A stretch of DNA of 64,000 nt from Asanoa siamensis. Lineage in GTDB: Bacteria; Actinomycetota; Actinomycetes; Mycobacteriales; Micromonosporaceae. Positions 1-64,000 of the stretch are shown piece after piece. The stretch spans positions 62,001 to 126,000 of the forward strand of contig NZ_BONE01000005.1 in assembly GCF_016862555.1 (NCBI RefSeq), written 5' to 3'. Within the stretch, counting starts at the first letter, position 1; each line of letters starts with the position of its first letter. The position numbers and the translations under genes are program-made. Under the pieces are notes generated by a model, which was given only the letters and a program-made list of their open reading frames with translations, was not told the DNA's origin and ran no database searches.

Positions 1-1
1 G

Positions 2-76
2 GTCTTCCGGCCGGCGCCCCCGGCCCCGGCCCTGGCCCCGGCCCCGACCCCGGCCCCGGCCCCGGCCCCGGTGTGA
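2..76 (+). CDS. Possible C-terminal tail (Ala-Pro repeat) of a gene entering from the left
   Basis: Frame 2 on the plus strand is open from the window edge and ends at a TGA at 74-76, giving about 24 residues dominated by alternating Ala and Pro. Such tails are common at the ends of actinobacterial secreted or envelope proteins, and a plus-strand gene ending here would be convergent with the SDR gene that ends at 96. The stretch is also a simple GGCCCC repeat, which reads open in several frames. The coding call is therefore weak and the protein cannot be named. Confidence 0.25.
   Translation, partial: VFRPAPPAPALAPAPTPAPAPAPV
13..72. repeat. GGCCCC hexanucleotide-like repeat
   Basis: About nine imperfect tandem copies of a GGCCCC/GGGGCC unit. 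The minus strand carries many consecutive G-runs of four, so it has strong G-quadruplex potential. It lies just past the stop codon of the minus-strand SDR gene, where it would be transcribed as a G-rich 3' end. Confidence 0.7.
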
Positions 77-95
77 CCGTCCACCGCCGGCTCCG

Positions 96-779
96 TCATC
101 GCCAGCCTCCGTCTATCACCAGGTCGACGCCGTTGACCGAGCCGTTTTCGAGCAGGAAGACCGACGCGTCCACCACCTCCGCCATCGTGGCCAGGCGGCC
201 CGTCAGGGTGTTCGTGACCACCGCGTCGAGGGACTTGCCCGTCCAGAACGGGCTGTCGCCGACGATGCCCGGGTGGATCGAGTTGACCCGGGTCGGGGCC
301 AGCTCGCAGGAGAGCGTGCGGACCATGCCGACGACGCCGGCGTTGATCGCGCTGACCGTCGTCGAACCCGGGTAGGGCCGGACCCGGGCCATGCCCCCGA
401 AGAGCAGCACCGAGCCTTCGCCCGTGAGGCGGTCGGCCAGGGTGTGCACCACCTCGGTGTAGCCGACCAGCTTGAGGGTGACCAGGTGCAGGGCGGCCTC
501 GACGTCGTACGCCACGACGGTGTTGGCGTCGCGGTCGATCGCGGCCAGCACCACGTGGTCGACCGAGCCGACGCCGGCCAGCGCCTCGGCGACCTCCCGC
601 GGCCTGGACAGGTCGAGCGCGATGCCCGACACCGGCCCGCCGATCTCGGCGGCCACCTTCGCCGCCCGGGTCGCGTCGCGGCCGGTGAGGACCACGTCGC
701 GGCCGCGGCGGGCGTAGCTCGTGGCGATCTCCCGTCCGATGCCGGCGGTGCCGCCGACGATGAGCACCGTGCCGGCCAT
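96..779 (-). CDS. Short-chain dehydrogenase/reductase-fold protein lacking the Ser-Tyr-Lys triad
   Basis: The protein is 227 residues with an N-terminal Rossmann nucleotide-binding motif GGTAGIG (residues 9-15) and the usual SDR ending with an IDGG stretch. The ATG at 779 is chosen because the reading frame upstream of it is antisense to the bicupin gene and the Rossmann strand then begins at residue 4. Where classical SDRs have YxxSK, this protein has VSAIN (residues 142-146), and the catalytic Ser region reads GGM. Tyr, Lys and Ser are therefore all absent. It is the last gene of the leftward operon, 1 bp after the bicupin stop. NAD(P) binding is plausible. Ordinary SDR catalysis is doubtful, so it may be a non-classical reductase, isomerase or accessory subunit. 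Confidence 0.85.
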   Translation of the reverse strand: MAGTVLIVGGTAGIGREIATSYARRGRDVVLTGRDATRAAKVAAEIGGPVSGIALDLSRPREVAEALAGVGSVDHVVLAAIDRDANTVVAYDVEAALHLVTLKLVGYTEVVHTLADRLTGEGSVLLFGGMARVRPYPGSTTVSAINAGVVGMVRTLSCELAPTRVNSIHPGIVGDSPFWTGKSLDAVVTNTLTGRLATMAEVVDASVFLLENGSVNGVDLVIDGGWR

Positions 780-780
780 C

Positions 781-1707
781 TCAGTGTCCTTCCTCGTGCG
801 CGTGCCCGGTCGCCGAGCGCAGGTAGTCCCAGTCACGGACGAACCGATAGGAGTGGCGGCCCGGCGGCTGTGGTGCCTGGGTCTCCAGCCACCGCACGGG
901 CCCGTCGCCGACGTTGCGGAAGCCGTGGACGCAGCCGACACCCGCGAACGCCGCGTCACCGGCCCGCAGCCGGTAGGTCCGGCCGTCGAACACCGCCTCC
1001 GCCTCCCCTTCGAGGAAGAGGTAGGTCTCCTCGAACGGGTGGTCGTGCGGCCCGGCGACGCCGGCCGGCTCGTACTGCACCATGAACATCGTCGTCAGGT
1101 CGGCGCCGAGGTCGCTGTCGACCATCATCTTCACCGTGATGCCGCTGTAGACGAGCAACGCGGTGCGCATGCTGGCCGAGAGGGCGAGCAGTTCCTGGCG
1201 CTGCTTGTCGACCTCCATGTTGACCGGCTCGATGTGGCCGAAGGAGCGCGTACGCGGGTCGCGCACGTCGACCAGCGCCGGATCGGTGCGCGGCAGCGGC
1301 GCGACGTCGTAGACGTCATGGCCGTACGCGGCCCGTGGCTGGGTGGCCCGCATCTGCGCGAACCGGGCCGGCGCCCCACCGGGCTCGGTGCGCCACTCGT
1401 GCGCGACACCCACCGACAGTAGGCCGTAGTCGCCCGGGACCAACCGGGTCGCACCGTCGGCGGTCTGCAGCACCGGCTCGCCCTCGAGGACGTAGAAGCA
1501 CTCCTCGTAGGACTGCACGGCCGCCGCGACGCTGGCACCGGGCTCCAGGGCGCAGACGCTGAACTCGGTGTGCAGCGCACCCGGCGAGCCCTCGCCGACG
1601 ATCGTCCAACGGGTCAGACCCGTGCTGCCGCGGGCGTCCGCGGGTGGCTGGTAGACGGCTTCGTCCGCACGCATGACCACGTGCCGGACGGTGCTTTCGG
1701 TGCTCAC
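781..1707 (-). CDS. Bicupin domain protein
   Basis: 308 residues with two cupin barrels. The first (about residues 50-110) has a SYEECFYVLEGE strand and PGD turn but lacks the HxH pair. The second (about 210-285) has the complete metal set: PHDHP followed by EETYLFLEGE and a later CVHGF histidine. Families with this layout include (S)-ureidoglycine aminohydrolase-like and quercetinase-like bicupins; the substrate cannot be told from sequence. The C-terminus is His-rich (GHAHEEGH). It lies 13 bp after the E1 beta gene and 1 bp before the SDR gene, so it should be co-transcribed with them. A metal-dependent hydrolase, dioxygenase or isomerase step in the same pathway is the likely role (inference). 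Confidence 0.85.
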   Translation of the reverse strand: MSTESTVRHVVMRADEAVYQPPADARGSTGLTRWTIVGEGSPGALHTEFSVCALEPGASVAAAVQSYEECFYVLEGEPVLQTADGATRLVPGDYGLLSVGVAHEWRTEPGGAPARFAQMRATQPRAAYGHDVYDVAPLPRTDPALVDVRDPRTRSFGHIEPVNMEVDKQRQELLALSASMRTALLVYSGITVKMMVDSDLGADLTTMFMVQYEPAGVAGPHDHPFEETYLFLEGEAEAVFDGRTYRLRAGDAAFAGVGCVHGFRNVGDGPVRWLETQAPQPPGRHSYRFVRDWDYLRSATGHAHEEGH

Positions 1708-1720
1708 CGGACGAAGCCCC

Positions 1721-2719
1721 CTAGTAGTTGACGACCGAGCGAACGGCGGCGACCACCTTGTCGGCGGTCGGGATGACCTCGTCTTCGAGCGCGTCGGCGA
1801 ACGGCAGCGGCACGTTGGCCGACGCCACCCGGCGGACCGGGGCGTCGAGCAGCTCGAACCCCTCGTCGACCACGACCGAGACCAGGGTCGCGCCCCACCC
1901 GGCCTGGTGCGGGTTCTCCTCGACGGTCACCAGCCGCGAGGTCTTGCCGACCGAGGCGAGCACGGTGGTGAGGTCCATCGGGATCAGGCAGCGCAGGTCG
2001 ACCACCTCGGCCGAGACGCCGTCGTCGGCGAGCGTGTCGGCCGCCGCGAGCGCGGTGTGCACGGTGGACGCCAGCGCGACGAGGGTCACGTCGGTGCCCT
2101 CGCGGACGACGGCGGCCTTGCCGAGCTCGACGACGTGGTCGTCGGGTGGCAGCGGACCCTTGCTGGCGAACAGGCCTTTGTGCTCGAAGAACACCACCGG
2201 GTCGTCGCTGCGGATCGCGGAGGCCATCAGCCCGATGACGTCGGCGGGGGTGGCCGGCGCGGCGATCTTGAGGCCGGGGATGGTGAGCGCCCAGTTCTCG
2301 ACGGCCTGCGAGTGTTGCGCGCCGAAGCCGAGCCCGCCGCCGTTGGCGGTGCGGATCACCAGGGGCACGGTGACCTGCCCGCCGGTCATGTAGCGCACCT
2401 TCGGGATCTCGTTGGCCAGGTAGTCCCAGCAGCAGGCGAGGAAGTCGGAGAACATGATCTCCGCGACGGGCCGGACGCCGGTCATCGCCGCACCCATCGC
2501 CGCGCCGACGATCGCCTGCTCGGAGATCGGGGTGTCCCAGATCCGGCCGGGGCCGAACTCCTCGAACAGGCCCGCGGTCGTCTTGAAGACCCCGCCGGCG
2601 CCGCCGATGTCCTCGCCGAGGCAGACCACGCTCGGGTCACGCCGCATCTCGCGGGCGATGCCCTCCGCGACCGCGGCGCGATAGGTGATCACGTCCTGGT
2701 CGGTCTTCACACCCGCCAT
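1721..2719 (-). CDS. 2-oxoacid dehydrogenase E1 component, beta subunit (acetoin/pyruvate/branched-chain type)
   Basis: 332 residues, the usual length of an E1 beta (transketolase pyrimidine-binding plus C-terminal domains). Visible marks are the EDIGGAGGVFK start of the cofactor domain, DTPISEQAIVG carrying the conserved catalytic Glu, the AQHSQ loop, and a C-terminal VTVEEN segment. With the alpha subunit it forms a ThDP-dependent alpha2beta2 decarboxylase that normally passes the acyl group to a lipoyl E2. It starts inside the alpha gene (13-bp overlap), so the two are translationally coupled. No E2 (lipoyl acyltransferase) or E3 gene lies in the window; either a distant E2/E3 is shared or the pair acts alone. 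The exact 2-oxoacid is not determined. Confidence 0.93.
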   Translation of the reverse strand: MAGVKTDQDVITYRAAVAEGIAREMRRDPSVVCLGEDIGGAGGVFKTTAGLFEEFGPGRIWDTPISEQAIVGAAMGAAMTGVRPVAEIMFSDFLACCWDYLANEIPKVRYMTGGQVTVPLVIRTANGGGLGFGAQHSQAVENWALTIPGLKIAAPATPADVIGLMASAIRSDDPVVFFEHKGLFASKGPLPPDDHVVELGKAAVVREGTDVTLVALASTVHTALAAADTLADDGVSAEVVDLRCLIPMDLTTVLASVGKTSRLVTVEENPHQAGWGATLVSVVVDEGFELLDAPVRRVASANVPLPFADALEDEVIPTADKVVAAVRSVVNY

Positions 2720-3687
2720 GCCGCACCTCCGTCAGCCCATACGTCGGTGAACGCCTCGGCGACGTCGGCGCCCGGTGCCGCCTTGGCGCCGGCGACCGCG
2801 GCGGCCACGGTGGCGGCGGCCCGCTCGTCGACGCCCGTGATCTGGTCGGGTTCGACGCCGAGCGCTTCCAGCCGCGCCCGCGCGACGTCGATGGGGTCGT
2901 GCTTGAGCCAGCGCTCGACCTCTTCCGCCGGGCGGTAGGTGGCCGGGTCGGTGCGGCTGTGCCCGTAGTGCCGGTAGGTCTCGGCCTCGATCATGGTCGG
3001 CCCGTCGCCCGCCCGGGCCCGGGCCGCCGCGGCCGCGACCGCCTCGCGCACGACCACGACGTCGTTGCCGTCGATGACGTCGGCCGGCATCCGGTAGGCC
3101 GGCGCCCGGTCGGCGGCGGGCCGGTCGGCCGCCGTCACCGCGCCGATCGGCGTGTATTCCATGTAGAGGTTGTTCTCGCAGATGAAGACGACCGGCAGCT
3201 TCCAGATCGCGGCCAGGTTGAGCGCCTCGTGGAACGCGCCGATGTTGGTCGCGCCGTCGCCGAAGAACGCGACCGCCACCTGGTCGGTGCCGCGCAGCCG
3301 GGCCGACCAGGCGGCACCGACCGCCATCGGCAGGTGGGCGCCGACGATGGCGTAGGAGCCCAGCATGTTGCCGGGCGCGTGGGTGAGGTGCATCGAGCCG
3401 CCCTTGGCCTTGCACAGCCCGGTCGACTTCTGCATCAGCTCGGCCAGGCACGCCTCGGGGGTCGCGCCGCGGGCCATCGCGTGGTGGTGACCGCGGTAGG
3501 TGGCGAACACGTAGTCGTCGGGGTGCAGCGCCGCGCTCGCGCCGACGGCGATCGCCTCGTGCCCGGACGCGAGATGCGTGGTGCCCTTCACCAGGCCCGC
3601 GAGGAACATGTCGTAGGCGGCCTTCTCGGTGCGGCGGATGACCGCCATCCGCTCGTAGAGGTCGAGCAGCTCCGCCGTGTCACTCAC
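2707..3687 (-). CDS. 2-oxoacid dehydrogenase E1 component, alpha subunit (ThDP-binding)
   Basis: 326 residues. The ThDP/Mg motif is clear: GDGATNIGAFHEALN followed about 20 residues on by ENN. The phosphorylation-loop-like YRHYGHSRTDP segment is also present. The length and the CKAKGGSMHL segment fit the acetoin-dehydrogenase/pyruvate-dehydrogenase E1 alpha family. The GTG start at 3687 overlaps the 3' end of the M24 gene by 8 bp. Order in the operon is M24, E1 alpha, E1 beta, bicupin, SDR. The pair probably decarboxylates a 2-oxoacid (or cleaves acetoin) produced by the neighbouring enzymes. Confidence 0.93.
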   Translation of the reverse strand: MSDTAELLDLYERMAVIRRTEKAAYDMFLAGLVKGTTHLASGHEAIAVGASAALHPDDYVFATYRGHHHAMARGATPEACLAELMQKSTGLCKAKGGSMHLTHAPGNMLGSYAIVGAHLPMAVGAAWSARLRGTDQVAVAFFGDGATNIGAFHEALNLAAIWKLPVVFICENNLYMEYTPIGAVTAADRPAADRAPAYRMPADVIDGNDVVVVREAVAAAAARARAGDGPTMIEAETYRHYGHSRTDPATYRPAEEVERWLKHDPIDVARARLEALGVEPDQITGVDERAAATVAAAVAGAKAAPGADVAEAFTDVWADGGAAWRV

Positions 3688-4993
3688 CGCGACCCGCCCT
3701 CGTGTTGAGGTGGGACTGCGGCTCGCGCTCGGTGGTCAGCGGGCCGCCGACCGTCCAGTAGCGGCGGCCGGCGACGAGCAGCTCCTCGGCCGGGAACTTC
3801 GTGATGACCTCGCAACCGTCGGCGGTCACGACGACCTCCTCCTCGATCCGTGCGGCTCCCCAACCGTCCTTGGCCGGCCAGTAGGTCTCGAGCGCGAAGA
3901 CCATCCCCTCCTCGAGCACCTCGGGATGGTCCAGCGAGACCAGGCGGCTGAAGATGGGCTTCTCCCAGATGGACAGGCCGACGCCGTGCCCGTACTGCAG
4001 GGCGAACGCGGCCTCCTCGTCGGGGAAGCCGAACTCCTCGGCGCGTGGCCAGAGCGAGACGATGTCGGCGGTGGTGGCGCCGGGCCGTACGGCCGCTATC
4101 GCCCTGTCCATGTATTCCCGGCACCGCACGTAGGCGTCGCGCATGCCGCGCGAGGCGCTGCCCACCGCGAAGCAGCGGTAGTAGCAGGTGCGGTAGCCGA
4201 CGTGGCTGTGCAGGATGTCGAAGAACGCCGGGTCACCGGGCCGGATGACCCGGTCGCTGTAGACGTGCGGGTGTGGCGCGCAGCGCTCGCCGGAGATGGC
4301 GTTGACGCCCTCGACGAACTCGCTGCCCAGGTCGTAGAGCACCTTGCTGACCAGGCCGACGCACTCGTTCTCCTTGACGCCCGGCCGTAGGAAGCCGTAG
4401 AGCTCGTCGTAAGCGGCGTCCACCATGGACGCCGCCTGGGTCAGCAGGGAGATCTCGTCGCGCGTCTTGACCCGCCGGGCCTCGAGGAAGACCTGCTGGC
4501 CGTCGACCACCTCGATGCCGGCGCGCTGCAGCGCCATCAGCACCGGCATCTCGGCGATGTCGACGCCGACCGGCGCGTCGGACAGGCCGCGCTCCTCGAG
4601 CTCGACGGCGATCTTGCGCGCCAGCTCGTCGGCGATGCCCGCGTCGGGATGGAACGCGCCGCGCAGCACGGAGATGCCGGCGCGGGCGCGTTTCTCGCCG
4701 TCGAGCCAGGGGTTGTAGAGCTGGTGGTGGCGGGCGGCGGAGCCGAAGTCCCAGACGATCGGCTCGGCACCCCGGCACAGCAGCGCGAACCGGATGAACT
4801 TGTCGATCGCCCAGGTGCCGATGTGCGTGGCGGTCATGTAGCGGATGTTGGCGAAGTCGAAGGCGAGCACCGCGCCCAGATCGGACTGCTCGAGCTCGGC
4901 GGACAGGCGCGCCAGCCGCTCGCGGCGCAGGCGGTCGTGGTCGATGCGCTGTTCCCAGTCGACGGCGTTCATGCCGTACGTGCCGATCGCCAC
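3680..4993 (-). CDS. M24 (creatinase/aminopeptidase-fold) protein with an altered metal site
   Basis: 437 residues: an N-terminal creatinase-like domain (about 20-180) and a C-terminal pita-bread domain (about 195-420). The GTG start at 4993 is supported by GAGGGG 6 bp upstream. Metal ligands of M24 peptidases are Asp, Asp, His, Glu, Glu. Here Asp259, the GHGVGL histidine, the ALET glutamate and the RIEEE glutamate are present, but the second Asp is Cys270 (in GYRTCYYRCF). The His usual after GHGxGL (HE.P) is Trp (SIWEKP). Metal-free creatinase and the DMSP lyase DddP show that the fold supports non-peptidase chemistry, and the NIRY and VWDF segments of the N-domain recall DddP (from memory). 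It is first gene of the leftward operon and a hydrolase or lyase acting on a small molecule is likely. Confidence 0.85.
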   Translation of the reverse strand: MAIGTYGMNAVDWEQRIDHDRLRRERLARLSAELEQSDLGAVLAFDFANIRYMTATHIGTWAIDKFIRFALLCRGAEPIVWDFGSAARHHQLYNPWLDGEKRARAGISVLRGAFHPDAGIADELARKIAVELEERGLSDAPVGVDIAEMPVLMALQRAGIEVVDGQQVFLEARRVKTRDEISLLTQAASMVDAAYDELYGFLRPGVKENECVGLVSKVLYDLGSEFVEGVNAISGERCAPHPHVYSDRVIRPGDPAFFDILHSHVGYRTCYYRCFAVGSASRGMRDAYVRCREYMDRAIAAVRPGATTADIVSLWPRAEEFGFPDEEAAFALQYGHGVGLSIWEKPIFSRLVSLDHPEVLEEGMVFALETYWPAKDGWGAARIEEEVVVTADGCEVITKFPAEELLVAGRRYWTVGGPLTTEREPQSHLNTRAGRGE

Positions 4994-5028
4994 CTCAGCA
5001 CCCCTCTGCTATATTCCACACATGTTAA

Positions 5029-5078
5029 GTGATGCTTATCGACGCTAGCGGTCCGTTCACATTGGCGTCAAGCATCAC
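5029..5078. promoter_or_regulatory. Inverted repeat, candidate operator of the XRE-cupin regulator
   Basis: The arms GTGATGCTT (5029-5037) and AAGCATCAC (5070-5078) are perfectly complementary. The similarity continues inward to GACGC and GCGTC. They sit in the 120-bp gap between the divergent M24 and regulator genes, where an autoregulating XRE-cupin protein would bind to control both arms. The arms are 41 bp apart, centre to centre (about four helical turns), consistent with two bound dimers or looping. A TATATT-like box lies nearby at 5009-5014. No binding data are available. Confidence 0.55.
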
Positions 5079-5113
5079 CACACAAAGCGAGCGACGGTAC
5101 GAAGGGCGGGCAC

Positions 5114-5815
5114 GTGACGGCACAGGCGGGGATGCCTCCGATCGGCGACCGACTGCGCCAGGCGCGACTTGACCGCGGCATGACCGTGCGCGGCCTGGCC
5201 CGTCTGGTCGACACCTCGGCCAGCCTGATCTCGCAGATCGAGACCGGCAAGAGCAACCCGTCCGTCAGCACGCTCTACGCCATCACCGCGGCCCTGGGCA
5301 TCTCCGTCGAGGACATCTTCAGCGACGGCGGCCCCCGCGTGCCCGCGTCGCCGGCGCTCGACGTGGCGTGGCCCGCGCCGGGCAGCGTCACCGTCGCGCC
5401 GCCGTCCCCGGTGGACGCGCCCGCGACCTCCGCCGCGGCGCAGGGCCTGCGGATGCTCGCGCAGAAACGCCGCGTCGGCCCGGTGGTCACCGCCGAGGAG
5501 CGCGAGTCGCTGCAGCTCGACTCCGGCGTCACCTGGGAGCTGCTCGGCCAACTCCCCGACACGCACGTCGACTTCCTGCGCATCACGTACGCGCCGGGTG
5601 GCAGTTCCTCCGGCATCGGTGTGCTGATGCGGCATTCCGGCACCGAGTGGGGCCACGTGCTGACCGGCCAGCTCACGCTGACCCTGGGCTTCGACACCTA
5701 TGTGCTCAACCCCGGTGACTCGGTCTCGTTCGACTGCTCGACGCCGCATTCCTATGCCAACCACGGCGTGGAGCCCGCGATCGGGGTCTGGTTCGTCGCG
5801 GAGCGCTTCAGCTAG
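5114..5815 (+). CDS. XRE-family transcriptional regulator with C-terminal cupin sensor
   Basis: 233 residues. The N-terminal helix-turn-helix (about 11-65: GDRLRQAR, TVRGLARLVDTSASLISQIE) is typical of XRE proteins. An Ala/Pro-rich linker follows, then a cupin (about 155-230) with an RHSGTEWGHVLTG strand and a STPHSY histidine strand that would bind the effector. The GTG start is preceded by GAAGGGCGGG. The gene is divergent from the M24-E1-bicupin-SDR operon and upstream of the amidohydrolase/ABC operon, so it is the obvious local regulator. The family (PuuR/SutR-like) usually represses catabolic genes until the substrate appears. Confidence 0.92.
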   Translation: MTAQAGMPPIGDRLRQARLDRGMTVRGLARLVDTSASLISQIETGKSNPSVSTLYAITAALGISVEDIFSDGGPRVPASPALDVAWPAPGSVTVAPPSPVDAPATSAAAQGLRMLAQKRRVGPVVTAEERESLQLDSGVTWELLGQLPDTHVDFLRITYAPGGSSSGIGVLMRHSGTEWGHVLTGQLTLTLGFDTYVLNPGDSVSFDCSTPHSYANHGVEPAIGVWFVAERFS

Positions 5816-5844
5816 ATCTGTTCAACTGGCACGCACACCTCTGC

Positions 5845-5864
5845 ACAGTGCTATTGCACACTGT
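5845..5864. promoter_or_regulatory. Inverted repeat upstream of the amidohydrolase genes
   Basis: ACAGTG (5845-5850) and CACTGT (5859-5864) are perfect inverted arms with an 8-bp spacer. They lie in the 185-bp gap between the regulator stop and the first amidohydrolase. They may be a second operator or part of the promoter of the rightward operon. The sequence differs from the GTGATGCTT arms, so if functional it may bind another protein. Confidence 0.35.
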
Positions 5865-6000
5865 CCACCAGGGCCATACACTCTCGCCTCAGTAGTGGTT
5901 CATATCACCTCCGGGCACCACCCCCGCAACACGTCCGTCACGGACGCTGAACACCCGGGTGCCTCGGTGGATAAGACCGCGAAGGGCGGTGCAGCCCCGA

Positions 6001-7713
6001 ATGACCCCACCCCCATCCCTCCCTCGGCGCCGCGTCCTCGGTGCCGGCGCAGCGGCGGCGGCCGGCGGCGCGCTCGGCGCGACCGGCCTCGCCGGCGGCG
6101 CGGCCGCGTCCGGGTCGGCGCCCGCATCGGTCGTCGACCGCACCACGCCACGCGGCGACCTGGTGCTCCACAACGGCAAGATCCGCACGTTCGACGACCG
6201 CGGTCGTACGGTCGCCGGCGTGGCCATATCCGAAGGCCGCATCGTCGGTGTCGGCGGCAGCCTGGGCCAGCTCAAACGGCTCGTGCCCGGCCGGCCCACG
6301 GTCGTCGACCTGCGCGGCCACACGGTCGTGCCCGGCATGATCGAGCCACACGTGCACTTCGTCAGCCTGGCGATCCGGCCCGGCTACCACGTGGTCATCG
6401 AGAACGCCCGCGACATCGCCGGCATCCAGCGGATGCTCGCCGCGCGCCGCCGCGACGTGCCGCCCGGCCAGTTCATCACGGCGATGGGCGGCTTCCATCC
6501 CAACCTGTTCGCCGAGCGCCGGCTGCCGACGCTGGCCGAGCTCGACGCCGCCGTCCCCGATCGCCCGATCCTGCTCTTCCAGGGCTTCACCGGCCCGGCC
6601 TGGACCAACTCCCTCGGCAAGGCCTATTTCGAGGCGGCAGCAGTGCCGTCGGTGGTCGGCGCGGACGGTTCGATCACCGGCGTCGCCAACGCCGAGGCCG
6701 CCCTCTACAACGTGCGGCTCACGCAGACCTTCGACGACCGCAAGCGCAGCACGCTCGACGCGATGCGCTACGCGGCGAGCGTCGGCATCACCGCCGTGCT
6801 CGACGAGGTCGGCTTCCCCGTCGTCGGCCCGCCGCAACCCAACCACGCACTGTCCAACTTCGACCATTACCGGATGTACGACGCGTGGCGCGCGCTGCAC
6901 GCCGAGGGCCGCACGTTCATCCGGCTGCAGACCAACTTCCTGCACAACCAGAACGACATCAACCTGCCCGAGCTGACCCAGCGGCTGGCCAACCAGTTCC
7001 AGCTCTTCGGCGACGACCTGCTGATGACCGGCGGGATCGGCGAGTGGGGCGCCCCGGGCGACGGCACGGGCCCGGTCTGGGCGCGGGCACAGCAACTGAT
7101 CGCGGCAGCCGGCTGGCGCAACAACAACCGGGCGTTGAGCCTCGCCGCCCTGGAGGCGCAGATCGCCGGCTACGAGGCGGTCAACGCGCAGCACGACATC
7201 ACCCGGCTGCGCTGGCGCATCGACCACGTGCCGGTCGTCACGACGGCGCTGCTCGACCGGCTCCAGGCGCTCGGCGGCGCGGTCAACGGCGGCACGTTCG
7301 CGTTCATGTCGGGCAGCGGCACCGCGGCGGGCGCGCCGTTCCGCACGATCCTCGACCACGGCATCAAGGCCGGCATCCACCTCGACGGCGTGCACATCGC
7401 GCCGCTCAACCCCTGGTTCGGCGTCTACTACGCGGTCACCGGCCGCAACGCGCTGGGGGTCGAGATCAACGTCGGCCAGCAGATCACGCGGGACGAGGCC
7501 GTCCGCCTCTGGACACGCGAGAACGCCTGGTTCCTCAACATGGAAGACAAGCTCGGCACGATCGAGACCGGCAAGCTGGGCGACCTCGTCGTGCTCGACC
7601 GCGACTACCGCACCGTCAGCGACGAGGACCTCAAGCGCATCCGGCCCGTCCTCACCGCGGTCGGCGGCCAGGTCGTCCACGACTCCGGCGAACTCACGCG
7701 GCACGGCCACTGA
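6001..7713 (+). CDS. Tat-exported metal-dependent amidohydrolase (YtcJ-like, amidohydrolase family 3)
   Basis: 570 residues from the ATG at 6001. An upstream in-frame ATG at 5959 exists, but 6001 puts the twin-arginine signal (PRRRVLGAG then Ala/Gly-rich core) at the N-terminus and has AAGGGCGG upstream. The catalytic barrel starts with GDLVLHNGKIRTFDD and the metal motif PGMIEPHVHF. A later barrel His (RWRIDHVP) and an Asp-containing IHLDGVHIAPLNPW segment complete the metal site. A C-terminal LGTIETGKLGDLVVLDRDY strand is classic for the family. It probably hydrolyses an amide or cyclic amide outside the membrane, supplying the adjacent transporter. The next gene is its paralogue with the same layout, 80 bp downstream. 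Confidence 0.9.
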   Translation: MTPPPSLPRRRVLGAGAAAAAGGALGATGLAGGAAASGSAPASVVDRTTPRGDLVLHNGKIRTFDDRGRTVAGVAISEGRIVGVGGSLGQLKRLVPGRPTVVDLRGHTVVPGMIEPHVHFVSLAIRPGYHVVIENARDIAGIQRMLAARRRDVPPGQFITAMGGFHPNLFAERRLPTLAELDAAVPDRPILLFQGFTGPAWTNSLGKAYFEAAAVPSVVGADGSITGVANAEAALYNVRLTQTFDDRKRSTLDAMRYAASVGITAVLDEVGFPVVGPPQPNHALSNFDHYRMYDAWRALHAEGRTFIRLQTNFLHNQNDINLPELTQRLANQFQLFGDDLLMTGGIGEWGAPGDGTGPVWARAQQLIAAAGWRNNNRALSLAALEAQIAGYEAVNAQHDITRLRWRIDHVPVVTTALLDRLQALGGAVNGGTFAFMSGSGTAAGAPFRTILDHGIKAGIHLDGVHIAPLNPWFGVYYAVTGRNALGVEINVGQQITRDEAVRLWTRENAWFLNMEDKLGTIETGKLGDLVVLDRDYRTVSDEDLKRIRPVLTAVGGQVVHDSGELTRHGH

Positions 7714-7793
7714 CCCACGGCTGATGCCCATCCCTGCCGGTCCGCGCGACCGGTAGCCCTACAGACCTGTTCTCTGGAAGGCGGTTTCGTTCG

Positions 7794-9512
7794 ATGAGCG
7801 AGACACCTCGGCGGGGTCCGACACGACGCGATCTGCTGCGCTCCGGCGCGCTCGCGGGCGCCGCGGCGGCCGCCGCACCCATGGCGGGCGCCGGCGCGGC
7901 CGCGGCACACGGCGGCGGCACGGCACCCGCGGGCGACCTGATCCTGACCAACGGCGAGATCCACACCATGGACCGGCGCGACCCGGTCGTCTCCGTCGTC
8001 GCGATCCGGGACGGCGAGATCGTCTACACCGGCGACAAGGAGAGCCACGCCCGCAAGGAGTTCACCGACCCGCCGCGGGCGATCGACCTGCGCGGGAAGA
8101 CGGCGGTCCCGGGCATCATCGACTGCCACAACCACATCGTGCTGATGGGCAACCGGCCCGGCTACCACACGCCTTTGGAAAACGCGTACTCCGTCGCCGA
8201 CGTCCAGTCGACGATCCGTGCGCGGACGCGGGTCGCGCCGGCCGGCGCGTTCGTCACCACCATCGGGGGCTTTCACTTCAATCAATTCGAAGAGCGTCGC
8301 CTACCGTCGCTGGCTGAACTCGACGCCGCGGCGCCGCACCACCCGGTCTACCTCTCGATCGGTTTCACCGGGCCGTCGGTGACCAACAGCCTCGGAAAGG
8401 CGTTCTTCGAGAGCGTGCCCGGGCCCGACGGTCCGGTGACGGTGGGTGCCGACGGTGCGATCGCGGCCGGGCAGCAGACCGGGCGGGCCACCCTCGCCCT
8501 GCGCCGCCAGCTCACGTTCGAGGACCGCAGGCGCGGCGCCCGCGACGCCATGCGCTACGCGGTGAGCCTCGGCGTGACCACCCACCTCGACCAGGGCGCC
8601 TTCCAGGCGGCCGACGCGCCGTCCGACGGAGCTGCCCACGAGGACAACTACCGCATGCACCTGCCGTTCCTGTCGGTGTTCGGCGACGGTGACGGCATCG
8701 TCCGCCTGCGGATCAACTTCCTCCACATGGACGCCGACCCGGCGAGCGTGGCGTTGGGCGAGCGGTTGCGCAACGCGTTCCCGTTCTTCGGCAACGACCT
8801 GGTCCGCACCGGCGGCATCGGCGAGTTCGTCGCGCCCGTGCCGAGCGACCCGATCACCAGCGGCTCCCCCGGCAACCTGCGCTGGCTGGAGGCCGCGCGC
8901 AAGGTGGCGCAGGCCCGCTGGCGGGCCGAGGTGCACTCACTGTCCACAACCGACTTCAAGGCCGAGATCGACGGGTTCGCGCTGATCAACGCGGAGTTCC
9001 CGATCACCGACCTGCGGTGGGTGGTCGGGCACGTGCCGTCGATCACCGAGGACTACGTCGACAAGCTCAAGGCGCTCGGCGGCGGCATCAACGTGACCGG
9101 CTTCCGCTACTTCGCGGGCACCCCCACCGCGGCGGGCCCGCCTTACAGAATGCTCGCCGACAACGGCATCCCGCTCGGCATGAGCTCCGACGGCATGCAG
9201 ATCGCGCCGATGAATCCATGGGTGCACGCCTACTACGCCACGACGGGCGTCAACGCGCTCGGCGTGGCCATCAACGGCAACCAACTGCTGACCCGACAGG
9301 AAGCTGTCGAGCTCTACACCCGGGCCAACGGCTGGTTCCTGGGCGGCGTCGACGAAGACCGGCTCGGCGTGCTCGCGCCCGGCCGCCTGGGCGACGTCGC
9401 CGTGCTCAACCGCGATTACTTCGACCGGCGGCGCGTCGGCGACGCCGATCTCAAGAAGATCAATTCCGTGTTGACCGTGCTCGGCGGGGTCGTCGTCCAC
9501 GACGCCCGCTAG
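7794..9512 (+). CDS. Tat-exported metal-dependent amidohydrolase, paralogue of the preceding gene
   Basis: 572 residues. The start has a textbook twin-arginine motif (TRRDLLRSGALAG). Metal motif is PGIIDCHNHI, followed by RWVVGHVP and GMSSDGMQIAPMNPW. The end, LGVLAPGRLGDVAVLNRDY, matches the YtcJ-like family. Colinear blocks shared with the upstream gene (for example the RLPSLAELDAA, NSLGKA(Y/F)FE and DAMRYA(A/V)S segments) show an old tandem duplication with substantial divergence, suggesting different substrates or specificities. GGAAGG lies upstream of the ATG. It ends 12 bp before the binding-protein gene and so belongs to the same operon. Confidence 0.9.
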   Translation: MSETPRRGPTRRDLLRSGALAGAAAAAAPMAGAGAAAAHGGGTAPAGDLILTNGEIHTMDRRDPVVSVVAIRDGEIVYTGDKESHARKEFTDPPRAIDLRGKTAVPGIIDCHNHIVLMGNRPGYHTPLENAYSVADVQSTIRARTRVAPAGAFVTTIGGFHFNQFEERRLPSLAELDAAAPHHPVYLSIGFTGPSVTNSLGKAFFESVPGPDGPVTVGADGAIAAGQQTGRATLALRRQLTFEDRRRGARDAMRYAVSLGVTTHLDQGAFQAADAPSDGAAHEDNYRMHLPFLSVFGDGDGIVRLRINFLHMDADPASVALGERLRNAFPFFGNDLVRTGGIGEFVAPVPSDPITSGSPGNLRWLEAARKVAQARWRAEVHSLSTTDFKAEIDGFALINAEFPITDLRWVVGHVPSITEDYVDKLKALGGGINVTGFRYFAGTPTAAGPPYRMLADNGIPLGMSSDGMQIAPMNPWVHAYYATTGVNALGVAINGNQLLTRQEAVELYTRANGWFLGGVDEDRLGVLAPGRLGDVAVLNRDYFDRRRVGDADLKKINSVLTVLGGVVVHDAR

Positions 9513-9524
9513 GGAGGAGCAACC

Positions 9525-10781
9525 GTGCGCAGGCGCGTGCTCGCGGCGTTCGCGGCGATCGTCATGGTCGCCTCGGGCGCGGCATGCAGCAGCAAACAGG
9601 AGTCCGGAGGCGGCGGCGCCACCGACCAGAGCCCCATCGTGGTCGGCTCGACGCTGTCCCTCACCGGTGCCTTCGCGGCCACCGGTCTCATCCACAAGAT
9701 CGCCGGCGAGCAGTTCGTCGAGCGGCTCAACGCCGCCGGCGGCCTGCTCGGCCGCAAGGTCGAGTGGACCATCCTCGACGACCAGTCCGACACCGCCAAG
9801 GTGGGGCCGCTCTACGAGCAGCTCATCACGCAGAACAAGGTCGACCTCATCATGGGGCCGTACGCGACCCCGAACATCCTCGCCGCGATGGCGGTGGCCG
9901 AGCGCCACGGTTACGTCCTGCCCCAGCACACCGCCGTGCTGGCACCGCAGCTCACCTACCCCTGCCAGTTCCCCGCCTGGTCGATCGGGCCCACGCCCAA
10001 CCAGTTCATCCCCAACCTGCTCTTCGACGCGGTGGCGACGCTGCCCACGCCGCCGAAGAAGGTCGCGGTGCTGACCAGCCAGAGCGGGTCGGCGGCGTTC
10101 GTCACCGACGGCCTAGGCGACGACAAGACCGGTGTGCTCACCGTCGCCAAGGAGCGCGGGCTCGACGTCGTGGTCGACCGGCACTACCCGCCGACCACCT
10201 CCGACTGGGCCGGCATGGCGGCCGAGGTCCGCGACGCCAAGCCCGACCTGGTGATCAGCAACAGCCTCGGCGTCGACACCGTCAACGCGCTCAACGCGAT
10301 GAAGCAACTCGGCTACACGCCGCCGCTGGTGTTCAGCCTGTTCCCCGCCCCCGGGCCGTTGCTGGGCCTCGGCCCGGCGAGCGAGGGCGCGCTGTCGGTG
10401 TCCATCTTCGAGCCCAACAAGGCCCTGGTCGACAAGGTCGGCGGCGACGCCCAGGCGATCGTCGACGAGTTCAAGACCAAGGCCACGGCCGCGAGCGTCG
10501 CGTTCCCCGTGTTCGAGACGCAGGCGGCGGCGAGCTGGAACGCGTGGGAGATCCTCGCGTCGGGCGTCAAGGCGGCGAACAGCGTCGACAACAAGGCGGT
10601 CTGCGACGCGCTGCACAGCAAGGGCGCCGACACCACGTTCAGCGGCCACCTCGCGTTCGACCAGAAGGTCAACAACTTCTGGCCGACGACGCTCGGCATC
10701 AAGCAGATCCAGAACGGCGAGTGGGTGATGGTCTGGCCGCAGGACCGCGCCGCCGCGCCCATCAAGGCACCGACCAGCTAA
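9525..10781 (+). CDS. ABC transporter substrate-binding lipoprotein (branched-chain amino acid/amide type)
   Basis: 418 residues with a signal peptide ending in SGAACSS, a lipobox-like cleavage site. The mature part has the Peripla_BP_6 hallmarks: IVVGSTLSLTGAFAATG at the N-terminus, GRKVEWTILDDQSD, and PYATPNILAAMAVAE. This family binds amino acids, urea, short amides or aromatic acids. The position directly after two exported amidohydrolases suggests it captures their product. The GTG start at 9525 follows GGGAGGAG. A strong hairpin separates it from the permease gene, as is usual where binding protein must be made in excess. Confidence 0.93.
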   Translation: MRRRVLAAFAAIVMVASGAACSSKQESGGGGATDQSPIVVGSTLSLTGAFAATGLIHKIAGEQFVERLNAAGGLLGRKVEWTILDDQSDTAKVGPLYEQLITQNKVDLIMGPYATPNILAAMAVAERHGYVLPQHTAVLAPQLTYPCQFPAWSIGPTPNQFIPNLLFDAVATLPTPPKKVAVLTSQSGSAAFVTDGLGDDKTGVLTVAKERGLDVVVDRHYPPTTSDWAGMAAEVRDAKPDLVISNSLGVDTVNALNAMKQLGYTPPLVFSLFPAPGPLLGLGPASEGALSVSIFEPNKALVDKVGGDAQAIVDEFKTKATAASVAFPVFETQAAASWNAWEILASGVKAANSVDNKAVCDALHSKGADTTFSGHLAFDQKVNNFWPTTLGIKQIQNGEWVMVWPQDRAAAPIKAPTS

Positions 10782-10793
10782 CGGTTCGCGTCC

Positions 10794-10819
10794 GCCCGTG
10801 CCGGTCTCCCGGCACGGGC
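10794..10819 (+). promoter_or_regulatory. Intercistronic hairpin between binding protein and permease genes
   Basis: A perfect 11-bp stem (10794-10804 with 10809-10819) around a TCTC tetraloop. No T-tract follows, so it is more likely an RNA-stabilising or attenuating element than a full terminator. It would protect the upstream binding-protein mRNA and lower expression of the transporter core genes. Confidence 0.6.
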
Positions 10820-10860
10820 GACGCGTCGGCTCGAGGAGGACACATGAGGGAGGCACCGGC

Positions 10861-11730
10861 ATGACTGCCGTCCAGGCGGCGCTCAGTGGGGCCCTGATCG
10901 GTGGGCTGTACGCCCTGATGGCGGCCGGCCTGTCGGTCACCTGGGGCGCCCTGCGGGTCATCAACCTGGCGCACTTCGGGCTGATCCTCGTGGGCGCCTA
11001 CCTCACCTACCAACTGACCACCGCCTGGGGCATCGACCCGGTGCTCACCCTGCTCGTCTCCGCGCCTGTCCTGTTCGTCGCCGGTGCCGCGCTGCAATGG
11101 GCGTACGACCGGCTGAACATCGTCGAGTTCAACTCGCTGCTGGTCAGCTTCGGCCTCCTGATGATCACGATCGAGCTGACCACACAGGTGTGGACCGCGG
11201 ACTTCCGGCACATCGACGCGGGCGAGAATCCTTACGGCACCAGCGCCGTACACCTCGGGTCGATCGCGCTGCCGATCTCGCGGCTGGTCGCGCTCGGCTT
11301 CGCCGTGCTGCTGATCGGCGGCGGGCACCTCGTGCTGGAGCGCACCTTCGCCGGCCGGGGCCTGCGGGCGTTCGCCCAGGACCGCACGGTCGCCGCCTCT
11401 TTCGGCATCGATCACCGCCGACTAGGGATGGTCGTGGGTGGGCTGGCCGGGGTCAGCGCCGCCGTCGCCGGGATGGTGTTCGCGCTGGGCAACACGATCG
11501 CGCCGGCGCACGCGTACGAGTGGTTCGGCACGGTCTTCGCCGTCGTCATCCTCGGCGGCATCGGCAACCTGCTGGGCTCGCTCTTCGCCGGCCTCGGCGT
11601 GGGCGCGTTCTCGGCCGTGGTCGCGGTGCTCTGGGACCCGAGCTACGAGCCGTTCGTGCTGTTCCTGGCCATCATCCTCGCACTGGTCCTGCGGCCGAAG
11701 GGCCTGTTCACCCGGAGGGCCGCCGCATGA
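10861..11730 (+). CDS. Branched-chain amino acid-type ABC transporter permease (LivH-like)
   Basis: 289 residues, hydrophobic throughout, with about eight membrane helices. The N-terminus (SGALIGGLYALMAAGLSVTWG) and the INLAHFGLILVGAYLTY segment are characteristic of LivH permeases. The ATG at 10861 is taken because GAGGGAGG lies 7-8 bp upstream and the family begins here. It overlaps the next gene by 4 bp (ATGA). It forms the translocation pore with the LivM half encoded next. Confidence 0.93.
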   Translation: MTAVQAALSGALIGGLYALMAAGLSVTWGALRVINLAHFGLILVGAYLTYQLTTAWGIDPVLTLLVSAPVLFVAGAALQWAYDRLNIVEFNSLLVSFGLLMITIELTTQVWTADFRHIDAGENPYGTSAVHLGSIALPISRLVALGFAVLLIGGGHLVLERTFAGRGLRAFAQDRTVAASFGIDHRRLGMVVGGLAGVSAAVAGMVFALGNTIAPAHAYEWFGTVFAVVILGGIGNLLGSLFAGLGVGAFSAVVAVLWDPSYEPFVLFLAIILALVLRPKGLFTRRAAA

Positions 11731-13706
11731 GTGTCCGAAAGGGACTGAGCATCCTGGCCGGGGTGGCCCTCGTGCTGGCGGTACTCGCCCACTTCAACAC
11801 GTCGCTCGGCATCGCGCCCTATCTGCTGGTGCTCGCCACGTCCGTGCTGTTCTGGGTCATCCAGGCGACGAGCTGGAACATCCTGTCCGGCTACGCCGGC
11901 TACTTCAGCTTCGGGCAGGCGGCCTACGTCGGGGTCGGCGCCTATTCGGTGGCCGTGCTGACCGGTCGCCACGACGTCGGCTATCCCGTCTCGATCCTGG
12001 TCGGCGGGCTGCTCGGCGCGCTGCTCGCGGCCGTCACGGGCGCGGTCGCGTTCCGGCTCGGGGCGCTGCGCGGCGAGATCTTCGCGCTGCTGACCCTGGC
12101 CGTGCCGTTCATCCTGGCCGCGTTCGTGCGGATCAACCGCGACATCGACGGCGGGCTCGGTACGACCCTGCCCCTGCCGGACTTCCCCGGCTGGGTCGGC
12201 GACTTCCAACACCTGATCTTCCTGCTCATGCTGCTGGTCGCCACCCTCGCGGTCGGCACCGCGCTCTGGGTGCAGGGTTCCCGCCTCGGTCGTGGGCTCA
12301 ACGCGATCCACGACAACGAGGACGCGGCGGAGGCGCTCGGCGTGCCGACGTTCCGCTACAAGATGCTCGCCATCGTGCTCAGCGGCGCGCTCGGCGGCCT
12401 CGGCGGCGCGCTGCTCGCGGTGCGCAACGGGGCCGTGCAGCCGGAGCTGGTGTTCACCCTCACCGTGCCGTTGTTCGTCATCGTGATGAGCGTGCTCGGC
12501 GGCCGGCGACACTGGGCCGGCCCGGTGGTCGGCGCCGCGTTCGTCACCGTCCTGCAGGACGAGCTGGCGGCGCAGGAGCTCGACCAGTGGGGCAACATCA
12601 TCCTCGGCGCCGTCCTGGTGCTGTTCGTGGTCGCCGCGCCCGACGGTCTGTTCGGCCGGCTGCGCGTCCGGCCGTGGCTCACGGTCGGCGTCTTCGTCCC
12701 GGTCCTTGTCGGGCTGCTGCTCAGCGGTCAGTACACGGAGCTGGACGCCATCCTGTACGCGATGGTGGCGGCCATCGTCGCCGCCCTGGTGGTCGACCGC
12801 CTCCGGCCGGCGCCGGGCGCGGTGTCTTCGCCGGCGGGGCATTTAGAGCCTTCGGCAGCGCCGACGGAGGGCGCCCGGCCCACGGAGCCGCCAGCGACCA
12901 GGCCCGCAGGCGCCGCACCGCTCGCCGACCTTCCGCAACCCGCCCCGCCGCCCGTGCCGCCCGTGGCGCAGTCGCCGCCTGGCGAATTGGTTTCGGTCGC
13001 CGGCGTCACCCGTGACTTCGGTGGTGTTCGGGCGCTGGACGACGTCTCCCTGTCGGTGTCCAGCGGTGAGATCGTCGGGCTCGTGGGCCCCAACGGGTCA
13101 GGCAAGACCACGCTGGTCAATCTGCTTTCCGGCGCCATGCCGCCGACCCGGGGCACGATCGCCATCGGCGGCCGGACAACCACAGGCCTCGCGCCGCACC
13201 GGGTGGCCCACACGGGCGTGGCACGGACCTACCAGATCCCGAAGCCGTTCGCCTCGATGACCGTGCGGGACAACGTCGCGATGGCCGTGATGTTCGGCCG
13301 CACGGGCGCGTCGTTGGCGTCGGCCCGGGAGGCCGCGGTGCGGCACCTCGCCACGGTCCGCCTGGAGCACCTGGCCGACGCGCTGCCGGACGCCCTCAAC
13401 CTGCACCAGCGCCAACTGCTGGAGATGGCCCGCGCGATCGCGGCCGAGCCGGTGGTGCTGCTGCTCGACGAGGCGCTGGCCGGCCTCAACCCGGCCGAGA
13501 TCGACGACGCGGTAGCGGTGATCCGCCGCATCCACGCCGCCGGCATCTCGATCATCATCGTCGAACACCTGCTCCGGGTGCTCAACCAGCTGGCCACCCG
13601 GATCGTCGTCCTCGACCGCGGCGTCCTGATCGCCGACGGCGAGCCGGCCACGGTCCTGCGCGACCCGGCCGTGGTCCGGGCCTACCTGGGGAGGCAACGT
13701 GCTTGA
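11727..13706 (+). CDS. Fused ABC permease-ATPase (LivM-LivG-like)
   Basis: 659 residues in one frame. Residues 1 to about 350 are a LivM permease (SWNILSGYAGYFSFGQAAYVGVGAY and several helices). About 356-418 is a Pro/Ala-rich linker. From about 420 to 659 it is a LivG ATPase with Walker A GPNGSGKTT, an LHQRQLLEMARAI signature region and Walker B VLLLDEALAGLNPAE. No stop or frameshift separates the parts. Permease-ATPase fusions of this class occur in some actinobacteria and ensure 1:1 stoichiometry. The LivG part has LHQRQ in place of the common LSxGxQ signature. The gene is translationally coupled to livH (ATGA) and to livF (8-bp overlap). Confidence 0.93.
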   Translation: MSVRKGLSILAGVALVLAVLAHFNTSLGIAPYLLVLATSVLFWVIQATSWNILSGYAGYFSFGQAAYVGVGAYSVAVLTGRHDVGYPVSILVGGLLGALLAAVTGAVAFRLGALRGEIFALLTLAVPFILAAFVRINRDIDGGLGTTLPLPDFPGWVGDFQHLIFLLMLLVATLAVGTALWVQGSRLGRGLNAIHDNEDAAEALGVPTFRYKMLAIVLSGALGGLGGALLAVRNGAVQPELVFTLTVPLFVIVMSVLGGRRHWAGPVVGAAFVTVLQDELAAQELDQWGNIILGAVLVLFVVAAPDGLFGRLRVRPWLTVGVFVPVLVGLLLSGQYTELDAILYAMVAAIVAALVVDRLRPAPGAVSSPAGHLEPSAAPTEGARPTEPPATRPAGAAPLADLPQPAPPPVPPVAQSPPGELVSVAGVTRDFGGVRALDDVSLSVSSGEIVGLVGPNGSGKTTLVNLLSGAMPPTRGTIAIGGRTTTGLAPHRVAHTGVARTYQIPKPFASMTVRDNVAMAVMFGRTGASLASAREAAVRHLATVRLEHLADALPDALNLHQRQLLEMARAIAAEPVVLLLDEALAGLNPAEIDDAVAVIRRIHAAGISIIIVEHLLRVLNQLATRIVVLDRGVLIADGEPATVLRDPAVVRAYLGRQRA

Positions 13707-14403
13707 GGTCCGCGGGGTCGACGCCCGCTACGGCGACGCCCAGGCGCTGTGGGGCGTGGACCTGGAGGTCGCGCCGGCGGAGACGGTCTGCATCGTGGGC
13801 CCGAACGGCGCGGGCAAGACCACGCTGGTCCAGACCATCGCGGGCCTGCACCGGGCCGCCGCCGGCACGATCACCGTCGACGGCGTCGACATCGCGGCGC
13901 TGCCCGGGCACCGGGTCTGCGACCACGGCGTGGCCACGGTCCCGGAGGGCCGCCGGGTCTTCGGCCACATGACGGTCCGCGACAACCTGCTGCTGGGCGC
14001 CTACCGCCCGAAGGCGCGCGCCGCGCACCGGGAGACGGAGGCGCAGGTCTACGACCTGTTCCCCCGCCTGAAGGAACGCGCACGACAACACGCGGGCAGC
14101 CTGTCGGGCGGCGAGCAACAGATGCTCGCGCTGGGCCGCGCCCTGATGGCGCTCCCCCGGCTGCTTCTGCTCGACGAGCCGTCGCTGGGCCTGGCGCCGG
14201 TGATCGTCGACGAGGTCTTCGACGCGATCGCCGCGGTCACCGCCACAGGCGTCGGCGTCCTGCTGGTGGAGCAGGACGTCGAACGCGCGCTGTCGGCGGC
14301 GAGCCGCGGCTACCTGCTCATCGAGGGCCGCATCGCGGCGGCGGGCCCGACCGCCGACCTCCGCGACCGCGCCGACGTCCGAGAACGGGTGCTCGGCATG
14401 TAG
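13699..14403 (+). CDS. Branched-chain amino acid-type ABC transporter ATP-binding protein (LivF-like)
   Basis: 234 residues, standard for LivF. It has Walker A GPNGAGKTT, signature LSGGEQQMLALGRALM, Walker B LLLLDEPSLGLAP, and the EGRRVFGHMTVRDNLLLGAY segment typical of LivF. The GTG start overlaps the fused permease-ATPase gene by 8 bp. It ends the rightward operon and is convergent with rsmB. Confidence 0.94.
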   Translation: MLEVRGVDARYGDAQALWGVDLEVAPAETVCIVGPNGAGKTTLVQTIAGLHRAAAGTITVDGVDIAALPGHRVCDHGVATVPEGRRVFGHMTVRDNLLLGAYRPKARAAHRETEAQVYDLFPRLKERARQHAGSLSGGEQQMLALGRALMALPRLLLLDEPSLGLAPVIVDEVFDAIAAVTATGVGVLLVEQDVERALSAASRGYLLIEGRIAAAGPTADLRDRADVRERVLGM

Positions 14404-14492
14404 CCGCCACAAGCACGAACATGACCCGACCGTGGTCGCCAGTTCGTGTCCCAGGGCACGCCCGCAATAGCCGGGCGGCGGTAGCCGCCCGC

Positions 14493-14617
14493 AGACGTTC
14501 CGCCCGGCGGCGTTCGTCCGCCCGGCGGCGTTCAGCCCCCCCAAGGCGTTCGAGCCGCCCGAGGCGCTCAACCCGCCCAGAGCGTTCGTCCGCAGGTCAA
14601 GCCCCCGGCGGCGTTCA
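14493..14617. repeat. Degenerate 18-bp tandem repeats between livF and rsmB
   Basis: About seven imperfect copies of an 18-bp unit centred on GGCGTTC(A/G) separated by CCGCCC-type stretches. They run through the convergent gap and into the rsmB stop codon. The array explains the open antisense frames seen here. Nothing else was recognised in the 211-bp gap. Confidence 0.7.
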
Positions 14618-16396
14618 GGCCGTGCGGCGGAGGACCGCCAGGAACATCGCGTCCGTGCCGTGGCGGTGCGGCCACAGTTGCACCGTCGGGCCTGTGCCCA
14701 AGCCCGGCATCCCCGCAGGCAGCAGGGGGCGGGCGTCGACGAAGTCGACCGGGATGTCGGCTCGGCGGGTGCCTTCGGTGACCGAGACGTGGGTCTCCAC
14801 CATGTGCGGGGAGCACGTCACGTAGCCGACCACCCCGCCCGGCCGGACAGCTCGCAGGGCCGCCGTCAGGAGTTCGCGTTGCAGGCGGGTCAGCGGCGGT
14901 AGGTCGCTGGGCTGGCGGCGCCAGCGGGACTCCGGGCGGCGGCGCAGGGCGCCCAGGCCTGTGCAGGGGGCGTCTACCAGCACGCGGTCGAAGCCTTGTT
15001 CCGGTAGGTCCGGGTCGCGGCCGACCGTGCGGCCGTCGGTGTTCAGGACCGTGGCCGGGAAGCCGGCTACCGCGCGGGTGACCAGTTCGGCGCGGTGGGG
15101 GGTCACCTCGACCGCCGTCAGGTGGGCGCCGCGTTGCGCCGCCAGGGCAGCCAGCAGGCCTGCCTTGCCGCCCGGGCCCGCGCACAGGTCCAGCCAGCGC
15201 GCGTCGTCGCCCTCGATCGGGGCGTCGGCCAGAGCCGTCGCCACCAGTTGGGAGCCCTCGTCCTGCACGTGTGCCCGGCCGTCGCGGATCGCGGCCAGGT
15301 CGCCGGGGGCGCCGCCCGCGAGGTACACCGCGTACGGCGAGAACGCGCCCGGTGTGCCGCCGACCTCTTCGGCCAGGTCCACCGCGTCGGCGCGGCCCGG
15401 GCGGACGCAGAGGTGCACCGCGGGCGCCTGGTTGTCCTCGATCAGCAGGCGGGCGGTGTCGTCGAGCGAGCCGCCGAGCGCCTCCTGGAAGGCCCGCACG
15501 ATCCACTGTGGATGACTGTATGAAAGCGACAGGTTGCCGACCGGGTCCTTCTCGTACGACGGCGCCAGCTGCTCCACCCAGGCGTCCGCGTCGCGGGTCG
15601 TGATCTCGCGCAGCACCGCGTTGGCGAAGCCGGTGGCGCCCGGCGCGACGATCCGCACGAGGTCCACAGTGGACGAGACCGCGGCGTGCGCCGGGACCCG
15701 CATGTAGAGGATCTGGTAGGCGCCCAGCCGCAGCGCGTCGCGGGCCGGCGGGTCGATCCGGTCGACCTCGCGGCCGGCCGCGACCGCGATCACCGCGTCG
15801 AGCGTGCCGAGCGAGCGCAGCGCCCCGTAGGTCAGCTCCGTCGCGAACGCCGCGTCCCGACCGCGGACGTCGCGGTCACGAAGGATGTTGGGCAGAACCA
15901 GGTTGGCGTACGCGTCGTCGCGGTGGACGGCGGCGACCGCCTCGTACGCGGCGAACCGCGCCGGGTCGACCGTCGGGCGACCACCCCGGCCGCCGGCCGG
16001 GCCCCGGCCACGCCCGCCATCGCCCCCACGGCGGGCACCGCCCCGGCCACCGTCGCGACCACGGAACCCGCCGCCACGACCGTCACCGCCCCGGCCCGCG
16101 TCACGACCACGGAAGCCGTCACCACCGCCGCTACGCCCGCGGTCGCCGTCCCGTCCGCGGAAGCCTTCACCGCGATCAGCCCTCGCGTCGCCGGTCTCAC
16201 GTTGCCCACGGAACACCGCACCACTCCCGCGGCCCTCGCCACGAAAGCCGTCCCGGCCAGAGAAGCCATCACCGCGACCGGCCTCGCGCCCGCCGTCGCC
16301 TCCGCGAACCGGGTCCGGACCGCGAAAGCCGTCGTCGCGGCCTCCGCGAACCGGGTCCGGACCGCGAAAGCCGTCGTCGCGTACGTCGGCCGTCAT
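14615..16396 (-). CDS. rsmB: 16S rRNA (cytosine-967-C5)-methyltransferase RsmB with a Gly/Arg-rich N-terminal extension
   Basis: 593 residues. Residues 1 to about 141 are an extension of Gly, Arg, Asp and Phe built on repeated DGFRG/GFRGRD units. From about 142 the normal protein follows: a NusB-like RNA-binding domain, then the SAM methyltransferase core with [14 protein letters not shown] (SAM loop), [19 protein letters not shown] (motif IV, PC) and [14 protein letters not shown] (motif VI catalytic TC). It methylates C967 of 16S rRNA in assembling small subunits. It overlaps fmt by 4 bp (ATGA), the conserved priA-def-fmt-rsmB order. The extension resembles RGG RNA-binding tails of helicases and may strengthen rRNA binding (inference). 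A 42-bp direct repeat at 16301-16384 encodes two [14 protein letters not shown] units. Confidence 0.95.
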
Positions 16397-17319
16397 GCGA
16401 AACGCTCGTTCGACTCGACCCGGGCGCCGCGCGCCCAGTCCGCCGCCGGCATCGCCCGCTTGCCCGCCGCCCGTACCTCGCCCAGCGCCACCGGCGTCGT
16501 AGCCGTGCCCACCAGCACCCCTGTCCGATCGACCAGCAGATCACCCGGCTTCAAAGCAGGCCCATTCGCCACCGGCCGCACAGGGCCGAGCTTCACCCGG
16601 TCCTCCCGGAACGTCGTCCACGCCCCGGGCGCCGGCGTGCACGCCCGCACCCGCCGGTCCACCGCGAACGCCGGCTCGTCCCAGCGGACCATCGCGTCCT
16701 CGACCGTCAGCTTCGGCGCCAGCGACACCCCGTCGGCCGGCTGCGGCTCGGCCCGGGCGGTGCCGGCCTCGATCGCGTCCAGCACCGCGACCAGCAGGCC
16801 CGCCCCGGACGTCGCCAGCCGCGACAGCAGGTCACCCGACGTGTCGGTGGCCCGGATCTCGTCGGTCAGCGTCCCGAAGACCGGGCCCGTGTCGAGACCG
16901 GCCTCGAGCTGGAACACGCTCGCCCCGGTGATCTCGTCGCCGTGCAACACGGCATGCTGCACCGGCGCCGCACCGCGCCACGCGGGCAGCAGCGAGAAGT
17001 GCAGGTTGACCCAGCCGTGCCGAGGGATGGACAGGGCCGACGGCGGCACCAGGGCGCCGTAGGCGACCACCGGCACACAGTCGGGCTCCAGCGACTGCAG
17101 CCGCGACTGGAACTCCGGCTCGCGCGGCTTGGCCGGCGTCAGCACCTCGACCCCGTGCTCGTCGGCCCACGCGCCGACGGACGACCGGACCAGACCCCGG
17201 CCGCGACCGGCCGGCGCGTCGGGCCGCGTGACCACCGCGACGAGCTCGTGCGACGACGCGGCCAGCGCGTCGAGGGCCGGCAGCGCGACGACCGGCGTAC
17301 CCGCGAAGACCAGCCGCAT
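16393..17319 (-). CDS. fmt: Methionyl-tRNA formyltransferase
   Basis: 308 residues, the normal size. It begins [19 protein letters not shown] and has the [21 protein letters not shown] loop that binds 10-formyl-THF and carries the catalytic His. The C-terminal OB-like domain binds initiator tRNA. It formylates Met-tRNAfMet to start translation. The ATG at 17319 shares one base with the def stop; a longer upstream reading frame is antisense-like and rejected. Confidence 0.97.
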
Positions 17320-17882
17320 CAGCGCGCCCCGCCCAGGCCGAACACCGCACCGCTGTGCGGGTTGGTTTTGATCACCGGCGGCGCGCCGGCGTCGTACCAC
17401 TCGGCCTGTCGGATCTCCTTCATCGCTTCCTTGCGGGCCGCGGCGTCGAGCCGGTCGAGGAAGAGCACCCCGTCGAGGTGGTCGGTCTCGTGCTGCACGC
17501 AGCGCGCCATCAGGCCGGAGCCGACGAGCTTGATCGGGTCGCCCCACTGGTTGAAACCGGTCGCGACGACGTTCATGCGGCGCTTCGTGTCGACGTAGAC
17601 GCCCGGGATCGACAGGCAGCCCTCGGGGCCGTCCTGCTCCTCCTCGTCGGGGAAGCTGATCATCGGGTTGATGACGTGGCCGACGACGTCGTCGACGTCG
17701 AAGGTGAACACCCGCAGGCCGACACCGAGCTGCGGCGCGGCGAGCCCGGCCCCGGACTGCTCCTGCATGGTCTCGACCAGGTCGGCGACCAGCTTGCGCA
17801 GCTCAGCGTCAAAATCGACGACCGGATCCGCGGGTGTACGCAGCACCGGGTCGCCGAACAGACGGATGGGCTGGACGGTCAC
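17319..17882 (-). CDS. def: Peptide deformylase
   Basis: 187 residues from the GTG at 17882, which has GAGGAG 6-7 bp upstream and gives the usual [17 protein letters not shown] start; a GTG 12 codons earlier is possible. All three deformylase motifs are present: [19 protein letters not shown] with the metal Cys, and QHETDHLDG with the two metal His and catalytic Glu. It removes the N-formyl group that Fmt, encoded next, adds. This actinobacterial form has a longer C-terminal tail. Confidence 0.96.
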
Positions 17883-17971
17883 GTGGAACTCCTCGTTCTG
17901 GTCGTCCGCGCGGGGCACGCGGGCGCAATCTGGACAAGTCTACGGTGCTGGTCAGCGATGCTCGTGTGGCG

Positions 17972-20038
17972 TCAGAACAGGTCTGTGGCATCCACCTGGA
18001 CGCGCACGGGGTCAGGGGCCTTGCGGGCACTGCGTACGCCGGACGCGAGGTGCAACGCGGCCGCGACCTCGGCGGCCCGACCGCGCGGCGCGCGTACGAG
18101 ATAGCGCTCCTGGTCCTGGTCAGCCGGCACCGGACCGAGCAGCTCCGCGTCAGGCGGGAGGTTCACGGCGGTGAGCAGGTCCGCCACGGCCTCGGCGGTG
18201 CCGGTGAGGCTCGCCATCCGCGCCGCCGGCGGGAACCGCAGCTCGCGCCGCTCGGCCAGCTCGCGGGCGGCGTGCCAGCCAGGATCCCAGCGCAACAGCG
18301 CCTGCACCACGGGTACGCCACCGTCCGCGACGACGATCACCCGACCGCCGGAGACGCCGGGCCGCGCCAACGCGGCCGCGGTCATCCAGCGGCGCAGCGC
18401 CTCCTCGCCGGCCCGCAGGTCGGCCCGCGTGAGCAGCGCCCAGCTGTCGAGCAGCAGGACGGCGCCGTAGCCACCCTCGGCGACCGGCTCCGCGCCCGGC
18501 GTGGCGACCACGACGGCGGCCGCGGCCGGCACCTCGGTGAGCACCTCGTCACGGCCGGACGTGCGGACCGGGATCTCCGGGAACGCCCGGCCGAGCTCCT
18601 CCGCCGTCCGGCGCGCGCCGGTGACCGCGGCCCGCAGCCCGCGCCCGCCGCACTGCGAGCAGACGTGATCACCGGCGACCCGCCCGCACCAGCGGCAGGC
18701 GGGCACGGCGTGCGACGAGCGCAGGGCGAGCGGCCCCTGGCAGGCGGAGCAGCGGGCCGGCGCGCGGCACGTGGCGCACGAAACGGACGGCAGATAGCCG
18801 CGCCGTGGCACCTGCACCAGGACGGGCGCGTCGGCCTTCAGGGCGGCTCTGGCGGCGTCCCAGGCCAGGCTGGGCAGCCGCGCGGTGGCGGCGCCGGGGT
18901 CGCGGGCCAGCTGCGGGTCGTCGCCGGTCGGCGTGATGACGGGGGTACGCCGCCGCAGGGTCGCCCGGTCGGCGGCCACCTCGCGCGCCCAGCCGGTCTC
19001 GAGCAGGAGCTGCGCCTCGGCGGTCCGGGCGTGCCCGGCGACGAGAGCGGCGGCGCCGGCCCGCTGGGCGCGGGTGAGCAGGACCTCGCGGGCATGGGGG
19101 TACGGGGCCCGCGGCTCGGCGTGCAGGTCGTCCCCGTCGTCCCAGATCACCACGAGGCCCACGTCGGCGACAGGCGCGAAGGCGGCGGCCCGCGTACCGG
19201 CGACGACCTTGACCTGACCGCGACTGGCGGCGAGGAAGGAGCGGTAGCGCTTGGCGGGACCGAGCCCGGCGGCCAGGGTGACGTGCCGGCCCTTGCCGAG
19301 GTTGACGGCGAGCGCGGCGTCGAGCCGGTCGAGATCACGGGCATCGGGTACGACGGCGACGACGCCCCGGCCCGCCGCCAGGGTGACGGCGGCCGCCTCG
19401 GCGATGCGGGCCGGCCAGTCCTCGCCGGGCAGGACGGACCAGACGGCGCGGGGGGCCTTGCCGTCGCGCAGGGCGCGCAGAAAGCCTTCGCCCGCGTGGT
19501 ATTCGGCCCAGCCGGTGTGGTCCTCGGCCCCCGGCTCACCCGGCAGCGGCGGGCGGGGCGTCTGATCATCGGAGGCGGGAGTGTCGTGGGACGGCGGCTC
19601 GGCCGCGACAGCCGGCTGGCGGGCGGTTTCGGCCGGCTGCGTCTCGTCGCGGGCCGGGTGCTGTTCGGCGCGGGCGTGCCGGGGTGGGACGGCGAGGCGG
19701 AGGACGTCGGCGAGGCTGCCCGCGTACCGGTCGGCGACCGCCCGGGCCAGGCCCGCGACCTCGGCGGTCAGCACCGGCTCGGGCGAGACGACCTTCTCCA
19801 GGTAGGCCAGCTTGGCCACCGCGGACTCGGCGGCGCGCTCGATCAGCCAGCCGTCCACGAGCTGGCCGGCGAAGCGCACCTTGACCCGGGTGCCGGGTTG
19901 GGCGGGCTCGTGCAGTTCGGCCGGCACCAGGTAGTCGAACAGGCGGTCGAGGTGCGGGAGGGGCACGTCGACACAGACGCGGGCCACGGGCAGCTCGGGA
20001 GCGGGCTGCCGCTCCGCACGGGTGCTCCGGTTGGCCAT
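17972..20038 (-). CDS. priA: Probable replication restart protein PriA (actinobacterial, helicase motifs not evident)
   Basis: 688 residues from the ATG at 20038 (GGAAG upstream); an ATG at 20053 is an alternative. The N-terminal 3'-DNA-binding domain is clear (RVCVDVPLPHLDRLFDYLVPAEL...GTRVKVRFAGQLVDGWL). A zinc region with paired cysteines (CATC, CSAC, CRWC, CSQC) lies at about 440-490. No Walker A GxxxxGK motif is visible where other PriA proteins have it. This matches the known actinobacterial variant annotated as lacking detectable helicase activity. A Glu/Pro/Ala-rich linker at about 125-175 is low complexity. It sits in the conserved metK-priA-def-fmt-rsmB arrangement. Confidence 0.93.
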   Translation of the reverse strand: MANRSTRAERQPAPELPVARVCVDVPLPHLDRLFDYLVPAELHEPAQPGTRVKVRFAGQLVDGWLIERAAESAVAKLAYLEKVVSPEPVLTAEVAGLARAVADRYAGSLADVLRLAVPPRHARAEQHPARDETQPAETARQPAVAAEPPSHDTPASDDQTPRPPLPGEPGAEDHTGWAEYHAGEGFLRALRDGKAPRAVWSVLPGEDWPARIAEAAAVTLAAGRGVVAVVPDARDLDRLDAALAVNLGKGRHVTLAAGLGPAKRYRSFLAASRGQVKVVAGTRAAAFAPVADVGLVVIWDDGDDLHAEPRAPYPHAREVLLTRAQRAGAAALVAGHARTAEAQLLLETGWAREVAADRATLRRRTPVITPTGDDPQLARDPGAATARLPSLAWDAARAALKADAPVLVQVPRRGYLPSVSCATCRAPARCSACQGPLALRSSHAVPACRWCGRVAGDHVCSQCGGRGLRAAVTGARRTAEELGRAFPEIPVRTSGRDEVLTEVPAAAAVVVATPGAEPVAEGGYGAVLLLDSWALLTRADLRAGEEALRRWMTAAALARPGVSGGRVIVVADGGVPVVQALLRWDPGWHAARELAERRELRFPPAARMASLTGTAEAVADLLTAVNLPPDAELLGPVPADQDQERYLVRAPRGRAAEVAAALHLASGVRSARKAPDPVRVQVDATDLF

Positions 20039-20090
20039 CGGACCATCTTCCACCGCCGTGTGCCCGACCCGCCCGCCGCGGGTGCACCGT

Positions 20091-20654
20091 TCACGGCGCG
20101 CGGCGGCGGGTTCTCGACAGGCTGCGCTTGGGTGGTGCGGTGGGCCTGTCCTTGGCGGGGCGGTCGGACCCAGACGGAGGACGCTTGGCGGGCGGGCCGG
20201 GCCTGGTCTTGGCGCGGCGGTGGGTGACGAAGCCGGCTACCCCCAGCGCGACGAAGATCACGCCCCACGCCACGCTCGCCCAGCCGTTCGGGCCGCTGGC
20301 GGAGCCGTCGGTGCTGCCGTTGTCGGCCACGAACGCGGTCGGGTCGGTGGGATCCACCCAGAGCGTCATCGTGGGACCGCTCGCCAGGCCCCGGATGGTG
20401 CGCGTGTAAGCCCGGCCGTCGACCTGGTAGCTCACCGTCGTCGTGTCGCGGCTCGTGCTGCTGCCCTTGTCGCGGTCGGTCACCGTCGCGGTGACCGGAA
20501 CGCCGGCGAGCGGCAGTCGGTCCTGTTTCGCGCCCTCACGGTGCATGTGGACGGCGCTGGTCACGGCCAGGGTCGGGCCCGCCACCAACAGCAGCGCGTA
20601 GACGGCCAGCCACGGCCACGAGTCGCCGCGCGTGCCTCCCCCGGATCCCCGCAT
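20091..20654 (-). CDS. Membrane protein with DUF3592-like external domain
   Basis: 187 residues from the ATG at 20654 (GGAAG upstream; a GTG at 20693 is an alternative). One helix at about 15-38 (WLAVYALLLVAGPTLAV) and a second at about 120-145 (ASVAWGVIFVALGVAGFV) flank an external beta-rich segment. That segment (VTATVTDRD...VSYQVDGRAYTRTIRG...VDPTDPTAFV) has the pattern of DUF3592 proteins. The C-terminus is a basic Pro/Lys/Arg-rich cytoplasmic tail. The function is unknown; it lies 52 bp upstream of priA on the same strand. Confidence 0.75.
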   Translation of the reverse strand: MRGSGGGTRGDSWPWLAVYALLLVAGPTLAVTSAVHMHREGAKQDRLPLAGVPVTATVTDRDKGSSTSRDTTTVSYQVDGRAYTRTIRGLASGPTMTLWVDPTDPTAFVADNGSTDGSASGPNGWASVAWGVIFVALGVAGFVTHRRAKTRPGPPAKRPPSGSDRPAKDRPTAPPKRSLSRTRRRAP

Positions 20655-20738
20655 CCGCACCCGCTTCCGTCGCCGACGGGCGCATCGTCCCACGGGGCGC
20701 GGCGGGCGTCAGCCCCGTCGTCGACCTGTCGGGCAGGC

Positions 20739-20957
20739 CACCGCAACCCGGGTCGAGGGGTGGCGCCCGCCCACGCATGAACCCCGGGCCGCCGCAAGCC
20801 GGGTCGAGGGGCGACGCCCGCGTCGCCCACCCACGCATGACGCCCGGGCCGCCACAACCCGGGTCGAGGGGCGACGCCCGCGTCGCCCACCCACGCATGA
20901 ACCCCGGGTCGCCGCAACCCGGGTCGAGGGGGCGACGCCCGCGTAGCCCACCGCCGC
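20739..20957. repeat. 60-bp tandem repeat (about 3.6 copies) in a 395-bp gene-free gap
   Basis: Copies are marked by CGCATGA at 20774, 20834 and 20894, exactly 60 bp apart, with a partial copy before and a decayed one after. The unit is over 75 percent G+C and internally palindromic (CGACGCCCGCGTCG-like). As 60 is a multiple of 3, every frame reads as a 20-residue repeat, but no frame has a credible start with a ribosome-binding site. The gap from 20655 to 21049 contains nothing else recognisable. It is treated as a non-coding minisatellite. Confidence 0.85.
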
Positions 20958-21049
20958 ATCGAGCCCGGACTGCCTCGCCGGTCAGGACACGGGCTCGGCC
21001 ACCCGACATCGACCACCAGAAAGGCAAGGGCACGCCGTGGCCGGCCACT

Positions 21050-21514
21050 TCAGGTCGCGTCGCTGGAGCCCGCCCCTCGCGTGCGATGGACGAACCAGGC
21101 CAGGAAGGCGCCCAGCAGCGCGCAGAACACGCCCTGGACGATGCGGAACCAGTCCACGTCCTCGTCCCAGAGCGGGTGACCCAGCGAGACCGCCGCCGCG
21201 ACGAACGCGCAGACGAGCGAGAAGATCTGCAACCGCCGTGCCCGGCGCACGGCCGCCGCGTGTTCCGGCCCGCTCCGCGGCAACGGTGGCGCGCCGGCCC
21301 GCAGGCGGCGGAGGATGCCGACGAACGCCGCGGTGAAGACGACGATCGCGCCGCCGAGGAAGACGTAGGTCTCAGGACGGGCGTCGACCGCACCGGTCAC
21401 CGCCGCGACGATCATCGCGACCGCCCCGGAGACGAGGACCAGCAGAGCCACCTGCGCGAGGAGAAGCACGGTCCGCCACATGCGGTCGGATACCCGGCGG
21501 GCGGGCATCGACAA
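21050..21514 (-). CDS. Hypothetical four-helix membrane protein
   Basis: 154 residues with four predicted membrane helices: about 14-40, 50-68, 96-113 and 122-140. No family was recognised. The segment between helices 2 and 3 is basic and Pro/Arg-rich (RLRAGAPPLPRSG) and probably cytoplasmic. It lies on the same strand as metK upstream and priA downstream, separated from metK by a strong terminator. Confidence 0.7.
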   Translation of the reverse strand: MSMPARRVSDRMWRTVLLLAQVALLVLVSGAVAMIVAAVTGAVDARPETYVFLGGAIVVFTAAFVGILRRLRAGAPPLPRSGPEHAAAVRRARRLQIFSLVCAFVAAAVSLGHPLWDEDVDWFRIVQGVFCALLGAFLAWFVHRTRGAGSSDAT

Positions 21515-21526
21515 ACGCCGAGCCCG

Positions 21527-21721
21527 TCATTCGGTGGTCCGCCGTCTCTTGTCGCGGCTACGCCGGGCGATAGCCGGGTAGAGCACCGCCATCGCGACGA
21601 CGACCGGGAGCATCGAGCCGAGCGCCCCGCCGAACGACTCGTCCGTCAGCAGCATCAGCACGAGCGCGCCGGCCAGCCACCCGGGGACCAACGCCGCCGT
21701 GAGGAGCAGGGCGCGTCGCAT
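21527..21721 (-). CDS. Small two-helix membrane protein
   Basis: 64 residues from the ATG at 21721 (MRRALLLTAALVPGWLAGALVLM); a longer frame to 21775 would run into the metK terminator and is rejected. Two helices (about 4-23 and 31-50) are followed by a basic tail (RRSRDKRRRTTE). No function can be assigned. It ends 12 bp before the next small membrane protein gene, so the two are probably co-transcribed. Confidence 0.65.
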   Translation of the reverse strand: MRRALLLTAALVPGWLAGALVLMLLTDESFGGALGSMLPVVVAMAVLYPAIARRSRDKRRRTTE

Positions 21722-21761
21722 CGCCCAGGCATACCCGGCGCGGCGACCGCCGCAAACGCGA

Positions 21762-21792
21762 AAGCGGGCCCGCACGTCGTGCGGGCCCGCTT
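21762..21792 (-). terminator. Rho-independent terminator of metK
   Basis: A perfect 14-bp GC-rich stem (21762-21775 with 21779-21792) with a 3-nt loop, 13 bp after the metK stop. On the minus strand a short T-rich stretch (TTCGCGTTTG) follows. Confidence 0.85.
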
Positions 21793-21805
21793 CGTAAAAC
21801 CGGGC

Positions 21806-23002
<1,197 letters not shown>

Positions 23003-23076
23003 GGTGCTCCTCACAAAATCTCGGGTCCGGCCCCAGGGTGCGCCGCGCCGCCATGCCCCCAGCGGCAGGACCCTGG

Positions 23077-24288
23077 TTAAGACGTACTCGTCAAGCGTGT
23101 TGTTACCAGATCCCAGACAGCGTCGGCCAGGTCTTCCTTATGTTGCTGCGGGAAAACTGTCTCCGAGCCGTCAGCACCCAGCACCGTCGCTGTGTTGGCG
23201 TCGGATCCGAAGACCTTATCGGTTCCGACCTCGTTCACAACGATCAGGTCGGCGCGCTTGGCGGCCAACTTCCTGCGTGCGTTGGCCAACGCCTCCGCGC
23301 TCGTCACCGTCTCGGCGGCGAAGACCACCAGCACCTGGCCGGCGGGCTTGCGTTCGCCCAGCTCGGCCGCGATGTCGGGGTTGAGCGTCAACGCGATCGG
23401 CGCGGGCTCGACGCCGGGCACCTTCTTGATCTTGTCGACCGCGAACGACGCGGGACGGAAGTCGGCGGGGGCGGCGGCCATCACCACGGCGTCGGCGTCG
23501 GCGGCGGCCTCGACGGTCGCCTTGCGCAGCTCCTCGGTGGTGCCCACGACGATGACGTCGACACCGGCGGGCGGAGGGAGGCCGGGGTTGGCGCTGACCA
23601 GGGTGACCCGGGCGCCGCGGGCGGCGGCCGTGCGGGCGAACGCGTAGCCCTGCTTGCCCGAGGAGCGGTTGCCGATGAAACGCACCGGGTCGATCGGCTC
23701 GCGGGTGCCGCCGGCCGTGACCACGACGTGCCGCCCGGCCAGATCAGCGGAAAGACGACGATCCAGGACCCGCCGGGCGTACGCGAAGATCTCGGTCGGG
23801 TCCGGCAGTCGGCCCTTGCCCGTGTCGGCGCCGGTGAGCCGGCCGCTGGCGGGCTCGATGACCAGCGTGCCGCGGGAGCGCAGCAGCGCCACGTTGGCCT
23901 GCGTCGCCGGGTGCTCCCACATCTCGGTGTGCATCGCCGGCGCCAGGACGACCGGGCAGCGGGCGGTGAGCAGCGTGTTGGTGAGCAGGTCGTCGGCGAG
24001 GCCGTGGGCGGCCTTGGCGATCAGGTCGGCGGTGGCCGGCGCCACCACCACCAGATCGGCCTCTTTGCCGAGGCGCACGTGCGGCACCTCGTGCGCGTCG
24101 GCCCACACGTCGTCGGCGACCGGCTCGCGGGACAGCGCGGCCCAGGTCGGTGCGCCGACGAAGCGCAGGGCGGACGCGGTCGGAATGACCCGGACCCGGT
24201 GCCCCGACTCGGTGAACAGACGGAGCAGCTCGGCGGCCTTGTAGGCGGCGATCCCGCCACCGACACCGAGCACGACCCGGGTCGTCAT
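23077..24288 (-). CDS. coaBC: Bifunctional phosphopantothenoylcysteine decarboxylase/phosphopantothenate-cysteine ligase
   Basis: 403 residues. The N-terminal CoaC flavoprotein (about 1-185) has [16 protein letters not shown] and the catalytic [13 protein letters not shown]. The C-terminal CoaB ligase (about 190-403) has [30 protein letters not shown] and the AAPADFRP and KIKK elements. It performs two consecutive steps of coenzyme A synthesis. It starts 4 bp after the rpoZ stop, in the gmk-rpoZ-coaBC-metK arrangement conserved in actinobacteria. Confidence 0.97.
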
Positions 24289-24292
24289 TGCC

Positions 24293-24559
24293 CTACGGGT
24301 TGTCGGTCGGCTCGGCCGTCAGCAGGCCGGCGTTGATCTCGCGCATCGCGATCGAGAGCGGCTTCTCCTGCGGCGTGGTCTCCACCAGGGGGCCGACGTA
24401 TTCGAGGAGGCCCTCGCCGAGCTGGCTGTAGTAGGCGTTGACCTGGCGCGCGCGCTTGGCGGCGAAGATGACCAGCGCGTACTTCGAGGTGGTCTTCTCG
24501 AGCAGCTCGTCGATCGGCGGGTTGGTGATGCCTTCAGGGTTGGTGGCGATGGATCCCAC
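24293..24559 (-). CDS. rpoZ: RNA polymerase omega subunit
   Basis: 88 residues from the GTG at 24559 ([19 protein letters not shown]), the usual actinomycete start, with GAGG upstream; a TTG three codons earlier is less likely. The omega signature [33 protein letters not shown] is intact (given here in parts: [15 protein letters not shown], then [10 protein letters not shown]). Omega helps assemble and stabilise the beta-prime subunit. It follows gmk at a 21-bp gap. Confidence 0.96.
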
Positions 24560-24580
24560 GGAAAACAAACCTCTGAGTTC

Positions 24581-25108
24581 TCAACCGCCACGCGGCGGTC
24601 GGGCCGGGGTCAGGAATGGCGAACCGAGCAATCCTACCAGCTCATCGGCGGCGCGCCCGGCGGCGTGGTTGATGATCGCCGCGGCGATCCCGTCGCCGGC
24701 CGTGACCGCGTCGGAGGGGGCCAGCAGGAGGACGACCCGGGCGTCCGGGTGGGCCAGGGTGACGAGCTCCGCGCCCCGCGGGTCGATCGAGAGCAGGACC
24801 GGCTCACCGGCGGCGAGCCAGGTCTCCACGGGACGGCGGGGGGTGCCGTACCGGTGGTGCCGGATCGAGGCGGACTCAAGCAGGCCCTGCTCCTCGACCA
24901 GCCGGTCGTACGCGGCCTCGTCGACGAACCTGTAGTGCACGCCGTCGACCTCGTGGTCGCGGCGGCGGCGCGTCGTGACCAGGACGGGCATCCGCACCCA
25001 TGGCGAGCGCGCCCGGACCAGCCGGATCACGGCTGCCCGACCGGCCTCCGAAGGGCCGGTCAGGACCGTGAGCCGAGCCGCCGGGCGCGCCTCGTCATGC
25101 ATGGTCAC
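24581..25108 (-). CDS. gmk: Guanylate kinase homologue with a degenerate P-loop
   Basis: 175 residues, shorter than the common 190-210. GMP-binding motifs are recognisable (VTTRRRRDHEVDGVHYRFV and YGTPRRPVE). The P-loop, normally GPSGVGKST/GT, reads GPSEAGRAAV, so the invariant Lys is Arg and the following Ser/Thr is Ala. The C-terminal lid and last helices are also reduced. Position between mihF and rpoZ is the conserved place for gmk, so this is the orthologous locus. Because GMP phosphorylation is essential, either Arg suffices here or another Gmk exists elsewhere. Activity is uncertain. Confidence 0.8.
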   Translation of the reverse strand: MTMHDEARPAARLTVLTGPSEAGRAAVIRLVRARSPWVRMPVLVTTRRRRDHEVDGVHYRFVDEAAYDRLVEEQGLLESASIRHHRYGTPRRPVETWLAAGEPVLLSIDPRGAELVTLAHPDARVVLLLAPSDAVTAGDGIAAAIINHAAGRAADELVGLLGSPFLTPARPPRGG

Positions 25109-25133
25109 AACTTCGTTCTACCCGCGCGGCGGG

Positions 25134-25451
25134 TCAGCTGCCGGCGAACTCTCCAAGGAGCGCCTTGCGCTGCTGGTCGCCGAGACCGCGCAGCCGGCGG
25201 CTGTCGGCGATCTTCAGCTTCTCCATGATCTGGGTAGCGCGGATCTTGCCGATGCCCGGCATCGCCTGCAGCACGGCCGAAACCTTCAGCTTGCCGACGA
25301 CGTCATCGGACTCGGCCCGGTCGAGCACGGCGGCGAGGGTGGTCTTGCCCTGCTTGAGCTGCTCCTTCAGCGCAGCACGGGCTTTGCGGATCTCCGCTGC
25401 CTTTTCCAGCGCTGCCGCGCGCTGTTCGGGGCTCAGTGACGGGAGCGGCAC
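25134..25451 (-). CDS. mihF: Actinobacterial integration host factor (mIHF)
   Basis: 105 residues. The protein matches the mIHF/sIHF family: a basic N-terminal helix (EKAAEIRKARAALKEQLKQGK) and a helix-two-turn-helix DNA-binding half with AMPGIGKIRATQIMEKLKI, where the GIG turn contacts DNA backbone. It is a nucleoid-associated protein that bends and condenses DNA. The GTG start has GAGGAG 6 bp upstream. It lies between pyrF and gmk as in Streptomyces and Mycobacterium. Confidence 0.95.
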   Translation of the reverse strand: MPLPSLSPEQRAAALEKAAEIRKARAALKEQLKQGKTTLAAVLDRAESDDVVGKLKVSAVLQAMPGIGKIRATQIMEKLKIADSRRLRGLGDQQRKALLGEFAGS

Positions 25452-25611
25452 CAGTTCTCCTCAGGTCCTACCGCGATCGGGAAAATCCGCCGCGGTCGTG
25501 AAACGTGGGGTGGCCGTGAACCAAAGGGGCATGTGGTTCCCAGCGCCGGGAAAACTAGCGGCCCGATTGGTTTTCGGCAACGTCGGCGCGCCTTGATCAC
25601 GAAATCTTGAT

Positions 25612-25635
25612 CCCCCGTGTCACCTCGATCGGGGG
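25612..25635 (-). terminator. Hairpin at the end of the pyr operon
   Basis: CCCCCG (25612-25617) pairs with CGGGGG (25630-25635), with the pyrF stop codon inside the loop. No good T-tract follows on the minus strand. It could attenuate transcription before mihF. The 168-bp gap that follows (25452-25619) presumably holds the mihF promoter, but no box was clear. Confidence 0.4.
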
Positions 25636-26465
25636 CTCAGAACGGCCCGGCACTGGGCCAGCACGTCGCCCGTCGCACTGCGCAAATCGGTCACCGAGGG
25701 CCCGCGGGCGAGGATCTCCCGCGAGTAGGACGGAACGACCCAATCAAGATCATTACCGAAGACGGTACGCAGGTCGGAAGCGTTCCCACCCTGCGCGCCG
25801 AGGCCCGGGGCGAGGATCGGGCCGTTGACCCGAGAAAGATCATGGCCGGTATCGCCGACGGTCGCGCCGACCACGAGGCCGAAGCTCCCGAGCGGCGTCG
25901 CACCCTCGTTGAGCTGGGAAATCTCGTCGATGACGGTCTGCGCCACGGTCCGGCCGCCGGGACCGACGGCGCGTTGCACGGCGGCGCCCTCGGGGTTCGA
26001 GGTCAGCGCCAGGACGAACACGCCGCCGTCGTGCGCCGTCGCCGCGTCGAACATCGGGCGCAGCGATCCGACGCCGAGGAAGGGGCTCGCCGTGATCGCG
26101 TCGGCACGCAGCGGACTCGCCGGATCGAGATATGCGGCGGCGTACGCGGCGACCGTCGAACCGATGTCGCCACGCTTCACGTCGAGCAGCACGAGCGAAC
26201 CCGCATCGCGCAACTGTCGGATAGCCGACTCAAGCACGGCGACCCCTCGGGAGCCGTGGCGCTCGAAGAAAGCGGACTGCGGTTTCATCACGGCGACGCG
26301 GTCGCCGAGCGCTTCGATAACGATCTCGCAGAACCGGGCCAGCCCGTCCGCATCGTCGGTCAGGCCCCAGGCGGTCAACAGACTTGGATGAGGATCGATG
26401 CCTACACAGAGCGGGCCGCGATGTCCGAGCGCCTCGTGCAGGCGCGCTCCGAAGGATTTCGTCAC
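25620..26465 (-). CDS. pyrF: Orotidine 5'-phosphate decarboxylase (mycobacterial type 2)
   Basis: 281 residues, typical for the longer type. The catalytic Lys-Asp cluster is seen in [12 protein letters not shown] (DxKRxDI). Substrate-phosphate residues lie near VVGATVGD and APGLGAQGG. It converts OMP to UMP, the last step of pyrimidine synthesis. It overlaps pyrD by 4 bp and is the last gene of the pyr operon. Confidence 0.96.
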
Positions 26466-27644
26466 GATTGTCCTTTCTTCAGAGTCGCGATCCGCCGGGT
26501 CAGCGCCGGCCCGTGATAGATGAAGCCCGAGTAGATCTGGACCAGGCTCGCGCCCGCGTCGAACATCCGCGCGGCGTCGTCGGCCGACATGATCCCGCCG
26601 ACGCCGACCACCGGCAGGCGCCCGCCGGTCTCGTCGTGCACGAACTTCACGACGTCCCGGGCCCGCGCGGTGAGCGGCGCGCCGGACAACCCGCCGGCCT
26701 CGTGCCCCGTAGCCACGTCAGCGGCCGCCAGGCCGTCCCGGGCCAGGGTGGTGTTGGTGGCGATCACCCCGGCGGCGCCCCGGGCGAGACAGACCTCGAG
26801 GAGCTCGGCGATGGCCGCCTCGGTGAGATCCGGCGCGATCTTCACGAGGATCGGCTTCTCCCCCACCAACTCGCGCAGCAGGGCGTCGATCGAGTCGCGA
26901 TCCTGCAGGTTCCGCAGCCCGGGCGTGTTGGGCGAGGAGACATTGACCGCGAAGTAGTCACCGTGATCCCGCAGCAGCTTGTAGGACGCCAGATAGTCGT
27001 CGACGGCATCTTCCAGCGGCGTGATCTTGGACTTGCCCAGCGAGATGCCGAGCGGCACCCCGAACGGCCGGCCACCGCTGGGCTCGGCCGGCAGGCCGGC
27101 CCGGGGCTCGCGGGGGGCTGCCCGGCTCGCGGAGCCGGCACGCCCGCCGCCGCCGGACTCGGCACCCGGCCCGCCGCCGGGCGCGGATCCAGAGCCGCCA
27201 CCCGGCGCGCCGGATCCAGGGCCGGCGTCGGGCTCGTGGCGGTCCGGACCGTGGGCGGCGGCGAGGCGGGCCGCGAGGGCCGCTGCGCCCTCGTTGTTGA
27301 AGCCCATCCGGTTCACGATCGCTTCGCTGTCGCGCAACCGGAACAGTCGTGGCTTCGGGTTGCCCGGCTGTGCGTATGCCGTCACCGTGCCGACCTCGAC
27401 GAAGCCGAATCCCAACGAGCGCCACGCGCCCAGTGCGACCCCGTTCTTGTCGACGCCCGCCGCCAGGCCGACCGGGTTCGGGAACTCCAGGCCGAAGACC
27501 GTCCGCGGCGCGCGCACCGCGTACCGCGACGCCAGCAGCCGCCGCGCGGCCGGCGGGAGCGCCGCCAGCCGTGCGAGCGTCCACTCGTGCGCGATCTCCG
27601 CGTCGCCCGAGCCGAGGCGGAACAGAACAGGGCGGACGGCCCGC

Positions 27645-27664
<20 letters not shown>
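26462..27664 (-). CDS. pyrD: Dihydroorotate dehydrogenase (quinone, class 2) with a low-complexity insert
   Basis: 400 residues; class 2 enzymes are usually 340-360. The N-terminal helices (about 1-45) that dock to membrane quinone are present, followed by [19 protein letters not shown], the FMN barrel, and [15 protein letters not shown] with the catalytic Ser. Residues about 139-200 are an extra Gly/Pro/Ser/Ala-rich segment inserted between [17 protein letters not shown] and [10 protein letters not shown]. It should be a disordered loop on the barrel. It oxidises dihydroorotate to orotate. Overlaps carB by 20 bp. Confidence 0.95.
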
Positions 27665-30972
<3,308 letters not shown>

Positions 30973-30980
<8 letters not shown>

Positions 30981-32091
30981 TTGCCTTCTCCCCCGCGATG
31001 AGCTCCCGGAACCGATCGAAGAGGTAATCGGCATCGTGCGGACCCGCGGCCGCTTCCGGGTGGTACTGGACCGTGAAGGCCGGGACGTCGTGCGCCCGCA
31101 GACCCTCGACAACGTTGTCGTTCAAGCAGACGTGCGACACCGCGACGTCGCCGAAGTCGGTGGCCACCGTCGCGTCGAGCGGCGCGTCGACCGCGAACCC
31201 GTGGTTGTGCGACGTCACCTCGACCTTGCCGGTCGTCCGGTCGAGCACCGGCTGGTTGCTGCCGCGGTGCCCGAATCCCAGCTTGTAGGTGCCGAAGCCG
31301 AGCGCCCGCCCGAGGATCTGCGAGCCGAAGCAGATGCCGAACAGCGGGATCTGCCGCCGCATCACCTCGCGGGCCAGTTCCACCGGACCGTCCGCGGTGG
31401 CCGGGTCGCCCGGCCCGGGCGAGAAAAAGATCGCGTCGGCGCCGGTGGCCAGCAGCTCGTCGATCGTGGACGACGCCGGCATCACGTGCGTGGTCACCCC
31501 ACGCGCGGCCAGCCGCCGGGCGACGTTGCGCTTGATGCCGAGGTCGACCGCCGCGACGGTGAACTCATGGGTGCCGACCGCGTTCACCGTGTACGGCGCG
31601 GCGGTGGTCACCTGGGCGGACAGGTCGGCGCCGACCATCTCGGGCGCCTCGCGGACCTTGCGCAGCAGCACGGCCGGGTCGTCGGTGACGCTGGAGACGC
31701 CGACGCGCATCGCGCCGCGGTCACGCAGGTGCCGGGTCAGCGCCCGGGTGTCGACCCCGGAGATGCCGACGACACCCTCCGCGGCGAGCCGGTCCTCCAG
31801 GTCGCCGGTGCGGCGCCAGTTGGAGGCGAGCCGGGCCGGGTCGCGCACCACGTAGCCGGCGACCCAGATCCGCGCGGACTCGTCGTCCTCGTCGTTGACG
31901 CCGGTGTTGCCGATGTGGGGAGCGGTCTGCACGACGACCTGCCGGTGGTACGACGGGTCGGTCAGCGTCTCCTGGTAGCCGGTCATCGCGGTGGTGAACA
32001 CCGCCTCGCCGTAGGTCTCGCCCACGCTGCCGTAGGACTCACCGTGGAACGTCCGCCCGTCCTCGAGGACGAGCAGCGCGGGGCGCCTCAT
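30973..32091 (-). CDS. carA: Carbamoyl-phosphate synthase small chain
   Basis: 372 residues from the ATG at 32091, which overlaps the pyrC stop as ATGA. The N-terminal domain begins [20 protein letters not shown]. The class I glutamine amidotransferase domain has the nucleophile in [16 protein letters not shown] and the His/Glu pair in [12 protein letters not shown]. It supplies ammonia to CarB. Between pyrC and carA some actinobacteria carry an extra gene; here there is none. Confidence 0.97.
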
Positions 32092-33359
32092 TTCGTTGCC
32101 TTTCCGTCCAGCACCGTCGGCTCGCCGCGCAGGAACGTCGCGACGATTCGGCCGGGCAGGGTCATCCCCGCGTACGGGGTGTTGCGGGAGCGGGACGCCG
32201 ACCCGGTCGGGTCGACCTCCCAGCGGGCCGCCGGGTCGACCAGCGTGAAGGTGGCCGGCGCACCGGGTGCCGGGGTGTGGCCGTGCTCGCTCAGGCCCGC
32301 GATCCGGGCGGGTGCGCGGGACATCCGGTCGGCGATGAGGTCCCACTGCGGGCCGAGCACGTCGAGCACGATCGACAGCGCGGTCTCGAGGCCGAGCATG
32401 CCCGGGCGCGCGTACGCCCACTCGCATTCCTTGTCCTCCACCGCGTGCGGCGCGTGGTCGGTGGCGACGATGTCGATCAGGCCCTCGGCCAGACCCGCCC
32501 GCAGCGCGGCCACGTCGGCCTGGGTGCGCAGGGGCGGGTTCACCTTGAACACCGGGTCGTACGAGGTGGCCCGCTCGTCGGTCAGCAGCAGGTGGTGCGG
32601 CGTGACCTCGGCGGTCACCCGTACACCCGCCGCCTTGGCCTGCCGGATCACGTCGACCGAACCGGCCGTGCTCACGTGGCAGACGTGCAGGCGGGCGCCG
32701 ACGTGCCCGGCGAGCAGCGCGTCGCGGGCGATGATCGCCTCCTCGGCGACCGCCGGCCAGCCGGTGAGCCCGAGCCGCGCGGAGACCTCGCCCTCGTGCA
32801 TCTGGGCGCCCTCGGTCAGCCGGGGCTCCTCGGCGTGCTGCGCGATGACACCGTCGAACGCCTTGACGTATTCGAGAGCCCGGCGCATCAGCCGCGCGTC
32901 GGAGACGCAGTGGCCGTCGTCGGAGAAGATCCGCACCTTGGCGGCGGAGTCGGCCATCGCGCCGAGTTCCGCGAGGCGCTCGCCGGCCAGGCCGACGGTG
33001 ACGGCGCCGATCGGCTGCACGTCGACCAGGCCGGCCTCGCGACCGAGCCGCCAGACCTGCTCGACCACGCCGGCCGTGTCGGCCACCGGCGAGGTGTTGG
33101 CCATCGCGCAGACCGCGGTGTAGCCGCCGAGCGCCGCGGCCCGCGAGCCGGTCTCGACGGTCTCGGCGTCCTCGCGGCCGGGCTCGCGCAGGTGGGTGTG
33201 CAGGTCGACCAGGCCGGGCAGCGCGACCAGGCCGGCGGCGTCGATGACCTGCGCGTCGCGGGCCCCACCCACCGAGGCGACGATGCCGTCGCGGATCAGC
33301 AGGTCCGTCGGCTCGGCGCCGAGGACGCTGACCCCCTTGACCAGGTACGTGCTGCTCAT
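32088..33359 (-). CDS. pyrC: Dihydroorotase
   Basis: 423 residues, class I dihydroorotase. The zinc motif is [19 protein letters not shown]. Further metal residues lie in [11 protein letters not shown] and VATDHAPHA. It cyclises carbamoyl aspartate to dihydroorotate. It overlaps pyrB by 4 bp and carA by 4 bp. Confidence 0.97.
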
Positions 33360-34276
33360 TTGCCCCCCAGGAGCAGGTAGAGAACGGCCATCCGGACGGA
33401 GACGCCGTTGGTGACCTGTTCGACGATCGTGGAGCGGGCCGAGTCGGCCACCTCCGGAGTGATCTCCATGCCCCGGACCATCGGGCCGGGGTGCATGACG
33501 ATCGCGTGCTCGGGCAGCCGGCGCATGCGGGCCACGTCGAGCCCGTAGCGGCGCGCGTATTCGCGCGTCGACGGGAAGTAGGAGTCGTTCATCCGCTCGC
33601 GCTGGACCCGCAGCATCATCACCACGTCGACCTCGGGCAGCACGGCGTCGAGGTCGTAGGAGACGCGCAGGTCGGGCGAGAGCGCCGGGCCCACGTCGAC
33701 CGGGATCAGGGTCGGCGGGCCGACCACGGTGACCTTGGCGCCGAGCGTGGTGAGCAGCAGGACGTTGGACCGCGCGACCCGGCTGTGCAGCACGTCACCG
33801 ACGATCGCGACGTGCAGGCCGGCGAGCCGGCCCAATCGGGAGCGCATCGTGTACGCGTCGAGCAGCGCCTGGGTCGGGTGCTCGTGCGTACCGTCACCGG
33901 CGTTGACCACCGACCCGTCGACCCACTGGGCCAGCCGGTGGGGCGCGCCGGACGCGGGATGCCGGACGACGACCGCGTCGGCGCCCATCGCCTGCAGGGT
34001 CAGCGCGGTGTCCTTGAGGCTCTCGCCCTTGGAGACGCTGGAGCCCTTGGCGGAGAAGTTGATGACGTCGGCACTCAGCCGCTTCGCGGCGGCCTCGAAC
34101 GAGATCCGGGTCCGGGTGGAGTCCTCGTAGAAGAGGTTGACCACCGTGCGACCGCGCAGCGTGGGCAGCTTCTTCACCTCGCGACTGGACAGGTTGGCCA
34201 GCTCGGCCGCGGTGTCCAGGACCAGGGTCGCGTGCTCGGCGTCGAGGTCGGCGGCGGACAGCAGATGCTTGATCAT
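33356..34276 (-). CDS. pyrB: Aspartate carbamoyltransferase catalytic chain
   Basis: 306 residues from the ATG at 34276, which overlaps pyrR by 4 bp. The carbamoyl-phosphate motif [13 protein letters not shown] is complete, with [10 protein letters not shown] and the aspartate-binding [11 protein letters not shown]. It makes carbamoyl aspartate, the committed step. No pyrI regulatory subunit is present, as is normal in actinobacteria. Confidence 0.97.
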
Positions 34277-34863
34277 TTGGTCTCCTCGCCGACGAGCCTG
34301 ACCTCGTCCGTGCCGTCGATCTCGGCGAGCGTCACCTTGACGACCTCGGTACGCGCGGTCGGGATGTTCTTGCCGACGTAGTCGGCGCGGATCGGCAGCT
34401 CCCGGTGGCCCCGGTCGACGATCACGGCGAGCTGCACGGAGCTGGGCCGGCCGAGGTCGGAGAGGGCGTCGAGGGCGGCGCGCACGGTGCGACCGGAGAA
34501 CAGGACGTCGTCGACGAGGATCACCCGCCGGCCGTCGATCCCACCGGGCGGCAGGTCGGTCGGGCCGAGCGCGCGGGTGGCCTTGAGCCGCAGGTCGTCG
34601 CGGTAGAGGGTGACGTCGAGCACACCGACCGGGACCTCGACGCCCTCGAAGGCGGCGATGCGGGCGGCCAGGCGACGGGCCAGTGGGACACCGCGGGTCG
34701 GGATGCCGAGCAGGACGGTCGCTTCGGCGCCGTCGGTCTTCTCGAGGATCTGGTGCGCGATACGGTCGACGACGCGCTGCAGATCCGTCTCGTTGAGGAT
34801 CAGCTTCACAGCCGGTGGTGAACCCGGCGTCGTCGAGGATGAAGCGGCCTGTGCGTAGGCCAC
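34273..34863 (-). CDS. pyrR: PyrR bifunctional pyrimidine operon regulator/uracil phosphoribosyltransferase
   Basis: 196 residues from the GTG at 34863, chosen because AAGGAGG lies 7 bp upstream. The PRPP-binding loop [18 protein letters not shown] and the [12 protein letters not shown] segment are typical. PyrR senses UMP/UTP and binds a conserved loop in pyr mRNA. Such a loop is present just upstream of its own start. It is the first gene of pyrR-pyrB-pyrC-carA-carB-pyrD-pyrF, in which adjacent genes overlap by 4-20 bp. Confidence 0.96.
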
Positions 34864-34869
34864 GGCGGA

Positions 34870-34895
34870 CCTCCTTCCCCGCCTCACGGGACGGG
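34870..34895 (-). promoter_or_regulatory. PyrR-binding RNA loop next to the pyrR ribosome-binding site
   Basis: On the minus strand the pyrR leader contains UCCCGUGAGGC (34881-34891), matching the PyrR-binding consensus UCCNGNGAGGY. It is held in a stem by CCCG (34892-34895) pairing with CGGG (34878-34881). The AAGGAGG ribosome-binding site (34870-34876) follows directly. Binding of PyrR-UMP would stabilise the stem and hide the ribosome-binding site. That is the translational-repression mode described for mycobacteria rather than the terminator/antiterminator switch of Bacillus. A second inverted repeat, GTTACC/GGTAAC, lies upstream at 34931-34957. Confidence 0.7.
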
Positions 34896-35038
34896 TCGTT
34901 AAAGGATGTCTTCGGCGAACCGTCGATCACGTTACCAGCGGGGACTCTGCGGGTAACCGCAGCGTGCCGTGCGTAACACTGTCGCCAGTCGTTGATGCAT
35001 GGTGCAGGAAAATTCGGACAACACAACACAGTCATCCC

Positions 35039-35060
35039 AAGTGATGGGTAATGAGCACTT
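35039..35060 (+). promoter_or_regulatory. Candidate BldD operator upstream of bldD
   Basis: AAGTG (35039-35043) and CACTT (35056-35060) form a perfect inverted repeat with a 12-bp spacer, about 85 bp before the bldD start. The BldD box is described as AGTgA, a variable spacer, then TCACc; here the left half is AAGTGA and the right half GCACTT. BldD is autoregulatory in Streptomyces, so the site is plausible. Confidence 0.45.
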
Positions 35061-35145
35061 GACCAGTTCTCTCATTCCCCGTACCGTCACGCTCCGTAGC
35101 GATCGCTGGGGAGAACCCCGGGTACCAGCACTGGGAGAGTCGTCA

Positions 35146-35634
35146 ATGGCTTCTGAGTACGCCAAGTCGTTGGGCGCGCGTCTGCGCTCCATCCGCCAAC
35201 AGCAGGGCCTGTCCCTGCAAGGTGTGGAGGAGAAGTCGAACGGCCGTTGGAAGGCGGTCGTCGTCGGCTCCTACGAGCGCGGTGACCGGGCCGTGACGGT
35301 GTCCCGCCTCGCCGAGCTCGCCGACTTCTACCGGGTTCCGGTCTCGGAGCTGCTGCCCGACGGCAGTGGCGTCCGGCACGAGCCCACCAACAAGATCGTC
35401 CTAGACCTCGAGCGCCTGTACGACGAGGCTTCCGAGGAGCTCGCCTACGTGGCCCGCTACGCGCGCGCCATCCAGCAGCAGCGCGGCGACTACAACGGCC
35501 GGGTGCTGTCCATCCGCGCGGACGACCTGCGCGCGCTGGCCATCGTCTACGACTCGTCGCCGTCGGGCCTCATCGAGCGCCTCAACGAGCACGGCGTCCT
35601 CGTCGCGGACCCGCGGGCGTTCTTCGCCAGCTGA
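35146..35634 (+). CDS. bldD: Developmental transcriptional regulator BldD
   Basis: 162 residues from the ATG at 35146 (GGGAGAG upstream); the longer upstream frame is leader sequence. The N-terminal XRE helix-turn-helix (about 5-70: ARLRSIRQQQGLSLQGVEEKSNGRW) binds DNA. The C-terminal domain has the c-di-GMP motif RGD, eight residues, then RADD, matching RGD-X8-RxDD of BldD. c-di-GMP drives dimerisation so that BldD represses sporulation genes during vegetative growth. It stands alone on the plus strand, divergent from the pyr operon and convergent with nusB. Confidence 0.96.
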   Translation: MASEYAKSLGARLRSIRQQQGLSLQGVEEKSNGRWKAVVVGSYERGDRAVTVSRLAELADFYRVPVSELLPDGSGVRHEPTNKIVLDLERLYDEASEELAYVARYARAIQQQRGDYNGRVLSIRADDLRALAIVYDSSPSGLIERLNEHGVLVADPRAFFAS

Positions 35635-35657
35635 CGTCGGTTCGACGCTTCGACGCC

Positions 35658-35710
35658 GAGGGCCCCTCACCCGCCGCTTTCGCGGTGGGAAGGGGCCCTT
35701 GTTGGCTTTT
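35658..35710. terminator. Bidirectional terminator between bldD and nusB
   Basis: A long stem (about 35658-35678 with 35681-35701) with arms of the form GAGGGCCCC...CCGCCGC and GCGGTGGG...GGGGCCCTT around a TTTC loop. A T-rich run GTTGGCTTTT follows on the plus strand. It can serve both convergent genes. Confidence 0.85.
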
Positions 35711-35736
35711 GTCGTTTAACGCGCTGTCGCGACCCG

Positions 35737-36171
35737 CTAACGCGGTGCGTACTCGGCGATCCGGCCGATCAACCCGTTGAGGAAACGCGGGCTGTCGTCG
35801 GTCGACATCTGGCGGGCCAGTTCGACCGCCTCGGTGATCGCCACCGCGTCGTCGATCTCGTCGACGTAGAGCAACTCGTAGACCGCGATCCGGGCCAGGT
35901 TGCGGTCGACCACCGGCATGCGGTCGATCGTCCACCCCTCGGCGTAGCTCGCGATCAGCTCGTCGATCCGGTCGAGGTGCGTGGCGACACCCTTGACCAG
36001 GCCCTCCGCGTAGTCCAGATGGCCCGGCAGCGGGCGCTCCAGCCGCGCGACGTAGTCGATGAGGACATCCGTCGGCGGCCGGTCCCGCAGGTCGGCTTCG
36101 AACAGCACGTCGAGGGCCCTCTTACGCGCCTTGCGGCGCGCGGGCATCGAGGTCTTGGGGCCCTCCGCCAT
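35737..36171 (-). CDS. nusB: Transcription antitermination protein NusB
   Basis: 144 residues, all-helical NusB fold. Recognisable segments are ARRKARKRALDVLFEADLR at the N-terminus and VAITEAVELARQMSTDDSPRFLNGLIGRIA at the end (given in two parts: VAITEAVELARQMST, then RFLNGLIGRIA). With NusE it binds boxA RNA in rRNA operons. It shares one base with the efp stop region, so the two are co-translated. Confidence 0.95.
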   Translation of the reverse strand: MAEGPKTSMPARRKARKRALDVLFEADLRDRPPTDVLIDYVARLERPLPGHLDYAEGLVKGVATHLDRIDELIASYAEGWTIDRMPVVDRNLARIAVYELLYVDEIDDAVAITEAVELARQMSTDDSPRFLNGLIGRIAEYAPR

Positions 36172-36728
36172 CAGCCGCGGCCGAGGTAACGGCCGTCTCG
36201 GGTGTCGACCTTGATCTTCTCACCGGTGGTGATGAACAGCGGGACCTGGACGGTCGCGCCGGTCTCGACGGTGGCCGGCTTGTTGCCGCCCGTGGAACGG
36301 TCGCCCTGCAGGCCCGGCTCGGTGTAGGTGACCTCGAGCACGACGCTGGTCGGCAACTCGATGTAGAGCGGGACGCCCTCGTGGGTGGCGACGATCGCCT
36401 CGGCCTCGGGGAGGAGGTAGTTCGACGCCTCGCCGACCGTGCCACCACTGACGTGGATCTGGTCGTAGGTGTCGAGGTCCATGAAGACGAAGTCTTCGCC
36501 GTCGGCGTAGAGGTATTGCATCGTGCGCTTGTCGACGGTCGCGGTATCGACCTTGGTCCCCGCGTTGAAGGTCTTGTCGACGACCTTCCCGGACAGCACG
36601 TTCTTGAGCGTGGTGCGCACGAACGCACCACCCTTTCCGGGCTTGACGTGCTGGAACTCAACAACAGCCCATAGCTCGCCGTCGAGGTTGAGAACCAGGC
36701 CGTTCTTCAGGTCGTTGGTGGTGGCCAT
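36171..36728 (-). CDS. efp: Translation elongation factor P
   Basis: 185 residues with three beta-barrel domains. The tip loop reads VKPGKGGAF with Lys32, the residue that reaches the peptidyl-transferase centre. EF-P rescues ribosomes stalled at polyproline; this window itself encodes a protein with hundreds of Pro residues (54391-59697). No lysyl-modification gene is nearby. It is the first gene of efp-nusB on the minus strand. Confidence 0.96.
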
Positions 36729-36802
36729 TTCCTGCCTTGATCTTCACTCAGCGGACAGACTATGCGAGTCTACCGGCCATCAACGGATGCCATCTTCCTC
36801 GG

Positions 36803-38248
36803 GTGTCCGCGCCGGTTGTCGCCAGCCATGGTGCCGGCCTGCTGGGGCGGTGCCGCGCCTGGGGGGTGGCCGGCACGATGTGCGTCGCCCTGGGCGGGCT
36901 CGGCGCCGGTGCCGGGCCGGCCACCGGGCCGCTGGCGCGCCCCGATCTTCCCGTGGACCTCTTCAACCTCGGCGTGACGGTCGCCTATTTCGGCCTCGTG
37001 CTGCTCGTGGTCGCCTGGTGGCGGCTGGGCAAGCTGGTGCGGCACCGGCCGCCGCGGGTCGAGGAACTGGTCTCCACGCTGCTGATGTGGGCGGCGCCGC
37101 TGGTGGTCGCGCCGCCGGTGTTCAGCCGGGACGTCTACAGCTACCTGGCGCAGGGCGCGATGGTCGGCGCCGGCCTCGACGTCTACACGTCCGGGCCGGC
37201 CGACCTGGGCGGGCCGTTCAGCGCCGAGGTGCCGGCGATCTGGCAGCACACCGCCACGCCGTACGGGCCGGCCTTCCTGCTCGTGGCCACCGTCGTGGCC
37301 ACGCTGGTCGGCGGGCACGTGACGCTGGGCGTACTGCTGATGCGCCTCGTCGCCCTCGGTGGTGTGGCCCTGCTCGCGGTCTCCCTGCCGGCGCTCGCCC
37401 GCCGGTGCGGCATCGCGCCGTCGGCGGCGCTCTGGCTGGCGGTGCTCAACCCGCTGGTGCTGCTGCACCTGGTCGGCGGGGCGCACAACGACGCAGTGAT
37501 GATGGGCCTGCTGGCGGCCGGTCTCGCCGCGGCGCTCGCCGGTCGGCCGGTGCTCGGCGCGGTGGCGATCACCCTGGCGGGTCTGGTCAAGGTACCGGTG
37601 GCGGTCGGGCTCGCGGCCGTCGCGCTGATCTGGGCCGACCAGGTGGCCGGCCGGTGGCCACGGGTGCGCGCGCTCGGTGGCACGACCCTGGTCGCCGCGG
37701 GCACGGCGATCGGGGTGACCTGGGTGGCCGGCACCGGTTTCGGCTGGATCGGCGCGTTGCGGACGCCGGTGACCGCGGACAGTTGGTCGCTGACCAGCGC
37801 GCTCGGCCGGGCGACGACGGCGCTGCTGGAATCGTTGGACGCGTCGTTCGGCACCGCGCCCGTGACCGGGTGGCGGCTGGCCGGCATGTGCGCGGCGGTG
37901 GCCGCGGCCCTGCTGGTCTGGCACCGGCGGCAGTCCGTCGGGCCGGTGCGGGGCGTCGGCCTCGTGCTCGGCGGCGTGGTGGTGTTCGGCCCCGCGGTGC
38001 GGCCCTGGTATCTCCTGTGGGCGGTCGTCCCGCTGGCCGCCGCGGCGCCGTTCGGCCGGGCGGGCAAGGTGGCGGCGGCCGCGTCGGCCGTGCTGACGAT
38101 GGTGGTGCTGCCGGACGGTTTCGCGCCCGACCCGGGGACGCTGGCGTTCGCGGTGATCGGCGGGTGCCTCGCGGTGTCGCTGCTGGTGATGACGGCGTTC
38201 GCGACCCAGCCGGACGCCGACGACCTGGCCGCGGGGATGGCCCGGTGA
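36803..38248 (+). CDS. Polyprenol-phosphomannose-dependent alpha-1,6-mannosyltransferase (MptB-like)
   Basis: About 481 residues if the GTG at 36803 is used; no clear ribosome-binding site decides the start. It has more than ten membrane helices. The loop FSRDVYSYLAQGAMVGAGLDVY after the third helix carries the Asp/Arg motif of MptA/MptB GT-C enzymes. These build the mannan core of lipomannan/lipoarabinomannan-type glycolipids at the outer face of the membrane. The stop overlaps the next glycosyltransferase by 4 bp. The gene is divergent from efp. Confidence 0.85.
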   Translation: MSAPVVASHGAGLLGRCRAWGVAGTMCVALGGLGAGAGPATGPLARPDLPVDLFNLGVTVAYFGLVLLVVAWWRLGKLVRHRPPRVEELVSTLLMWAAPLVVAPPVFSRDVYSYLAQGAMVGAGLDVYTSGPADLGGPFSAEVPAIWQHTATPYGPAFLLVATVVATLVGGHVTLGVLLMRLVALGGVALLAVSLPALARRCGIAPSAALWLAVLNPLVLLHLVGGAHNDAVMMGLLAAGLAAALAGRPVLGAVAITLAGLVKVPVAVGLAAVALIWADQVAGRWPRVRALGGTTLVAAGTAIGVTWVAGTGFGWIGALRTPVTADSWSLTSALGRATTALLESLDASFGTAPVTGWRLAGMCAAVAAALLVWHRRQSVGPVRGVGLVLGGVVVFGPAVRPWYLLWAVVPLAAAAPFGRAGKVAAAASAVLTMVVLPDGFAPDPGTLAFAVIGGCLAVSLLVMTAFATQPDADDLAAGMAR

Positions 38249-39474
38249 CGCGCCGCCGTACCCTCGCGGTCCTGGCCGTTTCGGCCGTGCTCTGGGTCAT
38301 CGTGGTGCCGGGGCGGCGCGGCTTCTTCGACGTGGGCGTCTACTACGGAGCGGTGCGGCACTGGCTGGCGGGCGGCCAGTTGTACGACTACCTGCGGCCC
38401 GACACGGTGTACGGCTTCACCTATCCCCCGTTCGCGGCGCTGCTGATGACACCGCTGGCACCGCTGACGTGGCACACGGCGATCGCGGTGAGCATCGTGG
38501 TCAACGTCGTGGCCGGCGGCCTGGTCATCCGCTGGCTGGTCGGTCCGGGTTGGCGTCCCTGGGCGTTGGTGGCGCTGCTGTGTGTCTTCCTGGCGCCGGT
38601 CCGGGACACGGTCAGCTTCGGCCAGGTCAACCTGGTGCTGCTGGCGCTGGTCTGGTGGGACCTGCGCCGCCCTTCCGCCCGTGCCGGCGTCGGGATCGGC
38701 GTGGCGACCGCGGTCAAGCTGACGCCCGGGCTGTTCGTCGTCTACCTGGCGCTGGCCCGTCGCTGGCAGGCTTTCTTCATGTCCGTGGGTACGATCTGCG
38801 GCGCGATCCTGCTGGCCGCGGCGGTGGCACCGGCGGCGTCCCGGACCTTCTGGACCGAGGCGCTGTGGAACACCGGTCGGGTCGGTGACCTGGCCTACGT
38901 CTCCAACCAGTCGCTACGGGGCGTGGTGGCTCGGGCGGGCCTGCCGGGCTTCTGGTGGGCGGTCGCGGTGCTGGCGGTCTGCGCACTGTGGGCGGTCCGG
39001 GCGCGCCGCGCGGCGCTCGCGGGCGACCACCTGACAGGCTTCGCCCTGACGGGCGTGGCCACCTGCCTGATCAGCCCGGTGACCTGGGTGCACCACCTGG
39101 TCTGGCTGCTCCCGGCCCTGTACCTGGCCTGGCGCACCGGCCGCGCCCGCTGGCTGGTCGTGGCCTCCTACGTCCTGCTCTGCACCAGTGCGGTCTGGCT
39201 CTGGTCGGACGGCGGCCCGTCACTCGGCGCGGTGCTCGGCGCCAACCTGTATGTCTGGATCGCCCTGGGCCTGCTGGCGTTGCTGCCGATCACCCCGGCG
39301 CCCGTCGACCCGCGGAGCCCGGCGCGCGAAGGTCGGGTCGGTGATCTCCCGCCGCAGGAAGGCGGCGCGGGAGACCTGGGAGGTGTGCCGGATCGGCAGG
39401 TCGGCACCGGTGCACGGCCGGTTGTGCGGTCCGGGCGGCCGCACGATGAATCCGTCCATATCGGAGACGCGTAG
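38245..39474 (+). CDS. GT87-family membrane mannosyltransferase (DUF2029, PimE-like)
   Basis: 409 residues from the GTG at 38245, overlapping the MptB-like gene as GTGA. The RRGFFDVGVYYGAVRHWLAGGQLYDY stretch (in two parts: FFDVGVYYGAV, then LAGGQLYDY) and YGFTYPPFAALL are the GT87 signature with the catalytic Asp. About nine helices follow. The last 60 residues (after LLALLPITPAPVDP) are hydrophilic and low in GC3, while an antisense frame across them has high GC3, so the natural protein may be shorter or the tail recently acquired. Together with the neighbour it probably extends a polyprenol-linked mannan or PIM-type lipid. Confidence 0.85.
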   Translation: MTRRRTLAVLAVSAVLWVIVVPGRRGFFDVGVYYGAVRHWLAGGQLYDYLRPDTVYGFTYPPFAALLMTPLAPLTWHTAIAVSIVVNVVAGGLVIRWLVGPGWRPWALVALLCVFLAPVRDTVSFGQVNLVLLALVWWDLRRPSARAGVGIGVATAVKLTPGLFVVYLALARRWQAFFMSVGTICGAILLAAAVAPAASRTFWTEALWNTGRVGDLAYVSNQSLRGVVARAGLPGFWWAVAVLAVCALWAVRARRAALAGDHLTGFALTGVATCLISPVTWVHHLVWLLPALYLAWRTGRARWLVVASYVLLCTSAVWLWSDGGPSLGAVLGANLYVWIALGLLALLPITPAPVDPRSPAREGRVGDLPPQEGGAGDLGGVPDRQVGTGARPVVRSGRPHDESVHIGDA

Positions 39475-39486
39475 GGGCGGTCGGCT

Positions 39487-39715
39487 GCATCGACGCCCAG
39501 CGTGACGCCCTGCCCACCCGCGACGTCGGAGCGGTCCAGGTCGGGCCCGTGGGGCACGTCGGCCCGCATCGACGCCCAGCGTGACGCGCTGCGAACCCGC
39601 GACGTCGGAGCGGTCCGGGTCGGGCCCGTGGGGCACGTCGGCCCGCATCGACGCCCAGCGTGACGCGCTGCGAACCCGCGACGTCGGAGCGTTCCGGGTC
39701 GGGCTCGTGTGGTTC
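39487..39715. repeat. 79-bp tandem repeat (about 2.9 copies)
   Basis: The segment GCATCGACGCCCAGCG occurs at 39487, 39566 and 39645, exactly 79 bp apart. Copies 2 and 3 are nearly identical; copy 1 and the end of copy 3 carry changes. The period is not a multiple of three, so it does not code. It fills the gap between the GT87 gene and the convergent aroB, and nothing else was recognised there. Confidence 0.9.
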
Positions 39716-39721
39716 GGGGGG

Positions 39722-40798
39722 TCAGCGGGAGACCGCGGCGAACGCCTCCGTGAGGAGGGCGTCCGACGGGCCTTCGAGGAGGTCCGTGGTCGCCAGCGCG
39801 TCCAGCACCACGAAGCGCAACCGCGAGCCGCGGGCCTTCTTGTCCACGCGCATCGCCGCGAGGAGTTCCGGCCAGGCCTCCGCCAGGTACCTGGTCGGCA
39901 GGCCCAGCGACGTCAGGATCGCGCGGTGGCGCGCGGCCGTCGGCTCGTCCAGGCGGCCCGACAACCGGCTCAGCTCCGCCGCGTAGACCAGGCCCACCGC
40001 GACCGCGTCGCCGTGGCGCCAGGTGTAGTGCTCCACCTTCTCGATCGCGTGCGCCAGCGTGTGGCCGTAGTTGAGGATCTCGCGGCGCCCCGACTCCTTC
40101 AGGTCGCCGCCGACCACGTCGGCCTTCACCCGGATGGCGTGCTCGATCAGCGCGCGCACCGCCGGGCCCGTCGGGTCGAGCGCGGCCCGTGGGTCCCGCT
40201 CGATCAGGTCGAGGATCGCCGGCTCGGCGATGAAGCCGCACTTGACCACCTCGGCCAGGCCCGCGGTCAGGTCTGCGGGCGGCAGCGTGTCGAGCGTGTC
40301 CAGGTCGCAGAGCACCCCGACCGGCGGGTGGAACGCGCCGACCAGGTTCTTGCCCGCCGCCGTGTTGATGCCCGTCTTGCCGCCGACCGCCGCGTCGACC
40401 ATGCCCAGCAGCGACGTCGGCACCGGCACCCAGCGCACGCCGCGCAGCCACGCCGCCGCCACGTATCCGCCCAGGTCGGTGGCCGCGCCACCGCCCACCG
40501 CGACGACCGCGTCGGAGCGGGTGAAGCCGGCCGCGCCGAGGCGGTCCCAGCAGGCCGCGGCCGTGTCGATGGTCTTGCCGCTCTCCGCGTCGGGGATCTC
40601 GACACGCGTCACGGCCCGACCCTCGGCGCGCAGCGCGGCCTCGACCGCGTCGGCGCGCGCGAACAGCGGCGCGGAGGCGAGGACGGCGACGCGCTCGGCG
40701 CCCGGCAGCAGCGGACCGACCTGGTCGGTGAGGCCGCGCCCGACGACCACGTCGTAGGCCTGCTCACCGCCGACCGGAATCCGGGTGATCTCACTCAT
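39722..40798 (-). CDS. aroB: 3-dehydroquinate synthase
   Basis: 358 residues. The NAD site GGGAATDLGGYVAAAWLRG and the zinc ligands in VVKCGFI, HTLAHAIE and WRHGDAVAVG are visible. It makes 3-dehydroquinate from DAHP. In related genomes aroC-aroK-aroB lie together; here aroB is separated from aroK by about 3.3 kb of accessory genes. No aroQ follows it. Confidence 0.96.
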   Translation of the reverse strand: MSEITRIPVGGEQAYDVVVGRGLTDQVGPLLPGAERVAVLASAPLFARADAVEAALRAEGRAVTRVEIPDAESGKTIDTAAACWDRLGAAGFTRSDAVVAVGGGAATDLGGYVAAAWLRGVRWVPVPTSLLGMVDAAVGGKTGINTAAGKNLVGAFHPPVGVLCDLDTLDTLPPADLTAGLAEVVKCGFIAEPAILDLIERDPRAALDPTGPAVRALIEHAIRVKADVVGGDLKESGRREILNYGHTLAHAIEKVEHYTWRHGDAVAVGLVYAAELSRLSGRLDEPTAARHRAILTSLGLPTRYLAEAWPELLAAMRVDKKARGSRLRFVVLDALATTDLLEGPSDALLTEAFAAVSR

Positions 40799-40813
40799 CG
40801 GCGCCGAGCATAG

Positions 40814-41296
40814 TCACCCCATCGTCTTCTGGCCGTCGATGCTCTCGCGGATGATGTCGGCGTGGCCGGAGTGCTGCGAGATCTCGGCGATCACGTGCAG
40901 GAACGTCCGCCGCACCGACCAGGAGGCGCCCGGCTCGAACCAGGGCGCCCGGGGTAGCTCGTGCTCCGTGTCGAGGTCGAGCTTGTCGACCAGGGCGTCG
41001 GTCTCGGCGCCGGCCGCCTCGAAGTCGGCGACCATGTCGGCCAGCGTCGCGCCCGCCGGCATGGCGAAGCCCGTGGCCCAGTCGACGTCGATCCGCTCCA
41101 TCGCCCCGGCACCACCCGCGGCGAAGGCGTTCCAGCCGCGGGTGACCGTCGCGACGTGGCGTAGCAGCCCGCCCAGGCACAGCGCGCTGGCCGTCGGGGT
41201 CAGCCGGGCCTGCTCGTCGCTCAGCCCGCGCACGGTGAACAGCAGGAACCCGCGGTGTCGCTGGAGGGAGGCCAGCAGATCGGCGCGCTCAGTCAT
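40814..41296 (-). CDS. DinB family protein (DUF664-like)
   Basis: 160 residues of a four-helix DinB/YfiT-type metal-binding bundle. Candidate metal His are in LLRHVATVTRGW and in HVIAEISQHSGHADIIRESIDG (in two parts: HVIAEISQHSG, HADIIRE). Family members include mycothiol-dependent isomerases and transferases; the exact role is not known. It lies between aroB and the kinase/ParB-like gene, same strand, with small gaps (15 and 33 bp). Confidence 0.88.
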   Translation of the reverse strand: MTERADLLASLQRHRGFLLFTVRGLSDEQARLTPTASALCLGGLLRHVATVTRGWNAFAAGGAGAMERIDVDWATGFAMPAGATLADMVADFEAAGAETDALVDKLDLDTEHELPRAPWFEPGASWSVRRTFLHVIAEISQHSGHADIIRESIDGQKTMG

Positions 41297-41329
41297 GCCA
41301 GTGAGATTAGGGCCCGGGTACGACAGAAA

Positions 41330-42277
41330 TCAGGAGTGCACCGGCGCCGGGTCGCCCAGCGCGTGTGCCGGCATCTCCAGCTCGGTGCCGTGCGCTTCCT
41401 GCCAGTCGTACACCTTGCTCATGGTCACGGCCGACGCGAAGAACTCGCGGGCGGACAGCCCGCCGACCACGAGGTCGTTGTCCTGCGCCAACAGCGTGCC
41501 CGGCACGAGCCGCAGCCCCGCCCGCAACGCCGCACTGAGCCGGCGATGCCCGTCGACCACGAAGAACCGCGAGTCGGCGTAGCCGATCGAGATCGGCTCC
41601 AGCGAGTCCGGCCCCGCGAGGGCCTCGGACTCCGGCATCCCGCGCAGCGCGCCGATGTCACCCGTCGGGTAGATGCGGGCCGGGTCGAGCAGCAGCAGCG
41701 GCGGGCTCTCGGCCAGGATCTGGCCACCGAGCCGGCCCTCGATCGCGGCCACCGCCACGTCGATCACCTCGTCGGGCCGCGCCCGGGTGGTGTCGAGGAC
41801 CAGGTCGTAGTTGCGCAGCGCGTGCTTGTCGGCGTGATAGCGGGTGAGGAACCGCTGGCGCTCGCTCTCGCTGCGGCTGCGCAGCTGGTCCTTGGCCTCC
41901 TCGAGCGTGGCGTAGTTCTCCACCTCGTTGGCCGGCCGCCCGAGCACCCGGCGGGCCGCCACGGTCGGGTCGGTGATCAGGTGCACCTTGAAGCCGTTGG
42001 TGAAGAAGAACCAGGCCAGCCGGCTGTCCATGATGACGCGTTGGCCCGACTCGGCGATCTCGCGCTGCATGGTGTCGACCGTGCCGTCGATCACGTCGTC
42101 GAGCTCGGCGTGCAGGTTGAGCTGCAGCGCGGTCATGCCCCGCTGGCGCGCCATCTCACGGTAGAGGTCACCGACGCTGATCCGGCGCAGGTTGAGGCGC
42201 TCCGACAGCCCTACCGACACGGTGCTCTTGCCACTTCCCAGGTCACCGTTGACGGTGATGGACCGCTGGTTGCCCAT
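41330..42277 (-). CDS. Cytidylate-kinase-like P-loop protein fused to a ParB/sulfiredoxin-fold domain
   Basis: 315 residues. The N-terminal half (about 1-190) is a cytidylate-kinase-like nucleotide kinase: P-loop NGDLGSGKST, ISVGDLYREMA, and an acceptor region VIMDSRLAWFFF. The C-terminal half (about 205-300) has ParB/Srx-type elements: YPTGDIGALRG near the start and FFVVDGHRRLSAALRAG, the conserved GHRR motif of ParB N-domains and free-serine kinase SerK. No stop separates the halves. ParB-fold domains bind CTP or ATP, so a nucleotide-coupled kinase or switch is possible. No function is known to me. Confidence 0.8.
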   Translation of the reverse strand: MGNQRSITVNGDLGSGKSTVSVGLSERLNLRRISVGDLYREMARQRGMTALQLNLHAELDDVIDGTVDTMQREIAESGQRVIMDSRLAWFFFTNGFKVHLITDPTVAARRVLGRPANEVENYATLEEAKDQLRSRSESERQRFLTRYHADKHALRNYDLVLDTTRARPDEVIDVAVAAIEGRLGGQILAESPPLLLLDPARIYPTGDIGALRGMPESEALAGPDSLEPISIGYADSRFFVVDGHRRLSAALRAGLRLVPGTLLAQDNDLVVGGLSAREFFASAVTMSKVYDWQEAHGTELEMPAHALGDPAPVHS

Positions 42278-42375
42278 GCGCCTCGATCCTCAAAGAGATT
42301 TGCCCGAATAGTCGGACTAGCCCGCTTTACGCCAATCTCACAAAATCCTAACACCCACCCCACCGTCGTACGATC

Positions 42376-42401
42376 GCCCGTTTGCTCGATCCCAAGCGGG
42401 C
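42376..42401 (-). terminator. Hairpin downstream of the WYL regulator
   Basis: GCCCGTTTG (42376-42384) pairs with CAAGCGGGC (42393-42401), with one G-U pair and an 8-nt loop, 22 bp past the stop of the WYL gene. The T-run on the minus strand is distant and weak. Confidence 0.45.
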
Positions 42402-42423
42402 CAACGTAGTCCTCTGTGGAGAT

Positions 42424-43380
42424 TCACCGCGCCGCGTGCTCGACCAGTCGCTCCGCGTGCTCCCGCACGGCGTCGCGTAGCTCCGGTGGGCCCACGATCC
42501 GGAAAGGCCAGCCTAGACCTGCCAACATCTGCGCCATTCCGGGCAGGCTCTGGGCACGCGTACGCATGAGAACGCCGTCACCCGTCTCCGTGATCTCCGC
42601 GACACTGGCGGGAACGCGGCGCCGCACGAGCCCCACCTCCGCCTCGAAGAGCACCTCGACCTCCCACGTGTAGGGCACACCGACCAACGAACGGGTGACG
42701 TGCCCGACCGCGTCGAACCCCTCCGGAACGGTGAACGTCGCGGCGCCCGGGTCGACCGCGGTGATCCGGTCGAGCCGGAACGTGCGGATCTCGCCGCGCT
42801 TGTGGTCGAACCCGGTCAGATACCAGCGGCCGGCGTGGAAGACGAGGCCGTACGGGTCGACCTCGCGCAACGAGACCGCACCCTGCCACGACCGGTAGGT
42901 GATGCTCACCCGGCGGGTGTCGCGGGCGGCGGCGCCGAGCGTCAGCAGCGTCGTGGTCGCCGGCCGCGCCGCCGTCGCGCGCCGATCGACCGTGAAACCG
43001 AGGCTCTCCTGTACGCCCGCCAGGCGCTCGGCCAGGTTCTTCGGCAGGACCCGGCGGATCTTCGCCAGCGCCGGCCCGGTCGCCGGCGCCTCTGTTGTCA
43101 GGCCGAGGTGCTCGGCCGCGATCAGCCCGAGGACGACGGCCGCCGCCTCGTCGTCGGTGAGCATCAGCGGAGGCAGCTTGTAGCCCGGGCTCAACCGGTA
43201 GCCGCCGTAGCGACCCCGCGCCGCGACCACCGGGATGCCGAGGTCGGCCAGGGTCGTGGCGTAGCGGCGGACCGTGCGCTCGTCGACCCCGAGCCGGGCA
43301 CCGAGGTCGGCGCCGGTCAGCCGGTGGTGGCTCTGCAGGAGTTCCAGCATGCCCAGCACCCTGGACGCGGGATGTGACAC
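42424..43380 (-). CDS. WYL-domain helix-turn-helix transcriptional regulator (YafY type)
   Basis: 318 residues. The N-terminal winged helix (about 1-60: LTGADLGARLGVDERTVRRYATTLADLG) is DeoR/HTH_11-like. The WYL core (about 135-215) has VDPYGLVFHAGRWYLTGFD and FRLDRI. The C-terminal WCX extension follows. Members repress or activate adjacent genes. It is divergent from an alpha/beta hydrolase gene with an inverted repeat between them, the standard layout for this family. Confidence 0.92.
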   Translation of the reverse strand: MSHPASRVLGMLELLQSHHRLTGADLGARLGVDERTVRRYATTLADLGIPVVAARGRYGGYRLSPGYKLPPLMLTDDEAAAVVLGLIAAEHLGLTTEAPATGPALAKIRRVLPKNLAERLAGVQESLGFTVDRRATAARPATTTLLTLGAAARDTRRVSITYRSWQGAVSLREVDPYGLVFHAGRWYLTGFDHKRGEIRTFRLDRITAVDPGAATFTVPEGFDAVGHVTRSLVGVPYTWEVEVLFEAEVGLVRRRVPASVAEITETGDGVLMRTRAQSLPGMAQMLAGLGWPFRIVGPPELRDAVREHAERLVEHAAR

Positions 43381-43394
43381 CGGTCACTCTCCTT

Positions 43395-43417
43395 ATCCGG
43401 ACCGAAACTGTCCGGAT
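43395..43417. promoter_or_regulatory. Operator-like inverted repeat between WYL regulator and hydrolase
   Basis: ATCCGGAC (43395-43402) and GTCCGGAT (43410-43417) are perfect 8-bp inverted arms with a 7-bp spacer. They occupy the centre of the 56-bp gap between the divergent genes, so one bound dimer would control both promoters. Confidence 0.7.
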
Positions 43418-43436
43418 GCCAATCTACGCTCCATCC

Positions 43437-44114
43437 ATGACTGAGACGTTCGTACTGGTGCCGGGCATGTGGCTCGGGGGTTGGGTGTGGGACGCGGTGG
43501 CGGAGCGGCTGCGGGCCGCCGGCGACCGCGCGATCGGGGTGACGCTGGCCGGCGTCGGTGACCGGGCCGACGAGGGCGACGCCGATCTCGAGCAGCACGT
43601 CGCCGACATCATCGCGGCGGCGCGCGGGCAGGAGAACGTCGTCCTGGTTGGACACAGCTACGCCGGACTGCCGGTGACCGCGGCCGCCGCGCGCGTCCCG
43701 GTGCGTCGGGTGATCTATGTGGACAGTGGACCGCTGCCGGACGGCACCCGCCAGCTCGACATGGGGCCGCCGCCGGAGTCGACCGGCCCTGTGCCACCGC
43801 GGGACTGGGACCCGGTGGCCGACCCGGACCTGCTGCGGGGCCTCGACGCGGAGGCGTTGGCACTGCTGGAGAAGCGGGCGACGACCCACCCCTACGCGTC
43901 GGTCGCGCAGCCACTGCGCCGCGGCGGCTCACTCAACCCGCCCGCCGGCCTGATCGCCTGCACGTTCTCGCTCGAGCAGATCACCGCGATGCGCGCTGCC
44001 GGTCACCCGTTCTTCGCGAGCGTGGGCGACGACGTGCGGATCAGTGAACTGCCCACCGGTCACTGGCCGATGCTCTCGGAGCCGGCGAAGCTGGCCGACC
44101 TGCTCAGGGCTTGA
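43437..44114 (+). CDS. Alpha/beta hydrolase (esterase-like)
   Basis: 225 residues from the ATG at 43437. The oxyanion region [15 protein letters not shown], nucleophile elbow VGHSYAG and final catalytic His in [11 protein letters not shown] are present. It resembles the small arylesterase/salicylate-esterase-like group. It is the target gene of the divergent WYL regulator. Its 3' end overlaps that of aroK by 11 bp (convergent). Confidence 0.9.
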
Positions 44115-44616
44115 GCAGGGCGGCGATCTCCTCGGCCACCTCGTCCGGCGTACGCCCGTCGGTCTCGACCGTGATCGTGGCGGCCGCCTCGTAGAGGGGC
44201 AGGCGCTGGTCGAGGAGATACCGCAGCGTGGCCCGCGGGTTGATCTCCAGCAGCGGCCGCCCGGCGCTGAGCCCGACCCGCTTGACCGCCTCGCCGAGGC
44301 TCACGACCAGGTGCACGACCTGGTGCCCGGCGAGCGCGGCGCGGTTCTCCTCGGCGAGGATCGCGCCGCCACCGAGGGCGAGCACCCCGTCGAAGTCGCG
44401 CACCGCGGCGGCGACGGCGGCCCGCTCGAGGGCACGGAAGTGCTGCTCGCCCTCGTCGAGGAAGATCTCCGGGATCGGCTTGCCGGCCGTGGCCTCGATG
44501 TCGGCGTCGGTGTCGCGAAAGGACACTCCCAGCTTCGCGGCCAAGGCCTCGCCGGTGCTGGTCTTGCCGGCACCCGGCGCGCCCACGAGGATCGCCCGCG
44601 GCTGGCCCGCGCTCAT
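44104..44616 (-). CDS. aroK: Shikimate kinase
   Basis: 170 residues. The P-loop [10 protein letters not shown], shikimate-binding [12 protein letters not shown] and LALGGGAI, and the lid residue in SAGRPLL are all visible. It phosphorylates shikimate. It overlaps aroC by 4 bp, so the pair is co-translated. Confidence 0.96.
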
Positions 44617-45791
44617 CGGATCACCAGGTTGTCGAGGTAGCCGGTCAGGTTGCGGCGGATCTCCGCCACCGAGTCGCCACCGAACTTCTCGGTCGCCGCC
44701 TCGGCCAGCACCAGCGCCACCATCGACTCGGCGACGATCGCGGCGGCCGGCACGGCGGCCACATCGGACCGTTGGTTGATCGCGGTGGCCGGCTCGCCGG
44801 TCGCCACGTCCACCGTGGACAGTGCCCGGTTCAGCGAGGAAATCGGCTTCATCGCGGCCTTCACGCGCAGCGGCTCACCGGTGCTGATGCCGCCCTCCAG
44901 GCCGCCGGCCCGGTCGGTGACCCGCTTGACGCCGTTGGCGGTCGGGATGATCTCGTCGTGCGCCTGCGAGCCGCGGGACCGGGCCTGCGTCCACGCGTCG
45001 CCGATCTCCACGCCCTTGATCGCCTGGATCGACATCAGCGCGGTGGCGAGCCGGGCGTCGAGCTTGCGGTCCCACTGGACGTGGCTGCCGAGGCCCGGCG
45101 GCACGCCGTACGCGAGGATCTCGACGATGCCGCCCAGCGTGTCGGCGTCCTTCTTGGCCGCGTCGACCTCGGCGACCATCCGCGCGCTGGCTTCGGGGTC
45201 GAGGCAGCGCAGCGGATCCGCGTCGATCCGCTCGGCGTCCTCGGGCCGCGCGTGCAGGCCGGGCTTGGCCGCGACACTGCCGAGCTCGACGACGTGCGAC
45301 ACGATCTCGATGCCGAGCGCCTGCCGCACCAGCTCCCGGGCGACGGTGCCGACCGCGACCCGGGCGGCGGTCTCCCGCGCGCTGGCCCGCTCGAGGATCG
45401 GCCGCGCGTCGGTGTGACCGTACTTCTGCATGCCCGCGAGATCGGCGTGCCCCGGCCGCGGCCGGGTCAGCGGCGCGTTGCGCGCCTGCTTGGCCAGCAG
45501 ATCGGGGTCCACGGGGTCGGCCGCCATGACGGTCTCCCACTTGGGCCACTCCGAGTTGCCGACCTTGACGGCCACCGGGCTGCCCAGCGTCACGCCGTGC
45601 CGGACCCCGCCGAGGATCTCGACCTCGTCCTGCTCGAACGACATCCGCGCGCCGCGCCCGTAGCCGAGCCGCCGCCGCGCGAGCTGGCGCGCGATCTCGG
45701 CACTGGTCACCTCGACACCGGCCGGCACTCCTTCGAGCACCGCCACCAGCGCGGGCCCATGCGATTCCCCTGCGGTCAACCAGCGCAACAC
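44613..45791 (-). CDS. aroC: Chorismate synthase
   Basis: 392 residues from the GTG at 45791, giving the usual [20 protein letters not shown] start. FMN/EPSP-binding segments are present: [21 protein letters not shown] (in two parts: [16 protein letters not shown]), [14 protein letters not shown] and the SGE-type [18 protein letters not shown] region. It makes chorismate. The frame extends upstream through the divergent sigma-factor gene but that part is antisense. Confidence 0.96.
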
Positions 45792-45919
45792 GGCCCAAGT
45801 CTGACACGGGCCCGGGGCCCGCCCGCGATCCGGGCACCCGGTCCCAAAACCCGGACTCAACCTCACGGACCCCATCCGGCGTCTACCCCGCGTCTGACAA
45901 ACACGACGGGGAGGTGACG

Positions 45920-46432
45920 GTGGAGGCGGGCGACGACTTCCAGCTGTTCGTACGGGAGCAGTGGCCTCGGCTGCTCCGGACGGCGTACCTGCTGACCGGC
46001 GACCGCGGCACGGCCGAGGACCTGGTGCAGTCGGCGCTGGAGAAGACACACCGGCGCTGGAGCCAGGTGCTGCGCAAGGACAGCCCCGAGGTGTACGTGC
46101 GCCGGGCGATGGTCAACACCGCCGCCTCCTGGTGGCGCCGGCGCCGGCCGATCGAGGTGCCGCTGCTGGCCTCGGACGCCACGGCCGGGCCCGACGCGTA
46201 CCTCCAGATCGAGCAGCGGCAGCAGCTCCTCGTTGCGCTGCGCCGGTTGCCACCGCGGACCCAGGCGGTCCTCGTGCTCCGGTATTTCGAGGACCTCAGC
46301 GAGGCGGAGACCGCCCGGATCCTGGGTTGCTCCGTGGGATCGGTCAAGAGCCAGGCCTCCCGCGGCCTGGCGCGGCTGCGCACGGACCTGTCCGGCAATC
46401 CATCGGTACGACTACAGGAGGAACCGACATGA
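45920..46432 (+). CDS. SigE-family ECF RNA polymerase sigma factor
   Basis: 170 residues. The start is placed at the second GTG (45920), which has GGGAGG 5-6 bp upstream; a GTG at 45914 lies in that site. Region 2 ([31 protein letters not shown]) and region 4 ([46 protein letters not shown]) match the SigE family of actinobacteria (quoted here in parts under the usual pattern [19 protein letters not shown]). It is followed, with a 4-bp overlap, by a membrane protein likely to control it. Confidence 0.93.
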
Positions 46433-47820
46433 CGCAGAGCCCACTTCGCGACGCCCTCCGGTATGCGGCGGACGCGGTCGAGGTGCCCGACGACCCGTGG
46501 CCGGGTTTCGACCGGCGGGAGCGCCGGCACCGGAAGAAGCGCCGGGTCCGCCGCGTGGCGCTCGCCTCGGTGGTCGTCGCGGCAGCCGGGATCCAGACCA
46601 ACGTCGTGCCGCTGCCCGGCTGGGCGCCCGGCGTCGCGCTGGCATCGCCCTGGTCGGTGCTGGCCGACGAGCCGGCCCGGGGTGCCCTCGCCACCGACGA
46701 GGCCTGGCTGGCGGCGATGCGGGAACGGGTCTCCGGGGTCACGGACCCGGACGGCTTCTGGGCGATCGCGGGGCGCGACCGGATCCGGGTGCTCTACGCC
46801 GGCGACGTGCCGGGAGCCCGGGTCGCGCTGGTGCTCGTCCCGCTGCGGCTCGGCTTCGTCACGAGCTGGGAGCTGGTCTGGTACGAGGGCCCGCCCGGCG
46901 CCACTCCCCTCGACATGACCATGGCCGGCAACCAGGACGCGGGCGAACCGGTCGTCACGCTGATGCGGGCGGACGCGGAACGCGGCGGCTACGCGCTGGT
47001 GGTCGGGCCGAGCGGCACCACCGTAACGATCACCGGCAGCCCCCGGTATGCCGCCGCCGGCGTGGTGGAACGGCGGCAACTCGCCAGCTCCGACGGCACC
47101 GGTGTCGCGGTCGCGGCGCTGGAGCCGCTCGCCGGGCCGCCGGGGCTCGACGCGCGGGTCAGCCGTGGCGACCAGGTGATCTACGAGGGCATCGTGTCCG
47201 GCGGTTGGAGCTCCTCGGCGGACGGCGACCCGTGGCAGCCGACCGCGGCCCAGCTCGCGGACGCCAAGAAGTTCGTGCGGGGCCCCGCACCGGACGCCGC
47301 GATCCTGGCGAGCTTCGTCAAGCTGGCGCTCATGGACAGCCACCTGCCGGCGGCCGGGACGACTGTGCGCCTGCGCTGGTCGGGGACCGTCAACGGGCAG
47401 GCGGCGATGTTGCTGAGCGTACAGCCGCCCGGCGGCGGGGTGATCGCGTACGCGATGCACGGTGACGCCACCAGCTCCCGGACCGACGTGCGGCTGCTGC
47501 TGCCCGCCGCGGGAGCCGACGAGCGGCCGATCGGCTGGCGGCTGCGCGCGGAGGGCGGCGACGGGCGCACCGACGAGGTGGTCGTGTCGGTTCCGACCGG
47601 CACGGCCACCGCGACGGTGACGGTGGACGGCAGGTCGCCGGTGCCGGTCTCCCTGGACGCGGCCGGCTCAGGCAGGACGTCGGTGCCGGACGGCGCGCCC
47701 GCGACGGTGACCGCCCATGCCGCGGACGGAACGGCCCTGGCCAGCACGCCGGTGCCTCCGTTCGAGAACGACTCGTCACGCCTCCCCGGCGACACCCCGG
47801 GCACCCGCATCGTCCCGTAA
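46429..47820 (+). CDS. Single-pass membrane protein partner of the SigE-family sigma factor (putative anti-sigma)
   Basis: 463 residues. The ATG overlaps the sigma stop (ATGA) and CAGGAGGAA is a strong ribosome-binding site. A short cytoplasmic N-terminus (about 1-38) with basic RRERRHRKKRRVRR precedes one helix (about 40-57). The rest is external, beta-rich, without cysteine clusters. No zinc anti-sigma motif (HxxxCxxC) is present. The arrangement suggests the external domain senses a signal and the N-terminus holds the sigma factor, but this is inference. Confidence 0.75.
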   Translation: MTQSPLRDALRYAADAVEVPDDPWPGFDRRERRHRKKRRVRRVALASVVVAAAGIQTNVVPLPGWAPGVALASPWSVLADEPARGALATDEAWLAAMRERVSGVTDPDGFWAIAGRDRIRVLYAGDVPGARVALVLVPLRLGFVTSWELVWYEGPPGATPLDMTMAGNQDAGEPVVTLMRADAERGGYALVVGPSGTTVTITGSPRYAAAGVVERRQLASSDGTGVAVAALEPLAGPPGLDARVSRGDQVIYEGIVSGGWSSSADGDPWQPTAAQLADAKKFVRGPAPDAAILASFVKLALMDSHLPAAGTTVRLRWSGTVNGQAAMLLSVQPPGGGVIAYAMHGDATSSRTDVRLLLPAAGADERPIGWRLRAEGGDGRTDEVVVSVPTGTATATVTVDGRSPVPVSLDAAGSGRTSVPDGAPATVTAHAADGTALASTPVPPFENDSSRLPGDTPGTRIVP

Positions 47821-47828
47821 GGCACGAC

Positions 47829-47863
47829 CGACCGGAGCCGGCGCTGCTGCCTGGCTCCGGTCG
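47829..47863 (+). terminator. Hairpin after the sigma/anti-sigma operon
   Basis: A perfect 11-bp stem, CGACCGGAGCC (47829-47839) with GGCTCCGGTCG (47853-47863), 9 bp after the stop. No T-tract follows, which is common for actinomycete hairpin terminators. Confidence 0.65.
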
Positions 47864-47953
47864 TCGGCTTGCCGCCGGTGCGCCGATCCCCGGCCCGCGG
47901 CCCTCCCGGTCACCGCCTCGCCGCCCGGGCCGGCCGAAGGTACGCGCCGCACC

Positions 47954-47992
47954 GCACATGCTTTGTCATGTGCCCACATGCTTTGGCATGTG
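47954..47992. promoter_or_regulatory. Two tandem palindromes in a 499-bp gene-free gap
   Basis: Two nearly identical palindromes, CACATG-N6-CATGTG, lie head to tail at 47955-47972 and 47975-47992, exactly 20 bp apart, with spacers CTTTGT and CTTTGG. The spacing equals two helical turns, as for paired operators. The gap 47821-48319 otherwise shows only the upstream terminator hairpin. The short frames in it have no ribosome-binding sites or recognisable domains. What the palindromes might control is unclear, since both flanking genes converge on this gap. Confidence 0.45.
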
Positions 47993-48319
47993 CGCCCCGG
48001 ACGACACCTACCCCGGCGCGTCGTCTCGACCGGGAGGGTCGGTCCACGCCGAAGCCAAGCTCGTCGTCATCCCGGGTTGATCGCGGAGGCGGGCTCGCGG
48101 ATCCGCCCCACACGACCCGGATCGGTGGCGGAGTCGGTGGGTCACGATCGTGCCTGGCGCGGAGCCGGCGTCCGTGCCGATCAGGCGCCTCGCCGGAACG
48201 CGCGGGGTGGTTCCTCGTCCTACCGCGGACCTGGCAGCGAAGCGGAGCGAGCGGTGTCTGGCGGGAGCGACGGTCCGGACCACCGCGGACCCGAGCAAGG
48301 ATCCGGCGGTTCTCGATCT

Positions 48320-49129
48320 TCAGGAGCGGGCGCGGGAAAGGGCTTCGCGCATGGCGTCGACCGGGGGTTCGGCGCCGGTGAAGAGGTGGAACTGGCCGAG
48401 GGCCTGGGCCAGGAGGAGGTCCAGGCCCGAGAGGATGTCGCAGCCCGCGCGGGCGGCGGAGTCCGCGAGGGGCGTCGGCCAGGGGTCGTAGAGGGCGTCG
48501 AAGAGGATCGTCGACGGGTGCCAGGTCCCGTTGATCGCGAGTGGGTCCGCGACGCCCTTCGGGACCGTGGAGATGACCACGTCCGCGGCCAGGGCGGCCA
48601 GGGCGTCCGGCCACAGCGTCGGGCGTAGCGGCAGGTTGAGCTCCGCCGCGGCGGCAGCCAGCTCCTCGATCGCCAGCTGGCGGCGGGCTACCACCGTGAC
48701 CGACTCGGCGGCCAGGCGGGACGCGGCGGCCAGGGCCGCGCGGGCCGTGCCGCCCGCGCCGAGGATCGTGAAGCGCGCTCCGGCCGCTACGCCCGCCTCC
48801 GTCAGCAGGGCGACCATGCCCTCGACGTCGGTGTTCGTGGCGTACCAGCCGGTGCCGCGACGGACCAGCGTGTTGGCCGCGCCGACCGTGGCCGCGACCG
48901 GGGCCACCTCCGTCGCGACCGTCAGGGCCACCTCTTTGAGCGGCATGGTCAGCGACAGGCCCGCCCACTCCGGCCCGAGGCCCGCGACCAGGTCGGGCAG
49001 GGCGGCCTCGTCACATTCGACGGCGGTGTACGACCAGTCGGTCAGGCCCAGCGCCGCGTAGCCGGCGTTGTGGATCACCGGGGAGAGCGAGTGGGCGATG
49101 GGCCTGCCCAGGACTGCCGCACGCGTCAA
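48320..49129 (-). CDS. aroE: Shikimate dehydrogenase
   Basis: 269 residues. The shikimate-binding start AAVLGRPIAHSLSPVIHNAGY, catalytic Lys/Asp region SLTMPLKEVAL and NTDVEG, and NADP loop LGAGGTARAAL are present. It reduces 3-dehydroshikimate. It overlaps mltG by 4 bp, the known alaS-ruvX-mltG-aroE order of actinobacteria. Confidence 0.95.
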   Translation of the reverse strand: MTRAAVLGRPIAHSLSPVIHNAGYAALGLTDWSYTAVECDEAALPDLVAGLGPEWAGLSLTMPLKEVALTVATEVAPVAATVGAANTLVRRGTGWYATNTDVEGMVALLTEAGVAAGARFTILGAGGTARAALAAASRLAAESVTVVARRQLAIEELAAAAAELNLPLRPTLWPDALAALAADVVISTVPKGVADPLAINGTWHPSTILFDALYDPWPTPLADSAARAGCDILSGLDLLLAQALGQFHLFTGAEPPVDAMREALSRARS

Positions 49130-50337
49130 TTGATGATCCCGGCCTCGCGTGCCTTGACCTTGTTGGCTTCGTGCTGCTCGTTGGTCTCGGCGAAGGCCGA
49201 GTTGCCCTTGTTGTCGATCGCCACGAAGAACAGCCAGTTGCCCGCCGGCGGGTTCAGCGCACCCTCCAGCGCTTCTTTACCGGGGTTGGCGATCGGCGTC
49301 GGCGGCAGGCCCTTGTAGAAGTGGCTGTTGTACTTGTTGCTCTGGTCGGCGTAGTCCGCGGGCTCCATGTCCTTGGACGCCTTGGTCTTCTTGCCGGCGA
49401 TCTCGAGGCCGTAGTTGAGCGTCACGTCGAACTGCAGCGGCATGTCCTTGACGTACACCCGGTTGTAGGCGACCCGCGCGATCTTGCCGAGGTCGGCCTT
49501 GGTGCCCGACTCGGTCTGGGCCAGCGACGCGACGGTCAGCGCCTCGTACGGGGAGATGCCGCCACGGTTCTTCTGCACGTTGTCGGCGAACTTCATGTCG
49601 CCGGTGACGGTCAGGAACCGGTCGATCATGATGTCGAGGACCTGCTTGGCGGTCGGGTTCGGCGGCATCTCGTAGGTGTCCGGGAAGAGGAAGCCCTCGA
49701 GCGACTTCGTCACCTTCTTGCCGTCGTTGCGCGTGAACCAGTAGTCGGGGATGTTGAACGAGTCGACGTTCTTGGCCGCGTTCTGGAAGTCCTTGACCGG
49801 GATCTTCGTCTGCTCCGACAGGCGCTTGAACGTCGTCAGCATGGTCAGGCCCTCCTGGACCTGTACGCCGTTGACGATCTTGTTCTTCGGGTCGACGAGG
49901 ACGTCGAGTGCCGCCTTGCCGCTCATCTGCTTGGCGAGCCCGTAGACGCCGGGCTGGATGTTCTTGCTGCGGCTGTCCTCGTCGGCGGCGTTGATGAACG
50001 CCTTCGCGCTCTTCACGACCTCGGCCTTGACCAGGGTGTTGGCGATGTCGGTGGCGCTCTGCGCCGGCTTGACCTCGACGTTGACCTTCTCGCCGTTGCC
50101 GGCGCCCTCGAAGTCGGGGGTGGTGAAGTAGCCCTGCACCCGGTCGAACCCGTACCAGGCTCCGGCACCCAGGCCGCCCAGCAGGATCAGCGCCATGAAG
50201 AACGCGATCGCGGTCTTGCCCCCGCCGCCGCCCTTGCGCTTCTTCTTGCCGGTGGCCGCCGCCTTGCGATAGCCGCGTCGATGTCGGCCCTTGTCGGCCC
50301 GGTCCTCGAACGCGAGGTCAAGATCGTCGATCGTCAC
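49126..50337 (-). CDS. mltG: Endolytic murein transglycosylase MltG
   Basis: 403 residues. A basic cytoplasmic N-terminus (HRRGYRKAAATGKKKRKGGGG) precedes one membrane helix (about 45-66). A LysM-like and YceG catalytic domain follow; the catalytic Glu lies in VASLAQTESGTKADLGKIA (TES), and the YNSHFYKGLPPTPIANPG substrate-binding segment is near the end. It cuts nascent peptidoglycan strands. The GTG start overlaps ruvX by 4 bp. Confidence 0.94.
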   Translation of the reverse strand: MTIDDLDLAFEDRADKGRHRRGYRKAAATGKKKRKGGGGGKTAIAFFMALILLGGLGAGAWYGFDRVQGYFTTPDFEGAGNGEKVNVEVKPAQSATDIANTLVKAEVVKSAKAFINAADEDSRSKNIQPGVYGLAKQMSGKAALDVLVDPKNKIVNGVQVQEGLTMLTTFKRLSEQTKIPVKDFQNAAKNVDSFNIPDYWFTRNDGKKVTKSLEGFLFPDTYEMPPNPTAKQVLDIMIDRFLTVTGDMKFADNVQKNRGGISPYEALTVASLAQTESGTKADLGKIARVAYNRVYVKDMPLQFDVTLNYGLEIAGKKTKASKDMEPADYADQSNKYNSHFYKGLPPTPIANPGKEALEGALNPPAGNWLFFVAIDNKGNSAFAETNEQHEANKVKAREAGIIN

Positions 50338-50810
50338 GTTCGCCTCCGCTGTGCGTCCAGCCAGCCCTGCAGTATCTCAACCGCGGCCGCCTGGTCGACC
50401 ACCGCACGTTGGCGCCGTCCCCGCACGCCACGCTCGGCCAGCCTACGGGTTGCGACAACCGTCGATAGCCGCTCGTCCGCCAGCCGCACCGGGATCGGAT
50501 CGATGACCGTCGCCAACCGGAGAGCATAGGCCCTCGCACCGGTCGCCGCAGGTCCGTCCTTGCCACCCAGCGTGACGGGAAGACCGACCACCACTTCGAT
50601 GATCGCGTGCTCCTCGACAAGTCGCGCAAGTTCGGCGATATCTGCAGGTATAGCGTCTTCTCCGGCATCCGCGTCACGCCGTAGCGTCACCAACGGAGTG
50701 GCGAGAATGCCGTCGGGGTCGCAGATCGCGACCCCGACACGCACGTTACCCACATCGACACCGAGTCGTACACCCCGGTGAAAAGCGCTCAGTCCGTCAC
50801 GCTCCGTCAA
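50334..50810 (-). CDS. ruvX: Holliday junction resolvase-like protein RuvX (YqgF)
   Basis: 158 residues from the TTG at 50810, which has GGAG about 8 bp upstream and overlaps alaS by 14 bp; no ATG or GTG would give the normal length. The RNase H-fold metal motif [17 protein letters not shown] and [14 protein letters not shown], with [10 protein letters not shown], are present. The family acts in 16S rRNA 5' maturation. Confidence 0.92.
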
Positions 50811-53478
50811 TAGCTTTCTCCACAGCGGCCAGGAGGTTAACGGCCTCCGAAGCCGGTACGCCGCCACCCTGGGCGAGGTCCGCGTTGCCGCCGCCCCGCC
50901 CGGAGAGCGCGCCCTTGACCAGATCCCCCGCCGACAGGCCGCGGCCCTTCGCGGCGGCGTTGACCGCCACCACGAGCGAGGCCTTGCCGCCGGAACGGGC
51001 CGCCACGGCGACGACCGCGGCCCGCGCCGGGTCGATCTTGCCGCGGATCTCCTGGGCGAGGGTACGCACGTCGTTGCCGCCCGCGCCCTCGGGCGCCTCG
51101 GTGCCCACGAACGCGACGCCGCGGATGTCGACCGCGCCGGCCGCCAACGCCGCGGCGCCGCCCAGCACGAGCTGGCCGCGGAGCTTCTCTAGCTCCTTCT
51201 CGGCGTCGCGGAGCTGGCTGATCGTCTGCGCGACCCGCTCGGCGACCTGGTCGCCCGGCACGCGGTAGAGCTCGGCCAGGCGGGCCACCAGCAGGTGCTC
51301 GCGGGCCAGGTGCTGGAACGCGTCGATGCCGACGAGCGCCTCGACCCGGCGTACGCCCGAGCCGATCGACGCCTCGGACAGGATCTTGACGAGGCCGAGC
51401 TGCCCGGAGCGGGCCACGTGGGTGCCGCCGCACAGCTCGCGGGCGTAGTCGCCGACCTCGACGACCCGCACCTCGTCGCCGTACTTCTCGCCGAACAGCG
51501 CCATCGCGCCGAGCCGCTTGGCCTCGGCCTGGCTCGTGATGAAGGCGTGCACCTCGAGGTCGCCGAGCAGCACCTCGTTGATCTGCTGCTCGACGTCCTG
51601 GAGCACGCTCGGCGGCACCGCGGCCGGGGTGTTGAAGTCGAACCGCAGCCGGCCGGGCGCGTTCAGCGAGCCCGCCTGGGTCGCCGACTCGCCCAGGAAG
51701 TTGCGCATCGTCTGGTGCACCAGGTGCGTCGCGGTGTGCGAGCGCGAGATGGCCTTGCGCCGGGCGACGTCGATCTCGGCGAAGCCGGCCTCGCCGCCGC
51801 GGACCTCGCCGCGCACGACCTTGGCCCGGTGCACGATCAGCCCGGGGACGGGCGACTGCACGTCGAAGACCTCGACCTGCCCGCTGCCCAGGGTGATCAG
51901 GCCCAGGTCGGGCTGCTGGCCACCGCCCTCGGCGTAGAACGGCGTCGCGTCGAGCACCAGCTCGATCGTGTCGCCCTCGCCCGCCACCTCCACCGCGCCG
52001 CCGGCCGCGTCGAGCAGCGCGCGGACCCGCGACTCGCGGTTGACCTCGGCGTAGCCGGTGAACTCGACCGGACCGCCGGCGTCCAGCACCGCGCGGTAGG
52101 CCGACAGGTCGACGTGGCCGGTCTTGCGGGCCTGGGCGTCGGCCTTGGCCCGCGAGCGCTGCTCGGCCATCAGCCGGCGGAAGCCGTCGGCGTCGACCCG
52201 CAGCCCCTGCTCGGCCGCGATCTCCAGGGTCAGGTCGATCGGGAAACCGTACGTGTCGTGGAGCTGGAACGCCTTGTCGCCCGAGAGCGTGCTGCCGCCG
52301 GCCTGCTTGGTCTCGGCGACCGCGGTGTCGAGGATCGTCGTGCCGGCGCGCAGGGTGGAGAGGAAGGCCTCCTCCTCCGCGTACGCGTAGTCGGCGATCC
52401 GGCCGAACTCGGCGGACAGCTCGGGGTAGGACGGCGCCATGCAGTCGCGGGCGACCGGCAGCAGCTCGGGCAGCGAGCGCTCCTGCCAGCCGAGCAGCCG
52501 CATCGCCCGGATCGCCCGGCGCATGATCCGCCGCAGCACGTAGCCGCGGCCCTCGTTGGAGGGGGTGACGCCGTCGCCGATCAGCATCAGCGAGGTCCGC
52601 ACGTGGTCGGCGATCACCCGCAGCCGCACGTCGTCGGGGTGCGACTCGGCGGCGACGTGGCTGGTGCCGGCGCCGTAGCGCTTGCCGGTCAGCTCCGCCG
52701 CCCGGTCCAGGATCGGCTTGACCTCGTCGATCTCGTACAGGTTGTCGACGCCCTGCAGCAGCGAGGCCATCCGCTCGAGGCCCATGCCGGTGTCGATGTT
52801 CTTGGCCGGCAGCTCACCGACGACGTCGAAGACCTCCTTGGTCTTCACGTTGGTGATCTCGTACTGCATGAAGACGAGGTTCCAGAACTCGAGGAAGCGG
52901 TCCTCGTCGACCTCGGGGCCGCCGTCGGGGCCGTAGGCCGGGCCGCGGTCGTAGTAGAGCTCCGAGCACGGGCCGGCCGGGCCCGGGATGCCCATCGACC
53001 AGTAGTTGTCCTTCTTGCCCCGGCGCACCAGCCGCTCGCTCGGGATCCCGGTCTGCTTCCAGATCTCGATCGCCTCGTCGTCGTCGAGGTAGACCGTGGC
53101 CCAGATGCGCTCCGGGTCGAGCCCGAACCCGCCCTCGCTGACCGGCTTGGTGACCAGGTCGAAGGCCAGCGGGATCGCGCCGGCCTTGAAGTAGTCGCCG
53201 AACGAGAAGTTGCCGTTCATCTGGAAGAACGTGCCGTGCCGGCTGGTCTTGCCGACCTCGTCGATGTCGGGGGTCCGGATGCACTTCTGCACGCTGGTCG
53301 CCCGGTCCCACGGCGGGGTGCGCTGGCCCAGGAAGTAGGGGACGAACTGCACCATGCCGGCGTTGATGAACAGCAGGTTCGGGTCGTCGATGGCGGGCAG
53401 CGGGGCGCTGGGCACAACGGCATGGCCGTTGGCCTCGAAGTGCGCGAGGAACCGCCGCTTGATCTCCGCCGTCTTCAT
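50797..53478 (-). CDS. alaS: Alanyl-tRNA synthetase
   Basis: 893 residues. The class II catalytic core begins [18 protein letters not shown], with [13 protein letters not shown]-type motif 1 and RRIMRRAIR motif 3. The editing domain has the zinc residues in SHTATHLVH and CGGTHV. The C-Ala oligomerisation domain ends the protein. It charges tRNA-Ala and clears mischarged Ser/Gly. It heads the alaS-ruvX-mltG-aroE operon. Confidence 0.97.
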
Positions 53479-53506
53479 CAGGTGCCTTCCTCAGTGGTGG
53501 CGCTTG

Positions 53507-53827
53507 TCAGTTGTGGCGCTGTCGTGGGTGCGTGCTGGTGCCCGGCTCGTCGAACTCGACCGGGAGGTCGTCGCCGCGCAGGTCTTCGAACTCGTCCTCG
53601 AACTGCACGCCGTTGGCGAACGCCTCGTGGATCTGCTGCTCGCGTTCGGCCATGTTGACGCGTACGTCGTCCATGAAGGCCCGGACGGACTCGACCAGGC
53701 CGCCGGCGGACTGGCTCACCGAGCCGGCGATGCCGGACGGGGTGAACTCGTTGGCCTTCTGGGTCAGCTTGCGGACGACCAGGGCGCCCACCGCGAGGCC
53801 GACACCCAGCCAGAGCAACCGCTTCAT
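53507..53827 (-). CDS. Conserved small membrane-anchored protein (DUF6167-like)
   Basis: 106 residues. One N-terminal helix (about 3-20: LLWLGVGLAVGALVV) is followed by a hydrophilic segment with predicted helix (FMDDVRVNMAEREQQIHEAF) and an acidic tail. Proteins of this type occur beside alaS in actinobacteria, and the DUF number is from memory. Function unknown. It lies 28 bp upstream of alaS. Confidence 0.8.
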   Translation of the reverse strand: MKRLLWLGVGLAVGALVVRKLTQKANEFTPSGIAGSVSQSAGGLVESVRAFMDDVRVNMAEREQQIHEAFANGVQFEDEFEDLRGDDLPVEFDEPGTSTHPRQRHN

Positions 53828-53856
53828 GGTCTCTATCCTTCCTCGCGGCCCTCGGG

Positions 53857-54321
53857 TCAGCGGGCGGTGGCCCGCTTCGCCGCGCGGCGCTGCTGCTTGA
53901 GGGTGGCGCGCACCTCACGCTCGTCCTCCGCGTTGCGGCGGGCGGCGGCGGCCTTGCGTACGCCGTACCCGAAGGCGGCGACCTTGACCAGCGGGTTGGC
54001 AGCGGCTGCCGAGACCACGGTGGTGAGGTTGGCGACGTTGGCGGTCACGTTCTGGGCGTGGCCGGTCATCGTGTCGATCTTGGCGAGCTGGATGTTGACG
54101 CCGTCGAGCGACGTGTGCACCTGGCTCAGCGCCACGTTGACGCCCTCGATCGTCGTGTTGGCGTTGGCCAGGATCGGCCCGGTGCGGTCGTTGAGATCGT
54201 TGATCGCGTTGGTGGCCGCGTCGATCGTCTTACGGAGCCGCAGGATCGGCACCGCGAGCACCAGCACCAGCATCAGGAACGCGCCGGCTACGACCAGCCA
54301 CGCGACTTCTCCACCGTCCAC
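53857..54321 (-). CDS. DUF948 domain protein, membrane-anchored coiled coil
   Basis: 154 residues from the GTG at 54321 (GAGGAGG 5 bp upstream). One helix (about 8-27) is followed by a long amphipathic helix with heptad-like Asn/Ile/Val spacing (about 30-105) and a basic Arg/Lys-rich end. This is the DUF948 pattern, found with alaS in actinobacteria. Function unknown; a scaffold role at the membrane is plausible. Confidence 0.85.
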   Translation of the reverse strand: MDGGEVAWLVVAGAFLMLVLVLAVPILRLRKTIDAATNAINDLNDRTGPILANANTTIEGVNVALSQVHTSLDGVNIQLAKIDTMTGHAQNVTANVANLTTVVSAAAANPLVKVAAFGYGVRKAAAARRNAEDEREVRATLKQQRRAAKRATAR

Positions 54322-54390
54322 CCGAACCTCCTCCACGACGTACCCCGTGCGCCAACGTGCAGACCCTACCGTCCGTAACGCCGCACGGCC

Positions 54391-57300
54391 TCACGACGGT
54401 GCGGCCACGGGGGCCAGCCCGTACGGCGTCTCGCCGACCTGCGACGGGTTGATGCCGGGCAGTGGCCCGGTGCGCTCGTCGGCGATCGCGTTGCGGACCT
54501 TGATGGACACGTCGGACCCCTTGCAGTCCTCGGGATCCAGCCCCGGCACCCCCGGCGCGGCGCTGACGCCCGGCTCCGGCTCGACGCCGATCGGAACGTT
54601 GCCGCAGGCCGGGGCGCGTACCCAGAGATCCATCGTCAGCTCGTCCCGGGTCCAGCAGGTGTAGCTGCCGTCCACCTTCGTCTCCGGGCACTTGGCCGGC
54701 TTCCAGCTCTGCCAACCGCTGGCGATCAAGGCATCGTGGTACGCCTTGGCGGTCTCCTCCGGAGGGTTGCTGGAGTGCGTCGTCCGCTCGCGGAACCGGC
54801 ATTCCTCCAGGCACCAGCGGTTGCCGTCGATCTGGTCCTGCGGCTCGTTGTTGGCCCAGTCGGGGACGGCGAGGCTGTCGAGGGAGACGAAGACCGGGTC
54901 GCGGGACTCGGTCTTCGACCAGGAGTAGATCGGCAGGGCGACCAGGACGAGCAGGATGCCGAGCACGAGTACGCCCAGGCGGACGTTGCGCGGCTCACGG
55001 ATCTGCTCGCGGAGTTGGGCCGGGGTGACGCGGCCGCGTTTGGCGGGGTGGTCGTCGTCGGTTTGTGGGGGTGGCGCTCCCATTCCCACTGATGCGGTCG
55101 CCGTCGCGGGTGCGGCCGGTGGGCGCGCGGTGCCGGCGGCTGGGGGTGTGGCGGCGGCACGGACCGGGGGTACGGCGGCGGCTGCTGCGGGCGGCGGACC
55201 GCTTTCCGCGGGTACGCCGGCGCGGGGCGCGCCGGCGCGGGCGGCTGGTTGGCCTGATTGTCCGCCGGGGCCGGGCGGGCCGGATGGTCCGCCTCGGGCT
55301 GTCGGTGGGCCCTGGCCTGGTCCGCCGGGGGCGGGCATGCCGTTGGGGGCGCCTGGGCCGTGGCCTGGGCCGGGGACGACCGTGCCGGTCGCACCTGGGC
55401 CTGGGCCTGGGCCTGGGCCTGGGCCGTTGGGGCCGGGCTGGTTGGGCGGCGTCGGGGGGCGGGCGGTGCCTGCGGCCGGTGCGCCGGGGCGGCTCGCGCC
55501 ACGCGCGGGTGGGCCCGCGGCTACGCCTGGGCCGGCTGGCATTCCGGACGGTGCGCCTGGCCCGCCGGCCGGTGGCCGAACGGTGCCGGTCGGTGGCCGA
55601 ACGGTGCCGGTCGCCTCGGGGCCGCCGCGGCTCCGGTCCTGGCCGGGGCGTCCGCCAGGGCCACCCGGTGCGCCGGGGCCTCGGTCCTGCCCGGGACCGG
55701 CGGGTGCGCCGGGGCTCCGGTCGGGGCCGGGACGTCCGGGGCCACCTGGTGCGCCGGGGCCTCGGTCCTGGCCGGGGCCGCCGGGTGCGCCGGGGTTCCG
55801 GTCCTGGCCGGGGCGTCCGCCACGGCCGGCCGGCCCGCCTGGCTGCTCCGGCGCACGTGGTGGCCGCACCGCGCCGTCGGCGTCGGCCGGGCGGTTCGGC
55901 CCGCCTCGGCTGACGGCCGCGTCCCGACCGGGTCCGCCGGGGCGGTCGAGCCCGCCGGGCACCCGGAGCCGAGACGGCGCATCGGGCGGCCCGGAGGCAG
56001 CGCCGTCCGCGTCATCGGGAGCGGCACGGCGCCCGCGCGTTCCGGAGCCGTCCACGTCGTCCGGGGCGGCACGGCGGCCGCGCGGCCCGTCGGGCGCCCG
56101 TCCGCCGCGCTCGCCATCGCTGAAGCGTCCACGCGCACCGGTCGGGTTGGCGCCGGTGCCCTCGTTGAACCTGCCACGCGCGCCCGGCGCCGCGGCATCG
56201 TCACCGGCACGATTGGCGGCCGCGCCGGCGCCCGTGTCGCCGCCCACGCGACCAGCGGCCGGACGTGCCGCCGCGGCGTCGCCGTCTGCTCGACCGGCAG
56301 CCGCACCGCCGCCACCGAACCGGCCACCCGGTCCGGGCACGGCGTCGTCGCGGACGCCACCGGTGTCGTTGAATCGCCCTCGCGCGCCACCCAGGGTGCC
56401 CGTGTCCGTGTCGGAAGCCCGGCGCCGGCGTCCGCCGGTCGGCGACATCACGTCGCCGGTACCGCCGGTCGCGTCGTCCGCTGCCGCACCGTGCCGGCTC
56501 GCACGCGTGGCAGCGTCCGCACCCGGTACGCCGCCGGCGGCAGCGCCGGTCAGTTCGTCGCCCGCGCCGTGCCGGCTACGGGGGATGTCGGGGCCGTCGT
56601 CGGCGGCACGCCGGCCGGCGACAGGCTGCCCGCCCGTGGCATCGCCACGGAAACGGCTGCGCGCGCCACCTCCACGCGGCGGCGCCACGCCACCGTCGGG
56701 GGCGTCCGGCGCCGCGGCACCGCGGCCGCCGAACGGCTGGCCCGGCGCTCCCGGCGGAACGTCCGGCCCGCCGGGTCGTCCACGCCCGCCGAAGCCAGGG
56801 CCCGCCTCACCGGCGGGCGGTTCCCCGCCCGGCGCACCGCGACGGGCGGCTCCACGACCGCCGAACTGGGGTGCCGGACCTTCGCCCGGCGGCTGATCCA
56901 TATCCGGGGCACCACGGCCGACCGGCCGTCCGCGGAACGCGGCGGGATCGTCCGGGTCCGCACCCGGGCGGCCGCCAGGGGCGCCGGAGCGACCTCGACC
57001 GTCGAAGCCGTCAGGCCGTCCGGGCATCGCCGCTCCGCCGGGCACGGCGCCCGCCGGCGGCGCACCGACCTGCCCGCCGAACCCGTCGGCGCGACCCGGC
57101 CCGGCGCTGCCGGGCGCGTCCGGGCCGCCGCGGCCCGGGCGGCCGCGACCGCCGATGTTCTCGGGCCGCCCCACCGCTGCGTCACCCGGCTGCTCAGGAC
57201 CAGGCACGCCGCGCCGGCCACGACCGCCCGTGGTCTCTGGCCGCCCTGCCACGCCGTCACCCGGCACCTCGGCGCCGGGCGCACCCCGCCGCCCACGACC

Positions 57301-59697
57301 GCCGAAGGTGTCGGGGCCGTCAGCCGGCGGCTCGCCGGCCGCGCGACGACCAGACCGGGTGGGGCCGGCATCACGCCCGGGTACCACCGGCGGCGCGATC
57401 ACCGGCGGCATCCCGCCGGTCGCCGCGGGCGGCACAGCGCCCCGCGTAGCCCAGCCCCCGGTGTTCTCACGGTCCACGGGCGGTTGCCCGGGGGGCGTCG
57501 CGCCGCGCGTGGCCCAGCTCCCCGTGTTCTCACGGTCCACGGGCGGTTGCGCGGGCGGCGTCGCGCCGCGCGTAGCCCAGCCACCCGTGTTCTCACGGTC
57601 CACAGGCGGTTGCGCGGGCGACGCGCCCCGCGTAGCCCAGCCACCGGTGTCCTCACGGTCCACGGGCGGTTGCCCGGGCCGCGCCGCGCCGCGCGTAGCC
57701 CAGCCACCGGTGTTCTCACGGTCCACCGGCGGTTGCGCGGCCGGGCCGGGCGGCCCGCCGGCCGCGAAGCGGTTGCGGGTCGGCTCTCCGCCGGAGGCCG
57801 GCGCACCGGGCGCCGACGGGCGGCCCGGTTGGTCGCGCCGGGTCCAGTCCGATGGCTGGCCCGGGACTGCCCCGCTGCTCTGGGGATCATCAGGCTCGGC
57901 CGCGCGCCGCCGGCCGCCGCCGGCCGGTGACCGGAGCGCGCCGGTGCCCGGGTCGCCGTCGCGCCGGTCGGACGGGCCGCCCGCCGCCGGGCCACCCCGC
58001 CAGCCGGGCTCCCCGGATGCCGGAGGAACGGGCGGTGCGTTGCCCGACATCGGTACGCTGGCCGCGCCCTGGTCCGGCGGCGCCGAGAACCGGCTACGCG
58101 CCGACCCGCCACGGCCCCGCGGCCCGGAAACCGGCGCGGCGGGCAACCCACCGGTCGCCTCCGGGCGCGCGCCCCACTGCCCGGTGTCCGGCCCCGGCGG
58201 CGTGCCGGGGCGGCCCGCCGGGCCGAACTGCCCTGAAGTCTCCTCGGGCCGGCCCCGCCGCGCCCGTCCGCCGGCCGCGTCGCCGGGTGGCACAGCACCA
58301 GCGCCACGAGGTCCGACGGGCGGCGCACCCGGTGCGCCGCCGTGCGGCCCCGCCGGGGGCACGGGACCGGCGCCACCACGCGGGCCGGAGGGCGGCACCT
58401 CGCCAGCACCGCCATACGGCCCCGCCGGTGGCCCGCCCGGACCACCACGGCCGCCAGCCGGCGGCACTCCAGCACCTGGATGCGGCGCGCCAGCACCACC
58501 GCCGCTGTGCGGTCCCGCCGGAGGCATCCCTGCGGGGCCGCCACGCGTCCCCGCCGGCGGAACGCCACCGTGCGGCCCTGCCTGAGGCGCACCTCCCTGC
58601 CCGCCATGTGGGCCGGCAGGAGGCACACCCGGAGGCATTCCAGCACCACGGGCCCCCGCCGGCGGCACGCCGGCACCACCGCGCGGGCCTGCCGGCGGCA
58701 CCCCGCCAGCACCGTGGGCACCCGCCGGGGGCGCACCAGCACCACGCGGACCGGCCGGCGGCACGCCGCCAGGACCACCGTGCACACCCGCCGGGGGCAC
58801 ACCAGCGCCACCACGCGGGCCAGCCGGCGGCACGCCGCCAGCACCGTGCGCACCCGCCGGAGGCACACCAGCACCACCACGCGGACCCGCCGGCGACACC
58901 CCGCCAGCACCATGCGCACCCGCCGGAGGCACGCCGGCACCACCACGCGGGCCTGCCGGCGGCACGCCCCCAGCACCGTGCGCACCCGCCGGAGGCGCAC
59001 CAGCACCACGCGGACCCGCCGGCGGCACGCCGCCAGGACCACCGTGCGCGCCCGCCGGAGGCGCACCAGCACCACCACGCGGACCCGCCGGCGGCACCCC
59101 GCCAGCACCATGCGCACCCGCCGGGGGAACACCAGCACCACCACGCGGACCCGCCGGTGGCACGCCGCCGGCACCACCGTGCGGCCCCGCCGGGGCCATG
59201 CCCGGCCCGCCGCGCGGTGCCGCGGGAGGAGCGCCGCGCGTCCCGCCCGTACCCCGTGGTCCGTTCGCCGGCATCCCGCCGGCACCGGGCGTGACAGGCG
59301 GTCCACCCGCCGGTCCGCCGAAGCCGCCGGGCGGCTCGGCCTGCGCCGGGCCGCCGGCCGCTCCCCGGCCGTCATCGCCGCGCCGACCGCGACCGAACCC
59401 GCGCGGCCCACCCTCCGCGGGCGGCCCGCCCGGACCGCCGCGCCCGGACCCGTCGGCGCCGAAGGGTTCCGGCACGTCGTCGTCATCGGGACCGGGAGCG
59501 CCGAGTCCGCGCTTCGACGGCGGCGCCGGTGGCACGTCGCCGCCGGGGCCGATGTCGGTGCGTTCTTCCTTGGCCGTGCGCAGGTCGTCGAGCCAGCCGG
59601 TCTCCTCGCCGGAGACCGCCTCGGCGTCGGCGCCGTCGTTGCGACCCCGGCCCCATCGCCGGCCCCGCGCCGGCGGATCGCGCCGATCGTCGCTCAC
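54391..59697 (-). CDS. Giant Pro/Gly-rich repetitive single-pass membrane protein
   Basis: 1768 residues from the GTG at 59697 (GAGGTGAG upstream). The N-terminus (1-65) is charged with a [12 protein letters not shown] segment. Residues about 65-1545 are almost wholly low-complexity Gly, Pro, Ala and Arg. They comprise about 20 copies of a decapeptide such as [10 protein letters not shown] (about 165-400), five copies of [16 protein letters not shown], then [15 protein letters not shown] and [12 protein letters not shown] blocks. A basic patch ([21 protein letters not shown]) leads into one helix (about 1569-1592). The external C-terminal domain (about 176 residues) has six Cys (WCLEEC, KC, TC, AC, DC). 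Positive-inside rule puts the repeats in the cytoplasm. No known family was recognised for the whole. Confidence 0.85.
57441..57738 (-). repeat. 60/63-bp coding repeat ([15 protein letters not shown], five copies)
   Basis: The core TTCTCAC recurs at 57464, 57527, 57590, 57650 (as TCCTCAC) and 57713, so unit lengths are 63, 63, 60 and 63 bp. All are multiples of 3 and keep the frame of the giant protein. One unit has Asp for Asn and one has Ser for Gly, so the repeat is under weak protein-level constraint. Confidence 0.9.
58590..59200 (-). repeat. Coding decapeptide repeat ([12 protein letters not shown] type)
   Basis: About 20 imperfect units of 30-33 bp encoding G(G)AG(G/V)PPAG(P/A)(R/H). 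Larger super-units of four decapeptides recur, so the array probably grew by unequal crossing-over. All indels keep the reading frame. Confidence 0.85.
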
Positions 59698-59800
59698 GCA
59701 CTCACCTCATTGCTCGTAGCGGCGCAGCGCCGCATACCTCGCCAATGGGACACCGTTGTGGTGCCGGGATCGAGATCGCGACAACGTCCGCAATCCCGCT

Positions 59801-61456
59801 TCACCCGACCTCGCCTTCGCCGTCGGCCGATCGCCGGCCACCGCGCCCTGCCGGGACAGCGTCACCCACCGGGCGCTCCTCCACGACCCCGGTCCCACCG
59901 GAACGCGGCTCCGCGACGGCTTCCGCATCATGCGCGCCGTCAGCGGGGCCACCCGCGGACCCGCTGTCCGGCTCCGCCGCCGGTCCGCCGCCTCCGCGCG
60001 CCGCGCCCTCGCGGGCAGGCCCACCGTCCGCCGAATCGCCAGGACGCGCCGGCCCGCCGTTCTCGCCGCCCCTGCGCCCGCGCTCGCCGCGGACGATCCG
60101 CCGGATGGTCGGCAGCCGCATGCCCACCGCGCGCTCGTCGCCGTGGTCGCCGGGCTGGTAGTAGTCGACGCCGACGAGCCCGTCCGGCGGGTACTGCTGG
60201 GTGAGCACACCGCGCGGGTCGTCGTGCGGATAGCGGTAGCCCTTGCCGTGGCCGAGCCCCTTGGCGCCCTGGTAGTGCGCGTCCCGCAGGTGCTGGGGCA
60301 CGCGACCGCCCTTGCCGGCGCGTACATCCGCGAGTGCCTGACCGATCGCGGTCGTCGCGCTGTTGGACTTGGGCGCCGTGGCCATGTGGATCACGGCCTG
60401 GGCGAGGTTGAGCTGCACCTCGGGCAGGCCGACGTATTCCACGGCGTGCGCGGTCGCGGTCGCCACCGACAGCGCGGTCGGGTCGGCCATGCCGATGTCC
60501 TCGCTGGCGAAGATGACGATGCGCCGGGCGATGAACCGGGCGTCCTCGCCGGCCACCAGCATCCGCGCCAGGTAGTGCAGCGAGGCGTCCACATCGGAGC
60601 CCCGCATGCTCTTGATGAACGCGCTGATCACGTCGTAGTGCTCGTCGCCGTCCCGGTCGTACCGCACCGCCGCGACGTCCACGGCCTGCTCGGCGGTCTC
60701 CAGGTCGATCTCGGTGGCGCCGCGGGCCAGCGCCGACCCGGCCGCCGCCTCGAGGGCGGTCAGCGCCTTGCGGACGTCGCCTGACGCGAGGCGTACCAGA
60801 TGATCTTCTGCTTCCGTACTGAGCGTGACCTGCCCGTCGAGCCCGCGCTCGTCGGCGACCGCCCGGCGCACGAGCCCCCGCACCGCCGCCTCGTCGAGCG
60901 GCTGCAAGGTCAACAGCACACAACGGGACAGAAGCGGGGAAATCACCGAGAAGTACGGGTTTTCGGTCGTCGCCGCCAGCAGCGTCACCGTGCGGTCCTC
61001 GACGGCCGCGAGCAGCGAGTCCTGCTGTGTCTTGGAGAACCGGTGCACCTCGTCGATGAACAGGACGGTCGGCGGCCCACCGGCCCGACGCTGCCGGCGC
61101 GCGGTGTCGATCACGGCGCGCACGTCCTTGACGCCCGCGTTGAGCGCCGACATCGCCACGAACCGGCGGTCACTCGCCTGGGCGACGAGGTGCGCGATCG
61201 TGGTCTTCCCGCTGCCCGGCGGCCCCCACAGGATCACCGAGAGTGGCGTCGCTCCCGTCACCAGTTGACGCAGCGGCGCACCCGGCGCGAGCAGGTGGCC
61301 CTGGCCGACCAGCTCGTCGATCGTCCGGGGCCGCATGCGCACCGGCAGCGGCGCGTCGGCACCCGGCGCCGCGAAGCCGTCACCGCCGGCGGTGTGCGCG
61401 GGCGCGGTGCGCGCTCCGCCACCGTCGGTGAACGAGAAAAGAGCGTCGGGCTCCAT
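59801..61456 (-). CDS. rarA: Replication-associated recombination protein A (RarA/MgsA)
   Basis: 551 residues from the ATG at 61456. The AAA+ core has Walker [10 protein letters not shown], Walker [11 protein letters not shown], sensor residues TTENPYF and the arginine-finger region LLSRCVLL. The MgsA C-terminal tetramer domain (about 280-450) is complete ([15 protein letters not shown]...[18 protein letters not shown]). The last 95 residues are a Gly/Glu/Ala-rich disordered tail not typical of RarA. It acts at stalled forks. It is the usual neighbour of alaS and aspS in actinobacteria. Confidence 0.95.
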
Positions 61457-61493
61457 CAGGAAGACACTACCGGCCGGGCCGCAGGTGCCGGAA

Positions 61494-61545
61494 ATGCGAA
61501 GAACCCTGCACCCGACCGGCGGGCGGAGGGTTCTTCGCATTTTTG
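61494..61545. terminator. Long hairpin between the small membrane protein gene and rarA
   Basis: ATGCGAAGAACCCT (61494-61507) and AGGGTTCTTCGCAT (61527-61540) are perfect 14-bp arms with a 19-nt GC-rich loop. A TTTTT run follows on the plus strand; on the minus strand only TTTCC follows. It separates the 61591-61806 gene from rarA and would stop its transcript. Confidence 0.8.
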
Positions 61546-61564
61546 TACGGGGGTCGCGCGGCCC

Positions 61565-61596
61565 GTTCAGCCGTTCGGCCGTTCAGCCGTTCAGCC
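61565..61596. repeat. 8-bp tandem repeat, four copies
   Basis: GTTCAGCC repeated four times, the second copy as GTTCGGCC. It overlaps the stop codon region of the small membrane protein gene that ends at 61591. A microsatellite-scale array. Confidence 0.85.
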
Positions 61597-61806
61597 GCGA
61601 CCCGGGCGGCGACCGTAGAACCGGCGGCCGGACCCGGTGCCGGCCCGCGGGCCGCTGCCGATGCCGGCGAGGTAGAGGGCGGTCAGGAGCAGCCCGATGA
61701 GTACGAGGGTGTGCCAATTGAACAGGTCCGGCGCACCCAGGTCGGTGTTGAACAGGTCGAGGAGCAGGGCGAAACCGAAGACGATGGCCGCGGCGATGGC
61801 GAGCAT
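61591..61806 (-). CDS. Small two-helix membrane protein
   Basis: 71 residues. Helices at about 2-18 and 29-48 are joined by a short acidic loop (FNTDLGAPDLFNW). The tail is basic Gly/Arg-rich. GGAGG lies 7 bp upstream of the ATG. No family recognised. Confidence 0.75.
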   Translation of the reverse strand: MLAIAAAIVFGFALLLDLFNTDLGAPDLFNWHTLVLIGLLLTALYLAGIGSGPRAGTGSGRRFYGRRPGRG

Positions 61807-61914
61807 CTCTATCCTCCTGAAAGGGGCTCCGCCCGAGGGGTTCGAGCGGTGGCGGGGTCAATACCCAGTCGGGTCCGCGGGCAATCTCGACGATCGATCA
61901 GCTACGTTGCGGGC

Positions 61915-62601
61915 ATGCTCGAGCCCCTCGCCGACCGCGCCGCCGTCCTGGCGGCGACGGGCGCGCACCCCTACGCCCGCCTGACCGCGGGCGAGGACGG
62001 TGCCGGCGTACGGGACGGGTCCACTGTGGTCTGGGTCACGCGCGGCGGTTCGACGGTCTGCGCACTCGGCGACGCGGCGACCGCGCTGCGCGTGGCGGCG
62101 TCGTCGCCCGCGGTGCGCTGGTGGCACCTGCCCCGCCTGGCCGGCGACACCCCGGTGGCGGCCCAGACCCGCGACGAATGGGACTTCCGCTGGACGACGA
62201 CTCCCCCGCCTGTCCGTACGGGTGAGGATCTCGCCGGCCCGGTCTCCGACGACGCGGGGATCTCGGCGTTGCTGGACGCGGCCTTTCCCAGCACGATGAC
62301 GCGGCCGGGCGACCCGCGAATCCGGTCGTGGTGGGCGATCCGGGACGGCGGGCGGATCGTCGCCTGCGCGGCGGACCGCAGCCGGGGCGGGGTGGGTTTC
62401 CTGGCGGGAATCGCGGTGCACCCGGACGCACGCGGTCGCGGTTTGGGGGCGGCACTGACGGCGGCCCTGACTCGGCAGTTGGTGGCGGAGTTCGGCGTCG
62501 CGGCCCTGGGCGTGATGAGCGACAACTCGGTGGCGAACGGGATGTACGAGTCGCTCGGCTACACGGCCTCGATCCCGCGCACGTCGGTCGGCCTGGCGTA
62601 G
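61915..62601 (+). CDS. GNAT family N-acetyltransferase
   Basis: 228 residues from the ATG at 61915. The acetyl-CoA loop is [22 protein letters not shown] (motif V..RGRGLG), followed by GVMSDNSVANGMYESLGY, the usual C-terminal GNAT elements. The N-terminal 100 residues are an unrecognised domain. The substrate is unknown. It is divergent from the small membrane protein gene. Confidence 0.88.
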   Translation: MLEPLADRAAVLAATGAHPYARLTAGEDGAGVRDGSTVVWVTRGGSTVCALGDAATALRVAASSPAVRWWHLPRLAGDTPVAAQTRDEWDFRWTTTPPPVRTGEDLAGPVSDDAGISALLDAAFPSTMTRPGDPRIRSWWAIRDGGRIVACAADRSRGGVGFLAGIAVHPDARGRGLGAALTAALTRQLVAEFGVAALGVMSDNSVANGMYESLGYTASIPRTSVGLA

Positions 62602-62806
62602 CGGAATCCCGTTCGCGGGCCGGGGTTGCCGGTCTCGTCTCGGGCGGCGGTCCGCCAGGGCTGGCGTCCATGGTGGAGCGACGGCAGCGCCGGGGTCCCT
62701 CCTGGTCGTGTGGCCCGCGCATCAGCAAGCACGCGCCCGACGGTCCGGCACCCCGCCTGGACTCCTTGCCACACGCATGTGGGGGTCCCCACCCGCCCTG
62801 ACGGCC

Positions 62807-62975
62807 GCGACCGCCTCGCGGTCCCGAACCCCGGACCGGACGCCGGCACGCGTCGGTGCGACCGCCTCGCAGCCCCGCACCCGAGCCGGCCACCCGCACG
62901 CGGTGCGACCGCCTCGCGGTCCCGCACCCGGGCCGGCCGCCGTCGCGCGTCGGTGCGGGTGTCCGGGCGCTGCGC
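62807..62975. repeat. About 50-bp degenerate tandem repeat in a 374-bp gene-free gap
   Basis: GCGACCGCC occurs at 62807, 62858 and 62905, with a decayed copy near 62956; unit lengths are 51, 47 and 51 bp. The gap 62602-62975 lies between two convergent genes. Its first 200 bp show nothing recognisable. The unequal unit lengths argue against coding. Confidence 0.75.
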
Positions 62976-63803
62976 CTAATTCGCGGCCAGGACCTCGGCG
63001 GCCGGGCGGATGCGCGTTTTGAGGAGGTCGCGGGCGCGGGTCGTGTCGAGGATGACCGTGGCGGGGCGTAAAAGTCCCACCTCGGCCATGGTCGTCGTGT
63101 GTAAGACGGAGGTATCCCGGCCGTGGGCGCGGGCGACCAGCTCGCCCAGCTCGACCCGGCTCAGCGGTTCCGGCCCGGCGACGTTGAGCAGCCCCGCGTA
63201 GTCGCCCGCCGCCAACTCCAGGACCGCGGCGGCCAGGTCGCCGACCCCGATCGGCGTGCGGATCTGGTCGTGGAACAGGCGCACGCCGGAGTCGGGCCGC
63301 ATCGCGTCGAGACAGATGGCCACCTGGTTCGCGCGGGCGTCCGGCCCGATGATCAGGGAGCACCGGACCAGCGCGGCGTCCGGCGCGACCAGCCGCACGG
63401 CGGTCTCCGCCGCCGCCTTGGCCGCGCCGTAGTCGAACGACGGGCTCGGCGCGGCGTCGTCCCCGTACGGCTCCGGACGTCCACCGTGGACAGCGTCGCT
63501 GGAGACGTGCACCAGCCGCGCACCCACCCGGGCCGCCGCGGCCGCGACGTGCGCCGCCCCGTCGGCGGTCACCGCCCACTCGGCGTACGCGTAGGCCGCG
63601 TTGACCACCACCCGCGGCCGCACCTCGTCGACCAGCGCGTCCACCGCCGCCCGGTCGCGCACGTCGACCCGCCGCCAGCGCACGCCCGGCGCGTCACCGG
63701 GCGCCCGCTGGTAGCTCGCCGCCACCGCCGACCCGGCCGCGGCCGCCTGCCGGCACACCTCACCGCCGAGGTAGCCGCTGCCGCCGACGACCAGCATCGT
63801 CAC
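62976..63803 (-). CDS. NAD(P)-dependent sugar-nucleotide reductase/epimerase-like protein (RmlD type)
   Basis: 275 residues from the GTG at 63803 (an ATG two codons later is equally possible). The Rossmann motif VVGGSGYLGGEV, HVSSDAVHGGRPEPYGDDA (in the RmlD manner) and catalytic FDYGAAKAAAE (YxxxK) are present. dTDP-4-dehydrorhamnose reductase is the named relative, but no rml genes are near and the substrate is open. It lies 19 bp downstream of aspS on the same strand. Confidence 0.88.
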   Translation of the reverse strand: MTMLVVGGSGYLGGEVCRQAAAAGSAVAASYQRAPGDAPGVRWRRVDVRDRAAVDALVDEVRPRVVVNAAYAYAEWAVTADGAAHVAAAAARVGARLVHVSSDAVHGGRPEPYGDDAAPSPSFDYGAAKAAAETAVRLVAPDAALVRCSLIIGPDARANQVAICLDAMRPDSGVRLFHDQIRTPIGVGDLAAAVLELAAGDYAGLLNVAGPEPLSRVELGELVARAHGRDTSVLHTTTMAEVGLLRPATVILDTTRARDLLKTRIRPAAEVLAAN

Positions 63804-63822
63804 CGCGCGGCCGCCGGCCCAC

Positions 63823-64000
63823 TCACGGCGTGTGCTCGACCGGAGCCGCGACGCCCGCGGTGCCGGCGTGCGCCGCCGCGGCCGGCTTCGGCTTGGCGTC
63901 GATGCCGGCCTCGAGCCGCTGCTGCGGCGTGATCGGCGTCGGCGCGCTGGTCAGCGGGTCGTAGCCACCGCGCGTCTTGGGGAACGCGATGACCTCGCGG
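63823..64000 (-). CDS. aspS: Aspartyl-tRNA synthetase, C-terminal end (partial)
   Basis: The minus strand is open from the window edge to a TGA at 63823-63825, giving 58 residues. They begin [20 protein letters not shown], the conserved end of bacterial AspRS after the last class II motif, and continue [16 protein letters not shown]. An Ala/Pro-rich tail follows. The start lies outside the window. Its position next to rarA and alaS matches actinobacterial gene order. Confidence 0.88.

Follow-up and report, generated by a model that had tools for sequence, protein, structure and literature searches.

The question this locus raises is whether so long a low-complexity reading frame encodes a protein at all and, if so, why a membrane protein should carry a chain of this length. 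The frame (54391..59697; minus strand, as for all features below) lies in the window, i.e. the whole stretch of 64,000 nucleotides analysed here, has orthologs and starts with GTG shortly downstream of aggtgag. Its 1768-residue product contains 434 Gly, 326 Pro, 278 Ala and 171 Arg residues but only six Cys, all of which fall into the C-terminal domain, and its Gly/Pro/Ala/Arg-rich part spans about 1550 residues. An earlier note on this DNA had seen a large Pro/Gly-rich membrane protein with one helix and a six-Cys C-terminal domain, and codon count and composition largely confirm that description.

Because antisense frames across these genes are also very long (up to 1508 codons in Asanoa genomes), an open frame by itself is weak coding evidence, and one could argue that we are looking at a chance frame in GC-rich DNA rather than at a protein. 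Such an argument may also point to four broken cases among 42 loci with the conserved N-terminal head described below, namely three with head and tail in different frames (L053, L061, L062) and one with a stop codon between them (L081). It is hard to reconcile, however, with homologous ends shared by all six Asanoa genomes and by dozens of further genera, with head and C-terminal part sharing one open frame in 38 of the 42 head-bearing loci, and with within-genus pN/pS ratios below 1 in all ten regions of the gene that were measured. Judged from orthologs, conserved ends and pN/pS, the frame is real, and a chance origin is scarcely credible to our minds. The claim that all repeat indels keep frame holds for the genus, where no frameshift was found in any of the six genomes, yet it does not extend to the four broken loci from other genera.

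The membrane anchor is a single helix (54916..54978; residues about 1574-1594, GRAVY 2.71) preceded by a basic juxtamembrane segment (54979..55032; residues 1556-1573), whose E.R.Q.RE pattern recurs in 14 of 24 representatives as compared to one in shuffled sequences. Among 57 aligned family members, the N-terminal flank of the helix is more positive than the C-terminal one in 56 and equal in one; the Asanoa siamensis protein has +1 against 0. Flank charge and hydropathy therefore support the N-in/C-out topology proposed before, with the disordered region predicted to be cytoplasmic and the six-Cys domain (54394..54909; residues 1597-1768) predicted to be an ectodomain. Five of its cysteines are invariant and the sixth is kept at 90% or above in the 57-sequence alignment; within the genus, pN/pS is 0.27 for the ectodomain and 0.26 for juxtamembrane segment plus helix. 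As for its fold, an AF2 model from five sequences reached a mean pLDDT of 55.7 (34.5 when the ectodomain was modelled by itself from one sequence), and with this low-confidence model the best Foldseek hit on the PDB had an E-value of 0.9; a profile search of PDB sequences gave 2.3 at best. Pfam assigned no family to the full protein at E-values up to 1 and ten scattered weak families to the 57 aligned members (best E 0.021), and NCBIfam, searched with the C-terminal 209 residues, returned nothing above its curated cut-off. Nor did the literature matches listed include, by title or start of abstract, a paper on this protein.

Of the 73 Micromonosporaceae genomes searched, whose named members are Asanoa and Pilimelia, 65 carry an ortholog, typically between rarA and DUF948-DUF6167-alaS. 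We define the orthologous group at rarA-DUF948 by helix plus six-Cys ectodomain, the constant core of the family, and the A. siamensis gene belongs to it. Out of 60 family loci analysed, 58 have rarA on the upstream side and 58 have DUF948 on the downstream side; three loci (L057, L078, L094) are interrupted by contig ends, and at L085 none of DUF948, DUF6167 and alaS was matched within 3.4 kb downstream. The neighbours rarA, alaS, ruvX and mltG suggest no single function. Near rarA, M. tuberculosis has Rv2560, a proline/glycine-rich membrane protein. Searching 394 genomes of the class with a profile (seven candidates per genome scored among those listed) gave three strong matches, all from family members, and partial matches in ten other genomes (E 8.8e-5 to 0.0085), six of which cover the helix region; the profile did not bear out the single match that the ortholog search had given outside the family (G106, E 8.9e-4).

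Within the family, length is what varies. At 10 of 58 measurable loci there is almost no cytoplasmic part, and at the other extreme it reaches about 1600 residues; one genus (g40) has a lipoprotein version only, in which a relative of the ectodomain sits on a lipid anchor, and the gene is missing from two genera. The lipoprotein matched no Pfam family and, when compared with 61 relatives (the two g40 genomes excluded), gave two weak partial matches (E 7.6e-4 and 0.008). Since two genera lack the gene wholly, it is dispensable at the level of the family, and as other genera keep helix plus ectodomain only, or the lipid-anchored relative, the ectodomain can persist without the long cytoplasmic leash. 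At one syntenic place in one family, nature offers a range of states (no gene, lipoprotein, short, mid, and long with a conserved tip), so that the contributions of the ectodomain, of the length of the leash and of the proposed docking peptide can be tested one by one.

These short and lipid-anchored forms lend themselves to a reading in which the ectodomain alone is functional and repeat slippage in GC-rich DNA has added the disordered region as near-neutral ballast. The leash, whose disorder we infer from composition, indeed holds the several repeat families that had been proposed, with tandem arrays (TRF) of 66 nt (8.1 copies), 63 nt (5.2), 75 nt (2.3), 81/36 nt and 6 nt (5.3). Their main periods are multiples of three; four short ones among 16 rows have periods of 11, 11, 16 and 25. 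Repeats also vary between species of one genus: where A. siamensis has its 22-residue GPA-rich array (58640..59177, TRF bounds that are not codon-trimmed), the other Asanoa inspected carry different units, and the 21-residue repeats (57417..57744) match poorly in the remaining five genomes of the genus (occupancy 0.18-0.45). Consistent with such ballast, the disordered region has a within-genus pN/pS of about 0.5-0.6 outside two islands. The islands themselves speak against it. Compared with 0.49 over the entire disordered region, island 1 (57898..58164; residues 512-600) has a pN/pS of 0.30, with an identity of 0.86 across residues 518-557, and island 2 (57328..57426; residues 758-790) one of 0.21 with an identity of 0.72, so within the genus both are constrained as strongly as the folded part.

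Further evidence against mere ballast comes from the far end of the leash. The head (59551..59667; residues 11-49) is made up of a basic RGRRWGRGR cluster, a linker and a 14-residue segment with the consensus E-[ED]-x-G-W-[LI]-x-[DE]-L-R-x-A-[KR]. Its core, GW[LI]x[DE]LR, was found in 42 of 45 long loci (all except L044, L076 and L077) as opposed to none of 13 short or mid loci, and conservation reaches beyond this core, with Glu at -3 and Ala at +8 each present in 41 of the 42. A head profile run on 296 genomes of the class (up to 24 candidates per genome scored among the matches listed) gave strong matches in three family members, and 22 other genomes had matches at E 2.8e-4 or weaker; the best of the latter lies in a 123-residue frame antisense to a gene that by eye looks RadA-like, and is probably due to chance. 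Comparing the occurrence of the head with that of MreB_Mbl or SsgA was uninformative, both being detected in 38 of 38 genomes. Many MreB_Mbl match sites have open frames of about 620-660 residues, the length to be expected of DnaK. Tip retention in long loci and motifs that recur among genera thus make it unlikely, in our view, that the disordered region is ballast.

Two such motifs stand along the leash. With the caveat that the shuffles ignore kinship among genera, 15 of 24 representatives carry VP..GNA (VPMSGNA in A. siamensis; 58036..58056, residues 548-554), where six shuffles gave two at most, and 14 of 24 carry GRRR..E (GRRRAAE; 57895..57915, residues 595-601), where shuffles gave three at most. 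The VP..GNA search did not require Ser or Thr, and still all 15 carriers have one or the other at the same position; as DNA, the VPx[ST]GNA pattern has one match in the genome. This could be taken to indicate a one-pass receptor whose Cys-rich ectodomain senses the state of the envelope and whose conserved Ser/Thr signals inwards, e.g. through phosphorylation, although recognition of VPx[ST]GNA by a kinase is speculation. With no output domain recognised by Pfam and the motif missing in nine of the 24 representatives, we regard a receptor as quite improbable.

The earlier note also considered condensate formation, and a membrane-bound scaffold whose Arg/Gly-rich region phase-separates or binds RNA would suit the A. 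siamensis protein, in which RG (62 against 43 expected, z 3.4), RGG (z 2.7) and FGG (z 5.0) are enriched, as well as the net positive charge seen in 24 of 24 representatives. RG falls below shuffles, however, in 20 of these 24, only one other representative (L070) reaches an RGG z of 2.0, and a scaffold leaves the tip motif unaccounted for. We therefore reject RGG as a conserved RNA-binding signal, find condensate formation unsupported as a family trait and think such a scaffold quite improbable. As to translation, the EF-P gene is indeed encoded in the window (36171-36728), but dependence of this protein on EF-P, the second half of that earlier proposal, gains weak support. It contains 70 Pro-Pro pairs, yet PPP, the strongest stall motif, occurs twice where about 11 are expected, and over the 24 representatives 122 times against 180 expected (none of 500 shuffles as low). 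With PPP this depleted, the gene looks adapted to escape some of the most severe EF-P-dependent stalls; at other XPPX sites the protein may depend on EF-P.

What fits the data best in our opinion is a single-pass membrane tether, an idea of the earlier note that has gained strength from the conserved peptide at the tip of the leash. The ectodomain would hold a site in the envelope outside the cell, and the peptide at the tip, which may form a short amphipathic helix, would dock on a cytoplasmic partner; in between, the long disordered part may serve as a flexible spacer, allowing the tip to explore its surroundings at some distance from the membrane. When repeats expand or are lost, the spacer would then change in length and the docking motifs would stay as they are; in 15 representatives, 82-572 residues separate head and GNA motif, and another 193-1211 lie between that motif and the end of the disordered region. 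We see even chances that this tether, read from sequence, is right. Since the layout matches MapZ, our guess is that the partner belongs to the division or growth-site machinery, and if so, the tether would reveal how envelope and cytoplasm are linked in these actinobacteria. More doubtful, though worth entertaining, is a family-specific position marker in which an evolvable disordered leash links an envelope-reading ectodomain to a docking peptide for the division or tip-growth apparatus, its origin being independent of MapZ and of every described actinobacterial polarity or divisome protein.

How does such a tether compare with known systems? ZipA-type anchors combine a membrane helix with a Pro-rich flexible linker, as the A. 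siamensis protein would, but end in a folded FtsZ-binding domain at the far end, where ours has a short peptide. In MapZ, the N-terminal peptide binds FtsZ and the ectodomain binds peptidoglycan, and MapZ extracellular domains should be recognisable by Pfam profile; among the weak Pfam matches of the 57 members (see above), none was to MapZ by family name. According to PMC7055233, MapZ (LocZ) of Streptococcus pneumoniae has a single membrane helix, a disordered N-terminal part in the cytoplasm whose N-terminal region is highly conserved, and a C-terminal extracellular domain. The A. siamensis protein shares this N-in/C-out single-pass layout with its low-complexity N-terminal part, as judged by charge, hydropathy and composition, which is a likeness of layout and does not imply kinship; it differs in its much longer leash, its six-Cys ectodomain, its lack of a Pfam family and its phylum. 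The nearest bacterial parallel we found for short conserved motifs inside a repeat-rich disordered region is the non-catalytic part of gamma-proteobacterial RNase E, where short microdomains are conserved and disorder, biased composition and tandem repeats persist (PMC4435900). Distinct from RNase E, the A. siamensis protein has no recognised catalytic domain and carries helix and ectodomain at the end of its disordered part; in this bacterial membrane protein a sharp line divides the conserved motifs from the leash that turns over.

The 1768-codon ORF (54391-59697, minus strand) starts with GTG, which is preceded by a plausible ribosome site, and encodes a product rich in Gly (25%), Pro (18%), Ala (16%) and Arg (10%) with several tandem-repeat arrays and six Cys residues. 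Since antisense frames across the orthologous genes in Asanoa open too (up to 1508 codons), a long open frame is weak proof of coding in such GC-rich DNA. No family was matched by Pfam with the whole protein (E up to 1) or by NCBIfam with its last 209 residues. These 209 residues match 66 of the 121 genomes in our set of relatives (E up to 0.001), among them 65 of the 73 from the Micromonosporaceae, the family that also holds the named relatives with a match (three Asanoa species and Pilimelia terevasa). One weak match outside the family was not upheld by profile. The ORF with six Cys residues is present as the earlier note claimed, and with orthologs in 65/73 family genomes it is a real, taxon-restricted protein family of unusual architecture.

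Its genomic setting is shared. Of the 65 other matching places, 60 were taken with longer flanks (59 of the 64 in the family plus the one outside it); five family places near contig ends were left out. With the window counted in, this gives 60 family loci. RarA lies upstream in 58/60, and downstream are DUF948 (58/60), DUF6167 (57/60) and alaS (57/60). Contig ends cut three loci (L057, L078, L094); in a fourth (L085) rarA is present and the downstream genes were unmatched within its 3.4 kb stretch. In the window, the region between the ORF and alaS (53507-54336) holds DUF948 and a small gene that resembles DUF6167 but scores under the Pfam cut-off, and rarA extends about 100 residues past its MgsA_C domain (59801-60103), a stretch that is Gly/Ala/Arg-rich by eye.

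What differs between loci is the disordered leash ahead of the membrane helix. From the end of the rarA match to the helix we count at most 54 residues in 10 loci, 80-247 in three and at least 362 in 45 (58 of 60 measurable), the longest leash being that of the window (1616 residues, counted from the rarA stop). An N-terminal tip motif, E-[ED]-x-G-W-[LI]-x-[DE]-L-R-x-A-[KR], which we call the head, is found in 42 of 45 long loci vs none of the 13 short or mid loci; short forms scarcely have room for it. While G, W, [LI], [DE], L and R were set by the search pattern and hence fixed in all 42, positions outside the pattern are conserved as well (E at -3 and A at +8 in 41/42, K/R at +9 in 42/42). 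Head and C-terminal domain share one open frame in 38/42, lie in different frames in L053, L061 and L062, and are parted by a stop in L081. Sequencing or assembly error is a possible cause of these four breaks, given the completeness and contig counts of the genomes (G035 and G060, 96% and 93% complete in few contigs; G011 and G047, 100% and 99% in many).

Within the leash, motifs were compared with six shuffles, ignoring kinship between genera, over 24 representatives from 23 genera (g39 counted twice; 19,681 residues, head removed where found). VP..GNA occurs in 15/24 (shuffles at most 2) and GRRR..E in 14/24 (at most 3), and the basic juxtamembrane segment also stands out. Between VPx[ST]GNA and either the head or the helix the distance differs several-fold, so the motif is retained while its position is free. 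Among six Asanoa genomes, pN/pS is 0.30 and 0.21 in two leash islands (residues 512-600 and 758-790) and 0.49 over the whole disordered region, figures that are rough because alignment within repeats is unsure, and 0.26 and 0.27 in juxtamembrane plus helix and in the ectodomain. With 0.48, the head is by this measure no more constrained than the leash inside Asanoa; its conservation shows between genera. Synonymous change is low in the head region (59533-59697; pS 0.27 vs 0.36-0.64 elsewhere), perhaps due to constraint on the mRNA start.

At the other end, an alignment of 57 C-terminal regions holds 12 invariant columns, five of them Cys, and the sixth Cys is conserved at 90% or more. L066, L071 and L093 were missed by the anchor pattern and so left out, although the query does match their open frames. 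The N-side helix flank is more positive than the C-side in 56/57 (equal in one), which accords with N-in/C-out topology.

The repeats also depart in codon use. GC3 is 0.60-0.64 in the Gly/Pro/Ala repeats (58350-59250) vs 0.98 in alaS and 0.95 in the tail, the third codon position is not the richest in GC there, GGT is the commonest Gly codon, and GC3 of the disordered part is below that of the tail in 24/24 representatives. Reduced GC3 may limit GC-rich structure. As for the suggestion that translation should depend on EF-P, the EF-P gene does lie in the window (36171-36728) and the ORF encodes 70 Pro-Pro pairs, of which VPPA accounts for 19, so dependence is possible; it is not distinctive, as PPP occurs only twice and is depleted over the representatives' disordered regions (122 vs 180 expected) despite 15-26% proline.

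Eight family genomes lack a match. In four (genera g13 and g22) rarA is followed by DUF948, with 79-154 nt between BLAST matches. In two g40 genomes (L120, L121) these genes flank an ORF of roughly 130 residues that looks like a lipoprotein, its lipobox assigned by eye. A profile of this ORF can be aligned to the ectodomain (hhalign probability 86; E 4.7e-6, a value for this single comparison), and by eye it retains the W and A-G-W signatures together with two of six Cys residues, the WCxxxCR pair being absent. The remaining two, G007 and G042, are in many contigs. In other families of the order, DUF948 loci were found in 20 of 24 genomes searched, with no ectodomain match at any; rarA is in the flank of 12, 69-164 nt ahead of DUF948, and the other eight are not judgeable. 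In G106, the genome with the weak match outside the family, the gap is 242 nt. In a tree of rarA, alaS and DUF948 (75 loci), g13 is sister to all other family members, which group together with support 1.0, and short, lipoprotein and long head-bearing forms are mixed in a single clade (support 1.0); deeper nodes are weak (0.32-0.54). On these sequences, the simplest reading would be that the gene was gained after g13 branched off, that the long head-bearing form arose early and that the leash was lost repeatedly with the ectodomain retained.

Conserved ends around a fast-changing middle are the pattern that a leash predicts, and we put the chances that the protein is a membrane tether at about even. 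We guess that the cytoplasmic partner of such a tether might be division or growth-site machinery, by analogy with MapZ, which binds FtsZ through a conserved N-terminal region and peptidoglycan through its ectodomain (PMC7055233); profile comparison did not place our protein in the MapZ family. For the motifs of the leash, the best parallel we found is RNase E of gamma-proteobacteria, where motifs evolve inside a repeat-rich disordered region (PMC4435900).
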